Shown here: positions 1 through 64,000 of the stretch, in pieces
How the letters are laid out: the number at the start of each line of letters is the position of its first letter
How positions within the stretch are numbered: the first letter of the stretch is position 1
Source of the DNA: Pseudohongiella sp.
GTDB lineage: Bacteria > Pseudomonadota > Gammaproteobacteria > Pseudomonadales > Pseudohongiellaceae
Reading direction: 5' to 3'
DNA: 64,000 nucleotides
NCBI RefSeq assembly: GCF_011050365.1
Contig: NZ_DRFV01000016.1
Location: 171,549-235,548 of the forward strand
The notes under the pieces: model-generated
The model's input: the letters and a program-made list of their open reading frames with translations, nothing else
Database searches by the model: none
What the model was told of the DNA's origin: nothing
Made by a program: the position numbers and the translations under genes

Positions 1-497
1 AAGTCATCTATGGCAATCAGGAATCCCATGTCCTTGTATTCCTTGATCTGGGCTTCCAGCTGCAGTTCGTCATCAATAGTGGACTCCAGTATTTCGATGA
101 CAATCCGGTTGGGGTTGTAATTTTTTTCCTGCAGCAGTTTACTCAGAAAGGCGCTGAACGTTTGCTTTTGTGACAGGGTTTTGGGGTCAACATTAAGGAA
201 AAGCCAGGCATTGGGTGGGTCTATTGCGTAAAAATTTTCCAGATGAATGATCTGACAAAGCTTGTCCAGTTCGAAGATGGTGTTTTCTTCGCGCGCACCA
301 AAGAGAATGGCCGGGGGTATGATCTGATCGTCGGGGGTAATGGCTCTTACCAGGCCTTCAAGTCCGACTATGCGTCGATGGGCAAGGCTATAGATCGGCT
401 GGAACGCTGAAATAATGCGCAGGTCGCCGTAGTGAGCGCAGTGGTTGCCACGAAAAAATCCCAGCGTGATTGAGTTGTCTGCTGCTGGTGAAGTCAC
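1..497 (-). CDS. EAL-domain protein, putative cyclic-di-GMP phosphodiesterase (3' part outside the window)
   Basis: About 165 N-terminal residues are visible; the gene runs off the left edge. The translated minus strand shows the usual order of EAL-domain landmarks: GLEGLVR (in place of the common EALLR signature), FLNVDP, IVIEILES and FLIAIDD. The family hydrolyses cyclic-di-GMP. The E of the signature is kept, but its A is replaced by G, and most catalytic residues lie outside the window, so activity cannot be judged. No ATG is available. A GTG at 497-495 follows an in-frame stop and has AGGGG seven bases upstream, so I use it as the start. No GGDEF or sensor domain precedes the EAL domain. 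Confidence 0.8.
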   Translation of the reverse strand, partial: MTSPAADNSITLGFFRGNHCAHYGDLRIISAFQPIYSLAHRRIVGLEGLVRAITPDDQIIPPAILFGAREENTIFELDKLCQIIHLENFYAIDPPNAWLFLNVDPKTLSQKQTFSAFLSKLLQEKNYNPNRIVIEILESTIDDELQLEAQIKEYKDMGFLIAIDD

Positions 498-615
498 TGC
501 TTGCCCCTACGTGCGTCCATCGTGTTCATACCAGTTCGTTTCCTGTCCCTGGACCAGATATGGTCGAACTCCGCTTTGCAGTGTCCATCGAGCTCAAACT
601 ATCACCCCTGGTTTA

Positions 616-1674
616 TCAAAGCGACAGGACTTCAAGCGGGAAGTATAGTCCTGCGCGCAAGCTGCGCGTTTTCTGATTATAGGAAATCAGTGCTTCTCCG
701 TATCCCTCATAATAACTGATAAAGAATGCGCTATTTACCCAGGGCCGGCGATAGCTGATATCGAACTGATAACTGTACTTTTCCACTTCATTGCCTTTGA
801 TCAGGCGAAGTCTGAGCTGGGTGCGGTCATTGGGGCTGAATTTGAATGTTGCCTCACCCTGGCCCAGGTAATCGGTGATGTCAGTATTGGTGGCCTCGTC
901 GCCGATGACACGCCACAATTTGATATCGACGCTAAGCCCGGGAAGCAAATCGAACTCTCTTTGCACATAGGCGCGATCCCAGCTTCGGGACTCGGGTCCT
1001 TGCTGGCCATTGGATTGATGCTCAATGCCTACGATATCAACAAACGGAAACTTGCCGGCAAGCGGGCGAGAGGGTTGGTCAAAGCGCCAGAATATTTCCG
1101 GATTGTAATTGTGCTCGGCAAAGGGTTGAGATTCTTCCGATATATCCCACCAGGAGCGTTGCGAATAACCAAATCCCAGCGGTGCCAAAAACGTCAGGTT
1201 GGTGATCTCTTCAAATAAATTGAATGTCAGCCCCAGTTCAAACTTGGTATCCAGCCGGTTGCCACTGAAAGGGGGGGATCCGTCCGCCGTCCTGGCCCGG
1301 CCAAAAACGATATAGTTGTCTTTGTAAGGACGGAAGAAACGACTCAGGTCATTGGCAGGCTCAACCATGATACTGCTGCCGGGGTCGTCGGTGACACTGG
1401 CGACGCCGGGTTGTGGCTCATCGGCCGACGCTGGTTGCTCACACAAGGCAAACAAGTCGGAGACGCTGAGATCGATATGTTCGGGTTTGACGACCTGTTG
1501 CTGAACACAACTCTGCACGTCCGTCGATACACCGGCGGCATGGTCCTGCGCGGAGGCCCAGGCGGGCATGCTCAGGGCCAGTAAACAGGCAAGTGCACGC
1601 TGGCGTGAAGGCCGGCGTGACAGGTGGGACTGATACAAAGTGTGCCGCCACGCGGCCAGGTTTGACGTGATCAT
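616..1674 (-). CDS. pldA: Outer membrane phospholipase A1 (OMPLA)
   Basis: A 352-residue outer-membrane beta-barrel phospholipase that would hydrolyse phospholipids in the outer leaflet. The signature HQSNG, five residues, then SRSWDR starts at H219 and matches the OMPLA active-site segment. His219 and Ser221 correspond to E. coli H142 and S144. The third triad position, Asn156 in E. coli, is Asp233 here. A signal peptide ends near ASAQ (about residue 30). About 80 further residues with two cysteines precede the barrel, so the protein is longer than the 289-residue E. coli enzyme. The open frame extends further upstream to 1914, but the ATG at 1674 gives a clean signal peptide. No strong ribosome binding site is visible. 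Confidence 0.85.
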   Translation of the reverse strand: MITSNLAAWRHTLYQSHLSRRPSRQRALACLLALSMPAWASAQDHAAGVSTDVQSCVQQQVVKPEHIDLSVSDLFALCEQPASADEPQPGVASVTDDPGSSIMVEPANDLSRFFRPYKDNYIVFGRARTADGSPPFSGNRLDTKFELGLTFNLFEEITNLTFLAPLGFGYSQRSWWDISEESQPFAEHNYNPEIFWRFDQPSRPLAGKFPFVDIVGIEHQSNGQQGPESRSWDRAYVQREFDLLPGLSVDIKLWRVIGDEATNTDITDYLGQGEATFKFSPNDRTQLRLRLIKGNEVEKYSYQFDISYRRPWVNSAFFISYYEGYGEALISYNQKTRSLRAGLYFPLEVLSL

Positions 1675-1776
1675 GGCGCACAGTTTACTGCATACTCTTG
1701 TCAAACACACGAGTGCGATGCCAGACTTGCCTGTCGATCGAATTACAACACAAGCTGACGAGAGGACACGCAAGCA

Positions 1777-3378
1777 ATGACAATAACAAGTCCAGGCCCA
1801 TTCAATCCATCCCGGCTCGCCCGGCTGACGTGCTGGTTTGGCGTAGGCATGCTTGTTGTGCTTGCGGGTTTCGCCAATGCACAGCCCGGTCACCCGTTGG
1901 CAGAAACCACTCACGGCAAACTGCTGGGAACGCTGTCAGAGCGGGCACCGGCGGTGAGTGTTTTCAAAGGCATTCCTTACGCCGCGCCGCCGGTGGGTCA
2001 GGCGCGCTGGCAACCGCCCGCAACAGCCGAGAGCTGGACCGGTGAGCGCATGGCCGACACGTTTGGTCCCGACTGTATGCAACAACCCTACCCGGAAGGT
2101 TCCTTTTTTTACCGCCCTGCGCGATTGACCAGTGAGGACTGTCTGTACCTGAATGTGTGGACTGCTGCTGAACCGGAAGAAGCGCGGCCGGTCATGGTTT
2201 GGCTGCATGGTGGCGCCCTGACCCGGGGCTCCGGCGCCATCGATACTTACGATGGCAGCAGTCTGGCGCAAAAAGACGTGGTTGTGGTCACCATCAATTA
2301 TCGGTTGGGAGTATTTGGGTATTTTGCGCATCCCGAGCTGGTCGCCGAGTCTGCTGAATTTTCGGCCGGGAATTATGGCATCCTGGATCAGATCCAGGCG
2401 TTGGAATGGGTACAGGAAAACATCGCCGCATTTGGTGGTGACCCGGACAATGTTACTGTGTTTGGTGAGTCTGCGGGTGCCTGGAGCGTACATTTTCTGA
2501 CCGCAAGCCCGTTGGCTGAAGGCTTGTTTGACAAGGCCATCGCGCAGAGCGGTGCGCGCCTGGACCCGCGCGTGGAACTGGACCGCCAGGGCAGTGCCGG
2601 CATGTCAGCCACGGCTGCGGGTACTCAGCTGGCCGGGCGTTTGGGCGCCGGCTCTCTGAGTGACCTGCGTGCAATGCCGGCGCGTGACCTGCTTGATGGT
2701 GCGGCCGAGCAGGGATTTCGCAGTGATGGAATTGTCGATGGCTGGGTGATTCCAGAGCAACCCTACCAGATGTTTTCACAGGGTCGCCAAAACAAGGTGC
2801 CGGTGCTGGTGGGCTTTAACAGTGACGAGGGCACCACGCTGGGCGCCGCCAGTACCCTGCCCGATTCTGCGGAGGCTTATGAGGCGCGCATAAGATCGGT
2901 GTATGGCGATTTCGCGGACATGATCCTGGACGTTTATCCGGCCGACGACATCCGCAAATCCACGCTCGACAATTATCGTGACGGAGCCTTCGGCTGGAAT
3001 ATGGTGACCTGGGCCAACCTGACGCGCAATGTTGACGAATCAGCGTATCTGTATTTTTTCACCCACCGGCCGCCGGGCCCCATGGCTCAGGAGTTGGGGG
3101 CATATCATGCGGCTGAAATAGCCTACGTGTTCAACAATGTGCACACCTTGCGCAATCAGGCATCAGCCATGGATTATCGCCTGGCCGACATTATGTCGGA
3201 CTACTGGGTGAACTTTGCCCACCACGGCGTCCCCAGTGCGCCGGGGCAACCACAGTGGCTGCCCTACAGCAATGCCGAACGGCATTACCTGTTGTTAGGA
3301 ACGCAGGTCAGTGCCGAGCAGAATCTGTTGCCGGACAACTGGGCGATATTTGATCGCGTTATGGATCGTCGTCGCTGA
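1777..3378 (+). CDS. Secreted carboxylesterase, type B (COesterase family)
   Basis: A 533-residue serine esterase of the carboxylesterase/lipase type-B family. Visible landmarks are the FKGIPYAAPPVG start motif, SEDCLYLNVW, the oxyanion-hole motif HGG, and the nucleophile elbow GESAG (Ser232). The likely triad partners are Glu351 in NSDEGTT and His444 in GAYHAAE. A hydrophobic N-terminal segment ending FANA suggests export to the periplasm or outside. GAGAGGA lies about ten bases before the ATG. It is divergent from pldA with about 100 bp between, and convergent with the next LysR gene. The natural ester substrate cannot be read from the sequence. Confidence 0.88.
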   Translation: MTITSPGPFNPSRLARLTCWFGVGMLVVLAGFANAQPGHPLAETTHGKLLGTLSERAPAVSVFKGIPYAAPPVGQARWQPPATAESWTGERMADTFGPDCMQQPYPEGSFFYRPARLTSEDCLYLNVWTAAEPEEARPVMVWLHGGALTRGSGAIDTYDGSSLAQKDVVVVTINYRLGVFGYFAHPELVAESAEFSAGNYGILDQIQALEWVQENIAAFGGDPDNVTVFGESAGAWSVHFLTASPLAEGLFDKAIAQSGARLDPRVELDRQGSAGMSATAAGTQLAGRLGAGSLSDLRAMPARDLLDGAAEQGFRSDGIVDGWVIPEQPYQMFSQGRQNKVPVLVGFNSDEGTTLGAASTLPDSAEAYEARIRSVYGDFADMILDVYPADDIRKSTLDNYRDGAFGWNMVTWANLTRNVDESAYLYFFTHRPPGPMAQELGAYHAAEIAYVFNNVHTLRNQASAMDYRLADIMSDYWVNFAHHGVPSAPGQPQWLPYSNAERHYLLLGTQVSAEQNLLPDNWAIFDRVMDRRR

Positions 3379-3413
3379 GCCAGGCTGCAATGTCTGCAGC
3401 TTCGCATCGTTGC

Positions 3414-4307
3414 TCATTTAACGAAATGTTGCTGGAGCAGGTCGGCCAGGGCAGAGGTTGCCGGGCCGCAGCTATCGCTGGACGCCATCATCATGTAGAT
3501 GGGCAGCTGCCGTTCGGCGCCCAGGCTGAGTGGCACAATCTTGAGGTCGCCGTTTTCGATGTCCTGTGCTACCCAGTCGTAGGGGACAAATGCGAACGCC
3601 AGGCCGGCGCGCAGCACCTTGAGGCTGGTGGAAAAGTGGCTGACAGTCCAGCGTTGTTCGGAGCCGAGCCAACCTGCATCCTGTTCGCGGCGGGTGCCGC
3701 TGTCACGGAGTACTACCTGGCGCCAGGTGCGTAGCTCCCAGTCGTTGATACCAGCACTGGCTTCGGTCTGGCACAGGGGATGGTCCGGATGTGCGACGGC
3801 AACCATGCGAATGCTTTTTAGCGGCGTGCCCAGGTGACCAACCGGCACCTGGTTGCCCAACACTATGTCGGCTTTTTTTTCCAACAGGGCTTCGGTCGTG
3901 CCGGACAACTGTGTCTCAAGCAAGCGTAAACGGGTCATGGGATACATCGCCGAAAACCGCTCGAGCACGGGAATCAGTTGGCCCGGTTCCAGCAGGCCAT
4001 CAATCGCCAGGACTATCTCCGATTCAATGCCGCGAGCCAGCAGTTGGGCGGTTTGCTCGGCAGCGTCGGCCTGCGCCAGCAATTGTGTTGCCCGACGGTA
4101 CATGACTTTGCCTTCGCGGGTCAGCACGGCTTTGCGGCCTGCCAATTCCAGTACCGGCGATGGCAGCAGTTCGTTCAGTCGCGCAATGGCGTAACTGACA
4201 CTGGATTGGCTTTTGTTCAGGGCCTCTGCCGCGTTGGCAAAGCTGCCTTCGTCTACAACGGCTTTGAAGGCGGCCCATTGCTCCAGGCTGATTCGTGGTA
4301 ATTTCAT
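3414..4307 (-). CDS. LysR-family transcriptional regulator, probable regulator of the adjacent pirin
   Basis: A 297-residue LysR-type regulator. The N-terminal winged HTH reads SFANAAEALNKSQSSVSYAI, followed by a linker helix and a type-2 periplasmic-binding-like effector domain. Two ATGs are possible (4313 and 4307). AGGG is correctly spaced only for 4307, so I use that one. It is divergent from the pirin gene with about 136 bp between, the usual arrangement in which a LysR protein controls both its own gene and its neighbour. Its ligand is unknown. It ends 35 bp from the convergent carboxylesterase gene. Confidence 0.88.
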   Translation of the reverse strand: MKLPRISLEQWAAFKAVVDEGSFANAAEALNKSQSSVSYAIARLNELLPSPVLELAGRKAVLTREGKVMYRRATQLLAQADAAEQTAQLLARGIESEIVLAIDGLLEPGQLIPVLERFSAMYPMTRLRLLETQLSGTTEALLEKKADIVLGNQVPVGHLGTPLKSIRMVAVAHPDHPLCQTEASAGINDWELRTWRQVVLRDSGTRREQDAGWLGSEQRWTVSHFSTSLKVLRAGLAFAFVPYDWVAQDIENGDLKIVPLSLGAERQLPIYMMMASSDSCGPATSALADLLQQHFVK

Positions 4308-4443
4308 AATCATGCCCTGCCGATGAAATGCGGTGATAGTTCGGATTATTTAATGTTTAGGCCGACAAAATTGCATCATATCATCAGTTAAATGGGAGTA
4401 ACATCGGTGTCATTAATCATCATGTCGATGACCGGAGGTTAAA

Positions 4444-5325
4444 ATGAACACAATGATTAGCACTGTTAAAGCAGTACAGGAAATTATCGCTGCCCGTGCC
4501 TCATCAGACGGCGATGGCGTCAAACTGTTGCGCGTATTCGGCGGTACCGGTGATCCGGCCCGGTTCGATCCCTTTTTGATGATGGATGAGTTCGGTTCTT
4601 ACGATGCCAGCGACTATATTGGTGGTTTCCCGCCGCATCCTCATCGTGGCTTTGAGACCATTACCTATATGCTTGAGGGGCACATGGAGCATCAGGATCA
4701 CATGGGCAACGTGGGTGATCTGCGCAATGGTGATGTTCAGTGGATGACTGCGGGAGCGGGCATTATCCACTCGGAAATGCCGAAACAGACAGAAGGCCGC
4801 ATGCGCGGGTTTCAGGTGTGGCTGAATTTGCCGTCACACAGCAAAATGCAGCCACCGGCTTACCGCGATATTGCCTCGGCCTCAATTCCGGTGGCAGACC
4901 TGTCCGGTATCCGCGCAAAACTGATCGCCGGCAGCGCCGACCTGGACGGCCAACCGCTGGACGGACTGGTGTCGCGACCTGATACCGACCCGGTGTATCT
5001 GGATCTGGTGCTCAGCGACAACACACGCACGCACACGCTAAAAGTGCCGGCGGGCCACACAGCTCTGGTCTATGTCTATGAAGGGGCTGCGGCGCTGGGC
5101 GATGCAGGCACGCAGGTCAAGCGCGGTCAGGTTGCCCGCCTGGATCGGGACGGTGATACGATCACGATAACGCCGCAGAACGCCGATACACGATTGGTAG
5201 TGTTGGCAGGCAAACCCCTGCAGGAACCCATCGTGCAATATGGGCCGTTTGTGATGAACACGCGGCAGGAGATCGAACAGGCATTAAACGACTACCAGCG
5301 CGGCGAACTGGCAAAAGCTTTTTAG
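4444..5325 (+). CDS. Pirin family protein
   Basis: A 293-residue bicupin. The N-terminal pirin domain keeps the metal-binding set described for human pirin: His65 and His67 in PHPHRGFET, and His109 and Glu111 in IIHSEMP. The C-terminal pirin_C cupin is also present. Bacterial pirins are iron-binding proteins; some oxidise quercetin and others modulate metabolic enzymes, and the sequence does not choose between these. GGAGG lies about six bases before the ATG. The divergent LysR gene is its likely regulator. About 107 bp separate it from the following permease, so it may be transcribed separately. Confidence 0.9.
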   Translation: MNTMISTVKAVQEIIAARASSDGDGVKLLRVFGGTGDPARFDPFLMMDEFGSYDASDYIGGFPPHPHRGFETITYMLEGHMEHQDHMGNVGDLRNGDVQWMTAGAGIIHSEMPKQTEGRMRGFQVWLNLPSHSKMQPPAYRDIASASIPVADLSGIRAKLIAGSADLDGQPLDGLVSRPDTDPVYLDLVLSDNTRTHTLKVPAGHTALVYVYEGAAALGDAGTQVKRGQVARLDRDGDTITITPQNADTRLVVLAGKPLQEPIVQYGPFVMNTRQEIEQALNDYQRGELAKAF

Positions 5326-5432
5326 TCTGCAATGGAATATCTTAATGTTTAAATATTCTTTTATGGAATAAAAAACTTGCTCTATACTGTCATCTCATTG
5401 GGCCTAACCAATATTGCAAAAAGAGGCAGAAC

Positions 5433-7205
5433 ATGGAGTGGCAAGGCTGGTTATCGCTGGGGTTAACCCTGAGTGTGCTGGGTGTGTTGATCGTGACGCG
5501 GCTGGCACCTCACGTCGTGCTGCTGGCCGCCCTGGCCATACTGAGCATGACCGGCGTGCTTAGCGCCGGCGAAGCGCTGGCGGGTTTTGGTAATCCGGGT
5601 CTGATCACGGTGGCGGCAATGTTTGCCGTGGCCGGCGGCCTGCACGCCTCCGGAGGTATTGACCTGCTGGTCAACAAGTTCCTGGGGCGGCCCAAAACGC
5701 TGCGCGGGGCCATGTTCAGACTGTTTCTACCCGTGCTGCCGCTGAGTGCTTTCCTCAACAACACGCCTGTGGTCGCGACCATGATCCCTGCCATCAATGC
5801 ATGGTCACGCAAAATAGGCATCGCACCCTCTCGTCTGCTAATGCCACTGAGTTATGGCGCCATCGTCGGCGGCACTCTGACCATGATCGGTACCAGCACC
5901 AATCTGGTGGTGTCCGGACAGTATGAAGCGCTAACCGGCAACGACGGCTTTGGTATTTTTTCGATTACCCTGGTCGGGCTGCCAGTGGTAGTCGTGTCGG
6001 TAATTTTCATGTTGCTGGTGTTGCCGCGCCTGCTGCCCGATCGCAGCGCCCGGCGTCCGTTCGCCAACATGCGGGAATTTACCGTCGAGGTGGCAGTTGA
6101 TCCTCACGGCCCACTGGTGGGCCTTACTGTGGAGAAGGCGGGATTGCGCGCACTTGAGCGCCTTTACCTGGTCGAAATTCTGCGCGGGGATACGGTGGTG
6201 ACGGCAGCGCCATCAGAAGAAATACTGCTGGCCGGTGATCGCCTGGTGTTTGCGGGTGAAACCGAAGCGGTCACGGACCTGTTGCGGATTCATGGTATTA
6301 CCGCGTCGGTAGGCAATGGCAACGATGCCTTGATGCAGGATCGCGCAGAGCGTCGCCTGGTAGAAGTGGTGGTTTCACAATCCTGTGCTGCCGTGGGAGA
6401 GACCATCCGCAGTTCGCGGTTTCATGATCAATATGGCGCCATTGTGCTGGCGCTGGCACGCAATGGTGAGCGTATCGCTGGTAATCTGGGGAACATCATC
6501 ATCATGCCGGGCGATACCATGTTGCTTGAAGCGAGGCCGGCATTTGTCACCCGTCAGCAGTACAACAAGGACTTTCTTGTCGTCAACGATCTGGACAAGG
6601 AAACGCCCCGGCATGAAAAGGCGTTGCTGTCCTGGGCCATTCTGCTGCTAGCCGTGGGTGGTGCGGGGCTGGGCCTGATATCCATGCTTAATGCAGCGTT
6701 GCTGGCCGCCGGGTTAATGCTGGCGACTGGCTGTCTGACCATAAGCCAGGCCGAGAAAAGCCTGGACTTGCCGGTGCTTATTACCATTGCTGCTTCCTTT
6801 GCGCTGGGCGCCGCGCTACAGAAAACCGGCGTGGCAGCGGAGCTGGCATCAACCCTGGTGACGCTGAGCGGAGGGCGGCCCTGGCTGATGTTGATTCTGA
6901 TGTATGTTGCCGTATCACTGCTGACGGAAACCATCACCAACAATGCCGCCGCCGTGATCATGGTGCCGTTGGCGTTGGCGATCACGCAGCAGGCCGGTCT
7001 GGATCCCGAGCCATTCATGTTCGCCATCATGATCGCGGCATCTGCAAGTTTCGCGACGCCGCTGGGTTACCAGACCAATTTGATGGTGTACGGACCGGGC
7101 GCCTACCGCTTCAGCGATTTTCTGCGGGCGGGCATTCCAATGAATATCATTGTCGGCATTACCACGATCGGTGTGTTGCTGGTGGGTTGGCCGTTGCGGC
7201 TATAG
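5433..7205 (+). CDS. SLC13/DASS-type permease with two RCK_C (TrkA-C) domains
   Basis: A 590-residue inner-membrane transporter of the ArsB/NhaD-SLC13 superfamily. Two membrane halves, about residues 1-200 and 400-590, flank a cytoplasmic insert with two RCK_C domains at about 205-290 and 300-385. Membrane motifs include FLNNTPVVATMIP and TETITNNAAAVIMVP, the paired NNTP/NNAAA re-entrant motifs of this family. Such proteins carry dicarboxylates, sulfate or other anions with sodium; the substrate here is unknown. AGAGGC precedes the ATG. The upstream gap (5326-5432) is AT-rich and has a TATACT hexamer at 5383-5388 without a good -35 partner. Confidence 0.88.
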   Translation: MEWQGWLSLGLTLSVLGVLIVTRLAPHVVLLAALAILSMTGVLSAGEALAGFGNPGLITVAAMFAVAGGLHASGGIDLLVNKFLGRPKTLRGAMFRLFLPVLPLSAFLNNTPVVATMIPAINAWSRKIGIAPSRLLMPLSYGAIVGGTLTMIGTSTNLVVSGQYEALTGNDGFGIFSITLVGLPVVVVSVIFMLLVLPRLLPDRSARRPFANMREFTVEVAVDPHGPLVGLTVEKAGLRALERLYLVEILRGDTVVTAAPSEEILLAGDRLVFAGETEAVTDLLRIHGITASVGNGNDALMQDRAERRLVEVVVSQSCAAVGETIRSSRFHDQYGAIVLALARNGERIAGNLGNIIIMPGDTMLLEARPAFVTRQQYNKDFLVVNDLDKETPRHEKALLSWAILLLAVGGAGLGLISMLNAALLAAGLMLATGCLTISQAEKSLDLPVLITIAASFALGAALQKTGVAAELASTLVTLSGGRPWLMLILMYVAVSLLTETITNNAAAVIMVPLALAITQQAGLDPEPFMFAIMIAASASFATPLGYQTNLMVYGPGAYRFSDFLRAGIPMNIIVGITTIGVLLVGWPLRL

Positions 7206-7234
7206 CGAAGAACTGACGCCGCAACGGCCCTGTC

Positions 7235-9379
7235 TCATGGCAAGGAGAATACGTAAACTGCATTGCCATCAGCCGGTGGTGACAGATCTGGTGCTACTGC
7301 CCGTGGCACCATGCGCGGGCTGGTGCCGCCATTCGCCGTAGTCACCGCGATGTACTGCTTTCCGTCAATGCTGAATGTCAGTGGATGACCTTGCACGGCG
7401 GTGCCCAGTCGGGTCTCCCAGACGATCTCGCCGTTGCGGACATCGAAGGCACGGAAGCGGCGGTCCAGGTCACCCACAAAGGCCAGGTCGCCCGCCGTTG
7501 ACAAAACCCCGGTGATAAATGACGCGCGCTGCTCATAACTCCATAATTCGGTTAATGAACTGACGTCATACGCCGCAAGTTTACCCAGATTGCCGTTGGT
7601 ACCCGGCATTTCATGGAAACGTCGATTGGACGCTAGCCCTCCGGAGCCTTCGACCAGTTCCACCGCTCGTGCCCGATTGTCCAGACAAGTCTGGCTCAAC
7701 GGGGCGATCAGGGCACCGGTGGGTGCGTGATAACTCATTGCATGCCAGTTCTTGCCGCCGGCACTACTGGGGCAGGCGTTAACCCATTCATCGAGCTGTG
7801 CATTAATGATGTCATCGCGATAGGTGACCGCGCCGGTGTCCGGGTCAATATGGCTGAAAACATTCTGGTACATGGTTTCGGTGTAACCCAGAAACTCTCC
7901 TGTTTCACGGTCGTTCTTCCACAATATGCCGTGTTTGCCGATGGACAGCACGAGCTTGCGTCCGTCCCGGTCTACCAGGACGCGCTCGAACACTTCGTCA
8001 AGATCCAGCGCTTCACCAGGGACATGCTGGAAGTGCCAGGCCAGTTCGCCGGTGTCCACATCGATGGCCAGTGTCGAGTTGGTGTACAGGCCGGCATCGT
8101 GGATGGACATGTGGCGGCTGGGTGGCGCCCATGGCTTGGCCTGGGCAACACCCCAGTAGGTCAGGCGGGACTCCGGGTCATAACTGCCGGTAATCCAGGT
8201 CTCGCCGCCGGCCCGGAAGATATCCTCGAGTCCGCCCCAGGTATCGCCACCTGCCTCGCCGGCTTTGGCGATGGTGTCAAAGCGCCACGCCAGTTCACCG
8301 GTATCGACATCGTAAGCGCTGATATAGCAGTTTTCAGGAATATAGCTGGCACAGCCAGCCAGTCCGATGATGACCTTGTCGTCGGCAATGAGCGGTCCGC
8401 TGGAGTTGGCAAAACCCTTGTCACTGTCGGCGATGGTGGCTTCCCAGACCTGCTCGCCGGTGCGCGCATCCAGCGCGATCAGTCGGGCATCGGTGGTGGC
8501 CTGAATAATCTTGTCGCCATGGATGGCGATATTCCGCATATCCTCGCCGGTGGCGGGACCGGCAGCGTGCTCCCAGATCAGTTCACCGTCGCGTGCATCC
8601 AGCGCCTGCACGACATTACCCGGATTGATCAGGAACATGATGCCATCATAAACGATGGGGGCGGGCTCGGAATCCCCGGTGTGCATGTTCCACACCCATT
8701 CAAGCTGCAGATCCTCGACATTGGTCAGGTTGATCTGGGCCAGTTCACTGTAGCTCCACGCCTGTGGATTACCGCGCCACATCAGCCAGTCATCAGGTGA
8801 CGGGTTAGCCAGTGCGGCTGCACTGACGGGTTCGAAGTTTGCAATGGTGCCGGCCACGGTGACACCTGTGGGTGCGGCGTTGTCACGATCCATCGCGGCA
8901 GGAGTGCCGGCGAGCGTCGCGGACCGTGGCATGTCGTTGAGCGCTGTTGCGGTGTCGGCAGACAACGGCATGGATCCGGCGGCGACGCCGTTGCTATCCA
9001 GAATATGTGCGCTGATGTTCACGTAGTCGGTCGTGCGCAGTGCCGGCGCGCCGCCGGGTGGCATGCTGGTGCTGATCAGTTGAATCAGGGCGCTGCTGGC
9101 CTGGCCGCCCCAGCGCGTGGTAAAGGCCTGCCCGCTCAGGGCGGGCCCGGCGGCGCCGCCATTCAGACTGGCGCCATGGCAGGACGCACAATAGGTCTGA
9201 TAACCGACTTCGCCTTGTTGCGCCTGTCCTGCTGTGAATGTGGCAGCAGTATTGCCCGGCTGGCCGGCTTCGGCAGCGCTTTCGATGCCGCTACAGGCAC
9301 TGACTGTCAGCATAATCGACGTCGCCGCCAATACCGGCAGCCAGCACCTTGTGGCTGGATTTGTTTTGGCATGTAGCAT
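7235..9379 (-). CDS. PQQ-dependent dehydrogenase with N-terminal cytochrome c domain (quinohemoprotein, lipoprotein)
   Basis: A 714-residue periplasmic quinohaemoprotein. A lipobox VSAC (Cys29) suggests membrane anchoring. A cytochrome c domain follows, with CASCH (Cys64, Cys67, His68). The rest is an eight-bladed PQQ propeller with tryptophan-docking repeats such as [11 protein letters not shown] and [15 protein letters not shown] motif near [11 protein letters not shown] sits where the methanol/ethanol family has its catalytic aspartate (W-D-Y-D). The vicinal Cys-Cys of methanol dehydrogenases is not seen. It should oxidise an alcohol or similar and pass electrons to its own haem. The open frame continues to 9700, but the ATG at 9379 gives the signal peptide and avoids overlap with the divergent kinase. 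Confidence 0.88.
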
Positions 9380-9482
9380 GATAGGATCCGTTAGTTTTAT
9401 TGTTGACGTAAACTCTATATGATTCTGGGTGTTGAGTACATAACGAGCTGAAGTTGCGAAAAAAGTGCGGGAAAAGATACGG

Positions 9483-12400
9483 ATGCGACAAAAACACGCA
9501 TGGAAAATCTGTCTGGTCTGGCTGACTTGTCTGTTCTCGTCGGGTGCGGCCGCGCTGGAGCTGGACAGTTTTTCAGGCGGGTTGGTTCCGGGCAGTGAAC
9601 TGATTCTGTTTGAGGATGTGGGCGCAGAGCTTGACTTCGAACAGGCCAGGGCACAGCTGAGCGTCGCGGGTCTGCCCTGGGTGGCGCCCGGCCAGCCCAA
9701 TCTGGGTTATCGTCGCAGCGCGCTCTGGGTCCGGGTGGATCTGAATAATCGGTTTGAAGAGCCCAGAGACTGGGTCGCCTACATTGGTTTTCCCAATCTT
9801 GATCGCGTGGATTTTTACTATCAGGATAGCGACGGTGCCTGGCAAAGCCATGCCGCCGGAAGCGCCTTGCCTTTCCGCGCCCGCCACCTGATGCACCGGA
9901 GCATCAATTTCGAGTTTCAGGTGCCCCCTTCCGAAGCCATGTCCATCTATTTTCGCGTTGAAAGTACCGGATCCCTGCAGTTTCCATTGGCGCTGGCCAG
10001 CACTACGTTTTTTGCTTCCGAAGCGCAACGGACCCTGTTTACATCCGGACTGTACTACGGCCTGATGCTGATGATCGCGATTTACAGCTTAGGGGTCTGG
10101 TACACCAGCCGGGAATCGGGCTTTCTGTATTTTGCGCTAGTGGTGGTATTCGGCAGCCTTTATTCCCTGTCGACCCAGGGTCTGGCTTACCAGTATCTGT
10201 GGCCGGAAGCACCCGGGTGGGCGAATCGTTCCACCGGTGTGTTCAGTCTGATCGCCAGCGTCGCAGGTATCCTGTTTGTGCGCTCGTTCCTGAATCTTAA
10301 ATCTCTAGATCACCGCCTCGATCGCGCTGCGCGACTCTTTGCCGTACTGGCAGCCCTGGGGGTTGTGGCCAGCCTGGTGGTGGCGTCGAGTCTGGTCAAC
10401 CGAATGGCGCTGGGTTTTGTCGCTGTGTTTACATTGTTGGTCACAGTGTCCGGGCTATTGGCGAAGCGTCGATTGGTCAGGGCGGCGCGGTTCTTTGTGT
10501 CAGCGTGGACGATACTGCTGATTGGCATCCTGCTGGAATTATTGCAGCGCATGGGCGTCATTATTCCCCCGTTGCTGGCGTACAACGGTATCCAGATTGC
10601 CACACTGGCGGCAGTCACCGTGTTGGCACTGGGTTTGAGTGACCGGCTGCAGGACATGATGGAAGGCTACAAGTCCGCACAACACGATTTGTTGCGGGCA
10701 AATCAATTAAAGATTGACGCGTTGCAGCAGGCGGACAATGTAAAGGAAGAGTTTATCGCCAACGTGTCGCATGAATTACGCACACCACTGACCGGTATTA
10801 TCGGGCTGGCGGAAATCATGCTGGCTGACCGCTCGAGTGATCTGAATGCGTCGCAGCGGGAAACCCTGACATTGATGAAAGTCAGCGCCCAGCGTCTGTC
10901 CAGCCTGGTAAATGATGTCATAGATTTCTCCGCCATCAAGAGCGGGCATTTGTCGCTGAACAAACGGGATGTAGACCTGAAACAGGTTTGTGCCGTCGTC
11001 GCCCGTATGACCCGGCCGCTGGTCGGCGACAAACCGATTAAGCTGGCTGAAAGTTACCCGGCTGCCCGGATTATTGTTGAAGGTGACGAGGACAGGTTGC
11101 AACAGGTGTTGTTCAATCTGGTCGCCAATGCGGTCAAGTTTACGCCTCATGGAACTGTCACCATTGCCGTAGAGGTGCTGGAGCTGGATGTCAGAGTGTC
11201 GGTACGGGACACCGGTATCGGCATTTCAGCGGCAGAGCAGAGCAAGATATTTAAACGTTTCTATCAGATCGACTCTGATGAAGCACGCCAGGCCGGTGGC
11301 ACCGGCCTGGGGCTGTCTATTTCCCAGCGCCTGCTGGAGCTGCATGATTCCGAGATTGTACTGCGGAGCACACCTGGGGAGGGCTCGCTGTTCTATTTCG
11401 ATTTGCCGCTGAAAAAAACATTACCGGAAACCAAAAAAACCGGCAGATCCGCAACTCACGGCAGTTCTCAGGATGCTCGTGATGTCATCGCTTCCAAACC
11501 AACTGAGCTGGCCGCAGCCGTACAGGCGACCGGCATGAGTGTTGAGCGTCGCAGCAACCAGGGGCCATTAGATATCGATGCTGACGCTATCGCCGAAGGC
11601 GAGTCCGGCAGCAAGGGTGCACGAGGGCAGATGCAGGGCAAGATTCTGGTTGTTGACGATGAGTACCTGAACCTGCGCATCGTGGAGTCGCACCTTGCTG
11701 ACCAATACCAGCTCACAACTGCGCTTAGCGGGGCAGAAGCACTGGAGAAGCTCAGTAACGAAAAACCGGACCTGATCATTCTGGACCTGATGATGCCGAT
11801 CATGACCGGATACCAGTTTTGTCAGATCGTACGTAAGCGGTATGACTCGGATGACTTGCCTATTGTCATTCTGACGGCCAAGAACCGGGTTGAAGATCTC
11901 GTCAAAGGTCTCAGCCTGGGGGCAAACGACTATATTACCAAGCCGTTCAGTAAAGAGGAGTTGCGCATACGCATCGACAAGCAGTTTGAATTGCTGAATC
12001 TTACCCATGTCAAACGCGATAACCAGCGATTGAGCTGGCAGTTGCAGCGTTACGAGGAAAGTGAGAAACGCTTGCGTGAACGCGAACAGAGACTGGCGGC
12101 GCTATTGGATGTGACCGGTGACCCACTGTTGGCTATCGACGAAGCCGGTATTGTCATTTTTATCAACAATGCTGCCGAACAGCTCTTGCAGGTGAACGGG
12201 GAATCCTGCCTGCAACAGTCAGTCAATCGGGTATCTGACCAGTTGTTGCCACGCTCTCCGGCACTGGCAGATGCTGTGCATTTTCCGTTTAATGAAGACC
12301 GTATCTCCCGCCCGGGTAACACCGAGTATTTCGATTTCGAGCTGGAAACGGTGAGTGGACGCTTCTGTCTGCTAACGTTAAGCCAGGTTGACCAGGAATT

Positions 12401-12989
12401 CTATTTGTTGGTATTTGAAACCAGCGTTGCCCGGACTGTCAGTCAGGAACAGGAGTCGGAAGCGCCGGATACACTGAGCCTGCCACAGATTATCGAAGAA
12501 ATTAATCGCAACGTGGAGCGTACCCAGCTGCTGGGTGAGTACCTTTCGCAGATTAAACCTGAGGATCTGCGCAAGCATAAGGATCTGGCTGATGAGTTGG
12601 GTCATATCGATAAGTTGATTACTCACCTGTCTGGCACCCTGATACCTGATGACGATGACAACAGTGAATTGAAATACCGTGAAGCGTTAGTCAAAGTAAT
12701 GCAGGACTGTCATTATTACTGGCAGAAGGTGACCGGAGAGTCGATAATTGATCTGGCCGAAAAAAGTCGGATCTGGAGTGTCAGTATAGATAATGGGCGC
12801 TTGCGCACACGCTCGATGAACCGTTATCTGTCTCTGGACAAACTGCCTGCAAATCCGAGATGGCGTCAGGTCGCCCGCACAGCCTATTTTGTTCTGTCCA
12901 AAGTTTCTGCTGATGAAGAGGCAAGAAAATCGCTGGAAACGTCGGTAGCGAATTTGCAGGAGATCGTTGAGCAGAAGGCGCTTAATTGA
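9483..12989 (+). CDS. 7TMR-DISM hybrid sensor histidine kinase with receiver and PAS domains
   Basis: A 1168-residue membrane kinase. In order: a signal peptide (1-25), a 7TMR-DISM extracellular domain (about 30-165), seven membrane helices (about 190-395), HisKA with phospho-acceptor His430 in NVSHELRTP, an ATPase domain (N box NLVANAVKF, then DTGIGIS and GTGLGLS), a receiver domain (KILVVDDE, acceptor Asp768 in LDLMMP, KPF), a PAS domain (about 865-960) and an unassigned C-terminal block (about 1065-1168). No DNA-binding or Hpt domain is recognised, so its output is unclear. It lies between two quinoprotein genes and is divergent from the first. A GTG at 9465 is also possible; the ATG at 9483 leaves a better signal peptide. 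Confidence 0.9.
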
Positions 12990-13029
12990 TGGTAAGTCTG
13001 GCGTCGCTGAAAACTGTCCAGAGGCCAGC

Positions 13030-15291
13030 ATGAATCTATTCGTCCGCAAAATCATCCGTGTTTCGTTGATGCCCTGGGTATTGATATCCGTCCCCGCGCT
13101 TTCACAGTACGGTGCCCCCGACGGCGAATGGCATACATGGGGCGGCGATCACGGTTTCACCCGTTATTCCGCGCTGGAGCAGATTAATACTACCAATGCC
13201 GCAGATCTTCAGGTCGCCTGGCGCTGGCGCGCACTACCGCTGGGAGACCGCCCCGACCGCAACCTGAAAGCAACGCCACTGATGATTGATGGCGTTCTGT
13301 ATATGCCGTCTGGCGCGCATCAGGTTGTGGCGCTTGATGCCGCTACCGGCCAGGAAATCTGGCGCTACACGCCGACACCGGCCAGCGTTGCCGACCGCGG
13401 CCTGGGACTGGGCAGCCGCTCTCTGGCGTACTGGCGCGGAGATGATGAAGCCAGAATATTTCACAATACACTTGATGGCCGGCTGCTGGCTATAGACGCG
13501 CATACCGGACTGGCAGACCCGGCTTTCGGCGACAAGGGCACTGTCATGTTACGCGAAGGGTTGTATCCTGATGGTTCCGACGCAGAATCCGTTGGTTCTT
13601 CATCGCCACCCGCCGTGGTTGGCGATGTGGTCGTCGCTCAGGTCGTGGGTAGCATTACCGCAGCAAATCGGGAAGCTACGCCAGGCCACATCCGTGGCTA
13701 CGATGTTCGTACTGGTGAGCTGGTGTGGCGTTTCAATACCATAGCGCAGCCCGGCGAGCCAGGCCACGAAAGCTGGCAGGGTGAGTCCTGGCGCTATACC
13801 GGAAATACCGGCGTCTGGTCCATGATGAGTGTGGACACCGATACCGGCTACATCTACCTGCCGGTTGAGGCTGGCTCCAATGATTTTTACGGCGGCCAGC
13901 GTCATGGTGACAATCTGTTTTCCCAGAGTCTGGTGTGTCTGGACGGGCGCACAGGCGAGCTGATATGGCATTATCAGCTTACACATCATGGTCTGTGGGA
14001 TTATGATCCGCCCTCAGCACCGATACTGGGCGATATTGTGGTGGACGGCAAGCGCGTAAAAACCGTGACCCAGTTAACCAAGCAAGGCATGTCGTTTGTG
14101 TTCGACCGGCTCACCGGGGAACCGGTGTGGCCGATTGAGGAGCGCGCAGTACCGCCCAGTGAGGTGCCTGGTGAAAGGGCCTCACCCACTCAGCCGTTTC
14201 CGACGCTGCCGGAACCCTATCTCCGTCAGGGCTATCACGAAGATGAGCTGATCGAATTTACACCCGCACTACGCAGGGAAGCGCTGGAGATTGCTTCCCG
14301 CTACGTACGCGGCCCTATCTACACACCGCCGACACCGTTGCGCGAAGGTGGCACCCAGGGCACCTGGGTCAATCCCGGATATCAGGGCGGCTCCAACTGG
14401 AATGGTGCAGCATTTGATCCTGGCACCGGTACCATGTTTGTGCCGTTACGCAAGGCGCCGATGGCGGCAGCACTGCTGACACCTGACCCCTCGCTAACGA
14501 ATTGGCAATATCTGCGTGCGCCGTCGGTGTTTATTCAGGGGCCACGGGGCCTGCCGGTCATGCGCCCGCCCTGGAGCCTGATCACCGCCACAGACATGAA
14601 TCGGGGTCGACATACCTGGTCGCGCAGCATCGGCCCGGCGTCAGATTACATCCGGCAGCACCCCGATTTGCAGGGGCTGGATCTGGATTTCGACAATATG
14701 GGCCACCCCATGATCCGGCCATCGCCGCTGGTGACGTCGACATTGCTGTTTCTGGCTGAGGCCGGACATCTCAGCGGTGACCCGGGCGGACCCATGTTTC
14801 GCGCTTACGACAAGGTTACAGGCGCGGTAGTGGCGGAAATCGAACTGCCGGCGAAGGCCTCGGGTGCACCAATGACCTATTTTCACCAAGGCTATCAATA
14901 TATCGTGATTGCGGTGGCAACTGCCGATCATCCCGCTGAACTTGTGGCGCTGGCGTTGCCAGGTGCGGTCACGGAGTACGCCGGCGACATTGCTGCCACT
15001 ACTGGCACGCCAAGCCCGGCGCCGGAAATCACCTTGTCAGATGAAGAAAGTGTGGCGGCTGCACAGCAGTTCGCAAGACTGTGTGCAACCTGCCACGGTG
15101 ACCGCGGTCAGGGAGTCAGTGGTGGTTCTGCTCCGGCACTGGTGAATCTGTCTGATCCCGGGCCGGTAAACAATATCATTGCGCGAGGCGGTGTGGAGAT
15201 GCCGGCGTTTGCTCTGCAGCTTGATGCCGTCGACATTGAGGTGTTGAGTCGATACGTGTCCATGCTGTCAGTCAGTGGTAGCGTGCGCTAA
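13030..15291 (+). CDS. PQQ-dependent dehydrogenase with C-terminal cytochrome c domain
   Basis: A 753-residue periplasmic quinohaemoprotein of the glucose/quinate dehydrogenase-like branch. A signal peptide ends near PALS. The propeller follows (TWGGDHGFTRYSALEQIN, many DxxTGE blade motifs). The catalytic-type motif WDYD is intact in HHGLWDYDPPSAP. A cytochrome c domain closes the protein (CATCH, Cys685, Cys688, His689; methionine in GGVEMPAFA). The ATG at 13030 has AGAGG five bases upstream; an upstream in-frame start at 12967 would overlap the kinase gene. It starts 40 bp after the kinase gene and may share its transcript. Domain order is opposite to that of the quinoprotein at 7235-9379. 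Confidence 0.88.
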   Translation: MNLFVRKIIRVSLMPWVLISVPALSQYGAPDGEWHTWGGDHGFTRYSALEQINTTNAADLQVAWRWRALPLGDRPDRNLKATPLMIDGVLYMPSGAHQVVALDAATGQEIWRYTPTPASVADRGLGLGSRSLAYWRGDDEARIFHNTLDGRLLAIDAHTGLADPAFGDKGTVMLREGLYPDGSDAESVGSSSPPAVVGDVVVAQVVGSITAANREATPGHIRGYDVRTGELVWRFNTIAQPGEPGHESWQGESWRYTGNTGVWSMMSVDTDTGYIYLPVEAGSNDFYGGQRHGDNLFSQSLVCLDGRTGELIWHYQLTHHGLWDYDPPSAPILGDIVVDGKRVKTVTQLTKQGMSFVFDRLTGEPVWPIEERAVPPSEVPGERASPTQPFPTLPEPYLRQGYHEDELIEFTPALRREALEIASRYVRGPIYTPPTPLREGGTQGTWVNPGYQGGSNWNGAAFDPGTGTMFVPLRKAPMAAALLTPDPSLTNWQYLRAPSVFIQGPRGLPVMRPPWSLITATDMNRGRHTWSRSIGPASDYIRQHPDLQGLDLDFDNMGHPMIRPSPLVTSTLLFLAEAGHLSGDPGGPMFRAYDKVTGAVVAEIELPAKASGAPMTYFHQGYQYIVIAVATADHPAELVALALPGAVTEYAGDIAATTGTPSPAPEITLSDEESVAAAQQFARLCATCHGDRGQGVSGGSAPALVNLSDPGPVNNIIARGGVEMPAFALQLDAVDIEVLSRYVSMLSVSGSVR

Positions 15292-15321
15292 CGATAATTA
15301 CCTCCGAAACAGGATAACAGT

Positions 15322-16665
15322 ATGACTCAGCATGAAGCCTTTGAATTTCAGCCAATCCTGACCGGGAGAACGATCACTCTGCGTCCACTTCGCGACAGTG
15401 ACCTGGAGTCGCTGTATGCCGCAGCCAGTGATCCGTTGATCTGGGAACTCCACCCCGACCCGGAGCGCTACCAGCGTGAAGCGTTTGAATCGCGGTACTT
15501 CAGTGGCGCTCTGGACTCCGGTAGTGCACTGGTGGCGATCGACAACGCAAACGGTGACATTGTCGGTTGTTCGCGTTACTACGAGTGGGACCCGGTGGCA
15601 GAAGAGGTCGCCATCGGCTTCACTTTCCTGGCGCGAAGCCGATGGGGTGGGGCAACCAATCGCGAAATGAAAACATTGATGCTGGATCATGCCTTCAAGT
15701 GGGCCAGGCGGGTCTGGTTCCATATCGGCAGCGACAACCGGCGGTCGCGTCGTGGCACCGAGAAAGTGGGGGCGAGGTTCTCGCACGAAACTCAGAAAGA
15801 AATTAACGGTCAGGTGCAGGATTACGCGTATTATTTTATCGACAGGCCGCCGGTAGCGCCCAGTGAGGTGTTGGCTTTCAGTGAAAAAATAGCGCGCGAA
15901 GCCGGTGCCCTGATGCTGGCGGAGCTGCGGCGCGGTGATGGCCCGGCAGAGCATTTTAAACATGCGGGCCAGGAGCTGGTGACCGAGGCGGACATCAAGG
16001 CTGACAATCTGATCTGTGATGCTATTCGTGCACGCTTTCCCGGGCATCAGATTCTGGCCGAGGAGTCGGCACCTGACCTGTCTCAGCTGAGTCAGTCAAC
16101 AGGCCCTTTGTGGGTGATCGATCCGATTGATGGCACGGTCAACTATGCCCATGGCCATCAGCACTCGGCGGTATCGATTGCCTGGCTGGTCGATGGCGTG
16201 TTGCAGACCGGTGTCGTCTATAACCCCTATAACGATGAAATGTTCTCCGCCGCCAAAGGGCAAGGCGCTAACCTGAACGGGCGGCCGATTCATGTGGCAC
16301 AGAAGACGGACCTGCGTCGGGCGCTGTTCGCCACCGGATTCCCCTATATAAAAAGTGATATGGCACGTTTGGTCCGGCGTCTGGATGTGATGCTGACGCA
16401 TTGCGCTGACCTGCGGCGCATGGGCTCTGCCGCCCTGGATATTTGCTGGGTAGCCGCCGGGCGTCTGGATGTGTATTACGAGAACCTGAGTGTCTGGGAT
16501 TTTGCTGCAGCGCAACTGATCGCCATTGAAGCGGGTGCGCGCTACGGGCATTTCCTGCCGGTACCTGAGGGCGTTAGCCCGGTGTTCCACAACAAGAATA
16601 TACTGGTCAGCAATGACACTTTGTATACCAAGGTCAAAGATGTATTGCTACAAGCCGAAGAATGA
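15322..16665 (+). CDS. GNAT acetyltransferase-inositol monophosphatase fusion protein
   Basis: A 447-residue two-domain protein. Residues 1 to about 175 look like a RimJ/RimL-type GNAT N-acetyltransferase (ITLRPLRDSDLESLY, RSRWGGATNREMK, a VWFHIGSDNRRS segment). Residues about 190-445 are an inositol monophosphatase-type phosphatase with the metal motifs ILAEES, WVIDPIDGTVNYAHG and WDFAAAQLIA, so the phosphatase half should be active. It may act on inositol phosphate, a nucleotide such as PAP, or another sugar phosphate. The frame is continuous with no internal stop. It begins 30 bp after the quinoprotein and is convergent with the RND gene, 14 bp apart. Confidence 0.85.
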   Translation: MTQHEAFEFQPILTGRTITLRPLRDSDLESLYAAASDPLIWELHPDPERYQREAFESRYFSGALDSGSALVAIDNANGDIVGCSRYYEWDPVAEEVAIGFTFLARSRWGGATNREMKTLMLDHAFKWARRVWFHIGSDNRRSRRGTEKVGARFSHETQKEINGQVQDYAYYFIDRPPVAPSEVLAFSEKIAREAGALMLAELRRGDGPAEHFKHAGQELVTEADIKADNLICDAIRARFPGHQILAEESAPDLSQLSQSTGPLWVIDPIDGTVNYAHGHQHSAVSIAWLVDGVLQTGVVYNPYNDEMFSAAKGQGANLNGRPIHVAQKTDLRRALFATGFPYIKSDMARLVRRLDVMLTHCADLRRMGSAALDICWVAAGRLDVYYENLSVWDFAAAQLIAIEAGARYGHFLPVPEGVSPVFHNKNILVSNDTLYTKVKDVLLQAEE

Positions 16666-16679
16666 AAGCGTGCTGCCTG

Positions 16680-19016
16680 TCAATTGACGGGTGTGCGCCG
16701 TTGGCGGGACTGAAATTGCTCGCGTGCTTTTTCCAGACGGGACAGCAATACCGGTAGAAATGTCAGATCCAGAATCAGCGCGAGTACTACAATCGGCACC
16801 AGTAAGCGTGCGGCCTGTTGAAAATAAAGTGTGCTCGCCAGCAGCAAAATCAGTGCGCCCAGAGTCAACACGGCCGTAGTAATGGTCAGTGCCGGCCCGG
16901 CTTTTGTGATCGCTGCCTGAATGGCATGCTCCACGTCCAGGCCTTGCTGGCGCTGGCGTTGATACGTGCTCAGAATATGTACGGTATCATCGACCACCAG
17001 GCCGATGCTGATGCTGAACAGCATCATGACAAAGGGATCCACGGTGCCTACCAGAAGCCCCCAGGCACCAAATACCAGCGTCGCAGGTAGCAAATTGGGT
17101 ATCACGCTGACCAGCCCGAAATACAGACTGCGCAGACCAATGCTCAGTGCAATGGTAATCATTAGCAGGCTGATCAGGTAACTCTGGATCAATTCGACTG
17201 TGACCGTTTTGTCCATACGCGCGAACAGCAGTGTATTGCTGCCATGCAGGAGTCGCATGTTCTGATCTGCAAACGTGTTCCGAAAATAGTCTCCGATGGC
17301 CAGGTCAAGGTCTATGAGGCCCTGGTTCGTTAGCGGTGTTGTGGTAATGAAAAACCGGATGGTCGAAAAATCCGCGTTTATGAAGTTGGACAGCGCGTAA
17401 CTGTCCCGTTGCACAGAGACATAGTTCATCAAATGCTGCTCCACCATATCGACGGAATCGGGCAGGCGGTAATTGTCCACTCCATCGCCTGCCTGTGATC
17501 CTTCGAGCGTATCGTTGATGGTTTTTACCACTTCAACAAGACTGGCCACCTCAAGTACGTCTTCACGCTGGCGTAGCCAGCCGGAGAATTCGTCAACCCG
17601 CTGCAGGAATTCGGGCTCAATCGCGCCATCGGGTCGCACGCCTGAAGGGGTGGTGGCAACGATGCCATAGTTCATGCCCGTGCCGCGCTGCATGCGCTCA
17701 TTGAGCAGGGCGTAATAGGCATGCAGGGGAGAGTCCTGATCGATGAAGTCCAGGCGATTAAAATCCGGTTTGTTCAGTGGTAGCAGTGCTGCGGCGATGA
17801 CTCCGGCCACGATGACACCGGTAAATATCAGACGGTCGTATCTCGCCACCAGGCGTTGGCTGAAGCGCAGAAAAGCGCCGGCCAGCCTGACTTCACCAGC
17901 GGGGCCGCCGACTGCCATAACCAGTGCCGGAAAACACAGGAAGCTTAGCAGCCACGCAAACATGACGCCCAGGGCGACGATGGTGCCGAACTGGCTGATG
18001 GCAGGTGCTGACGCATAGTTGAGACTGGCGAAACCAATGGCGGTGGTCAGGGCTGCCAGTGACACCGGGCGCAAGTTGAACGCCAGGCTGTGACGCATGG
18101 CCATGGCCGCCGATGCCGCGCCGGTCAGTTGCTGGCGATAGACTGACAGAATATGTGCGGTGTTGGCGACCGCTATGATAACAACGACCAGAGGTGCCAT
18201 GACCGAAACGCTGTTCAGTGCAATGTCGGCCCAGGCCAGGGTGCCGATAGTGCAGGTGATTGTCAGTAGCGTGATCAGCAGGATACAGGCGCCATGGCGA
18301 ACGGATTGGAAGCAGTAACAGATGAACAGTACGCACAGCAGTATCACCAGGGGCAACAAGCGTGTCAGGTCCCGGATCATGGCGTCGCGGGTAGAGGTTT
18401 CAAACAGTGCCTCGGCGCCGGGCGCAAAGGTTATATCCGGGTGCGCGGCACGCAGGTCACCCAGCACGGCGTCGATGCCATCGGCGATTTCGCGATTCTG
18501 TGCGGAGTTGCTTGTGCTCAGCGTAAGCTGGGCGGAGAACAGTGCGAGGTCGGCATTGGGTGATACCAGGATGCCGTTTATGAACTGGTCGGCCATGGCT
18601 TTGTCGCGTGCTGCCGCCATGGCGTCCGCGCTGACCTCATGGAAGTTGCGAAAGCGTCCCGGGAACAGACCGATTTCGCCAAACGGGGAGTCGTACGCCA
18701 CCACTGAGCTGGCCCGGCCGGTATAAGGTATGCGCCGATACTCACGGTGCAGTGCACCCAGTGCTTCAAGTATGGGGGCAGAAAAAACATCAGTAGTCCC
18801 CGATGCTGCAATGACCGCAATGCTGATGTCCTGCCGGCCGGGAAACTCGGCGGCCAACTGGTCGCGTTCGCTGACGTAGGGATCGTTATCGCCCAGCAAC
18901 ACAGACACCCGGGTGTCAAAACTGATGGCAGGTATGGCAATGGCCAGTACCGTTGCCATGATCAGGCTAATAACCAGCCAGAGCGCACGATAGTTGATCA
19001 GAATTCGAGGTATCAC
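16680..19016 (-). CDS. RND superfamily (MMPL-type) exporter
   Basis: A 778-residue inner-membrane protein with the RND layout: one membrane helix, a large periplasmic loop, a membrane bundle, then the same again. The fourth-helix motif appears as VVDDTVHILS near the C-terminus, the form seen in MMPL/HpnN-like exporters rather than in multidrug AcrB. Such proteins move lipids, hopanoids or other hydrophobic compounds outward. No membrane fusion or outer membrane partner lies next to it. It starts with GTG in a four-base overlap with the stop codon of the LysR gene, so the two genes are probably translationally coupled. Confidence 0.85.
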   Translation of the reverse strand: MIPRILINYRALWLVISLIMATVLAIAIPAISFDTRVSVLLGDNDPYVSERDQLAAEFPGRQDISIAVIAASGTTDVFSAPILEALGALHREYRRIPYTGRASSVVAYDSPFGEIGLFPGRFRNFHEVSADAMAAARDKAMADQFINGILVSPNADLALFSAQLTLSTSNSAQNREIADGIDAVLGDLRAAHPDITFAPGAEALFETSTRDAMIRDLTRLLPLVILLCVLFICYCFQSVRHGACILLITLLTITCTIGTLAWADIALNSVSVMAPLVVVIIAVANTAHILSVYRQQLTGAASAAMAMRHSLAFNLRPVSLAALTTAIGFASLNYASAPAISQFGTIVALGVMFAWLLSFLCFPALVMAVGGPAGEVRLAGAFLRFSQRLVARYDRLIFTGVIVAGVIAAALLPLNKPDFNRLDFIDQDSPLHAYYALLNERMQRGTGMNYGIVATTPSGVRPDGAIEPEFLQRVDEFSGWLRQREDVLEVASLVEVVKTINDTLEGSQAGDGVDNYRLPDSVDMVEQHLMNYVSVQRDSYALSNFINADFSTIRFFITTTPLTNQGLIDLDLAIGDYFRNTFADQNMRLLHGSNTLLFARMDKTVTVELIQSYLISLLMITIALSIGLRSLYFGLVSVIPNLLPATLVFGAWGLLVGTVDPFVMMLFSISIGLVVDDTVHILSTYQRQRQQGLDVEHAIQAAITKAGPALTITTAVLTLGALILLLASTLYFQQAARLLVPIVVLALILDLTFLPVLLSRLEKAREQFQSRQRRTPVN

Positions 19017-19927
19017 TGATCAGGCCCGTAAGTTCCAAAGGTGCCTGCATTGTCTTCCTGGCACAGGGCGATCCAGTTGCGGATACCGGTGCTGCGGAAT
19101 TTCTGTTTATGCAGGATAAAGTAGAAGCGTCGCATCCAGTCACGTTGTGGCGCATACAGAGGCAGCAGACTGCCGCGGCGGAAAGCTTCCTGCAAGGTGA
19201 TACGTGACAGGCAGCCAATGCCCAGACCTGCTTCAACGGTGCGTTTGATGGCCTCGGTGTGTTGCAGCTCCAGGCGCAAATTGAGCTTGGGCATCAGGCC
19301 ATACATGGCGTGCTCAAAGGCCTGCCGGGTACCTGAGCCGGCCTCCCGGATAATCCAGTCCGCACTCACCAGGTCATCATCGCTGAGCGTCGGTCGTCCG
19401 GCCAGTGGGTGATCCGGAGCGCAAAACAGACTGAGTTCGTCGTCGCGCCAGGGAATGACCTCCAGCGTGGCATCCTGCAGTTCCCCTTCAACCAGACCGA
19501 TATCGAGCTCGAAATTACGCACCCGCTGGGTGATCAGTGACGTGTTTTCTACTGTCAGATCAACGCGTGAGCCGGGATAGCGGTTCATGAAATCGGCCAT
19601 GATCGGCACCGCCAGATAGTTGCCAATGGTCAGGGTTGCGCCCACCTTGATGTGGCCGACCTCACCCTGCCGTGCCAGCAGTTGTTCAAATTCGGTGGCC
19701 TGGTTCAGCAGCGCGACCGCATGGGGGCGCAAACTCTTACCAAAATCATTGAGCTGCAGACGTTTGCCGACGCGGTCGAACAGCTGCATGTCGAAGCGCT
19801 GTTCCAGCTCCTTCAGGGCCGCACTGGCAGCGGACTGGGACATGGACAGGCTGTCTGCGGCGTGCGAGACGTTCTCATGCCAGGCAGTTGCCAGGAAAAC
19901 TTCGATCTGCCGCAGTGTATAATGCAT
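19013..19927 (-). CDS. finR: LysR-family regulator, FinR/YeiE-like
   Basis: A 304-residue LysR-type regulator with HTH segment SHAADSLSMSQSAASAALKEL and an effector domain of the CysB/YeiE type (VGATLTIGNYLAVPI). It is divergent from the ferredoxin-NADP reductase gene. In Pseudomonas, the LysR protein FinR occupies this position and activates fpr under superoxide or sulfite stress. The name rests on that shared arrangement and on sequence type, not on a computed match. GAGG lies seven bases before the ATG. The downstream RND gene overlaps its end, so it may share the finR transcript. Confidence 0.8.
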   Translation of the reverse strand: MHYTLRQIEVFLATAWHENVSHAADSLSMSQSAASAALKELEQRFDMQLFDRVGKRLQLNDFGKSLRPHAVALLNQATEFEQLLARQGEVGHIKVGATLTIGNYLAVPIMADFMNRYPGSRVDLTVENTSLITQRVRNFELDIGLVEGELQDATLEVIPWRDDELSLFCAPDHPLAGRPTLSDDDLVSADWIIREAGSGTRQAFEHAMYGLMPKLNLRLELQHTEAIKRTVEAGLGIGCLSRITLQEAFRRGSLLPLYAPQRDWMRRFYFILHKQKFRSTGIRNWIALCQEDNAGTFGTYGPDQ

Positions 19928-20070
19928 GTCAGCGCCTCGCGGTGTGTTATCGTTATTTTCGATTAACCTTATAGTATTAAATCATTTTACTGGTATAGCG
20001 GCACGGTTTACCATGCATGCATCAAAATTTTTCATCTCAATTTTTATTCGACGTTTTACGGGATTTTGAA

Positions 20071-20841
20071 ATGGCTGCAATATCCAAGCAAAGTGTAACC
20101 AGCGTTCATCACTGGAATGAAACCCTGTTCAGTTTTACCACAACCAGAGATAAAGGTCTTCGCTTCGAAAATGGTCATTTTGTTATGGTCGGCATGGAAG
20201 TTGAGGGTCGACCGCTGATGCGTGCGTATAGCATTGCCAGCGCGAATTACGACGAAGAGCTGGAATTTTTCAGCATCAAGGTGCCTGATGGTCCGCTGAC
20301 TTCGCGTCTGCAGGACATCAAAATCGGCGACGAGCTGCTGGTCAGCAGCAAACCCACCGGCACGCTGGTGGCGGACCATCTGCTGCCGGGACGCAACCTC
20401 TACCTTGTGGGCACGGGCACAGGCCTGGCGCCTTTCATGAGCATTATCCGCGACCCGGAAATCTATGATCGCTTCGAAAAGATCATTCTTGTCCACGGCG
20501 TGCGCCGGGTAGTGGATCTGGCTTACCGTGACTATATTACCAATGAGCTACCGCAGAATGAGTTTTTTGGTGAGGAGGTCAGCAAACAGTTGATCTATTA
20601 TCCTACGGTAACCCGTGATCCGTTCGAGAATCAGGGCCGCGTCACGGATGTTCTGGAAAATGGCGCCATGGCACGGAAAATTGGTCTGCCGCAGCCCACG
20701 CCCGATCATGATCGATTCATGTTGTGTGGCAGTCCTACGATGCTCAAGGACATGTGCCGGATTCTGGATGATGCGGGCTTCAAAGAATCCCGCCACGGTA
20801 TTCAGGCGGAATATGTGATAGAGCGTGCGTTTGTGGAATAA
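20071..20841 (+). CDS. fpr: Ferredoxin-NADP(+) reductase
   Basis: A 256-residue flavoenzyme that moves electrons between NADPH and ferredoxin or flavodoxin. FAD-binding motif RAYSIAS, NADP-binding motif GTGTGLAPF, LCGSPTM and a short aromatic-containing tail are all present, and the length matches the usual bacterial Fpr of about 257. An upstream in-frame ATG exists at 20017, but 20071 matches the family start. The only upstream aid is a weak GGGA. FinR-like LysR gene 19013-19927 is divergent and is the likely activator. A strong intrinsic terminator follows about 50 bp after the stop. Confidence 0.93.
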   Translation: MAAISKQSVTSVHHWNETLFSFTTTRDKGLRFENGHFVMVGMEVEGRPLMRAYSIASANYDEELEFFSIKVPDGPLTSRLQDIKIGDELLVSSKPTGTLVADHLLPGRNLYLVGTGTGLAPFMSIIRDPEIYDRFEKIILVHGVRRVVDLAYRDYITNELPQNEFFGEEVSKQLIYYPTVTRDPFENQGRVTDVLENGAMARKIGLPQPTPDHDRFMLCGSPTMLKDMCRILDDAGFKESRHGIQAEYVIERAFVE

Positions 20842-20891
20842 GGGTCGCCGACACTCCGGGGCTTGACGCGGTAAAAAAGCAAACGTGGTAA

Positions 20892-20928
20892 AAAAAAGGC
20901 CGGTGCTTCACAGCAACCGGCCTTTTTT
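20892..20928. terminator. Bidirectional intrinsic terminator between fpr and the redoxin gene
   Basis: AAAAAAGGCCGGT and ACCGGCCTTTTTT form a perfect stem with a 12-base loop, with A and T tracts on both sides. It ends fpr on the plus strand and the redoxin gene on the minus strand. Confidence 0.9.
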
Positions 20929-20964
20929 ATCGCCTGAGCATTGAGTTTGAAATCCCAAACCGGC

Positions 20965-21561
20965 TTAGCTCAGAAAGAATCCAACCAGACAGCCTTTGGC
21001 ATCAGGGATGTCATTCATGTTGACCGAACCACCAGCCATGACAGTGTCCAGCGCATCCCTCAGGTATTCGTTTTCCGCTGCAGTACGCTGGGTTTCATAC
21101 CCCAACTGGTCATTGATCGGCCCGCGGAAATGAATTTCGCGCGTTTTGGGATCAATAATGAAAACCTCGGCGGTGCGCTCGACGCCCATGGAGCGGGCGA
21201 CTGACTGGTCGGCATCCTTCAGAATGGGGAACTGGATATTGAATTCCTCTGCTTCTTTGGCGATGCGGGGAATATCGTCCTGAATGAATGCGTTTATCAT
21301 CAGGAATTCCACATTTTTGTCGGCATAATCCTGCTCGATTTGCAGGTAGGTCGGTACTGACAGGCGCGCGATAGGGCAGCCGGAGCCGTGCACGTACATC
21401 ACGATGTAGTCATTGTCCTGATAGTCGTCCAGCGAATGCATGACGCCTTTGTGATCTTCCAGGTCGAATTCCTTGACCTGCTTCAGATAGGAATCCGCAT
21501 GGCTTACAAACGGTATCATGAAAAATACCGAGAAAATTAATAATGTCATCGACTTGCGCAT
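20965..21561 (-). CDS. Secreted redoxin-domain protein (AhpC/TSA-like fold)
   Basis: A 198-residue exported thioredoxin-fold protein. A signal peptide ends near VSHA. One conspicuous cysteine sits in HGSGCPIARLSVP at the usual peroxidatic or CxxC position, and a second in the tail (DAKGCLVG). FILKDADQSVARSMGV-like spacing follows the redoxin pattern (ILKDAD, then TAEVFIID). The role is probably a periplasmic thiol oxidoreductase or peroxidase. The same fold forms the N-terminus of the copper monooxygenase fusion at 27065-29047, but there the cysteines are missing. GGGGAG lies seven bases before the ATG at 21561. It is convergent with fpr and shares its terminator. Confidence 0.78.
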   Translation of the reverse strand: MRKSMTLLIFSVFFMIPFVSHADSYLKQVKEFDLEDHKGVMHSLDDYQDNDYIVMYVHGSGCPIARLSVPTYLQIEQDYADKNVEFLMINAFIQDDIPRIAKEAEEFNIQFPILKDADQSVARSMGVERTAEVFIIDPKTREIHFRGPINDQLGYETQRTAAENEYLRDALDTVMAGGSVNMNDIPDAKGCLVGFFLS

Positions 21562-21607
21562 GGTCAAACTCCCCTTCGGTGTGACTTTAATACGTTAGAT
21601 TACCACT

Positions 21608-21636
21608 ACTAGACCAATTCTGCCGGTCTTATTCAA
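21608..21636 (-). promoter_or_regulatory. Candidate sigma-70 promoter of the redoxin gene
   Basis: On the minus strand TTGAAT (21636-21631) and TCTAGT (21613-21608) are 17 bp apart. Each matches four of six consensus bases. The predicted transcript start is about 40 bp before the ATG. Judged by eye only. Confidence 0.35.
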
Positions 21637-21843
21637 GTCCGAGATTGTGACGAATTGTGAGATCTCAAGGCTCAAAGCGGCAGCAGGAAGCTTTACCGTG
21701 GCGGATCGCATGCCAGTGGCGCCGAATCACGGTGGTTACGCCGGCCGCAGGGGCGATTCCGCGGGTTTCTGTGAAGCCTGGCCGGTTGCTAACATCCGAT
21801 CGGCGCCAGCGCAGCGTAAAAAGAGGGGCTTAGACTGGTCCTT

Positions 21844-21872
21844 TTGTTACGTCAGTTCCTGCGTGAGATAAC
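21844..21872 (+). promoter_or_regulatory. Candidate sigma-70 promoter of the RND gene
   Basis: TTGTTA (21844-21849) and GATAAC (21867-21872) are 17 bp apart, each matching four of six consensus bases, about 70 bp before the start codon. Judged by eye only. Confidence 0.3.
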
Positions 21873-21944
21873 AATTCACGCGCCAACAGGGTATAGTCTG
21901 GAGCGGTATTTCAGGCCCCAATTTTTTCAGATGATGGATCCGTT

Positions 21945-24473
21945 ATGCGTTCGACACTTTCGCGTTGGTACAGTGCCCTGGTCTTTGACAGACCCTGGCT
22001 GGTGATCGTTTTATTGCTGCTCGCTGTGGCGGGCTTTGGCTGGTATGCCCAGGATTTCAGGCTGGATGTGTCTGCAGATTCCCTGTTGATGGAAGATGAC
22101 AAGGAGCTGGAGTATACCCGCGAAGTCAGTCAGCGCTACGGCGCCACCGATTCGGTGACGATTGCATTCACGCCACGCAACATGGATTTGCTGAGCGATG
22201 AGTCGCTGGCGATCATGGCAGATATACGCGATGACCTGTTAGAACTGGAGCGTATCGAAACAGTCAACAGTCTGCTCAATGTGCCCATTTTTGGTGACAC
22301 GCCGCTGACCGGCATTTCTGAAGACTACGCCACCATTACCGATGATGATATTGATCGGGAAGCGGCACGACAAGAGCTCAGGACGAACCCGGTATTCAGT
22401 AACGCCGTGATCAGTCCGGACGGCACCACCGGTGCCATGCTGGCGAGCTTTCAAGAGGACACGCGATACATAGAGCTGATCAACCGCCGCACCGAGTTGC
22501 GCAATCAGCGCGAAGCCGGCGGACTTACGGAGGCAGAGGCGCAGGAACTGGAACAGGTGTCGGAGCAGTTTGATGCCTACAGTGCGCAAGCCGCTGAGCT
22601 TCGGCATCAGGACATTGCCGCCATCCGTGAGATTCTGTCCAACTATGACGACGAGGTGCAGCTCTATCTGGGCGGCGCGCCGATGATTGCCGATGATCTG
22701 GTGACATTTGTACAGAACGATCTGGCGACGTTCAGCCTGGGTGTTTTTGCTTTTATTGTGATTGCATTGGGCCTCATATTCCGGCGCTTGCGCTGGGTGT
22801 TGCTGCCCCTGGCCTGTTGTGCTGTCGCCGGTGTAATTGTGGTGGGTATTTTGGGCTTCATGGACTGGAAGGTGACGGTGGTCTCCTCCAATTTTATGTC
22901 GTTGCTGCTGATTATCACCATATCGCTGACCGTGCATCTGATGGTGCGCTATCGCGAACTGCGGGCCAGCCGCCGCTTCAGCAAGCAGCAAAAGATCGTT
23001 CGCCATGCGGTTCGGGCGATGTTTTTGCCTTGCCTGTATACGGCGCTGACAACCATCGTCGCCTTCGGTTCACTGGTAGTCAGTGGCATCACGCCGATCA
23101 TTTCCTTCGGCTGGATTATGGTCATGGGCGTGCTCACCGCACTGATAGTGGTATTCCTGCTGTTCCCGGCCATGATGAGTCTGTTGCCCGCGGAAAAACG
23201 TGAGCGGCCCAAGGCCATGCGTGCCAGCTTTACCGCGCTGCTGGCAAAGGCCACTGACAAGCTCGGCAACAAGTTGTTGTGGGTCTACGCCCTGGTATTC
23301 GTCGTCAGCGCAATTGGCATTACCCGGCTGCAGGTGGAGAACAGTTTTATCTCCTACTTCAGTGAAGACACGGAAATCTATCAGGGCATGAAGCTGTTCG
23401 ACGAAAAGCTGGGTGGCACCCTGTCGTTTGATGTTGTGGTCAGGCTGGCTGATGATGCGGCGTCTGATGACGGTTTTGATGACGGTTTTGATGACGGTTT
23501 TGATGACGGTTTCGATGACGGTTTCGATGATGGCGGTGCGGGGGATGACAATCCCTACTGGTTCACTGCCGACAAGATGAATCGAATCGAGCGTATGCAC
23601 GAATTCCTGGATGAGCACCCGCAAACCGGCAAGGTACTGTCGTTCGGTGCTGTGGTGCAACTGGCGGAGGAGCTCAACGGAGGCGAGGTTGACAGCTTCC
23701 TGTGGGCGCTGTTGTACACCATGTTGCCGGAAACGCTGCGCTCGACCGTGCTGACGCCATTTGTTGCGATCGAGGAAAACGAGATCCGTTTTAATGTTCG
23801 TGTTATCGAGTCTGATCCTGACCTCAATCGCAATCAGTTGATTGAGGATGTGAGGACCGGTATGCAGGAGAACTTTGGCCTGGCGCCGGAGCAGGTGAGC
23901 GTCACCGGCACCCTGGTGCTGTACAACAATGTGCTGCAAAGCCTGTATCAATCCCAGATTCTGACGCTGGGTGTGGTGCTGGCCGCGATCATGCTGATGT
24001 TTCTGGCCCTGTTCCGCTCCCTGAAGATTGCGGTTATCTGCATCATTCCGAACATCATTGCTGCCGCTCTGGTGCTGGGCATCATGGGCTGGCTGGCAAT
24101 CCCGCTGGATATCATGACCATCACCATCGCCGCGATTTCAATTGGCATTGGCGTCGATAACACCATTCACTACATGCACCGGTTCCGGCGCGAATTCCAT
24201 CGCATTGGTAACTACCGGCAGACTATGTTCTATTGCCACAGCAGCATCGCCCGCGCCATGTACTTCACATCACTGACGATTGTGGCGGGCTTCTCGATAC
24301 TGGTGCTGTCAAACTTTATCCCGACCATGGTGTTTGGTCTGTTGACCAGTGTCGCGATGCTGGTTGCACTGCTGGGTGCGCTGACGCTGTTGCCGCAACT
24401 GCTGATCGCGTTCAGGCCGTTGGGTGAAGAGTCTCATCCCGGGGCTCAGCAAGTGTCGGGCGTGGTATCATAG
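21945..24473 (+). CDS. RND superfamily (MMPL-type) exporter with an acidic DDGF repeat
   Basis: An 842-residue inner-membrane exporter with two RND halves. Helix motifs include ISIGIGVDNTIHYMHRF in the second half, typical of the MMPL/hydrophobe-exporter group. The second periplasmic loop carries a low-complexity acidic stretch, about residues 508-531, made of five perfect Asp-Asp-Gly-Phe repeats and one degenerate copy, coded by a 12-bp tandem repeat. No membrane fusion or outer membrane component is adjacent. The ClpP-like gene follows about 70 bp later on the same strand. It is only distantly similar to the RND protein at 16680-19016. Substrate unknown. Confidence 0.85.
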   Translation: MRSTLSRWYSALVFDRPWLVIVLLLLAVAGFGWYAQDFRLDVSADSLLMEDDKELEYTREVSQRYGATDSVTIAFTPRNMDLLSDESLAIMADIRDDLLELERIETVNSLLNVPIFGDTPLTGISEDYATITDDDIDREAARQELRTNPVFSNAVISPDGTTGAMLASFQEDTRYIELINRRTELRNQREAGGLTEAEAQELEQVSEQFDAYSAQAAELRHQDIAAIREILSNYDDEVQLYLGGAPMIADDLVTFVQNDLATFSLGVFAFIVIALGLIFRRLRWVLLPLACCAVAGVIVVGILGFMDWKVTVVSSNFMSLLLIITISLTVHLMVRYRELRASRRFSKQQKIVRHAVRAMFLPCLYTALTTIVAFGSLVVSGITPIISFGWIMVMGVLTALIVVFLLFPAMMSLLPAEKRERPKAMRASFTALLAKATDKLGNKLLWVYALVFVVSAIGITRLQVENSFISYFSEDTEIYQGMKLFDEKLGGTLSFDVVVRLADDAASDDGFDDGFDDGFDDGFDDGFDDGGAGDDNPYWFTADKMNRIERMHEFLDEHPQTGKVLSFGAVVQLAEELNGGEVDSFLWALLYTMLPETLRSTVLTPFVAIEENEIRFNVRVIESDPDLNRNQLIEDVRTGMQENFGLAPEQVSVTGTLVLYNNVLQSLYQSQILTLGVVLAAIMLMFLALFRSLKIAVICIIPNIIAAALVLGIMGWLAIPLDIMTITIAAISIGIGVDNTIHYMHRFRREFHRIGNYRQTMFYCHSSIARAMYFTSLTIVAGFSILVLSNFIPTMVFGLLTSVAMLVALLGALTLLPQLLIAFRPLGEESHPGAQQVSGVVS
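23466..23537 (+). repeat. 12-bp in-frame tandem repeat coding Asp-Asp-Gly-Phe
   Basis: GATGACGGTTTT occurs three times, GATGACGGTTTC twice, then a degenerate GATGATGGCGGT. The copies are codon-aligned within the RND gene, so gain or loss of a unit would not shift the frame. Confidence 0.95.
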
Positions 24474-24541
24474 AAGTTTAAGCATTTCAGGACTGAACCT
24501 GCGGGCTTCGGTCACTGGCAACAAGTCGATTTTTGGAGAAA

Positions 24542-25135
24542 ATGAGTATGCAAATGATGTCGTCTGCCAACGAGGCGCCCGCGCAGGGACCAAGCCGTCT
24601 GCTTGACGAAAAACTGTTCAAGGCACGTGCACTGACTATTTTTGGCGAAATCAATGATCGCATGGCTCGGACGATTACCGAGCGTTTACTGGCACTGGCG
24701 GCGGAAAGCAATGATCCCATCACGCTGTACGTCAGCTCACCCGGCGGCCACGTGGAGTCAGGAGATGTGGTCTATGACATCATCAAGTACATCGAGCCTG
24801 ATGTTTATGTGGTTGGCACGGGCTGGGTTGCCAGCGCGGCGACGACGATTTATCTGGGTGCCAAGAAAGAACACCGGTTCGCGTTGCCAAACACCCGGTT
24901 TCTGGTGCACCAGCCCATGGGTGGATCGCGCGGCAGCGCCTCGGACATCAAGATTCAGGCCGAACAGATAGTCAAAATGCGTGCCCGAATCAACAAGTTG
25001 ATTGCCGATGAGACCGGTCAGCCACTGGAGCGTGTTGCCAGGGATACCGATCGTGACTACTGGATGACGGTGGAAGAAGCTATTGAGTACGGCATTGTCG
25101 GCAAACAGATCCGCTCAATGTCGGAATTGAAGTAA
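24542..25135 (+). CDS. ClpP-family serine protease, divergent second-type paralogue
   Basis: A 197-residue ClpP-like peptidase. The triad is readable: Ser98 in GWVASAATTIY (ClpP normally has QAASMGA), His in FLVHQPMGG, and Asp in RDTDRDYWMT. The handle region SRGSASDIKIQAEQI is kept, and there is no propeptide or signal peptide. The altered serine loop suggests a ClpP2-like paralogue rather than the main housekeeping ClpP, and no clpX or tig is adjacent. A GGAG lies three bases before this ATG and nine before the next ATG at 24548, so 24548 may be the real start. It may be co-transcribed with the RND gene upstream. Confidence 0.85.
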   Translation: MSMQMMSSANEAPAQGPSRLLDEKLFKARALTIFGEINDRMARTITERLLALAAESNDPITLYVSSPGGHVESGDVVYDIIKYIEPDVYVVGTGWVASAATTIYLGAKKEHRFALPNTRFLVHQPMGGSRGSASDIKIQAEQIVKMRARINKLIADETGQPLERVARDTDRDYWMTVEEAIEYGIVGKQIRSMSELK

Positions 25136-25234
25136 CGCCTGCAACAACTCGTGAACGGCGTCGTCCGCGAGTCGGGCGGCGCGCTTGATGTGACGCGGAC
25201 GCGATTGAAACAGTGCGATTAATGCAGTTCGCGC

Positions 25235-25663
25235 TTACTGCAATTTGATAAACCGGGCCTGCTGATTCCGCACCAACGTACAAACCACATGATAATCCGG
25301 CTGACAGGACATTGAGCGCACGACCGCCGTTTCCGGGCTGGTCAGCTGCACCATCACTTGAGCAACCACGCCCTGATAACTGACTTCCACGGTGCCACTG
25401 CTGCCATTGATCAATCCTTCGCCAGCTTGCCATTCTATGCCTGCCGGTCGCAACGGCTCCAGCCTGAAATTCGTCCCTGACGGTAATACCAGTAACGTGA
25501 AATCGGTATCTTCCGCCTGCCACTCGCCGTGCCAGATTCCGGGGTCGCTCAGTTCGTCGGCGTGAATGCTGACAGAGGTTGCCAATAACAGTGCGGCCAG
25601 CAGGCCTGTCATGACTGAAGGCCGCGTGTCGGGATTTGAGGTGTAGAGTCTTGAATCGGGCAT
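25235..25663 (-). CDS. Small exported protein of unknown function
   Basis: A 142-residue protein with a hydrophobic N-terminal segment ending SIHA, consistent with export. The mature part starts ELSDPGIWHGEWQAE, is rich in beta-type residues and has two cysteines close together (SCQPDYHVVC) that could form a disulfide. I recognise no family. An internal ATG at 25612 would shorten the signal region; the ATG at 25663 has AGGT upstream. A minus-strand promoter and terminator lie 140-300 bp upstream (25802-25957), so this gene may be controlled by attenuation. Confidence 0.6.
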   Translation of the reverse strand: MPDSRLYTSNPDTRPSVMTGLLAALLLATSVSIHADELSDPGIWHGEWQAEDTDFTLLVLPSGTNFRLEPLRPAGIEWQAGEGLINGSSGTVEVSYQGVVAQVMVQLTSPETAVVRSMSCQPDYHVVCTLVRNQQARFIKLQ

Positions 25664-25801
25664 TTTCTACTGTTACCTGTCGCAGTCAGCCGATGGAGCG
25701 CGGAGTATAACAGTTATTCCAACAGATACGAAAAGTGCAACCGGGCGGGTTGATGACCACATTCAGGGCCGACCAATCAGGAACCACAGAGAGCACCAGC
25801 T

Positions 25802-25838
25802 AAAAAAAGCCGGAACGATTTTTGGGAATCGTCCCGGC
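25802..25838 (-). terminator. Intrinsic terminator reading away from oxyR
   Basis: In minus-strand RNA, GCCGGGACGAUU pairs with AAUCGUUCCGGC over 12 bp including one G-U wobble. The loop has six bases and seven U residues follow. The plus-strand copy has an A-C mismatch at the wobble and no T tract, so the minus strand is the functional one. Confidence 0.85.
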
Positions 25839-25922
25839 CAAGAGGGAGCGTACAATCAGAATTGGTACACGGGTCAATCATGCCTTCCTGCGAGCACTGA
25901 CAAGTCATCATTAGTCGCAATG
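25802..25922 (-). ncRNA. Candidate small RNA divergent from oxyR (or attenuated leader)
   Basis: The minus strand upstream of oxyR holds a promoter-like pair (25957-25929), about 120 nt of predicted transcript and an intrinsic terminator at 25838-25802. This is the position that the oxidative-stress RNA OxyS has beside oxyR in E. coli; similar sequence is not claimed. A 34-codon frame (25881-25777) starts after AGGAAGG but runs through the terminator, so a leader peptide controlling the gene at 25235-25663 is the main alternative. No expression evidence is available. Confidence 0.45.
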
Positions 25923-25928
25923 AGGAAC

Positions 25929-25957
25929 ATCATACGGCGGGCAGGTGAATAGATAAA
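25929..25957 (-). promoter_or_regulatory. Candidate promoter divergent from oxyR
   Basis: On the minus strand TTTATC (25957-25952) and TATGAT (25934-25929) are separated by 17 bp. The -10 is good (five of six) and the -35 poor, as expected for an activated promoter. Predicted transcript start is about 25922. Confidence 0.45.
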
Positions 25958-25985
25958 ATGAATTAAATGTATTAAAGTGATATGT
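25949..25985. promoter_or_regulatory. Possible OxyR operator, partial match
   Basis: Two 15-bp units (25949-25963 and 25971-25985) are separated by seven bases, as in the OxyR pattern ATAG-N7-CTAT repeated. The first has ATAG, the inner T and A, and GAAT; the second has ATTA and ATGT. The match is partial and the region is AT-rich. It overlaps the -35 of the divergent promoter. Confidence 0.3.
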
Positions 25986-26047
25986 ATTATGTATCGTAAT
26001 AATTTTTCACCTGAGACCACGTTCCACAGCTGTCATGAGGAGTTGCA

Positions 26048-26950
26048 ATGAACCACCTGCCTACCACCAAACAACTTCGGTATTTTGTTGCGCTGGAACA
26101 ATATGAGCATTTTGGCAAGGCCGCAGAATCATGTTTTGTGTCTCAGCCAGCCTTCAGCGTTGCGATCAAAGAGCTGGAGAATATGCTTAATATTCAGCTT
26201 GTTGATCGCACTAACAAAAATGTCACAGTGACCAGTCTGGGGCGCGATATCGCTCGCCAGGCCAGGGTGGTGCTGCGCGATCTGGAAGACATGGTCGATA
26301 TTGCACGGGGTAACCAGGCTCCCCTGACCGGACAACTTAAACTGGGCGTGATCCCGACCATTGCGCCGTTCCTGCTGCCCAAACTGCTGCCAGCACTGCG
26401 CAAATCCTACCCGGAGTTGAAACTGTACCTGAAAGAGGATTTGACCGAGCGCGTCTATGATCGTCTGATGGACGGAGAGCTCGACCTCATTCTGATTGCG
26501 CTGCCGTATGAGTTACGCAACGTGACCGATATGCCTTTGTTCGATGACCACTTTTATCTGGCGCACCACCAGCACAGCGCGTTTGTCGACCCGAGCCGTT
26601 ACAATATGAATACTTTGCCTACGGACAGCATTCTGCTGCTGGAAGATGGCCATTGTCTGCGGGATCATGCTCTGTCTGCGTGCAATATCAAGAATGCCGA
26701 CAAGGTCAGTAGTATTACGGCGACCAGTTTGCTGACCCTGGTGCAAATGGTGGATGCCGATTTGGGTATCACTTACCTGCCGGAAATGGCGGTCAAGTCA
26801 CCCTTGCTGAAGAATACCCGAATCAAAACCATTGCCATGGATGACAGCAGTTATCGACAGATCGGTCTGGTTTGGCGCAAGGCCAGCACACGGCGCGATG
26901 AGTTCGAAATGTTGGGAAATTTTATCAAGCGGCATTATCAGGCGGGATGA
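26048..26950 (+). CDS. oxyR: Hydrogen peroxide-sensing LysR regulator OxyR
   Basis: A 300-residue LysR-type regulator. HTH segment HFGKAAESCFVSQPAFSVAI and an OxyR-type effector domain are present. The redox pair is intact: Cys203 in EDGHCLRDHA and Cys212 nine residues later, the same spacing as E. coli Cys199 and Cys208, followed by TATSLLTLVQMV and GITYLPEMAV as in OxyR. It should sense peroxide by disulfide formation and activate antioxidant genes. GAGGAG lies six bases before the ATG. No katG or ahpC is adjacent. Instead the copper monooxygenase fusion follows by 114 bp, and a divergent promoter unit lies upstream. Confidence 0.92.
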   Translation: MNHLPTTKQLRYFVALEQYEHFGKAAESCFVSQPAFSVAIKELENMLNIQLVDRTNKNVTVTSLGRDIARQARVVLRDLEDMVDIARGNQAPLTGQLKLGVIPTIAPFLLPKLLPALRKSYPELKLYLKEDLTERVYDRLMDGELDLILIALPYELRNVTDMPLFDDHFYLAHHQHSAFVDPSRYNMNTLPTDSILLLEDGHCLRDHALSACNIKNADKVSSITATSLLTLVQMVDADLGITYLPEMAVKSPLLKNTRIKTIAMDDSSYRQIGLVWRKASTRRDEFEMLGNFIKRHYQAG

Positions 26951-27016
26951 GGCTGATCTGCGACGTAGCCTGTTGACCTGATGTTGAACCGGGTGTTCAA
27001 TGACAGCGTATCTTGT

Positions 27017-27029
27017 TGACAAGTTGTCA
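27017..27029. promoter_or_regulatory. Palindrome upstream of the copper monooxygenase fusion
   Basis: TGACAAGTTGTCA is a perfect inverted repeat around a central G, 36 bp before the start codon. It overlaps a consensus -35 hexamer TTGACA (27016-27021), a likely place for an operator. No good -10 follows at 16-18 bp. Confidence 0.35.
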
Positions 27030-27064
27030 TTTATTAGCAAGCAATGGCTTTGGAGTGAATTTTC

Positions 27065-29047
27065 ATGAGCATCCATATAAATATCATCAATACCCTGGCA
27101 TCGGTTGCCAACAGGGCAGTCGCCGCTCCTCTGGCGTTTGCCGTGATCCTGACTGCCGGCCTGGCCGGCGTCAGCGCTGTCGCCGATGAAGCGCCGGTCA
27201 CCCGCGCGTCCGACTTCACGTTGATTGATCAGCATGGCAAGGCGTTTAACCTGCATTACCATGAGCAGGTGCCGGCCATCGTATTGATGGGGCATCAGAA
27301 TGGCGCTGCCGCGGTGGATGCGGCTGTTGACGGTCTCAGCGAGCAATGGGCGGAGCAGGGCGTCGTGTTTGCTCTGCTTAATCCGGTTCCGCAAGAGTCA
27401 CGTGCTGACATTCTGGCTGATACACAGCAACAGGGTCTGCAACTGCCGGTATTAAAAGATGAAGCAGGCCTGGTCACTGAAACGCTGGCGTTGAACCATG
27501 TCGCCGAGGCGCTGGTGATTGAGCCCGGTCGCTGGCAGATTGTATATCGCGGCCCGGCAAACAGCGCCGAATTCACAGCAACATTACAAGCGCTGCTGGA
27601 TGGCGATAATGTTGAACTGACCGCGCAGGCGATGCCTGCGGATGCCAGATTGTTGTCCCGTCATGCCCCCGTCACGGATATCTCCGACACCATGTACAGC
27701 GACACAATAGCGCCCATGCTGGTAGAGAAGTGCGCCGATTGTCACCGTCCCGGCGGCATCGGACCGTGGGCAATGACCAACCATGCGATGATCCAGGGCT
27801 TCTCCCCGATGATTCGTGAAACCGTTCTGACCAAGCGTATGCCGCCGTGGCACGCAGACCCGGAGATTGGTGAATTCCTGCATGATCTGAGCCTGAGTGT
27901 CGACGAAGCCCGGCAGCTGGTGTCCTGGATCGATGCCGGTGCGCCGCGCGGTACCGGCGAGGATCTGCTGACCAGCGTGAAGGCTCAGGATACAAAGTGG
28001 GAAATGGGTGAGCCTGATCTGGTGGTCACGCTGCCGAAATTTGATATTCCGGCGACCGGTACGCTGGATTACCAGTTCTTTGAAGTGAAAAACCCGCTGG
28101 ATCATGATGTCTGGGTGCGCGCCGTACAGGTCGCCCCGGGTGACCGGCAAGTGGTGCACCATGCCATTGCAACGTTTGGTGCCAGTTCAAACACAGCGGG
28201 GCAGTCAAACAGTGGAGCATCGCTGTTCCAGCCACAACTGATGACCTTTGTGCCCGGGAACGAGACCTATGTATATCCGGACAACACCGGTGTCTATGTG
28301 CCTGCGGGAACGTCTTTCTACACGCAGATGCACTACACCACCTACGGTCGCGCCACCAGTGATGAAACCCAGATCGGTCTGTACTTCAGCGATGAGGCGC
28401 CAGAACACGTGCTGCAACACTTCTCGATTCTTAACCCCGAGCTGCGCATCCCCCAGGGTGCGGCCGAGCACGAGGAAACGGCGTATTATCAGTTCCAGCG
28501 TGATGCGGTTATTTACAGCCTGTTCCCGCATGCCCATTATCGGGGCCGCGCGTCCGAGTTCGCGATTCGCTATCCTGATGGGCGCGAGGAAGTGGTGTTG
28601 TCGGTACCCAACTACGACTTCAACTGGCAGCGTTACTTCCAGTTCGAAGAGCCCATTGAGGCGCCTGCCGGCACGTTTGTCATCCATCGCACGGTGTATG
28701 ACAACTCGACCGCCAACCTGAGCAATCCGGATCCGTCAGTCAATGTCAGGTTCGGCGAGCAGACCTGGGAAGAGATGCTGTATGGCGGCATTTCCTTCCG
28801 CTATGAGGAGCCGGGTGAGAGCGACTTCGAAGTCAATGAAGATGACTACATGGCGGCACTGGCGATGGGTTTCATGGACCTGAACATGGATGGCAAAGTG
28901 GCGTTGAATGAAATGCCTGAGCAGGCAAGGCAGGCGTTGGCGCTACCCTTCACCATCATGGATCGTGACAAGACCCAGGGGCTGGAATACCCCGAGTTCC
29001 GTGAGTTCATTATCAAGAGCGACATGATGAGTAACAGCGCATTCTGA
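27065..29047 (+). CDS. Redoxin-cytochrome c-type II copper monooxygenase-EF-hand fusion protein
   Basis: A 660-residue exported protein (signal ends near SAVADE). In order: a redoxin-like domain (about 45-190) that has lost its cysteines, a haem motif CADCH (Cys223, Cys226, His227), and a copper monooxygenase domain resembling peptidylglycine and dopamine monooxygenases. The likely copper ligands are His365-His366 in QVVHHAIA, His423 in TQMHYTTYG, His489 and His491 in FPHAHYRG, and Met571 in WEEMLYGG. Two EF-hand loops end the protein (Asp605-Glu616, then DRDKTQGLEYPE). It should hydroxylate a periplasmic substrate using copper and oxygen. GGAG lies nine bases before the ATG. It follows oxyR by 114 bp. 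Confidence 0.82.
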   Translation: MSIHINIINTLASVANRAVAAPLAFAVILTAGLAGVSAVADEAPVTRASDFTLIDQHGKAFNLHYHEQVPAIVLMGHQNGAAAVDAAVDGLSEQWAEQGVVFALLNPVPQESRADILADTQQQGLQLPVLKDEAGLVTETLALNHVAEALVIEPGRWQIVYRGPANSAEFTATLQALLDGDNVELTAQAMPADARLLSRHAPVTDISDTMYSDTIAPMLVEKCADCHRPGGIGPWAMTNHAMIQGFSPMIRETVLTKRMPPWHADPEIGEFLHDLSLSVDEARQLVSWIDAGAPRGTGEDLLTSVKAQDTKWEMGEPDLVVTLPKFDIPATGTLDYQFFEVKNPLDHDVWVRAVQVAPGDRQVVHHAIATFGASSNTAGQSNSGASLFQPQLMTFVPGNETYVYPDNTGVYVPAGTSFYTQMHYTTYGRATSDETQIGLYFSDEAPEHVLQHFSILNPELRIPQGAAEHEETAYYQFQRDAVIYSLFPHAHYRGRASEFAIRYPDGREEVVLSVPNYDFNWQRYFQFEEPIEAPAGTFVIHRTVYDNSTANLSNPDPSVNVRFGEQTWEEMLYGGISFRYEEPGESDFEVNEDDYMAALAMGFMDLNMDGKVALNEMPEQARQALALPFTIMDRDKTQGLEYPEFREFIIKSDMMSNSAF

Positions 29048-29055
29048 TCAGGTTC

Positions 29056-29093
29056 GATTCGCCACTGTCAGTTGTTGCTGGCAGTGGCGAATC
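29056..29093 (+). terminator. Long hairpin between convergent genes
   Basis: A 16-bp stem with a six-base loop follows the copper monooxygenase gene. It includes one U-G wobble in plus-strand RNA; the minus strand has a mismatch there. No T tract follows, so it is a 3'-end hairpin rather than a classic intrinsic terminator. Confidence 0.55.
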
Positions 29094-29099
29094 ATCGTG

Positions 29100-31334
29100 T
29101 CAGGCGTTCCCCGCCGCCTCAATGGGCGTTGGCGTAAAACGGTAGTGCTTCAGCGGCAGTTCACGCACGCGCTGTCCGGTCAGGGCATATAATGCATTGG
29201 TGACAGCCGCAGAAATCGGCGGTGTCGCCGGCTCACCCAGGCCACCGATAGCAGCATCGTCGGACTCCAGCAAAATGACCTCAATCTCTGGCGAATCAGC
29301 CAATCGCAGCATTTCGTAATCATGGAAATTGCTTTCCTTGACGCGTCCGCTCTCAATGCTGATCTGTCCGTACATGGCCGCCGTCAGGCCATAGATGATG
29401 CCACTTTCGACCTGTGAGGCAGCCGTGTCCGGGTTAACCACGCGGCCGCAGTCGATGGCACAAACGACCTTGTTGACGCGCACGGCACCGTCTTCGGTGA
29501 GTGATACCTCAGCGACTTCTGCAACGATACTGCCAAAACTTTCCTGTAAGGCGATACCGCGGGCACGACCCTCAGGCGCCGGCGTTGTCCATCCCGCACG
29601 TGTCGCAGCCTCCTGCAGCACGCGACGATGACGTGGCTTGTCTGAGAGCATGGCCAAACGGTACTGCAAAGGATCCTGCTTGGCGTGCCATGCCAGTTCA
29701 TCTGTGAATGATTCCAGAAAAAACGAATGTTGCGAGTGCGCGACACTGCGCCATGCGCCGAACGGCACATGGGTCGGGCTCTCCACATAATCAATCTGCT
29801 GGTTGGCTACCTGATAGGCGATATGCGCAGCCTCAACCGGTTCATTCTTGCCGATATAGACATTTTCCCAGGCAACCAGCTGACCATTGCTGTCCAGTCC
29901 CGCGCGGAAACGGCTGCTGACGGCCGGTCGGTAATAATCCTGCCGGGTGTCTTCTTCACGGCTCCAAAGGGTTTGCACCGGAACATCAAAATGACTGGCA
30001 ATACGGGTTGCCTGATCTATGGTGTTGGTGGATTGTGGCAAACGACGGCCAAATCCGCCGCCCAGATAAAACGGATGTACCGTGACGTCGTTTTCATTCA
30101 GCTCTGCCACCGTGGCGACCCGTCCCCGAATACCCAGGTTGTCCTGGGTGCCGGTCCAGACATCGCAGCGACCGTCATGAAAGTGGACAGTGCAGTTCAT
30201 CGGTTCCATGGCAGCGTGCGCCAGATAGGGTACCCGATAGCGCGCGTCGATAATCTCGGCGGCGCCGGCGAAAGCCTCGGCAGCATCGCCGGCATGCACG
30301 TCTTCGTTGCGTTCGGCGCTGTCCAGCGCGGTGTCGAACTGGGTGAATATGTCGCTGCTGTTAACATCGTCGAACTCGGCGCCGGTAAACACCGGTTGCA
30401 GCTGTTTCAACGCTTCACTGGCGCGCCAGTAGTTGTCAGCAACAACGGCGACCGCGTCTTCCAGCTCAATCACACGCTCGACACCACGGCGCTGCATAAC
30501 GGCGTCCACGTTGTCCACGCGCGTCAGCTTGCCGCCAAACACCGGGGCGGTGGTGACGGCAGCGTAGAGCATGCCATCGGGACGGGCATCAATGCCATAC
30601 ATGGCGGAGCCATCAACCTTGGCTGGAATATCGACACGTGGCACCGCGGTACCCATCAGTGTGAAGCGATCAGGCGTTTTTAATGTCGGGTTGCGTGGCG
30701 GTTCAAACAGGGCCGCCGCGCTGGCCAGCTCACCAAAGCTGGCAGAGCGACCACTGGCATCATGATAGATGTAGCTGTTACGCGCATCACACTCACTGGC
30801 TGCCACATCCCATTGCGCGGCCGCAGCATTGATCAACATTTCCCGCGCGGCGGCGCCGGCGGCACGCATACCCATTTCGCCGGTGAAACGCACCGAGCTG
30901 CTGCCGCCGGTGATCTGCATATTCATGATCTCGGCCGCTTTTAATGTGGCAAAATTAACTGTGCGATCCAGAAATGCCGGCACCGTCAATCCCATGGACA
31001 TGGCAAAACCCTTGATCAGTACGCCATTGGCGAACAGATCAGTGGCCGGTGCCTGCTCTACCCGCACCTGATTCCAGTCTGCGTCCATTTCATCTGCTGC
31101 CATCATCGGTAGGGACGTCAATACGCCCTGGCCCATCTCCGAGTGAGGCACAACAACGGTAACCTGGTTGTCGGGATCAATACGCAGCCAGGTGGTCAAA
31201 AAACTCTGGCCGGCGCTGGTGTGGTCCCGGTTGGCCAGTGATTGTCGGTCAGGTCGAGTCACGGCATAGCCCAATAACAGACCACCGCCGATAACAGTGG
31301 TGCCCAACAAAAAGAGGCGTCGATTCATCTTCAT
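29100..31334 (-). CDS. Periplasmic molybdenum hydroxylase, large subunit (IorB-like aldehyde/isoquinoline oxidoreductase)
   Basis: A 744-residue molybdopterin-binding subunit of the xanthine oxidase family, IorB-like branch. A Tat-type signal (MNRRLFLLG, then a hydrophobic run) indicates export of the folded holoenzyme. Molybdopterin-contact segments include MGQGVLTSLP and GGGFGRRLP. The catalytic glutamate is in GGLGEPATPPIS near the C-terminus. It should hydroxylate an aldehyde or N-heterocycle with the small iron-sulfur subunit encoded just upstream (ATGA overlap). No cytochrome subunit or XdhC-type chaperone is adjacent. A hairpin at 29056-29093 separates it from the convergent copper monooxygenase gene. 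Confidence 0.87.
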   Translation of the reverse strand: MKMNRRLFLLGTTVIGGGLLLGYAVTRPDRQSLANRDHTSAGQSFLTTWLRIDPDNQVTVVVPHSEMGQGVLTSLPMMAADEMDADWNQVRVEQAPATDLFANGVLIKGFAMSMGLTVPAFLDRTVNFATLKAAEIMNMQITGGSSSVRFTGEMGMRAAGAAAREMLINAAAAQWDVAASECDARNSYIYHDASGRSASFGELASAAALFEPPRNPTLKTPDRFTLMGTAVPRVDIPAKVDGSAMYGIDARPDGMLYAAVTTAPVFGGKLTRVDNVDAVMQRRGVERVIELEDAVAVVADNYWRASEALKQLQPVFTGAEFDDVNSSDIFTQFDTALDSAERNEDVHAGDAAEAFAGAAEIIDARYRVPYLAHAAMEPMNCTVHFHDGRCDVWTGTQDNLGIRGRVATVAELNENDVTVHPFYLGGGFGRRLPQSTNTIDQATRIASHFDVPVQTLWSREEDTRQDYYRPAVSSRFRAGLDSNGQLVAWENVYIGKNEPVEAAHIAYQVANQQIDYVESPTHVPFGAWRSVAHSQHSFFLESFTDELAWHAKQDPLQYRLAMLSDKPRHRRVLQEAATRAGWTTPAPEGRARGIALQESFGSIVAEVAEVSLTEDGAVRVNKVVCAIDCGRVVNPDTAASQVESGIIYGLTAAMYGQISIESGRVKESNFHDYEMLRLADSPEIEVILLESDDAAIGGLGEPATPPISAAVTNALYALTGQRVRELPLKHYRFTPTPIEAAGNA

Positions 31335-31831
31335 ACGGTGTCTCCCTGAGCGCTGGCGGCGCTCCCGGCATTGTCCGCAATAATAGCGCGTATCGCCTTG
31401 CTGACGCGGGGATAGGTGCCGCAGCGGCAGACATTGCTGACACTACGTTCGATAGCGGCCTCATCAGGATTGGGGTTATCTGCCAGCAGGGCACTGACCG
31501 CCATGATCATCCCGGACTGGCAGTAGCCACACTGGGGTACCTGGTGATCAATCCACGCCTGCTGCACCGCCGTCAGCGCGGGGTTGCCGGCGGCATTTAC
31601 GGTCAGGCCTTCAATGGTGGTTACCTGGCTGTTCCGCACGGCGCTGACCGGGGTCACGCAGCTGCGTACCGGCTGCCCGTCAACGTGCACGGTGCAGGCG
31701 CCACAGGCGGCGATGCCGCAGCCAAACTTGGTGCCGGTCAGGCCCAGTTCATTGCGCAGGGCCCACAGCAATGGCATCTCTGGCTCTATGTCCAGTTGCC
31801 GGGTATTTCCGTTAATAGTAAATTCGATCAT
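31331..31831 (-). CDS. (2Fe-2S)-binding subunit of the molybdenum hydroxylase (IorA-like)
   Basis: A 166-residue iron-sulfur subunit. The plant-type ferredoxin cluster (GCGIAACGACTVHVDG) and the alpha-helical cluster (CGYCQSGMIM and CRCGTY) are both present. It transfers electrons from the molybdenum centre of the large subunit, whose ATG overlaps this stop codon. There is no export signal, so it probably crosses the membrane bound to the Tat-signal-bearing partner, as proposed for related enzymes. GAGG lies five bases before the ATG at 31831; an upstream in-frame ATG at 31870 lacks such a site. Three copies of a 12-bp repeat lie 70-120 bp upstream. Confidence 0.88.
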   Translation of the reverse strand: MIEFTINGNTRQLDIEPEMPLLWALRNELGLTGTKFGCGIAACGACTVHVDGQPVRSCVTPVSAVRNSQVTTIEGLTVNAAGNPALTAVQQAWIDHQVPQCGYCQSGMIMAVSALLADNPNPDEAAIERSVSNVCRCGTYPRVSKAIRAIIADNAGSAASAQGDTV

Positions 31832-31901
31832 GTGAGCCTCGTAACCGGGTCGGTTGGCATTGACGCGCAACCGGAGCTGCGCAGGAACGGTGATGCTGAT
31901 T

Positions 31902-31953
31902 TGGCAGTACTATATTTGCAGAGCCATTCTGGCAGTACTATTGTCAGTACTAA
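31902..31953. repeat. Three-copy 12-bp repeat, possible operator array
   Basis: TGGCAGTACTAT occurs at 31902-31913 and 31930-31941, and TGTCAGTACTAA at 31942-31953. Each contains the palindrome AGTACT. A weaker form, ACAGTATTAA, lies at 31974-31983. The array is in the promoter region shared by the divergent molybdenum hydroxylase operon and the alcohol dehydrogenase gene. Confidence 0.7.
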
Positions 31954-32071
31954 AAAAGCCAGGCCGGACTAAAACAGTATTAATGCCAGAGCATATAGCA
32001 GAATATGAATAGCTTCAATTTACATATGTATTTTGGTGCACGATTCGATTTGATGACAACAGGAAAAAGGC

Positions 32072-33250
32072 ATGGAGTCACTGATTTTTGATTATACCGG
32101 GCTGCAGCGTGTGCGGCTGGGTACGCCGGTGCAGGAAGCACTGGCCGCCGAGTTGCGGGCACTGCCTGCAGCCCGGGTGTTTATTGTGATCTCCGGAACA
32201 TTGAGCAGGCAAACACCGGTGGTCGGAGAGTTGAAACAGTGCCTGGGTGACCGTCTGGTCGGGGTTTTCGATACCATGGGCGCACATTCGCCGCGCTCGG
32301 ATGTGTTATCAGCGCTGGCTGAGGCCCGCGCTGCAGATGCCGACGTTCTGCTCGCCGTTGGCGGCGGCTCGATGATAGATGCCTGCAAGGTCATTCAGTT
32401 TTGCCTGAATGCCGGTATTGGCGACGAGGCCGGATTGCTGCGTTATGGTCAGTTCAGCGATGGCACGCGCGGGGATTTGTGTGGCACTGAACCGGAATTG
32501 CGTCGTCAGCAACCGGTGTATCAGATAGCGGTGCCGACGACATTGTCAGCCGCCGAGTTCAGTAACAATGCCGGCGTCACTGACACAGTTAAGGGTGCCA
32601 AAGAGGGCTACAAGGCACCTGGACTGGCGCCCAGGCAGATTATTTACGACCCGGCGCTGGCATTGCATACGCCGACGTGGCTGTGGCTGTCAACGGCCAT
32701 AAGATCGCTGGATCATGCCATTGAGGGATATTGCTCGGCGGATGCCCATGCTTACGTGCAAGGGCATTATCTGCACGCAATGCGCCTGTTCGCGAAATCA
32801 CTGCCGGCGATGAAAGCGGATCCGGGCAATCTTGCCGCCCGTGCGCGCAACCAGCAAGCCGCCTGGCTTGCCGGCTGTGGGCTGGGCCGCATTCGTCATG
32901 GCGCCAGTCATGGCATTGGCTACATTCTGGGCGCCATGTGCGGCGTACCACATGGGCATACTTCATGCGTCATGCTGCCGGCAGTGCTGCGCTGGAATGA
33001 GATAGCGACCGCTGAGCTGCAGCGCGACGTGGGGCAGGCACTGGGCGCCGGCGGTAGCAGCACCGCCGGGTTCCTGCGAGCCTGGCTGCAGGATCTGGAA
33101 TTGCCGGTAAGCCTGCGTGAAGTGGGGGTGAAGGCCGGGCAGCTGCCGGCAATCGCCACCGCCGCTGCGCAACATAATGTTGTGAAATCGAATCCGAGGG
33201 CCATCACCTCGGCTGATGATGTCATGGAGATTCTGCAACTGGCCTGGTGA
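32072..33250 (+). CDS. Iron-containing alcohol dehydrogenase family protein
   Basis: A 392-residue group III (iron-type) dehydrogenase, related also to maleylacetate reductases. The N-terminal NAD(P)-binding half has VGGGSMIDACK and PTTLSAAEFSN. The C-terminal metal-binding half has SLDHAIEG, GASHGIGY and VPHGHTS, whose histidines and aspartate should hold the metal. It should reduce or oxidise an alcohol/aldehyde or maleylacetate-like substrate. It is divergent from the molybdenum hydroxylase operon, with the 12-bp repeat array between them, so both may belong to one catabolic route. A hairpin with a T tract follows the stop codon. Confidence 0.85.
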   Translation: MESLIFDYTGLQRVRLGTPVQEALAAELRALPAARVFIVISGTLSRQTPVVGELKQCLGDRLVGVFDTMGAHSPRSDVLSALAEARAADADVLLAVGGGSMIDACKVIQFCLNAGIGDEAGLLRYGQFSDGTRGDLCGTEPELRRQQPVYQIAVPTTLSAAEFSNNAGVTDTVKGAKEGYKAPGLAPRQIIYDPALALHTPTWLWLSTAIRSLDHAIEGYCSADAHAYVQGHYLHAMRLFAKSLPAMKADPGNLAARARNQQAAWLAGCGLGRIRHGASHGIGYILGAMCGVPHGHTSCVMLPAVLRWNEIATAELQRDVGQALGAGGSSTAGFLRAWLQDLELPVSLREVGVKAGQLPAIATAAAQHNVVKSNPRAITSADDVMEILQLAW

Positions 33251-33253
33251 AAA

Positions 33254-33295
33254 CTGACGAATCTATGCGAGTTGCAGGAATTCGTCAGGGTTTTT
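33254..33295 (+). terminator. Intrinsic terminator after the alcohol dehydrogenase gene
   Basis: CTGACGAAT (33254-33262) pairs with ATTCGTCAG (33280-33288) over nine bp. GG and five T residues follow. The loop is rather long (17 bases). Confidence 0.65.
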
Positions 33296-33500
33296 GGGTG
33301 CTTCAACGAAAAAGCCGTTGACCTGAGCTCAATTCAATATCAAAGTAAGCCAGCTTCCAGCCGCTGTCAGTAACGGGCGGCCCGGGCATGCAGGAAAGCT
33401 TCCGGGCTCAGCCTGATTGCACAATAGCTTATATCCAGAATATGCGTACAAAGCGCAATAAATTTAACTATGTTTTATCAATCTTGAAGGGGATTTCATC

Positions 33501-33872
33501 ATGCGTACTAAAATCGGCTCGATCATCACAGGTGTCATGATGGCACTGTTTATCAGTGCCTGTGCAAGTGTATCCGAGCCGCATCCGCTGGTGGGCGGCT
33601 GGTTGATCACTATCGACACGCCAATCGGCGCCATGGATGCCAACCTGAACGTCAACGAAGACCTGACGGGCGAAATGTCATCCCAGGATCTGGGTGGCGC
33701 GCCACTTGATGCGGTTTCCGTTGACGGCGAAGCGGTGAGCTTCAGCACCACAGTGGATGCTCAGGGTCAGTCCATGACACTGGTATTCAACGGCACGGTA
33801 GTTGACGATCAGTTGAGCGGCAGCTTCAATACTGATTTCGGCGCCATTCCGGTCACCGGTCGACGACTGTAA
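33501..33872 (+). CDS. Small lipoprotein of unknown function
   Basis: A 123-residue predicted lipoprotein. A hydrophobic N-terminus ends in the lipobox ISAC. The mature part is short, lacks further cysteines and has the alternating pattern of a beta-sandwich or lipocalin-like fold (GGWLITIDTP, LVFNGTVVDDQLSGSF). I recognise no family. AAGGGG lies nine bases before the ATG. It is isolated: about 250 bp lie before it with a terminator at the far end, and the next gene downstream is on the other strand. Confidence 0.7.
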   Translation: MRTKIGSIITGVMMALFISACASVSEPHPLVGGWLITIDTPIGAMDANLNVNEDLTGEMSSQDLGGAPLDAVSVDGEAVSFSTTVDAQGQSMTLVFNGTVVDDQLSGSFNTDFGAIPVTGRRL

Positions 33873-34009
33873 CAACATCCCCGGCTGATTCATTCTGGTG
33901 TTTCAGCCGACTGCTCCGGCCAGCTGCTTTAACAGGCGGCTGTGACCAGCGCAGAAGAGCAGTCGCCTGCCATGCAGCGGGCGCGGCTCTGCTGCGAACC
34001 CCGCAAACC

Positions 34010-34273
34010 TCATCCGCCCTCAATTGCAGGGATGAAGACCAGCTCACTGTCGTCACTCAATGGCTCTGTCAGCGCATCGGTATGAATGTCTCCATCTATC
34101 GCGACCGCAGCACGCGCCAGAATCTGTTTGCTGCCCGGGTAATTCTTCTCAAGTGTGCTCAACAAGCTGCGCACCGATGTTACCGATAGCTCCAGACAAG
34201 AGTCCATGGGGATCATGGCGCCCGTTTCGGCCAGACTATCCCGCAGAAAACTGTTCACGATTACTTTTGCCAT
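34010..34273 (-). CDS. MoaD/ThiS-like sulfur carrier protein with C-terminal Gly-Gly
   Basis: An 87-residue protein with the ubiquitin-like beta-grasp pattern of MoaD/ThiS: short strand, helix with a LLSTLEKNYPG segment, then SDDSELVFIPAIEGG, in which the last two residues are the Gly-Gly that is adenylated and thiocarboxylated in this family. No MoaE, MoeB or ThiG is adjacent. Candidates for its role are molybdopterin synthesis, for the two molybdenum hydroxylases nearby, or sulfur supply to another pathway. It is divergent from the TRAP solute-binding gene with about 135 bp between. The short length lowers certainty, but the tail and fold are typical. Confidence 0.75.
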   Translation of the reverse strand: MAKVIVNSFLRDSLAETGAMIPMDSCLELSVTSVRSLLSTLEKNYPGSKQILARAAVAIDGDIHTDALTEPLSDDSELVFIPAIEGG

Positions 34274-34409
34274 AAGGTCACCTGATTGCCAAAGACGATG
34301 CTCGATATCGCAAAGTATGGCATATTCCTTCCACTCTTTTGGCGACCTTGATACTCTTTGTGGCCAGAGTCAGACACCCGCAGTTGTCATGCTGTGCAGG
34401 AGAATAATA

Positions 34410-35588
34410 ATGCGTTTGAACACACTGGCAACGGCGCCAACAATCGGCAGAAGAGTCGCACTGGCGGCGCTGGTTATCGCGGGCTGCATAGCCACCCCTG
34501 CCTTCGGGCAACCTGAGCTACCGCGTCAGATGGCGTGGACTGCCTATAATCTGGGCACCACCGGTTACAATCAGGCCGTGGCTATCGGCGCCATGTTGCG
34601 TGACCGCTACAATATCACCCTGCGCGTGATTCCGGGCCAGAACGATGTGTCGCGGCTGTTGCCGCTGGATACCGGGCGCGTGCAATTCTCTGCCAACGGT
34701 GTCGCCACCTATTTTGCCCAGGAAGGCATGTTTCAGTTTGCCGATCCGCAGTGGGGGCCCAAGCCCTTGCGTATGTTGATGAGCTCCAACGGGCTGAGTA
34801 ATCAGGCCGTTGCTGTCGCCGCAGACACCGGCGTTACCACATTCGCCGAACTCAGGGGCCGACGCGTGCCCTACGTGCGTGCCGCACCCGCACTGAACAT
34901 TTCCATGGAAGCCTACCTGGCCTGCGGTGGTCTGACCTGGGATGACGTAGAGCGGGTGGATTTTCCGGGCTACGAAGCCATGTGGGAAGGCGTTATCAAC
35001 GGCGATGTTGATGTTGCTTTTGGCACCACGGTCTCCGGGCCAACGCGGAGGCTGGAAGCATCGCCACGGGGCATTCGCTGGTTACCGGCACCCCATGATG
35101 ATGAGGCCTGCTGGCAACGTCTGTCAGCGGTAGGGCCCTATTTCAACAAGTATAGCGCGACCCGTGGAGCCGGCATCAGCGACGATAACCCACAGGAGGC
35201 AGGTACTTATCCCTATCCAATTCTGATCGCACTGGAGAGTCAGGACGAAAATACGGTGTACTGGATGACCCGTGTCATCAACGAGAACTTTGCTGACTTC
35301 AAGGATGCCGACCCGGGTGCTATCGGCTGGGCGCTGGAGTCCCAGGTGTTCAACTGGGTGGTGCCATACCATGCCGGCGCTGTGCGTTACTGGCGCGAGG
35401 TCGGCGCCTGGACTGATGAGTATGAAGCGCACAATCAGGCATTGATCCGCAGGCAGGAAGTCCTGGCAGATGCCTGGTCTGAAGTGGAAGGCGAGAATAT
35501 AGACGATCGAGAGGCTTTCATGGCGCGTTGGCAGCAGGTTCGCGCTGAACGTCTGGAGGCGGCCGGCTTCGATCCGGTCTGGCGCTGA
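34410..35588 (+). CDS. TAXI-type TRAP transporter solute-binding protein
   Basis: A 392-residue periplasmic binding protein of the TAXI (TRAP-associated extracytoplasmic immunogenic) family. A signal peptide ends near PAFGQ. The family pattern follows: TAYNLGTTGYNQAVAIG and a ligand pocket region around RVIPGQNDVSR, with FAELRGRRVPYV. It captures a small organic acid or similar and hands it to the fused permease encoded next. AGGAG lies eight bases before the ATG at 34410; longer in-frame starts upstream would destroy the signal peptide. The stop codon shares one base with the permease start (TGATG). Confidence 0.88.
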   Translation: MRLNTLATAPTIGRRVALAALVIAGCIATPAFGQPELPRQMAWTAYNLGTTGYNQAVAIGAMLRDRYNITLRVIPGQNDVSRLLPLDTGRVQFSANGVATYFAQEGMFQFADPQWGPKPLRMLMSSNGLSNQAVAVAADTGVTTFAELRGRRVPYVRAAPALNISMEAYLACGGLTWDDVERVDFPGYEAMWEGVINGDVDVAFGTTVSGPTRRLEASPRGIRWLPAPHDDEACWQRLSAVGPYFNKYSATRGAGISDDNPQEAGTYPYPILIALESQDENTVYWMTRVINENFADFKDADPGAIGWALESQVFNWVVPYHAGAVRYWREVGAWTDEYEAHNQALIRRQEVLADAWSEVEGENIDDREAFMARWQQVRAERLEAAGFDPVWR

Positions 35589-37534
35589 TGGCGCGCTCAC
35601 CTGGCTCGATGCCGGTGCCGGTGCGCTGGCTGGTTGCGATTTCGGCAGTGCTCAGCGCCTTCCTGGCGATGGATTCTTTGCGCCTGTTTTCCGAGAGTCC
35701 GTTACTGGACTTTGTTATTACGGTACAAAATCACTATTACTACGCATTGCTCGCGCTACTGCTACCACTGGCCTATCTGATTTATCCGGCCCATGCCAAC
35801 GCCACCCGGTACTGGTATGACGCGCTGCTCAGCGTTTGCGCGTTTGCCGCGTGTGCGTTCTTTTTCATCAATGCCGAGACCATGCTGGACTATGGCTGGG
35901 AGTTCTCCGCTCCGACCCATGCCGTGTGGATGAGTTATCTGTTGTGGCTGCTGGCGCTGGAAGCAGTGCGGCGCTGTGGTGGCCTGACGCTGTTTTTCCT
36001 GGTGCTGGTGTTTTCGCTATATCCGGTTGTGGCCGAGCGCTTGCCGGGCCCGATCTCCGGTATGAGCTCGTCGCTGGCCCAGACCGCTTCCTACCATGTC
36101 ATGAGTATCGAAAGTATCCTGGGCTTGCCGTTCCGCGCGTTCGCGCAGCTGGTTATTGGTTTCCTGATTTTTGGCATCGCATTGCAACACACCGGCGGCG
36201 GGCGGTTCTTTATCAACCTGGCATTTGCCATGTTCGGCCATGTGCGTGGCGGGTCGGCCAAAGTGGCGATCGTGTCCAGTGGTCTGATGGGTTCCATGAG
36301 CGGCAGCGTGATCACTAATGTGCTGACCACCGGACAGATGACCATACCGGCGATGAAACGCGATGGCATGTCCAGTGAGTATGCCGGGGGTGTCGAAGCC
36401 TGCGCCTCCACGGGCGGTGTGCTGCTGCCGCCGATCATGGGGTCGACCGCCTTTGTGATGGCGACATTTCTCAATGTTCCATACACCACGGTAGCGTTAG
36501 CCGCAGCGATACCGGCTGTGCTGTATTTTTTTGGACTGTTTGTGCAGGTGGATGCTTATGCGGCCCGTACCGGGTTAAAAGGCACGCCACGCGAGCAATT
36601 GCCCGGTCTGGGCGCGACCATGCGTGAAGGCTGGTTTTACATCGCTTCATTTGCCGTACTGATTTTCCTGTTGGTTTACCTGCAGCGTGAAGCGGTGGCA
36701 CCGTTCTATGCGACAGCGATGTTGCTGGTGCTCAATCAGTTATCGGCCAAAAACAGGTGGGATATCAAAGCCACCGGGTCGTTTCTGGTGGCGGCAGGCA
36801 AGTTGCTGGCGGAGCTGCTGGCGATCATGGCTGGCGTTGGCCTGATTGTGGGAGCGCTGTCGCTGACCGGTTTGTCGGGTACGCTGGTCAATGATCTGTT
36901 GTACCTCGCGGGCGACTCGGTATTGCTGCTGTTGTTGATGGGCGCGATGACCAGTTTTGTGCTGGGCATTGGCATGACCGTGACTGCAGCCTACATTTTT
37001 CTGGCTATCATTCTGGCACCTGCACTGATTCAGGGCGGTCTGGATCCGATGAGCGTGCATCTTTTCATTCTGTATTGGGGCATGTTGTCTTTTATCACGC
37101 CGCCGGTCGCTCTGGGTGCATTCGCAGCTGCCAGTATCGCCGGTGCGTCGTCGCTGGCAACCGGTTTCAAAGCCATGCGGCTGGGCAGTGTCATTTACTT
37201 CATTCCTTTCTTCTTTGTGCTTGATCCGGCCCTGACCATGGCGGGCAGCTTTTGGGATACCCTGTCGGCCACGATCACGGTAGCAGTCGGAGTGTTGCTG
37301 ATTGCCGGTTCTCTGCAGGATTATTTGCCCGGACTGGGCTTCCTTGATCGCCGCGGTGTGGCCGGCAAAGCCGGTCGGCTGCTCACCGGGTTCGGTGGCG
37401 GCCTGGTTGCTTTGCCGGGTCTGGAAATGATCGGCTTTAATGTGGGCGATATGGCGCTATTAAGCGCAGGTGGCGCCATGGCTCTGCTGGGTATCCTGCT
37501 CGCCCGGCGTCCCGCAGAGCCGGTTGCGGCTTAG
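35588..37534 (+). CDS. TRAP transporter fused small/large permease (DctQM-type)
   Basis: A 648-residue inner-membrane protein with DctQ-like N-terminal helices (about 1-180) fused to the DctM-like large permease. Typical segments are GSMSGSVITNVLTTGQMTIPAMK, shown here only by its position near residue 235, and GMLSFITPPVALGAFAAA near 495. TAXI systems usually have this fused form. It works as a sodium-dependent symporter with the binding protein encoded immediately upstream; the shared TGATG indicates translational coupling. Its end overlaps the convergent DUF6351 gene by four bases. Substrate unknown. Confidence 0.9.
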   Translation: MARSPGSMPVPVRWLVAISAVLSAFLAMDSLRLFSESPLLDFVITVQNHYYYALLALLLPLAYLIYPAHANATRYWYDALLSVCAFAACAFFFINAETMLDYGWEFSAPTHAVWMSYLLWLLALEAVRRCGGLTLFFLVLVFSLYPVVAERLPGPISGMSSSLAQTASYHVMSIESILGLPFRAFAQLVIGFLIFGIALQHTGGGRFFINLAFAMFGHVRGGSAKVAIVSSGLMGSMSGSVITNVLTTGQMTIPAMKRDGMSSEYAGGVEACASTGGVLLPPIMGSTAFVMATFLNVPYTTVALAAAIPAVLYFFGLFVQVDAYAARTGLKGTPREQLPGLGATMREGWFYIASFAVLIFLLVYLQREAVAPFYATAMLLVLNQLSAKNRWDIKATGSFLVAAGKLLAELLAIMAGVGLIVGALSLTGLSGTLVNDLLYLAGDSVLLLLLMGAMTSFVLGIGMTVTAAYIFLAIILAPALIQGGLDPMSVHLFILYWGMLSFITPPVALGAFAAASIAGASSLATGFKAMRLGSVIYFIPFFFVLDPALTMAGSFWDTLSATITVAVGVLLIAGSLQDYLPGLGFLDRRGVAGKAGRLLTGFGGGLVALPGLEMIGFNVGDMALLSAGGAMALLGILLARRPAEPVAA

Positions 37535-39819
37535 GGCGTTTCCGCGGCGTCCGCCTGGTAACGATTGACCGGCGAGGGACCAAAGGACAGCCAGGTCTGA
37601 TTGCTGCCCTGGCCGACACCGGGACGACTCCAGTCGCAAACACCGTCGGGAAAGATGTTTTCCAGCCTGGCTTTTTCGTCGTCAGTGAAGGTCACCCGGT
37701 AGTCGTCATAATCAATGGCTTTTAACTGGCACTTCATGACATCGTTGGTTAGTGGGCCGCCCGCGACCAGCCGAAGCCCTGCATGCGGCGGATACAGTTG
37801 ATTGCATCGGCCTTCGGTGTTGTCAAACAATCGACTGGTATCGAATACCGCTGGCTCCACAATGCGCTCGCCGTCGGCAGTGAAACAGTCGTCGCTCAAC
37901 GTCGCCGGTTTCGCCCGCACTATCCGTTCCAGCATGGGTAATTCATTGTTGGCTGCCTTGATGGCATCAAGCCAGCTGTTCATCAGCGCCAGGTTTTCAT
38001 CAGCCAGTGACAGGCTGGCCGGATGGCGCCGGATGACATAGTTATCGGCATGACCGTTGTCACGCTCCAGGCGGGCACGGGTGGTAAATGAATATACGCT
38101 GGCGTGAAAGTTACCCTCGTGATCCAGGTAGGGGCGGTCATCAATGATGGGCACGCGTGACAGACCGGCAGCGCCATTGGTGATACGGCCGGTTTCATAA
38201 GCGGTGCGGATCGCGCCCGGGTCGCCTTGGGTGCGCGCGTCGGTACGCTGATAGTCGATGTCCCAACCGCCAAAGTTGGCGTTGATGTCCAGAAACAGCG
38301 ACTTGTTTATCAGGCCCTGGTTCAGTGCTGCCAGGCCATACTGCACGCCGACGTTATCGTGCGGGCTCGGTGCAATGCCGCGGGCAATAGTGCTGTCCGG
38401 ATGTTGGCGCTCACCAAACACGTTACGCATGCCGTCGTAAATCGAACAGCGTATACCGGACGGGTTGGTCTGTGGGTGGTAGTGCAGTTCGGCAGGGATC
38501 TCTGCCGGGCAATCAAAGGGCGATATGCGGTCCGGCCGGTCTCCCAGTGATTCGTCGCACAGGTACCAGTTGGGCCAGCCGCCAACCACAGCTTTGGTGG
38601 CGTCATCCAGACCATTGGCGGGGTTGTTCGCATAGTTGCGCCAGGGCCCGGAACACTCCTGCGCGTCAGCGAAGTAGGTAGTTGCATCGGAGAATGTCAT
38701 GCCGATCAGAAGCCCATCCAGAATCCCCGGATAGGCGCCGGCGATCAACAATTGCTGCATGGCTCCGCCGGAGGCTCCGCTGCCAATGGTATGTATTGGT
38801 TCGCCGTAGTATTTGGTGAAATGTTCTTTCACCATCATGGCGGTTTCAGCCGAAATGACATCATTGCAGCCGCCCTGGGCGTTGACGTTGAGTGTGGAAG
38901 AGGCGACGGCATAGCCTTGTGCCAACACCGATTCACGCAACACGCCGCCGGTTCCCGCGCCCTGGAAGTAACCCGCTTCGCAACCGCCACCGAAGGTGTA
39001 AAGCAGGCGCTGATTCCAGGCCTGACCCGGTGATGTGGCGCGCGGTGCAGGTGTGGCGGGGTCATGCAGCATGGCAATCTGATAAATGGCGCGGTTCACT
39101 GTGCCGGTTTCCAGACGCACGACAAACGGCACGTCAACGCCGGCACTGGTGGTGGTCAACAGGACATCGTCAGGCAATCGGTCAATGTCAGTCAGTGGCT
39201 GAAAGCCTTCCTGTTGATTGCTGCGATAAACATAGTCGACGCGCGTGGGCAGGGAGCAGTCTTCATCCAGGGCGGTGCCATCAAGGAAATCGCCGTTGCC
39301 GATAGCAAATCGCCGAGGTTGGCCATCCGCGCGCTCTGCCAGCTCACCCAGACAAAGATAGGGTTGCTGGTGCGGGCCGGAGATCACCGGCCCGGTGCGG
39401 GGATAATTGGTCAGGGTCAGGCTGGCGCTGGACTGACCGGCGCTGACCTCCAGTGTGTTATTGCCTTCGGCAAGACCTTCAAGCAGAAAGCGCAGGGTGG
39501 CGCCGGTCTCGCCGACATCCGTCGCAGTGACAGCGGGCAACGGCACAATGCTACCGTTCAGTCTCAGTGTTGGCTGGGTAGCGCGGTCGCCATCGTGTTG
39601 TACCGCGATCAGGGTGCTGCCTCCGGTAATCAGGTGCGGTTGGCTGGAGATGACTGCAACGCTGAGCTGCGTGACCCCTGCGGCAGTGGCCGCCGCGCTG
39701 GTTTCTTCAGGCCCGGAGCAGGCGCTCAGCGCCAGGGCCAACGCCAGCGCAAGGCTGCCGGTGCGGCAACATCGGGTGGGTGGAACAGAGTGACGCTTTG
39801 TTGTTATGGCTGCGTTCAT
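37531..39819 (-). CDS. DUF6351 family lipoprotein, putative alpha/beta hydrolase
   Basis: A 762-residue predicted lipoprotein (lipobox LSAC in the signal segment). It matches the pattern of the large exported DUF6351 proteins: an N-terminal beta-rich region (about 45-150), then a catalytic-type domain with GSGASGGAMQQ, which resembles a nucleophile elbow of a hydrolase. Several cysteine pairs suggest disulfides, consistent with export. Function in the family is not established; an esterase of large or hydroxylated substrates is possible. GGAG lies eight bases before the ATG. It overlaps the convergent TRAP permease gene by four bases and is divergent from the DUF4159 gene. Confidence 0.75.
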   Translation of the reverse strand: MNAAITTKRHSVPPTRCCRTGSLALALALALSACSGPEETSAAATAAGVTQLSVAVISSQPHLITGGSTLIAVQHDGDRATQPTLRLNGSIVPLPAVTATDVGETGATLRFLLEGLAEGNNTLEVSAGQSSASLTLTNYPRTGPVISGPHQQPYLCLGELAERADGQPRRFAIGNGDFLDGTALDEDCSLPTRVDYVYRSNQQEGFQPLTDIDRLPDDVLLTTTSAGVDVPFVVRLETGTVNRAIYQIAMLHDPATPAPRATSPGQAWNQRLLYTFGGGCEAGYFQGAGTGGVLRESVLAQGYAVASSTLNVNAQGGCNDVISAETAMMVKEHFTKYYGEPIHTIGSGASGGAMQQLLIAGAYPGILDGLLIGMTFSDATTYFADAQECSGPWRNYANNPANGLDDATKAVVGGWPNWYLCDESLGDRPDRISPFDCPAEIPAELHYHPQTNPSGIRCSIYDGMRNVFGERQHPDSTIARGIAPSPHDNVGVQYGLAALNQGLINKSLFLDINANFGGWDIDYQRTDARTQGDPGAIRTAYETGRITNGAAGLSRVPIIDDRPYLDHEGNFHASVYSFTTRARLERDNGHADNYVIRRHPASLSLADENLALMNSWLDAIKAANNELPMLERIVRAKPATLSDDCFTADGERIVEPAVFDTSRLFDNTEGRCNQLYPPHAGLRLVAGGPLTNDVMKCQLKAIDYDDYRVTFTDDEKARLENIFPDGVCDWSRPGVGQGSNQTWLSFGPSPVNRYQADAAETP

Positions 39820-39936
39820 GTCGTGAGCTCCGCTATTCTGCGTTTAGCTGTTGAATTCTGCTCCAGCTTACACCAAACTTGATACGCGGGCATCTTGCCC
39901 GCGCAAGCCCGGACCTGCGGTGTCAAAGGTGTTCTC

Positions 39937-40722
39937 ATGGTAAGTGCTTACTTTCAACAATGCGCACGTCAGACAAAGTTGCTGGCTGTTTTGCTGCTTG
40001 CGGGTTGGGCCGGATCCGGCAGTATGCCGGCGAGCGCCAATAGCGCGGAAGACCTGGCGGGAGAGTTTGCTTTTGTGCGTCTGCAATATGACTCCTATTT
40101 CCGGGGCGGCTTCGGTTATGGTGGCCCATGGTCGGTGGATTTTCCCGATGCTGACCGCAATTTCCTGCGCGGTGTGGCGCGGCTGAGCCATGTGCGGGTG
40201 ATGCCTGATCCGATAGTTCTGCGCCTCGATGATGAACAGATCTTTGAATACCCATTTATTTACGCGTTGGAGATGGGGCGAAATGGCGGACCCTATTTTT
40301 CGCCCCCCGAAATTGCCAATCTGCGTGAGTACCTGCTGCGCGGTGGTTTTTTATTGATTGATGATTTCTGGGGCACGCGGGAGTGGGATGCCTTTGCCAG
40401 CTCCTTCAATAATATTTTCCCGGGACGCGAGATGGTGCAATTGCCACCGGATCACGAAATATTCAGGCTGTACTACGATACCGGCGGGCCGCAAATGGTT
40501 CCTGCCCTGGGTAACGTGGACAATGTTCCCGAACGCGATATTGATCAGGCGTCAGTGCATGCGATTCTGGATGATGATGGCCGGATCATGGTTCTGATCA
40601 ACTGGAATACCGACATGGGTGATGGCTGGGAACACACCTACCATCCGCGTTACCCGACACAGCATGCCAATACTGCCTATCAGCTCGGTATCAACTATCT
40701 GATCTACTCGATGACACATTGA
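39937..40722 (+). CDS. Exported DUF4159 domain protein
   Basis: A 261-residue protein with a signal peptide (ends near PASAN) and a DUF4159 domain. The domain shows FAFVRLQYDSYF, DFPDADRNFLRG and LRGGFLLIDDFWGTREW, the last being the typical core of this family, which resembles a glutamine amidotransferase-like fold. Its biochemical role is unknown. AAAGG lies about six bases before the ATG at 39937; an in-frame ATG at 39895 would give a poor signal peptide. DUF4159 genes often accompany MoxR-type ATPase operons, but no such genes are near here. Confidence 0.75.
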   Translation: MVSAYFQQCARQTKLLAVLLLAGWAGSGSMPASANSAEDLAGEFAFVRLQYDSYFRGGFGYGGPWSVDFPDADRNFLRGVARLSHVRVMPDPIVLRLDDEQIFEYPFIYALEMGRNGGPYFSPPEIANLREYLLRGGFLLIDDFWGTREWDAFASSFNNIFPGREMVQLPPDHEIFRLYYDTGGPQMVPALGNVDNVPERDIDQASVHAILDDDGRIMVLINWNTDMGDGWEHTYHPRYPTQHANTAYQLGINYLIYSMTH

Positions 40723-40735
40723 TGGCGCGCCGGGG

Positions 40736-41692
40736 TTACTGTGTCTGCGAAGCGCGCATCCCGGCGCAGTAATCGTCCTGCGTTAACGCAGGCGTAAACC
40801 AGATCACATCGTAGGCGTATGTTTCAGAGAACTGCTGCAAATATTTGTCAGGCGTATCGTACTCCGGATCCACTTCCAGAAATGCAACACTCAGCGGCCT
40901 TCGGGTGATGCGACCATCCAGGTAGTTTGGTACCCCGAGATCGTGCCGGATGTGGTAATTGCCAGCCAGGAGAATGCGCTGGTCCAGGGAGTCAGGCCCG
41001 GACATCAGAGCGTCTGCCATCGCCTGATCCCTGGCCTGCTGTACCCGGACCATGGCGGGGAACTGAGCTGGCGGCAGCATGCCACAATGGCTGCTGTCGA
41101 TGTCGCGCTCAAGTTGTGCCAGTTGTTCCGTCTCCAGTGCCTGGCGTTTGTTGCCGGCGTCAGTGTCGCGATAAATCTGCATCACTTCACTGTGGTTGAT
41201 ATTGCCCGCGCGCAAACGGGAACCTCGCTCCAGTGCCAGCATCACGGCGGGTCCGTAGAAATGCCAGGGCCATCCTGCATTGTCCCATGCCAGCTCGCTG
41301 GCCACTGTTGTGTGGTCTGCGAGAGAGCCCTCTGCCGTCGCCAGCGCATCAATCTGCGTTTGCTGCGTTCGCTGCATCATCTCCAGTACCAACTGTGAGC
41401 GACTATCAGGCAGTAACACGTCATGCAACAGCGCCAGGCGCAACCGGTGGTGATCGGGGTTGTCGTGTTTTTCGCCCAGCAGCAGCAACGGGTTTTGTTG
41501 CAGGTGGGTCAGCAGTTCTTCGCGGGAGATGAGACGGTTCTGGTCCGTCAGCCATATTTTACCGACGAGAACATGGTCCTGATGCAGTGGGCTCTGCCAT
41601 AAGGTTTGTGCTGCGGGTGAGGTACAGCTGGCGCCGGTCAGCGTCAGCGTCGTCCACAGGAAGATTTCAGATAATTTTTTTCGGGTAATCAA
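40736..41692 (-). CDS. ChaN family lipoprotein
   Basis: A 318-residue protein of the ChaN/haem-binding uptake family. The hallmark LLGEKHDNPDHHRLR is present, then a core with LVLEMMQ and LAGNYHIRHDLGVP. In Campylobacter ChaN is an iron-regulated haem-binding lipoprotein, and haem or iron binding at the cell surface is plausible here. The likely lipid-bearing cysteine is in TGASC, a weak lipobox. The start is a TTG that lies inside the end of sixA (26-bp overlap) with GGAG about 11 bases upstream; no ATG is available near the signal segment, so the start is uncertain. Confidence 0.78.
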   Translation of the reverse strand: MITRKKLSEIFLWTTLTLTGASCTSPAAQTLWQSPLHQDHVLVGKIWLTDQNRLISREELLTHLQQNPLLLLGEKHDNPDHHRLRLALLHDVLLPDSRSQLVLEMMQRTQQTQIDALATAEGSLADHTTVASELAWDNAGWPWHFYGPAVMLALERGSRLRAGNINHSEVMQIYRDTDAGNKRQALETEQLAQLERDIDSSHCGMLPPAQFPAMVRVQQARDQAMADALMSGPDSLDQRILLAGNYHIRHDLGVPNYLDGRITRRPLSVAFLEVDPEYDTPDKYLQQFSETYAYDVIWFTPALTQDDYCAGMRASQTQ

Positions 41693-42164
41693 TGTACTTC
41701 AGCTCCGCCTGCCCGACATCGAGGCGGGACCATTGGGTAATCGGCAGGCTCAACTCTGCTACACAACAGGTTGGCATGTTGTCGAGCCTGGCTTCCCTGC
41801 ACAGCTCATTAAACAGGTCGGTCAGTGCCGGGTTGTGCCCCACCAGCATCATCGAGTCGAGTTTGTCATCCTGTTGACGCATCAAATGTAGCAAGTGTCC
41901 GCTGCCCGCCAGATATATCTGGCGTTCAAGCTGCAGGAGTTCTTTCGGGATCGACAAGTGATTGGCGAAAATTTCGGCAGTGGAGACAGTGCGCAGTGCC
42001 GGACTACAAAGAATGCGCTGTGGATGCGTGCCACGTTTATGCAGGTTATCAGCCATCAGAGGCGCATCCTGACGACCACGCTCGTTGAGCGGGCGATCAA
42101 TGTCACGCTGGGCCTGATCCTGCCAGCTTGATTTAGCATGTCTGAGCAGAATCAACGTCTTCAT
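41667..42164 (-). CDS. sixA: Histidine phosphatase SixA-like
   Basis: A 165-residue histidine phosphatase. The RHG-type motif is LLRHAKSSW near the N-terminus, and the second catalytic histidine is in MLVGHNPALTDL. SixA removes phosphate from phosphohistidine on Hpt or NPr proteins. The length and the LLRHAKSSW form are typical of SixA. GGAGAG lies a few bases before the ATG. Its 3' end overlaps the ChaN gene, so the two are probably co-transcribed. Hybrid kinase signalling is present in this window, but no partner is identified. Confidence 0.87.
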   Translation of the reverse strand: MKTLILLRHAKSSWQDQAQRDIDRPLNERGRQDAPLMADNLHKRGTHPQRILCSPALRTVSTAEIFANHLSIPKELLQLERQIYLAGSGHLLHLMRQQDDKLDSMMLVGHNPALTDLFNELCREARLDNMPTCCVAELSLPITQWSRLDVGQAELKYIDYPKKII

Positions 42165-42261
42165 GATCTCTCCAGGCGCGGGGCGTCTCTGCGCCCTGCA
42201 GTGCGATGACTAACGATCCGGCATTGGTCTGGCATTTACTCGGTATTGTACCTGCAATGTC

Positions 42262-42300
42262 ATGGGAAAAATACCAAAAGCCGGACTGCTGTCGGTCCGG
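42262..42300 (-). terminator. Terminator-like hairpin upstream of sixA, minus strand
   Basis: CCGGAC (42281-42286) and GTCCGG (42295-42300) form a six-bp stem. On the minus strand the stem is followed by CTTTTGGTATTTTT. No gene ends here on that strand, so it may be an attenuator for sixA or the end of a short transcript. Confidence 0.4.
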
Positions 42301-42408
42301 ATCGGTGCTGGACTTTGCTGCCGTAATTGCTCAGAATTCAGTTCTCCGGGGGCTGCCACTCACGCTCATTCCCTATTATTACTAGAACTCGCACGCAAGG
42401 AGTGTTGA

Positions 42409-43140
42409 ATGTTGCTAACGCTTAAACGTCTGTTATGCATGATGACCCTGTTGGGTATGATATCGGTCAGTACGCAGGCATCTGCGCAGGATTGGGACCT
42501 GGCCACCGAGCTGGAACTGGGTGCCATATTTACTTCTGGTAACACCGAAGATGAGAATATCCGCTTCAGGGCACGCTTCGATGCCATTCGCGAAGACTGG
42601 TCATACCGGTTTTCCGTCGATGGCTTTCGTTCATCATCGGAGAATGAACTCTCCGCTCAGCGTCTCTACACCGTGGGCAGCGCAACCTACAACTTTGATC
42701 CGGATAATTTCATTCTGGGCCGGGTGGCCCATGAAGATGACCGCTTCAGTGGTTACGAAAGCCAGACCGATGCATCTGTGAGTTATGGTCAGGTCATATT
42801 GCGCGATCTGGAAAACATGTCCCTGAGCTATACCATCGGTGCCGGTGTGCGAGTGTCGCGAGCGTCCGAAGCGGACGAAGACGATTTTGAGGAAGGGATT
42901 ATCCGCCTGTCTACCGACTACAGCTGGGATATTTCCGACAGCGCCCGGTTTATCCAGGTACTGAGCGCGGAAGCCGGTGAGCGTTCGAGTATCGGTCGCT
43001 CGGAGTCCTCTATCGAAACCGATATCATGGAAAGCCTGTCAATGAAGTTTACGATCAATGTTAAGCACCAGACAGAAGTGCCCGTGGGTCGCGAAAAAAC
43101 AGATACCGAGGCCTCCATCACACTGTTGCTGCGCTTCTGA
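42409..43140 (+). CDS. DUF481 outer membrane protein (YdiY-like)
   Basis: A 243-residue exported protein. A signal peptide ends ASAQ. The mature part is a beta-strand-rich DUF481 domain with the family start LELGAIFTSGNTEDENI and a terminal aromatic residue (LLLRF), which fits outer membrane insertion. E. coli YdiY is the best-known relative and is acid-inducible; no function is settled. AAGGAG precedes the ATG. It stands alone between the divergent sixA operon and the molybdenum hydroxylase operon. Confidence 0.85.
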   Translation: MLLTLKRLLCMMTLLGMISVSTQASAQDWDLATELELGAIFTSGNTEDENIRFRARFDAIREDWSYRFSVDGFRSSSENELSAQRLYTVGSATYNFDPDNFILGRVAHEDDRFSGYESQTDASVSYGQVILRDLENMSLSYTIGAGVRVSRASEADEDDFEEGIIRLSTDYSWDISDSARFIQVLSAEAGERSSIGRSESSIETDIMESLSMKFTINVKHQTEVPVGREKTDTEASITLLLRF

Positions 43141-43221
43141 TCTGATTGAAAGCCACGACCGGCACTGTCGGCTGAAAGCTGTGGTCTAATAAAAACAAAT
43201 ATTCAATTACGGGGTAAGCGC

Positions 43222-44094
43222 ATGCAATACCAGGCACCCACAAGACTTGATGACGTGGCGGCGCTGTTGGCGTCGGCTGGCGGGCATGGTCGGGTGATGG
43301 CGGGCGGCACGGATTTACTCGCCCGCTTTGCCGGTGGCATGCCACGCCCGGCGGTGTTGGTCGATATCAAGCGTGTCGCCGAGCTCATGGTGATTGAGCA
43401 GGACAGCGACGGCGGGTTTACCGTAGGTGCCGGCGTTTGCGGTGCTGCAATCAATGAGAATGCAATACTGCGGCAGGCCTGGCCGGGGGTCACCGAAGCC
43501 ATGGACCTGATCGGGTCGGTGCAGATTCAGGGACGTGCGTCCCTGGGCGGCAATCTGTGCAATGCGTCTCCCGCCGCCGACTCGGTGCCTGCGCTGATTG
43601 CGGCCGGCGCCAGTTGCCGGATTCTGGGAAGCCGTGGCGAGCGCACGTTGGCGGTGGCAGACGTCATACACTCGCCGGGTAAAACCTGCCTGGGTACTGA
43701 TGAATTCATTGTCAGTTTTTATTTGCCGCCGCGGCCGGCCAGAAGTGCTGACGCTTACCTCAGATTGATTCCCCGGAGTGAAATGGACATCGCTGTTGCC
43801 GGTGCCGCCGTGAATCTGACGCTGGATGATGAGGGTGTCGTGGTGTCGGCATCGGTTGCTCTGGGCGCTGTGTCACCGGTGCCGTTATTGGTACCCCGTG
43901 CTGCCGACGTCATGCTCGGTACGCGACTTGATAACGATGTGATGGTGCAGCTCAAATCAGTGGTATCAGCCTCGTGCCGGCCGATCAATGATAAACGTGG
44001 CACCATCGACTATCGCAATCACGTGGCCGGTGTGCTCGCTGTGCGTGCCGCATTGATTGCAGGTCAGCGCGCAACAGCCAAGGAGAGAGCATGA
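43222..44094 (+). CDS. FAD-binding subunit of a molybdenum hydroxylase (CoxM/XdhB-like)
   Basis: A 290-residue flavoprotein subunit. FAD contacts are visible as VMAGGTDLL and ASLGGNLCNASPAADSVPAL, then the CO-dehydrogenase flavoprotein C-terminal domain. It accepts electrons from the iron-sulfur subunit and passes them to a quinone, NAD or other acceptor. The three genes are in the order medium, small, large, as in cox operons, and each start overlaps the preceding stop (ATGA). GGGG lies seven bases before this first ATG. No export signal is seen, so the enzyme is cytoplasmic, unlike the two-subunit enzyme at 29100-31831. Confidence 0.88.
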   Translation: MQYQAPTRLDDVAALLASAGGHGRVMAGGTDLLARFAGGMPRPAVLVDIKRVAELMVIEQDSDGGFTVGAGVCGAAINENAILRQAWPGVTEAMDLIGSVQIQGRASLGGNLCNASPAADSVPALIAAGASCRILGSRGERTLAVADVIHSPGKTCLGTDEFIVSFYLPPRPARSADAYLRLIPRSEMDIAVAGAAVNLTLDDEGVVVSASVALGAVSPVPLLVPRAADVMLGTRLDNDVMVQLKSVVSASCRPINDKRGTIDYRNHVAGVLAVRAALIAGQRATAKERA

Positions 44095-44582
44095 AACAGC
44101 ATATTTGCACGCATATCAATGGTGAGGCAGCCGAATTTCTGTGCGATCCCGGTGACACGCTACTGCAGGTATTGCGTGACAACCTGCAACTGACCGGCAC
44201 CAAGGAAGGTTGCGGCTCAGGTGATTGTGGTGCCTGCAGTGTCATGCTGGATGATCGTCTGGTTTGTTCATGTCTGGTGCTGGCTGTTGAGGCGCAACAT
44301 CACCAGATTGGTACCGTGGAAGGGTTGGCAACGGGCGACAGACTGCACCCCTTGCAACAAGCCTTTCTTGATCATGCCGCGCTGCAATGCGGTATTTGCA
44401 CGCCCGGATTTCTGGTCGCCGCCAAAGCGCTTCTTGATCATAATCCGTCCCCCACGGAGTCCGAGGTCCGTTTCTGGATTGCCGGCAATCTTTGTCGCTG
44501 CACAGGTTACGACAAGATTGTCCGGGCCATTCTGGCGGCAGCAGAAAACATGCGCGATAGCCATGCCGGGGCGCAATCATGA
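44091..44582 (+). CDS. (2Fe-2S)-binding subunit of the molybdenum hydroxylase (CoxS-like)
   Basis: A 163-residue iron-sulfur subunit with both clusters: GCGSGDCGACSVMLDD for the ferredoxin-type centre, and CGICTPGFLVAAKALL plus CRCTGYDKIVRAI for the helical centre. It links the molybdenum subunit to the flavin subunit. Start and stop both overlap the neighbouring genes by four bases, so the trimer is produced in a coupled way. It is close in type to, but distinct from, the small subunit at 31331-31831. Confidence 0.9.
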   Translation: MKQHICTHINGEAAEFLCDPGDTLLQVLRDNLQLTGTKEGCGSGDCGACSVMLDDRLVCSCLVLAVEAQHHQIGTVEGLATGDRLHPLQQAFLDHAALQCGICTPGFLVAAKALLDHNPSPTESEVRFWIAGNLCRCTGYDKIVRAILAAAENMRDSHAGAQS

Positions 44583-46855
44583 AGCATGCCACGAAAAAGC
44601 CTCTGCGCTCGGTTGGCACCCGCCCGGTGCGCCCCGATGGTATCGACAAGGTAACCGGTCGCGCCTTGTTCAGTGCCGACTTTAATCTGCCTGATGCGTT
44701 GCATGGTGCGGTGTTGCGCAGCCCTTTTGCTCACGCCCGTATTCTGAGTATTGATACCACCAGGGCGCTGGCGCTGGCGGGTGTCAAGGCGGTGGTAACG
44801 GCAAGTGATATGCCGGCGATACCCGACGACAAGGTGATGATCAACGCGCAACCACCTGACTTCCGCGATATGTCTGCCAATATCCTGGCGCGGGAGAAAG
44901 TACTGTATGAGGGCCACGCAATTGCCGCTGTTGCCGCAAAGGATGCAGAAACTGCCAATCGCGCCCTGCAATTGATCGATATTGAATACGAGGTGTTACC
45001 GCATGTTATTGATGTGCAGCAGGCGATGGAGCCGGGTGCGCCATTACTGCATGAGAACCTGATCACCAAGGGTATCAATCCCGCGCCTGTCCAGGCGTCA
45101 AATATCGCCAGTCGCCATGAGCAGGTGCACGGTGATGTCGAGCTCGGTTTTGCCCAGGCTGATATCATCTTGACTGAAGAGTTTACGACGCAGCCTGTGC
45201 ATCAAGGCTATATCGAACCACACGCGTGTCTGGCGCGGGTCGCCAGTGACGGGCAGACTGAAATCTGGTGCAGCAGTCAGGGCCAGTTCATGGTGCGGGC
45301 ATACTGTGCGCGGCTGCTTGACATGCCGTTGTCGCAGATTCGGGTGATGCCGCTGGAGATAGGTGGCGGTTTTGGTGGTAAAACCACGGTTTACCTTGAG
45401 CCGCTGGCGGTCTTGCTGTCACGTAAAAGTGGTTTGCCGGTAAAAATGCAGATGTCACGGGCTGACGTGTTCAGGGCCACCGGCCCGGCACCGGGCAGTT
45501 ATATCAGTATGAAAATCGGTGCCCGCAAAGACGGCACTCTGGTCGCCGCGCAGGGCATACTGTGTTACCAGGCAGGTGCCTTTGCCGGCTCACCAGTGCG
45601 TCTGGGCTGCATGACGGCGTTTGCGCCTTACGACATTGCCAATGTAAAACTGATCGGCTACGACATAGTCGTAAATCGTCCGAAAAGCGCCGCCTATCGC
45701 GCACCGGGCGCGCCCATGGCGTCATTCGCAGCAGAAAGTCTCATTGATATGCTGGCGCAGCGACTGGACATGGATCCGATCGACCTGCGCATCAGGAACG
45801 CGGCACGTGAGGGAACCAGGACCGCCTATGGCCCCAGCTTCAAGGAAATCGGATACCTGGAGACGCTGGAAGCCGCGCGCGCTCATCCCCACTATGCCGC
45901 ACCATTGGGCAAAAATCAGGGCCGGGGCGTGGCGTCAGGCTTCTGGTTCAATATCGGTGGGCAGTCCAGCGCGGCGCTGACCCTGAACGAGGATGGCACC
46001 GTTATGGTGGCCACTGGCAACCCTGATATTGGTGGCTCGCGCGCTTCCATGGCGTTGATGGCGGCAGAAGTGCTGCAGATTGATGTCAGCCAGGTACGTC
46101 CACAAATCGTCGATACCAGTTCGATTGCCTACTCGGACTTGACCGGCGGCAGCCGCGTCACATTTGCTGTGGGTATGGCCGTTATCCAGGCCGCGAGTGA
46201 CATGGTCGTTAAACTGCAGGAGCGCGCGGCAACGCTTTGGGACGTGTCCGTTGAGCATGTGCGCTGGCAGGATGGCTGCGCGGTTACCGATGTCGAAGGC
46301 AGGGAAGAGCGCCTGTCGCTGGCAGCACTGGCAGCACAGACGGCAAAAACGGGCGGCCCGATAGCGGCGCATGTCAGTCTTAACGCTCAGGGCGCGGGCC
46401 CTGGTTTTGGTACCCATATTTGTGATGTTGAGGTCGATCCGGATACCGGACGGGTCACCGTCCTGCGTTATACCGCGGTGCAGGATGTCGGTAAAGCTGT
46501 GCACCCATCCTATGTCGAAGGACAATTGCAGGGCGGCGCGGCGCAGGGTATCGGCTGGGCGCTGAATGAGGCTTACATGTATGACGAAAACGGCGCGCAG
46601 TTGAATCCCGGTTTTCTCGACTATCGGGTGCCGGTTGCTTCAGACCTGCCAATGATCGATACCGTGTTGGTGGAGGTCCCCAATCCCCGGCATCCCTTTG
46701 GCGTGCGCGGCGTGGGTGAAGTGCCCATCATTCCGCCACTGGGTGCAGTGGCCAACGCCGTATCGCGTGCCAGCGGCGTCCGGCACGTCGATTTACCCAT
46801 GTCGCCACCTGCCGTCCTGAAGGCGATACAAAGGGCCGCGCGCCGACGCCGCTAA
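44579..46855 (+). CDS. Molybdopterin-binding large subunit of a cytoplasmic xanthine oxidase-family enzyme
   Basis: A 758-residue catalytic subunit. Landmarks are GGGFGGKTTVYLEP, the active-site loop AYRAPGAPMASF, and the terminal catalytic Glu in VRGVGEVPIIPP. The loop lacks the AYxCSFR signature of true CO dehydrogenase, so carbon monoxide oxidation is unlikely even though the operon looks like cox. The substrate is probably an aromatic or N-heterocyclic compound. It overlaps the small-subunit gene by ATGA. A MarR regulator follows about 100 bp downstream. No maturation genes (XdhC-like) lie in the window. Confidence 0.88.
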   Translation: MKHATKKPLRSVGTRPVRPDGIDKVTGRALFSADFNLPDALHGAVLRSPFAHARILSIDTTRALALAGVKAVVTASDMPAIPDDKVMINAQPPDFRDMSANILAREKVLYEGHAIAAVAAKDAETANRALQLIDIEYEVLPHVIDVQQAMEPGAPLLHENLITKGINPAPVQASNIASRHEQVHGDVELGFAQADIILTEEFTTQPVHQGYIEPHACLARVASDGQTEIWCSSQGQFMVRAYCARLLDMPLSQIRVMPLEIGGGFGGKTTVYLEPLAVLLSRKSGLPVKMQMSRADVFRATGPAPGSYISMKIGARKDGTLVAAQGILCYQAGAFAGSPVRLGCMTAFAPYDIANVKLIGYDIVVNRPKSAAYRAPGAPMASFAAESLIDMLAQRLDMDPIDLRIRNAAREGTRTAYGPSFKEIGYLETLEAARAHPHYAAPLGKNQGRGVASGFWFNIGGQSSAALTLNEDGTVMVATGNPDIGGSRASMALMAAEVLQIDVSQVRPQIVDTSSIAYSDLTGGSRVTFAVGMAVIQAASDMVVKLQERAATLWDVSVEHVRWQDGCAVTDVEGREERLSLAALAAQTAKTGGPIAAHVSLNAQGAGPGFGTHICDVEVDPDTGRVTVLRYTAVQDVGKAVHPSYVEGQLQGGAAQGIGWALNEAYMYDENGAQLNPGFLDYRVPVASDLPMIDTVLVEVPNPRHPFGVRGVGEVPIIPPLGAVANAVSRASGVRHVDLPMSPPAVLKAIQRAARRRR

Positions 46856-46952
46856 CGGCACGCAGATTGGGTGTCCGGGTGCCGGGCCAATTAGCAGATT
46901 GACAACATTCGGTCAAAGTGACAGCATTCTTACATCCTAAATTAAACAGCGG

Positions 46953-47399
46953 GTGTCGGTCGTGCATTCTCCAAAGCGTAAACTTTTTCTGGATCTGGTG
47001 CGGGCCATTTTCCGGCTCAATGGTCTGTTGTTGGCAGACGGAGATCGGATGGCTGAAGGTGTGGGTCTCACCAGCGCGCGCTGGAAGGTGATTGGTATCG
47101 TGGCACTGACCAGCGCCGGCGTTACGGTACCGGGAATCGCTCGGGCACTGGGGCAGTCCCGGCAAGCGGTACAGCGTATTACTGACGTTATGCAGACCGA
47201 TGGGCTGGTGCGCTACGAAATCAACCCGCGGCACAAGCGCTCCTCTCTGGTACAGCTGACCGATCACGGTCAGCAGGTATACAACGAATTACGCTCGGTG
47301 CAGGATCCCTGGGCCATCGGCCATACTGAAGATACGTCGGTCGAGGAGCTGGAAAGCGCCCTGCGCATGATGCAGCGTCTCATCAACAGGATGGAGTAG
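46953..47399 (+). CDS. MarR-family transcriptional regulator
   Basis: A 148-residue winged-helix regulator. The HTH is in the segment VPGIARALGQSRQAVQRITDVM and the wing in NPRHKRSSLVQLTDHGQQVY, which is a typical MarR layout. MarR proteins often repress aromatic-degradation or transport genes and release DNA on ligand binding, so control of the adjacent molybdenum hydroxylase is plausible. The start is a GTG at 46953, or another at 46962; neither has a strong ribosome binding site. It ends two bases before the nnr start, so it may be the first gene of the following operon. Confidence 0.85.
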   Translation: MSVVHSPKRKLFLDLVRAIFRLNGLLLADGDRMAEGVGLTSARWKVIGIVALTSAGVTVPGIARALGQSRQAVQRITDVMQTDGLVRYEINPRHKRSSLVQLTDHGQQVYNELRSVQDPWAIGHTEDTSVEELESALRMMQRLINRME

Positions 47400-47401
47400 A
47401 C

Positions 47402-48985
47402 GTGAGTTTTCCTTTGTTTACCGCCGCTCAGGTGCGGGCCATTGACCAGCGGCTGATTGCTGCCGGCACCCCGGGCATAACACTGATGCAGCGGGCTGCA
47501 GAAGCCGGGTTAACAGTCTTGCGTCAACGCTGGCGCAAGGCCAGCGCTGTCATTGTGATTTGCGGCGTGGGCAACAATGGTGGCGATGGCCATGTGCTGG
47601 CAGGACTGATCCGGCAAACCGGCACTCCCGTGCATTTGCTGCAGATTGGCGACCCGGCCAGGTTTGGCGGTGATGCCAGGCGGGCGGCTGACAGCGCAGC
47701 CGCGCTTGGTGTCAAAGCCTTGCCTTACAGCGCACAGGACTTGTCGGCACTGATAGCGCAATACGCTGATGCCAATGCTGTCATTGTTGATGCCATGCTG
47801 GGCACGGGTTTTCACGGCGAACTGAGCGGGGATTTTGCTGATGCTACCGCACAGATTAACGCCAGCGGGCAGCCAGTGTTGGCGATGGATATTCCCAGCG
47901 GTCTGCATGCTGATACCGGCCATGTCAACGGGGCTGCGGTCAGGGCCAGCACCACCGTCACCTTCATCGCCCGTAAGCGTGGTCTGTATACCTCCAGTGG
48001 TCCGGACTATGCCGGAGACATTGTTTTTGATGATTGTGGCGCTGATCCTGCTGTGACCGATGCTGAGGCGCCGGGGGCAAGAACTGTTTCCGTGGACCTG
48101 CTCAACTCAGTGTTGCGGCCGCGTGCCAGATCTGCACACAAGGGGCACGCAGGCAGTGTTCTGGTGATCGGTGGCGATAGCGGGTTTGGTGGTGCCGCCA
48201 TGATGGCGGCAGAGGCCGCAGCGCGCAGCGGCGCCGGCACTGTCAGTCTGCTCACCCGGCCCGTCCATGTGCCGGCGATGTTGGCGAGACGACCCGAAAT
48301 CATGGTGTGTGGCCTGGACGCGTGGCAGGGCGATGCAGGTTTGCTGGCGAAACAGCTGGTAGAAAAAGCGACGGTATTGGTCATTGGCCCGGGGCTTGGG
48401 CAATCTGCCTGGTCCAGGCAGATGCTGCAAAACTGCATGATGTGGGGAGTGTTGCTAAACAAAGCCCTGGTGCTGGATGCCGATGCGCTGAATCTGGCCG
48501 CACAGGATGACCGGTTCTGGTCTGAATCGGCGACTGTGCAGCAGAGGAAAAACTGGATTATCACGCCGCACCCCGGAGAAGCCGCCAGGCTGCTGGCGAC
48601 GACCACCGGACAGGTGCAGGCAGATCGTTTTGCCGCCATCACCCAACTTCAGACCCGGACCGGGACTCAGTGTTTGCTGAAAGGGGCGGGTTCGTTGATG
48701 GCGTTCGCACCGGACGCGGATTCAAATAACGGTGACAGCAGTCAGGTGGATGTTTGCACTGAGGGCAATCCCGGTATGGCGTCAGGTGGCATGGGCGATA
48801 TCCTCACCGGTGTGATTGCGGCTTTGGTAGCGCAAGGCCTGTCGCCTGCCGACGCGCTGCGCTGTGGTGTCTGCGCTCACGGTGAGGCGGCGGATCAGGC
48901 CGTGAGCGCTGTTGGCGAGCGCGGTTTACTGGCCACTGATTTACTACCATGGTTGTCCAGGGTGTTGAATGTCAAAGGAAACTGA
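47402..48985 (+). CDS. nnr: Bifunctional NAD(P)H-hydrate epimerase / ADP-dependent NAD(P)H-hydrate dehydratase
   Basis: A 527-residue metabolite-repair enzyme. The N-terminal YjeF_N epimerase domain (about 1-215) has VGNNGGDGHVLAG and VDAMLGTGFHGELSG. The C-terminal carbohydrate-kinase-like dehydratase domain (about 225-520) has HKGHAGSVLVIGGDSGFGGA, here given by position near 245, and the GNPGMASGGMGDILTG catalytic loop near 455. Together they restore damaged NADHX and NADPHX. It starts with GTG, GGAG six bases before, and overlaps tsaE by 17 bp. The pairing with tsaE is conserved across Gammaproteobacteria. Confidence 0.93.
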   Translation: MSFPLFTAAQVRAIDQRLIAAGTPGITLMQRAAEAGLTVLRQRWRKASAVIVICGVGNNGGDGHVLAGLIRQTGTPVHLLQIGDPARFGGDARRAADSAAALGVKALPYSAQDLSALIAQYADANAVIVDAMLGTGFHGELSGDFADATAQINASGQPVLAMDIPSGLHADTGHVNGAAVRASTTVTFIARKRGLYTSSGPDYAGDIVFDDCGADPAVTDAEAPGARTVSVDLLNSVLRPRARSAHKGHAGSVLVIGGDSGFGGAAMMAAEAAARSGAGTVSLLTRPVHVPAMLARRPEIMVCGLDAWQGDAGLLAKQLVEKATVLVIGPGLGQSAWSRQMLQNCMMWGVLLNKALVLDADALNLAAQDDRFWSESATVQQRKNWIITPHPGEAARLLATTTGQVQADRFAAITQLQTRTGTQCLLKGAGSLMAFAPDADSNNGDSSQVDVCTEGNPGMASGGMGDILTGVIAALVAQGLSPADALRCGVCAHGEAADQAVSAVGERGLLATDLLPWLSRVLNVKGN

Positions 48986-49487
48986 ATCATTTTCGATTGC
49001 TCTGCCGGCGGATGCCGACACGCAGAATGTTGGCGCCTGTCTCGGCTGGTCGCTGGGCAGTCAGGGTGCCATTATCTACCTGTGCGGTGACCTGGGCGCG
49101 GGTAAAACAACACTGAGTCGCGGCCTGATTCGGGGTCTGGGTTATCAGGGCGCCGTCAAAAGTCCGACCTATACCTTGGTAGAACCTTACGAATATTTTG
49201 ACTTTCCCCTCTATCACTTTGATCTGTATAGACTAACGGACCCAGAGGAGGTAGAATTTCTCGGCGTTGATGAATATTTCGCGCCGCCTGCTGTCTGCCT
49301 GATTGAGTGGCCCAGCCGGGGGCGAGGTTTTCTGCCGGCGCCGGACCTGACACTCAGGCTGGAAATCGCAGGCAAGGGCCGCCGCCTGGTATGTGAAACA
49401 GGCAGCGCCACCGGCCATGAAATTGCAGATCGTTTACGGGTTGGGTTGCAAAATGCTGGACTACAGGACGTGGCACCAAAAGACTGA
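48969..49487 (+). CDS. tsaE: tRNA threonylcarbamoyladenosine biosynthesis ATPase TsaE
   Basis: A 172-residue ATPase that works with TsaB, TsaC and TsaD to make t6A37 in ANN-decoding tRNAs. Walker A is GDLGAGKTTLSRG; the family segment SPTYTLVEPYE and HFDLYRL follow. The ATG lies inside the 3' end of nnr, and amiB begins before its stop codon, so the three genes form a tightly packed run. Length is near the usual 150-170. Confidence 0.94.
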   Translation: MSKETESFSIALPADADTQNVGACLGWSLGSQGAIIYLCGDLGAGKTTLSRGLIRGLGYQGAVKSPTYTLVEPYEYFDFPLYHFDLYRLTDPEEVEFLGVDEYFAPPAVCLIEWPSRGRGFLPAPDLTLRLEIAGKGRRLVCETGSATGHEIADRLRVGLQNAGLQDVAPKD

Positions 49488-51039
49488 TATCGCGACCCTG
49501 ACACAGGCCGTCTGGCTGTGCCTGCTGTTTTGTGTTGCCTTGCTGCCAACATCCCTGACGTTTGCCGGCGATATCCGGGATCTGCGGGTATGGCGGTCGC
49601 CGGATTACACCCGTGTTGTCATTGATGTCGACAGCCATGTCGAATACAGCGTGTTTGTGCTGGAGAATCCGCATCGGGTGGTTATTGATGTCAGTGACTC
49701 CCGTATGTTTGCCGATATAGCTGAACTCGATCTGGCTGACAGTCCGGTCAAATCAGTGCGCAGTGCCGCGCGTAACCAAAGTGATACCCGCATTGTGCTG
49801 GACATGGACGGCGCGGTGAATCCGTCCAGTTTTACCTTGCCCCCCAGCGAAGAGTTCGGTGATCGCCTGGTGGTTGATCTTTATGACCTTGGGACCGAAC
49901 CTCCGGCCCGCCCGGCGGAAATGACTCCAACCAGTCCGGCCGGGCGGCAAACGATCGCGTCTGCCAGTCAGCGAAATATTGTTGTTGCCATAGACGCCGG
50001 CCATGGTGGTGATGATCCGGGCGCAATCGGTTATGACGGCCGCATCCGCGAGAAGGACGTCGCATTGGCAATATCACGGGCTGTTTATGAGCGGTTGCGT
50101 AATATTCCGGGTTACGAGCCGGTAATGATCCGCCAGGGGGACTATTACGTTCGCCTGCAACAAAGGCCGCAGCTGGCGCGACAGAATCGGGCCGATATTT
50201 TCCTGTCCATCCATGCTGACTCTTTCAGTACATCACGGGCGGAGGGGGTCACGGTTTATGCGTTGTCGCAGACCATTGCTGAAGATGAAAACATTCGTCG
50301 GGTCGCCGAAAAGGAAAACTCGGCAGATTTGCTGGGCGGAGTGTCGGGTGATACCAGTCTGAAGAATTTTGAAGATGATCTGGCGCTGACCCTGCTGGAC
50401 CTGTCCATGACCTGGAGCATTGAGCAAAGCGTGGCCGCCGGTTCCTACATTCTCAATTCCATGGGTACTGTCGCCAGGTTGCGTCGTGACGTGCCGCAAC
50501 AGGGCAATTTGTGGGTTCTGCGCTCGCCGGATATCCCGTCTCTGCTGATTGAAACCGGTTATCTGTCGAATCCAACTGAGGCGAAGCGACTGAATTCTGC
50601 TGATTATCAGCGGCGGCTGGCTGACGCGATTGTGCAAGGGGTGATGAATTACTTCTACGAACGTCCACCAGAAGGCACATTGGTGGCGTGGCAGAAAGCC
50701 AATAATCAGGGACCCGACCGGCAATATGTCGTACAAAGAGGGGACAGCCTGTCGTTGATTGCGCAACGTCACAACGTCAACATGTCGCAGCTTCGGGCCG
50801 CCAACAGTCTGCGCGGTGACATCGTGCAGCTTGGCCAGACCCTGACCATCCCCGGCGGCGGCCCGGTACCGGTGGTGTCAGCACCCCCGACAGTGTCAGA
50901 GCACACCATCAGCCGTGGCGAGACGCTGTCAGGTATCGCGCAGCAGTATCGAGTGAGTTTGTCGCGACTGCGCGAGGCAAACGACCTGCGCAATGATACA
51001 ATTCGCATCGGGCAGGTTTTGCTTATTCCTGCCTACTGA
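49453..51039 (+). CDS. amiB: N-acetylmuramoyl-L-alanine amidase AmiB-type with AMIN and two LysM domains
   Basis: A 528-residue periplasmic zinc amidase that splits septal peptidoglycan in cell separation. A signal segment ends near TFAGD. An AMIN domain (about 30-140) follows, then amidase_3 (about 175-400) with zinc ligands in DAGHGGDDPGA, the Glu of REKDVAL, FLSIHADSF and the catalytic Glu of LIETGYLSN. Two LysM repeats end the protein (each YxVxxGDSLSLIAQ or ISRGETLSGIAQ type). The ATG at 49453 lies within the end of tsaE; earlier in-frame ATGs at 49393 and 49417 would bury the signal peptide. Confidence 0.92.
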   Translation: MLDYRTWHQKTDIATLTQAVWLCLLFCVALLPTSLTFAGDIRDLRVWRSPDYTRVVIDVDSHVEYSVFVLENPHRVVIDVSDSRMFADIAELDLADSPVKSVRSAARNQSDTRIVLDMDGAVNPSSFTLPPSEEFGDRLVVDLYDLGTEPPARPAEMTPTSPAGRQTIASASQRNIVVAIDAGHGGDDPGAIGYDGRIREKDVALAISRAVYERLRNIPGYEPVMIRQGDYYVRLQQRPQLARQNRADIFLSIHADSFSTSRAEGVTVYALSQTIAEDENIRRVAEKENSADLLGGVSGDTSLKNFEDDLALTLLDLSMTWSIEQSVAAGSYILNSMGTVARLRRDVPQQGNLWVLRSPDIPSLLIETGYLSNPTEAKRLNSADYQRRLADAIVQGVMNYFYERPPEGTLVAWQKANNQGPDRQYVVQRGDSLSLIAQRHNVNMSQLRAANSLRGDIVQLGQTLTIPGGGPVPVVSAPPTVSEHTISRGETLSGIAQQYRVSLSRLREANDLRNDTIRIGQVLLIPAY

Positions 51040-51114
51040 CAGACCGGCGCGCCGGATCTGTGCACAGTTCAACTACGCGTCACGTACCGGTGCCTCAAGC
51101 GAACAGGTCTGCCC

Positions 51115-53019
51115 ATGAAAAGAATTGCATTGCTCAGTCAGCGTCTGGCGAACCAGATTGCTGCTGGCGAAGTCGTTGAACGGCCGGCGTCGGTGGTCAA
51201 GGAGTTGCTGGAGAACAGTGTTGATGCCGGGGCCGCGCGTATCGACGTGGAAATCGAGCAGGGTGGCAGCAAGCTGATCCGGATACGAGACGACGGCCAG
51301 GGTATCAATAAGGAAGACCTGGCGCTTGCCTTGAGTCGCCATGCCACCAGCAAGATTGCAGATCTCGATGATCTGGAGAATATTGCCAGTCTGGGTTTTC
51401 GCGGTGAAGCACTGGCCAGTATCAGCTCGGTGTCGCGTCTGCTGCTCGCCTCCCGTTCCGTTGATGCCACTGACAGTGGCGGCTGGCAGGTAGAAGCTGC
51501 CGGACAGGAGATGACGCCTACGCTCGCCCCGGCGGCACATCCGCAAGGCACGACGGTCGAGGTTCGTGACCTGTTTTTTAATACGCCAGCCCGCAAAAAA
51601 TTTCTGCGCACTGAGAACACGGAGTTCGGCCGGATTGATGAGGTTGTCAAACGCCTGGCACTGAGTCGTTTCGAGCTGGCATTTTCACTGCGCCACAATC
51701 AGCGTACCGTGCATCAGCTACAGGCCGCGCAGTCGATTCAGGAAAAGCAGCGACGTATCGGGTTGGTGTGTGGTCCCGCTTTTCTGGAACATGCTGTTTA
51801 TATTGATATCGAAGCATCCGGTTTGCGGTTGTGGGGCTGGGTGTGCCTGCCAACGTTTTCGCGCAGCCAGCCTGATCTTCAGTACTTCTACGTCAATGGC
51901 CGGGTGATTCGCGACAAGCTGGTGTCGCATGCGGTGAAGCAGGCCTATCGCGACGTGCTGTTCCATGGGCGGCATCCGGCATTTGTGCTTTATCTGGAGT
52001 TACAGCCGGCGCTGGTAGACGTCAATGTGCATCCGACCAAGCATGAAGTGCGCTTTCGCGATCAGCGCCTGGTGCACGATTTTCTGTTTCGTTCTCTGCA
52101 TAAGGCGCTGGCGGATGTGCGGCCGGCGGATCACATGGAAACGCCGGCAGCGGCGGTTGAGTCATCAATTGCCAGCCCGGATGGTGCGGGTTCGCCTGTG
52201 CAGCAGGTGCCACTGGGCCTGCGCCTCGATGAGAGCACAGGCGAGCTGTATGCTCCCCCTGATGTCCCCTCATCTTTCGCGGGTAGTGGGAGTGCGGCCG
52301 GCAGGGGTTATGCTGGTGCCAATATTGCCACAACCGGCGCTGATCGCGGCGGCTGGCGCCAGGCGGCGACGCCGGGTGCCGGCAGCCTGGCCGATCAGTC
52401 AGCGTTATATCAGCGTCTTAGTGAGGATGCGGAAGTCCCGCCGCTGGGCTATGCCCTGGCGCAGCTCCACGGTGTCTATATACTGGCGCAAAATCAGCAC
52501 GGTCTCATTGTCGTCGACATGCACGCCGCGCATGAGCGCATTACTTATGAGCACATGAAAAGTGCCAGCGACAGTCAAAGCATCAAGGCGCAACCTCTGC
52601 TGGTACCGATCTCAATCGCAGTCAGTCAGGCCGAAGCCGAATGTGCCGAGGCGCAGGCAAATGAGCTGGCCACACTGGGTTTTGAAATTGCGCGTGTCGC
52701 CGATGAGTCGGTCATTGTGCGGCAGGTGCCGAGCATTCTGGCGCGGGCTGACATTGAGCAGCTGGTGCGCGATGTATTGGCTGATGTCCGGGAGCATGGC
52801 CGTAGCGAGCGTATCAGTGCATATCGGGATGAGTTGCTATCGACCATGGCCTGTCATGGGTCGGTGCGCGCCAATCGACAACTGAGTGTCGCCGAGATGA
52901 ATGCCTTGCTGCGTGACATGGAACGCACCGAGCGCAGCGGCCAGTGCAATCACGGGCGGCCTACCTGGGTGTATCAAAGCATGTCTGACCTGGACAAACT
53001 TTTCCTTCGCGGGCAGTAA
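51115..53019 (+). CDS. mutL: DNA mismatch repair protein MutL
   Basis: A 634-residue mismatch repair ATPase. GHKL motifs are clear: [24 protein letters not shown]. The C-terminal domain has [12 protein letters not shown], which fits the DxHA(X)2E(X)4E metal motif of endonuclease-type MutL with Met in place of Gln, and CNHGRPTW near the end, matching the C-terminal zinc motif. This suggests nicking by MutL itself, as in pseudomonads, rather than through MutH. A linker (about 345-440) rich in Gly and Ala separates the halves. It follows amiB by 75 bp in the conserved order. Confidence 0.95.
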
Positions 53020-53057
53020 CAGGCCGTGCGCAGACACCGGAAAACGAGGCAAAAGGC

Positions 53058-54005
53058 ATGGATCTGATCGCGCAAAAGTGTCCGGCAATTTGCCTGATGG
53101 GTCCCACTGCATCTGGTAAAACAGCGCTGGCCATTGACATAGTGCAGCGCTTTCCCTTTGCCATCATTAATGTCGACTCGGCGCAGATATACCGCGGCAT
53201 GGATATTGGTACCGGCAAGCCGGATGCCGAGACCCTGCGTCTGGCGCCGCACCGGCTGATTGATTTCCTGGACCCGTCAGAGTCGTATTCAGCGGCCCGG
53301 TTCCGCAGCGATGTCATCCGGGAAATGGCCGATATTCGCCATCAAGGCCGCATACCGTTGTTGGTGGGTGGCACCATGCTTTATTTTAAGGCTTTGCGCG
53401 ATGGCCTGGCCGTGTTGCCCGGCGCCGATCCTGCTGTTCGCGCACAGATCAGCGCGATGGCACAACAGGAGGGCTGGTCCGCTGTGCATGCCCGTCTGGC
53501 TGATGTCGACAGTGTCGCAGCGCAGCGTATCCATCCCAACGATCCGCAGCGATTGCAGCGCGCTCTTGAAGTATTTATGGTCACGGGCCGGTCAATGACA
53601 GATCTGCAAGCCCGGAACCAAGTCCCTGACAACTTGTCAGAAGACCTGATGTTTGTGTCAATCCAGCCGGCAGAGCGCAGCGTACTACATACAAAGATCG
53701 AGCGAAGATTCCGGCAGATGATCGACGTCGGGCTGGTCGAAGAGGTACGGCGGCTGCACCAGCGAGGCGACCTGCATACCGGGTTGCCATCAGTCAGAAG
53801 CGTTGGATACCGGCAGGTTTGGCAGTATCTGGACGGTGAAATCAGCTTTGATGCCATGGTGGAAAGAGGTATCATTGCCACACGACAGCTGGCTAAACGG
53901 CAGGTGACCTGGCTAAGAAGCTGGGATAAATTGCACAATTTCGACAGCGAAAGTCCGGAAACCATGGCTAAGGTCTTGAAATTGATCCACTCGGCCTCCA
54001 TATAG
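53058..54005 (+). CDS. miaA: tRNA dimethylallyltransferase MiaA
   Basis: A 315-residue enzyme that puts a dimethylallyl group on A37 of tRNAs reading UNN codons. The P-loop is [11 protein letters not shown], followed by [18 protein letters not shown] and the [15 protein letters not shown] segment. The [12 protein letters not shown] segment near the end is typical. AAAAGGC precedes the ATG, 38 bp after mutL. Placement before hfq is the standard arrangement. Confidence 0.95.
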
Positions 54006-54108
54006 ACGCTATAGTCAGAGTGGCGAGGCGTTTGGTTAGAACGTTGCTGGACGGATCCATATTGCTTTTTAACGTTTTTTTAGCTGAATTTTTTTAAGGA
54101 GAATATCA

Positions 54109-54384
54109 ATGTCAAAAGGGCACTCCCTACAAGACCCTTTCCTGAATGTGCTGCGTAAGGAGCGTATTCCGGTTTCCATCTATCTGGTCAGCGGTATCAA
54201 ACTGCAGGGACAGATAGAGTCTTTCGACCAGTTTGTCATTCTGCTGAAAAACGCAGTTAACCAGATGGTTTACAAGCACGCAATTTCCACTGTTGTTCCG
54301 GCACGTACGGTGAAAATACCGACCACGAACGGCGGTGAATTCACTCACGAAGACGACGAGTCTGCACCAGGTAATATGGCCTGA
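54109..54384 (+). CDS. hfq: RNA chaperone Hfq
   Basis: A 91-residue Sm-like protein that forms a hexamer and pairs small RNAs with their targets. Sm1 ([20 protein letters not shown]) and Sm2 ([13 protein letters not shown]) are intact. The C-terminal tail is short and acidic. AAGGAGA lies six bases before the ATG. About 100 AT-rich bases separate it from miaA, enough for its own promoter. Its presence means an Hfq-dependent small RNA of the OxyS kind could work in this organism. Confidence 0.97.
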
Positions 54385-54397
54385 ATCGAGGGCATGA

Positions 54398-55675
54398 TTG
54401 TTTTTTGAGCGTCCCGAGGGTGGAGAATCCTCAATTCTTGTTCATATCGACCTTGATTCTGAGCGCGAACAGGAAGATCCCGTAGAATTCGAAGAACTGG
54501 TGCGCTCATCCGGCGCCGACCCGGTCGCCTTTATCAAAGGCAGCCGGAAGTCGCCGGATGCACGTGTTTTTGTGGGTTCGGGCAAGCTGGCGGAAATAGC
54601 CGCTGCCGTCGCAGAACACGAAGCCCAGCTGGTGTTGTTCAATCACTCTCTGTCTCCGAGCCAGGAGCGAAATCTTGAGAAAGAGCTGCAGTGTCGGGTG
54701 CTGGATCGTACCGGGCTGATTCTGGATATTTTCGCCCAGCGTGCCCGCACCCATGAAGGTAAGCTTCAGGTAGAGCTGGCCATGCTGCAACATACCGCCA
54801 CACGCCTCAAGCGCGGCTGGACGCACCTTGACAGGCAAAAAGGCGGCGTCAATCTGAGGGGGGCGGGCGAGACCCAGCTCGAGATGGACCAGCGCATGAT
54901 TCGTCAGCGCATCAAGAACATCAATAAAAGCCTCGCCAAGGTTCGTGCCCAACGCGAGCAGGGCCGTCGCTCGCGCAAACGGGCAGAAACGCCGGTGGTA
55001 TCACTGGTAGGCTACACCAATGCGGGCAAGTCTTCGGTCTTTAACACCATCACCAGTGCCGGTATTTATGCGGCAGATCAGCTATTCGCCACGCTGGACG
55101 CGACCCTGCGCCGTATCCAGCTACCGTCGTTCGGTGAAGCGGTACTGGTTGATACGGTGGGTTTTATCAGTCATTTGCCGCACAAGCTGGTGCAGGCATT
55201 CCGGGCGACGCTGGAAGAAACCGTACAGGCAGACCTGTTGTTGCATGTGGTTGATGTTGCGAATGACGCGCACGATTACTATATAGAGCAGGTCAATGAG
55301 GTGCTGACAGAGATCGGCGCCGACGATATTCCTTGTATTCAGGTGCTCAACAAGATCGATCTGGCCCAGGGTTTTCAGCCGCGCGTTGATCGTGGTGAAG
55401 ACGGCAAGCCAACCCGGGTCTGGGTGTCAGCCAAAACCGGCGCTGGCATGGACCTGCTGCTGGCGGCCATCAGCGAGATGCTGGGGGAAGATGTTGTCCA
55501 GCAGGCGTTGACCATCAGTCCCGACGAGGGGCGCTTGCGCGCCCGGCTGTACGCGCGGGGTGCAGTCACCACTGAAACCACCGATGACAGTGGCAAGGTG
55601 GTGCTGCAGATCAAGTTGCCGAGACTGGATTTTGAGCGGCTGCTGCAGGAAGAGCGCCTGCTTCACGATTCATAA
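54398..55675 (+). CDS. hflX: Ribosome-associated GTPase HflX
   Basis: A 425-residue GTPase that splits stalled or heat-damaged ribosomes. The N-terminal HflX domain has FVGSGKLAEIA and VLDRTGLILDIFAQR; the G domain has GYTNAGKSSVF and LVDTVGFISHLP. The start is TTG at 54398: its product begins FFERPEGGESSILVHI, which lines up with the known HflX start, and GAGG lies seven bases before it. A nearby ATG at 54394 is in another frame and stops after four codons. Thirteen bp separate it from hfq. Confidence 0.93.
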   Translation: MFFERPEGGESSILVHIDLDSEREQEDPVEFEELVRSSGADPVAFIKGSRKSPDARVFVGSGKLAEIAAAVAEHEAQLVLFNHSLSPSQERNLEKELQCRVLDRTGLILDIFAQRARTHEGKLQVELAMLQHTATRLKRGWTHLDRQKGGVNLRGAGETQLEMDQRMIRQRIKNINKSLAKVRAQREQGRRSRKRAETPVVSLVGYTNAGKSSVFNTITSAGIYAADQLFATLDATLRRIQLPSFGEAVLVDTVGFISHLPHKLVQAFRATLEETVQADLLLHVVDVANDAHDYYIEQVNEVLTEIGADDIPCIQVLNKIDLAQGFQPRVDRGEDGKPTRVWVSAKTGAGMDLLLAAISEMLGEDVVQQALTISPDEGRLRARLYARGAVTTETTDDSGKVVLQIKLPRLDFERLLQEERLLHDS

Positions 55676-55713
55676 CTATATCACCGGCCCTTGGCAAGCC
55701 GTACAATGTCCGT

Positions 55714-55734
55714 CCGGTCTTAAGACCAGACCGG
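55714..55734 (+). other. Hairpin in the hflX-hflK gap
   Basis: CCGGTCT and AGACCGG form a seven-bp stem with a seven-base loop. No T tract follows. It may stabilise or pause the transcript between hflX and hflK. Confidence 0.4.
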
Positions 55735-55813
55735 GCATGCTTGTCTGAAAAGCTGGGTTAATGTGCAATAATTCGTTAAAATCAACCGGCATTCGCTGGG
55801 TACGGAGTAAACG

Positions 55814-57028
55814 ATGGCTTGGAATGAACCTGGAAACAAAGGTAAAGATAACGACCCCTGGGGCAGTGGCGGCGGGGGTGGTCGGCGCGGTGATGACCAG
55901 GGACCACCTGACATTGACGAGCTGATCAAAAACCTGAGCAAAAAATTCAACGGCCTGTTCGGCGGCAAGGGCGGCAGCGGTTCATCCGGTGGTAGTGGCG
56001 GCAGTGCCGGCGCGTCAGCCGGGTTGCTCGGCGGCCTGGTTGTGCTGGCGGTGGTGGTGTGGGCAGCCATGGGCTTCTACACCGTCGATGAAGCGGAGCG
56101 TGGCGTAGTCATGCGCTTTGGTGAACTGCGCGATGAAGTGGTCATGCCGGGCCTGCGCTGGAATCCGCCGTTGATCGACGAAGTTCAGAAGGTCAATATT
56201 TCCCGGGTCAACACGCGCTCCTACTCAAACGACATGCTCACGACCGACGAAAATATCGTCACCGTGTCACTGTCGGTTCAGTATCTCGTGCAGGATCCGA
56301 TTCAGTATGTGGTTCGTGTGCGTGATCCGCAAAGTGGTCTGGACCAGGCCGTTGAATCAGCGATTCGTCACGTTGTTGGCGGCACCACCATGGACCGCGT
56401 GCTGACTCAGGGCCGCGCTGAGGTGGCAAATGAGGTGCGCGAACGTGCACAAAGCTACATGGAGAATTATCAGACCGGTATCATGGTGACGCAGGTCAAC
56501 GTCGAAAATGCCCAGCCGCCCGTTGCTGTGCAGGGTGCGTTCGATGACGTGATTCGTGCCAGAGAGGACGAGCAGCGGGTACAGAACCAGGCACTGGCGT
56601 ACGCCAACCGGGTAATCCCGGAAGCGCGTGGTGAAGCCCAGCGTATCATCGAGCAGGCAAATGCCTACCGTGATGAGGTGGTGGCCAGATCCGAAGGTGA
56701 AGCCTATCGTTTCGAACAGCTTCTCACCGAGTATGCGCTGTCACCTGAGGTTACCCGCGAGCGTATCTACATAGATTCCATTCAGGAAGTGCTGCGCAAT
56801 TCAAGCAAGGTGCTGATTGATGTTGAGGGCGGCAACAACATGATGTTTCTGCCGCTGGACCGCATGATGCAACAGGCGGGCACCGGTGCCATGGGCAGTG
56901 GTGTAACCAGTCTGCAACTTAATAACCAGCAACTCCGTGAGCTTGCCGACCAGGTCAGCCGCGAACTTTCATCCCAGTCCACGACCGACCGGTCTCGTAC
57001 GCAGATGCCGGCAAGGGGGCCTCGTTAA
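55814..57028 (+). CDS. hflK: FtsH protease modulator HflK
   Basis: A 404-residue SPFH/band-7 protein anchored in the inner membrane by one helix (about residues 72-92). Its periplasmic domain, with HflC, caps and restrains FtsH. The N-terminal 70 residues are rich in Gly, Ser and charged residues, as usual for HflK. SPFH landmarks are YTVDEAERGVVMRFGELR and GLRWNPPLIDEV. GGAG lies six bases before the ATG. hflC follows after one base. Confidence 0.95.
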   Translation: MAWNEPGNKGKDNDPWGSGGGGGRRGDDQGPPDIDELIKNLSKKFNGLFGGKGGSGSSGGSGGSAGASAGLLGGLVVLAVVVWAAMGFYTVDEAERGVVMRFGELRDEVVMPGLRWNPPLIDEVQKVNISRVNTRSYSNDMLTTDENIVTVSLSVQYLVQDPIQYVVRVRDPQSGLDQAVESAIRHVVGGTTMDRVLTQGRAEVANEVRERAQSYMENYQTGIMVTQVNVENAQPPVAVQGAFDDVIRAREDEQRVQNQALAYANRVIPEARGEAQRIIEQANAYRDEVVARSEGEAYRFEQLLTEYALSPEVTRERIYIDSIQEVLRNSSKVLIDVEGGNNMMFLPLDRMMQQAGTGAMGSGVTSLQLNNQQLRELADQVSRELSSQSTTDRSRTQMPARGPR

Positions 57029-57029
57029 T

Positions 57030-57896
57030 ATGAAAAATTTTGTCGCAGGTGCAGTTTTATTTCTGATTGTTGTAGTGGGCGCCAACTCGGTTTTTGTCGT
57101 GAAGGAAACCGAGCGTGCCGTGATGCTGCAATTTGGTAATATCGTGGATACCGATATACCCCCGGGCTTGCATTTCAAGGTTCCGTACGTGAACTCTGTG
57201 CGCAAGTTTGATGCCCGTATTCTCACGGTAGATGCAACACCGCAGCGCTATCTGACACTGGAGCAGAAAGCCTTGTTGGTGGATTCCTATGCCATGTGGC
57301 GCATCACGGATGTCGAGCGTTTTTATACCGCGACCTCCGGTGATGAGTCCCGCGCTAATGCGCTGCTGGCGCAACGGGTCAACGATGGCCTGCGGAACAA
57401 GTTTGGTGAGCGCGATCTGCAAGAGGTGGTGTCCGGGCAGCGTGATGCGCTGATGAACGAATTGACCACTGAGCTTAATACCTATGTTGCCAACGAATAT
57501 GGTATCGAAGTGATTGATGTGCGTGTCAAGCGTATTGATTTGCCTGATGACGTGCGGTCCTCGGTTTATGAGCGCATGACGTCCGAGCGTCAGCGTGAAG
57601 CACAGCAACTGCGCTCTCGTGGTAACGAGCTGGCCATTGGTATCGAAGCGGATGCCGATCGTCAGGAAGCTGTCTTGCTGGTGGAAGCCTACCGCGACTC
57701 AGAGCGCATCCGTGGTGATGGCGACGCCACTGCTGCGGCTATCTATTCGGCGGCATACACACAGGACCCCGAGTTCTATTCGTTTACCCGCAGTCTCAAT
57801 TCGTATCGCGATACGTTTTCGTCCAAAAGCGACGTGATGTTGCTTGATCCGGAAAGCGATTACTTTAAATATCTCCGCAGCGATGAGGCTCTTTGA
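57030..57896 (+). CDS. hflC: FtsH protease modulator HflC
   Basis: A 288-residue SPFH/band-7 partner of HflK with an N-terminal membrane helix (about 4-20). SPFH segments are VVKETERAVMLQFGNIV and GLHFKVPYVNSV. AAGGGGG lies about ten bases before the ATG. An in-frame start at 56937 would overlap hflK and is not used. Together with HflK it regulates FtsH-dependent turnover of membrane proteins. A terminator-like hairpin follows the stop. Confidence 0.95.
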   Translation: MKNFVAGAVLFLIVVVGANSVFVVKETERAVMLQFGNIVDTDIPPGLHFKVPYVNSVRKFDARILTVDATPQRYLTLEQKALLVDSYAMWRITDVERFYTATSGDESRANALLAQRVNDGLRNKFGERDLQEVVSGQRDALMNELTTELNTYVANEYGIEVIDVRVKRIDLPDDVRSSVYERMTSERQREAQQLRSRGNELAIGIEADADRQEAVLLVEAYRDSERIRGDGDATAAAIYSAAYTQDPEFYSFTRSLNSYRDTFSSKSDVMLLDPESDYFKYLRSDEAL

Positions 57897-57904
57897 TCTG
57901 ACAG

Positions 57905-57928
57905 GCCGGCGTTTAGCCGGCTTTGTTT
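57905..57928 (+). terminator. Probable intrinsic terminator after hflC
   Basis: GCCGGC (57905-57910) and GCCGGC (57916-57921) form a stem with a five-base loop, followed by TTTGTTT. It lies just after the hflC stop codon. Confidence 0.5.
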
Positions 57929-57960
57929 GAACGACAGGGTTTGACGAGCGACAGGCGCAT

Positions 57961-57990
57961 AATTGTGCCGCAGGAAGTTGCGGCACAATT
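57961..57990. repeat. Perfect inverted repeat upstream of hisZ
   Basis: AATTGTGCCGC and GCGGCACAATT form an 11-bp perfect stem with an eight-base loop, 44 bp before the hisZ start. There is no T tract on either side, so an operator or mRNA-leader structure is more likely than a terminator. Confidence 0.6.
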
Positions 57991-58034
57991 CTCCAAGAGT
58001 TTCAGCAAAAAAAAGATTAGGCAGGAAGGGATAC

Positions 58035-60603
<2,569 letters not shown>

Positions 60604-60656
60604 TATCTGGTTATGCCTGGAATCTGTGATTTAGCATAATCAGTCTGGGACGTAAC

Positions 60657-62381
60657 ATGGATCTATTGGCCATCAACAGCTTTTTTCTGATCGGCGCCCT
60701 GCTGGTGGGATTCAGCGTGCTGTTCAGCGCTGTTTCCTCCCGTCTGGGCGTGCCGATTCTGTTGATCTTTCTGGGTGTCGGTATCCTCGCCGGTGAAGAG
60801 GGTATCGGCGGTATAGTGTTTGACGATTACCCCCTCGCTTTTTTTGCCAGCAATCTTGCACTGGCCATCATTCTGTTTGACGGCGGCATGCGCACCCGTG
60901 TTGCCAGTTTCAAGGTGGCTTTGTGGCCGGCCTTGTCAATGGCGACCGTTGGTGTCGTTATTACCGCTGCGCTGACCGGATTGGTAGCCGCCTGGTTATT
61001 CAACCTCGATCTGCTGCAGGGTCTGCTGATAGGCGCCATTGTGGGCTCAACGGACGCTGCGGCGGTATTCTCCCTGCTCGGTGGTCGCCATATTAACGAA
61101 CGTGTGCGCGCCACGCTGGAAATCGAGTCCGGCAGCAACGACCCGATGGCGATCTTTTTGACCGTTACCCTGATTGATATATTGGCCACGGCCCAGGGCG
61201 GGAGCACCAACACGGCATTTGGCTTTGTTGTCAGTCTGGTGCAACAGTTCGGGTTGGGTGTTCTGCTCGGTGGCGCCGGTGGCTGGCTGTTATTGCAGCT
61301 GATCAATCGCAGTACACTGGCCAACGGCCTGTATCCCCTGCTTGCCGTCAGTGGCGGCCTGTTCCTGTTTGCGCTGACAGCCTTTGCCGGCGGCAGCGGT
61401 TTCCTCGCGATCTACCTGTGCGGTGTTTTCCTCGGCAACAAACCGTTGCGCAGTCGCACCTCAATACTCAGTGTGCTGGACGGACTGGCCTGGCTGAGCC
61501 AGATCGGTATGTTCCTGGTGCTCGGATTGTTGCTCACGCCCAGTGAGCTATTGCCAATTGCGGTGCCCGGGTTACTGCTGGCGCTGTGGATGATTCTGGT
61601 TGCCCGGCCGCTGGCTGTTTTTGTCAGTCTGGCACCGTTCAGTCGTTTCAAGATGCGTGAACGATGGTACCTGTCGTGGCTGGGTCTGCGTGGCGCGGTA
61701 CCGATCATTCTGGCGGTGTTTCCGGTCATGGCGGGGCTGCCGGACTCACAGTTGTATTTCAATCTGGCCTTCTTTGTGGTGCTGGTATCCCTGCTGGTGC
61801 AGGGCACATCCATTCCATTTGCCACCCGTCTGGCGAAAGTCCAGGTGCCATCACAACCCATGCCGATTTCACGGGCGGGTCTCGAGATTCATCACACCAG
61901 TGAATGGGAGTTGTTTGTCTACCGTCTGGGCGCCGAAAAATGGTGCATCGGGCGGGAGCTGAGACGGCTCAAGATGCCTGACGGCACCCGCATTGCAGCC
62001 CTGTTCCGGGGCCGTGAACTGTTGCACCCGACGGGCAGTACGCGATTGCTGGCCGATGATATCCTGTGCATTATTGCACATGAGCATGATCTGCCGGCGT
62101 TGGGTAAATTGTTCAGCGTGGCACCGTCCAGTGGCATGGATGACTGGTTCTTTGGTGACTTTATTCTGGATGCCTCGGCGAGTATTGCAGATCTGGCGCC
62201 GGTATACGGGCTGCATCCCGACCCCTCCGTCATCGGGCTGAGCATAGGGGACTTTCTCAATGAGCGCATGGGGGGCAAACCCGTGCTCGGCGACCAGCTG
62301 GAGTGGCAGGGATTTATCTGGACCATAGCCGCTATTGAGGACGGTAACGTCAAGCGCATTGGCCTGAAACTGGCGCAATAA
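60657..62381 (+). CDS. nhaP2: Potassium/proton antiporter, NhaP2/CvrA-like (CPA1 family)
   Basis: A 574-residue cation/proton antiporter. The membrane domain (about 1-395) has the CPA1 motifs [12 protein letters not shown] and [12 protein letters not shown], with [12 protein letters not shown] near its end. A cytoplasmic region follows, with an RCK_C (TrkA-C) domain (about 405-485) and a CorC/HlyC-type domain (about 490-570). This layout matches NhaP2/CvrA, which exports potassium to support volume and pH control. GGGA precedes the ATG, 53 bp after purA. Confidence 0.9.
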
Positions 62382-62449
62382 CACCCTTGCCGGTTTCGTG
62401 TAAACTGTTTGTTAGCAGGATTAACAGGCAAAAATAACAGGAGAGAATA

Positions 62450-63487
62450 ATGCTTTTATCCCGACTTTATCATACCGGTCGTTTGTTGGCGTTGGCCGGC
62501 GCTGCGCTATTGGCAAGTACCAGTCTGGCAGTTGCGCAGAGCCAGCCGCCCAGTGAACCGCCGGCTGACTGGGGGCCGGTATCTGCGTCAATGGCAGAAA
62601 TTCCCTATCCGCACCCGGTCGAATACATGCCGGTTACCCACATTGGCCAGGACGGTCTGAAGGCATATATGGATGTCGCACCCACCGGTCCCGCCAATGG
62701 ACAGACAGCCATGCTGTTTCACGGCATGAACTTCGCGGGTATCGGTTTCGCGCCGACCATCGAGGCACTGACGGCGGCCGGCTTCCGCGTCGTGGTGCCT
62801 GACCGTATCGGCTATGGCCGTTCGTCCAAAATGGACATTCCATATAACCTGCATATATTTGCGTCAGATGCGAAAAAGCTGCTTGATCATCTGGGTATAG
62901 AGCAGACTGCTATCGTGGGGCACTCCATGGGTGGCATGCTGGCGGCGCGTTTCGCCATGACTTACCCGGAAACCACCACGCATGTGGTGTTCGTGAACCA
63001 GATCGGTATGAGCGACCAGCGCCCGGGTCGCCCGTGGCGGGACATTGAAGAGGCAGCGCAAAGCGTACGCGAGAACACCAGCTATCAGTCGATTCTGGCC
63101 AATCACATGCGTTACTACAACACCGAGATCAAACCGGAATACCTGGAGTTTGTGCGCTATCAGTATGGTCAGACGCTGACGTCTGCCTGGCCATTACTGG
63201 CACGTATTCGTGCCTGGCAACAAGCCATTCTGTATTTCGACCCCGTGGTCTATGACTGGCAGCATATTACCACCAAGGCGCTGGTGCTGGGCGGTGCTGA
63301 CGACAGGTTGACCCGTGACTTTGCCGGTCAGGCGCGTATGGTGGCGGAAACTTTACAGAATGCAGAGTTGAATCTGTATCCTGGCATCGGTCACAATCCA
63401 CATTTCGAAAATCCGGAGCAGTATCACGCAGACCTGATAGCATTCCTGCGATCTGATCCGGCTGTGCCGGCGAGTTCTGACTGGTAA
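62450..63487 (+). CDS. Exported alpha/beta hydrolase
   Basis: A 345-residue alpha/beta hydrolase with a signal peptide ending near LAVAQ. The oxyanion region is FHGMNFAG, the nucleophile elbow GHSMGGMLAARFA, the acid probably Asp in GGADDRLT, and the histidine in GIGHNPHFENPE. All three triad parts are present. Substrate unknown; the export signal suggests an extracellular ester, lactone or haloalkane-like compound. AGGAGAG precedes the ATG. It may have its own promoter in the 68-bp gap after nhaP2. Confidence 0.88.
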   Translation: MLLSRLYHTGRLLALAGAALLASTSLAVAQSQPPSEPPADWGPVSASMAEIPYPHPVEYMPVTHIGQDGLKAYMDVAPTGPANGQTAMLFHGMNFAGIGFAPTIEALTAAGFRVVVPDRIGYGRSSKMDIPYNLHIFASDAKKLLDHLGIEQTAIVGHSMGGMLAARFAMTYPETTTHVVFVNQIGMSDQRPGRPWRDIEEAAQSVRENTSYQSILANHMRYYNTEIKPEYLEFVRYQYGQTLTSAWPLLARIRAWQQAILYFDPVVYDWQHITTKALVLGGADDRLTRDFAGQARMVAETLQNAELNLYPGIGHNPHFENPEQYHADLIAFLRSDPAVPASSDW

Positions 63488-63538
63488 ATACAGCGCTCCC
63501 GATAACGTCCAACATGCCAAGGAAAAGGAAGGATATAA

Positions 63539-64000
63539 ATGTCCGAAGACTCATTCAAGGATAGCGCGCTTCGCTACCACTCGGAACCCACACCGGGCAA
63601 ACTCGCCATTCGGCCCACCAAGCCGCTGGCGAATAACCGCGACCTGTCGCGTGCCTACTCGCCCGGTGTTGCCTTCGCCTGTGAGGCGATTGCAGAGAAT
63701 GCCAGTGAGGCCGCCAACCTGACCGCACGCGGCAACCTGGTAGCGGTTATCACCAATGGCACGGCGGTGCTGGGCCTGGGCAATATCGGGCCGCTCGCTG
63801 CCAAACCGGTGATGGAAGGCAAGGCAGTCCTGTTCAAAAAATTCGCAGACATTGATGTCTTTGATATTGAGATTAACGAAACTGACGTCGATAAACTGGT
63901 AGACATCATCGCGTCGCTGGAACCGACGTTCGGCGGCATCAATCTTGAGGATATCAAGGCGCCTGAATGTTTCCTGGTTGAGCGGCGGCTGCGTGACATC
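63539..64000 (+). CDS. maeB: NADP-dependent malic enzyme MaeB, N-terminal part (cut by the window edge)
   Basis: The first 154 residues of a malic enzyme are visible; the gene runs off the right edge. [35 protein letters not shown] and [16 protein letters not shown] are the usual N-terminal segments of the MaeB type, which decarboxylates malate to pyruvate with NADP. The complete protein would be expected to carry a C-terminal phosphotransacetylase domain, which cannot be checked here. AAGGAAGG lies seven bases before the ATG. Confidence 0.92.

Follow-up and report, generated by a model that had tools for sequence, protein, structure and literature searches.

A conserved small RNA divergent from oxyR in Pseudohongiella, predicted to be OxyR activated and a counterpart of OxyS

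The window, by which we mean the whole 64-kb stretch of DNA analyzed here, is part of contig 16 of a 3.63-Mb genome and carries oxyR on the plus strand at 26048-26950. The predicted product of 300 amino acids has both redox cysteines of the regulatory domain, C203 and C212, which fall within an OxyR-type motif, GHCLRDHALSAC. Its top NCBIfam match is PRK11151 OxyR (243.6 bits, below the cut-off of 329), and the solved structures closest to it are OxyR proteins (best E 1.9e-69). Among named records, those nearest to it are two MAGs, whose OxyR proteins have 96-97% identity to this one, and four entries named Pseudohongiella, with 84-85% identity. No second OxyR match above 28% identity was found in the window's genome. 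Two relatives do have a further OxyR-type gene (44-45% identical), accompanied on the opposite strand by a gene for a katG-type peroxidase (G008:C5:178673-181040 and G010:C1:743876-746249); approximately 560 nt separate the matched stretches.

On the 3' side of oxyR, the frame at 27065-29047 has sub-threshold AhpC/TSA and cytochrome-type matches and an end that reads as EF-hand-like; a frame whose N-terminus resembles that of its product is also present 3' of oxyR in several relatives. On the other side, the minus strand encodes an exported protein (25235-25663) that yielded no NCBIfam match (E up to 0.001) and no Pfam match (E up to 0.1). This gene lies 3' of the RNA described below and outside the RNA unit, and is preceded by a separate -10, TATACT with TGT in front (25704-25709, minus strand). 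Farther away are a gene for an MMPL-family membrane protein with a tandem DDGF repeat (21945-24473) and a LysR-type gene (19013-19927, minus strand) divergent from a ferredoxin-NADP reductase-like gene (20017-20841, plus strand), both named from frame reading. The latter pair resembles the FinR/Fpr pair of pseudomonads, and a partial OxyR/LysR box lies between the two genes at about 19947-19996 (14 of 20 positions; score -6.8 with the operator matrix introduced below).

Between the exported-protein gene and oxyR we predict a small RNA transcription unit on the minus strand (25802-25922), with its 5' end at about 25922, its 3' end at the U-run and a length of approximately 121 nt. Its promoter, as read from the sequence, consists of a -35 hexamer TTTATC (25957-25952), a 17-nt spacer and a -10 hexamer TATGAT (25934-25929). 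Within the RNA, alignment of homologues revealed a conserved GGAAGG motif (25883-25888) and a conserved UCCCUCUUG segment (25839-25847), a candidate seed that lies directly 5' of the terminator. The terminator stem-loop (25808-25839) has 13 pairs and the apical loop CCCAAA (25826-25821), and runs into a tract of seven U (25802-25808). The promoter coordinates (25957-25929) and the predicted span agree with an earlier note on this DNA, which had described a minus-strand TTTATC-N17-TATGAT promoter and a transcript of about 120 nt; its count of seven U also holds, and its 12-bp stem becomes one of 13 pairs. The preference of that note for the minus strand is borne out by folding: the 41-nt minus-strand hairpin reaches -21.1 kcal/mol, a value equaled by none of 200 shuffles, versus -17.1 kcal/mol, equaled by 2 of 200, for the plus-strand version with its mismatch. 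When 10 or more contiguous pairs, five or more of them G-C, and six T were required, no other terminator was found on the plus or the minus strand anywhere in the 64 kb of the window. A generic scan of 2.2 kb returned three promoter-like and three terminator-like sites, versus 2.3 and 2.1 expected, and left the TTTATC-N17-TATGAT promoter unlisted; by itself, therefore, the predicted promoter is unremarkable, and its weight comes from conservation.

That conservation was assessed by comparing the sequences upstream of 19 oxyR orthologues (identity of at least 78%). Their common layout consists of an operator block that aligns without gaps, a -35 and a -10 separated by a drifting spacer of 17 or 18 nt, the short GGAAGG motif, a segment reading CCCUC or CCCUU, and the terminator. 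A hairpin with a U-run was present in 18 of the 19 regions (degraded in L019) and the promoter in 17; as exceptions to the layout, the terminator is missing in L017 and degraded in L019, and the -10 is poor in L015 and L019. A covariance model, R1, was built on 18 of the regions, and the window RNA, itself a member of the training set, scores 77.7 bits with it. The model matched 24 of 137 genomes of the family, six of them outside the training set, and every match adjoins an oxyR orthologue, divergent from it and directly upstream. An orthologue of this oxyR is found in 28 of the 137 genomes (E 1e-130), or 29 when a genome with a partial gene adjoining the RNA (G067) is counted, and the RNA is kept in 26 of these 29. 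Two genomes without a family-search match, G069 and G074, have weaker local matches of 27.9 and 25.8 bits; G011 has lost the terminator (18.8 bits), and G070 and G071 (loci L079 and L080) have lost the RNA. Among the 26 RNA-bearing loci, 24 have a TA...T-type -10, at a spacing of 17 nt in 16 loci and 18 nt in eight, a proper -10 being absent in L015 and L019. The length of the RNA is approximately 74-125 nt in most relatives.

The terminator stem covaries, although one of the measures applied is modest. In an alignment of 26 sequences fitted to model R1, 90% of the pairs form, seven of nine pairs have both partners changed in at least one sequence, and double-changed cells number 42, versus a shuffled mean of 12.7 (none of 500 shuffles as high). 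When the partners were slid as a control, pairing dropped from 90% to 28-45%. A weaker covariation measure, concerning further pair types, gave 16 versus 13.5, with 25 of 500 shuffles as high, and RNAalifold on a separate alignment of 18 sequences likewise found double changes in seven of nine pairs. Promoter and stem, whose lack of conservation in relatives would have refuted the earlier note by its own terms, are both kept. The motifs outside the stem are retained to differing degrees. The U-tract comprises six to eight U in all 26 homologues; GGAAGG, whose conservation exceeds that of any other stretch in the 5' part, is exact in 16, and GGAAG or GGAAAG is present in 19; CCCUC or CCCUU lies just 5' of the stem in 25, with ACCUC in the remaining one; and CCC falls within the predicted apical loop in 22. 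A conservation profile over nine of 14 genus loci (L013, L014, L015, L017 and L019 were left out, and L012 is incomplete, which lowers the identity behind the -10) gave a mean pairwise identity of 0.91 at 25975-25952 and 0.55-0.70 in the terminator. Identity falls to 0.02-0.11 directly behind the terminator (25795-25736) and climbs again to 0.38-0.58 at the promoter of the next gene. As judged from these alignments, conservation is confined to the predicted promoter, two short motifs and the terminator, with drift elsewhere in the RNA.

We also searched beyond the family. In 390 genomes sampled from the order, searched with stringent filtering and scoring of 10 candidates in each, nothing convincing was seen outside the family: of 10 matches, seven came from the genus itself, and the three outside it have no oxyR within about 1.5 kb and look like unrelated terminators (judged on one place per genome, with two further places in G274 left out). 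OxyS (Rfam RF00035), a classic stress sRNA of Escherichia coli, is peroxide induced, Hfq dependent and divergent from oxyR, and its family criteria include regulation of nusG, fhlA or rpoS. No Rfam family matched this RNA at the gathering threshold in the window or in seven relatives. Between 25780 and 26050 there were seven matches, all below the gathering score, the best of which (P31, E 0.19) is on the other strand. OxyS is absent among the matches at E up to 10, and membership in its family was rejected; SorX, the sole bacterial sRNA family matched on the minus strand, reached 12.2 bits versus a gathering score of 46.6 and was rejected as well. Like OxyS, the RNA described here is short, ends in an intrinsic terminator and is divergent from oxyR; unlike OxyS, it has other conserved motifs, shows no sequence match and occurs in three genera of another family. 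The earlier reading of an OxyS analogue outside enterobacteria thus stands with regard to place and promoter, but not in the sense of an OxyS homologue by sequence. According to one paper, the enterobacterial clade has 603 potential homologues of OxyS, every one within the oxyR 5' intergenic region (PMC5793797). Pseudomonas stutzeri has an oxidative-stress RNA named NfiS (PMC6755748, PMC6761216). We recognized no paper on an RNA divergent from oxyR outside enterobacteria in the literature searched, whose coverage is thin for subscription journals, making this weak evidence.

Control of the RNA by OxyR is suggested by a conserved, AT-rich operator block (25952-25999) that abuts the RNA's -35. 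Using the OxyR consensus as quoted in PMC10580950, we found the best match in the window at 25958-25994, directly upstream of the -35; 15 of the 20 fixed positions of the four ATAG-type elements agree, and 4 of 2000 first-order Markov blocks were equally good. The partial operator claimed previously is therefore present, abutting the -35 rather than overlapping it. A scan of the genome with the operator pattern returned three matches, versus one for the reversed control. Two of the three overlap each other and coincide with this operator; the other has three mismatches, lies beside ribosomal-protein genes and was judged to be due to chance.

A 50-column operator matrix derived from 29 oxyR/RNA operators was then applied to other peroxide genes of the genus. 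Upstream of ahpC (the frame VSLINTEVKPF with start GTG, named from frame reading and a PF10417 match), 13 of 15 loci score at least 3.7, with 18.7 in this genome; two are below zero, and for one more, L135, the top-scoring site was found on the opposite strand. In all but one of the 15 loci, a distance of 197-211 nt separates the best site from the FTFVCPTE-type motif that follows it. The ahpC promoter was readable in 14 loci (all except L141), and in each of these TATNNT follows 17 nt past the -35, which is TTTACC in 11 loci and a variant in three. Control loci gave no sites: none of 12 other peroxiredoxin loci (best -6.4) and none of 30 ferritin-family loci (best -11.9) matched, and the best site elsewhere in the window scored -6.8. 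For katG, four of 20 fetched loci, a set smaller than all katG of the genus, score at least 0.9 and 16 are negative, including the one fetched from this genome (-4.1, no match). Because the matrix finds the box at 13 of 15 ahpC loci and at none of 30 ferritin-family loci, the RNA is very probably OxyR activated, as far as operator sequence can tell. Moreover, since the ahpC promoter has the same operator and layout, the RNA promoter is of the same make, with the difference that the ahpC promoter drives a protein gene, whereas the RNA promoter is predicted to drive a terminated RNA only. In G070 and G071 the -10 was lost along with the RNA and the operator was kept, suggesting that oxyR, too, needs this operator.

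The divergent slot was also read in 13 more distant OxyR loci (L026-L036, L047 and L048), whose OxyRs may be paralogous. In 12 of them (L028 being unclear) it holds a dps-like, peroxiredoxin-like or rubrerythrin-like gene, as named from frame reading, indicating that a peroxide gene frequently occupies this position. The OxyR proteins of L047 and L048, 58-60% identical, are the closest of the outside OxyR proteins. Their dps-like genes have the same promoter layout in the divergent slot as the RNA, with weaker operator matches (13.2 and 6.2); unlike in the RNA unit, the promoter leads straight into the protein gene. The operator score at a third related OxyR locus, L049, was -9.6. A promoter of the L047/L048 type is a possible source of the RNA promoter.

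We considered whether the same features could belong to something other than a free-standing RNA. The earlier note had offered an attenuated leader, in which the promoter would serve the 25235-25663 gene, the hairpin would terminate transcription in a regulated manner, and a 34-codon leader peptide might be made. The strand and order of the elements fit this arrangement, and the 34-codon frame is indeed present in the window; that frame is not conserved, though, and no reading frame is common to the 17 loci examined. Nor does the downstream gene appear to depend on the RNA promoter: among 15 loci from genera g1 and g7, 14 have a -10 for this gene, TGNTATACT, and the exception, L015, favors the leader. 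In genus g5 a different frame lies directly downstream, TGNTATACT is found in none of four loci, and the RNA and its terminator are retained. A leader should keep the same downstream gene in relatives without a second promoter, which is not the pattern observed, and near-zero conservation between the terminator and the downstream gene's promoter also speaks against it. From the separate -10 and the displacement of the gene in genus g5 we conclude that the unit is not an attenuated leader, an explanation to which we give very little probability. A transcript always running into 25663, which the earlier note had named as grounds for dropping its reading, is likewise unlikely given the retained terminator and the separate conserved -10.

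The GGAAGG motif lends itself to two further explanations. It resembles a Shine-Dalgarno sequence and in some loci is soon followed by ATG or TTG, as would be expected if the transcript were an OxyR-dependent mRNA with GGAAGG as the ribosome-binding site of a very short frame; yet the 17 loci agree neither in start codon nor in frame, length or product, and some have no start codon close behind GGAAGG, or an immediate stop. We regard such a small-protein mRNA as highly improbable. Alternatively, an OxyR-driven RNA might act without Hfq-assisted pairing, either by titrating a protein through GGAAGG or by interfering in cis with oxyR transcription. The lead of GGAAGG in conservation of the 5' part, together with target searches that gave none, is compatible with this, but the motif is exact in only 16 of 26 homologues, versus 25 of 26 for the C-rich segment before the stem, and interference would presumably need no covarying terminator 120 nt away. 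This explanation, too, seems unlikely to us, if somewhat less so than the other two.

Returning to the free-standing RNA, we searched for its targets. Duplex tests versus 5' regions were no better than chance would allow, with 41 of 200 shuffles equally good for oxyR, 160 for the downstream gene, 103 for ahpC and 40 for katG. A seed-plus-ATG pattern occurred at no place in this genome; across 15 genomes of the genus, the seed-plus-start-codon pattern occurred at 16 places in eight genomes, versus nine for the reversed control, and the matched sequence was different at each. We infer that the UCCCUC segment and the loop CCC are candidate seeds. The loop C's are predicted to be mostly open (mean unpaired 0.80-0.92) and the UCCCUC segment only half open (0.34-0.60). 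The genome has an hfq gene, and the 3' end of the RNA is U-rich.

Our best reading is that the RNA is an independently evolved counterpart of OxyS in Pseudohongiella and two other genera, and probably an Hfq-dependent sRNA. On sequence grounds we take it to be a real, conserved, non-coding RNA that is OxyS-like in its predicted circuit and outside the OxyS family by sequence. In the proposed circuit, oxidized OxyR would activate the RNA promoter from the operator abutting the -35, the same block also serving the regulation of oxyR itself, and the RNA would accumulate upon peroxide stress. Hfq would bind its U-rich 3' end, and its C-rich segments (UCCCUC before the terminator and the loop CCC) would pair with G-rich translation-start regions and repress the target mRNAs. 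We hold it to be likely, with reasonable confidence, that the minus strand at 25922-25802 specifies such a free-standing RNA of about 121 nt, divergent from oxyR, OxyR activated and repressing target mRNAs.

The OxyS homologues described in PMC5793797 are enterobacterial; the RNA reported here is a putative counterpart in a marine bacterium and its relatives. Its 26 homologues provide a set for computing conserved targets, and the locus suggests a search recipe for other genomes, namely an oxyR divergent slot with an OxyR-type promoter and a terminator, and without a gene. If the proposal is true, circuit design would have converged in a clear-cut way: the place beside oxyR that OxyS occupies in enterobacteria would be taken here by an RNA of unrelated sequence with an OxyR-type operator. 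We see about an even chance that OxyS evolved at least twice, once when, among the ancestors of Pseudohongiella and of two other genera in its family, an OxyR-dependent promoter of the ahpC/dps type in the divergent slot took on the transcription of a terminated, C-rich RNA that represses mRNAs under peroxide stress; the oxyR neighborhood would then be a recurrent cradle of peroxide-response sRNAs.
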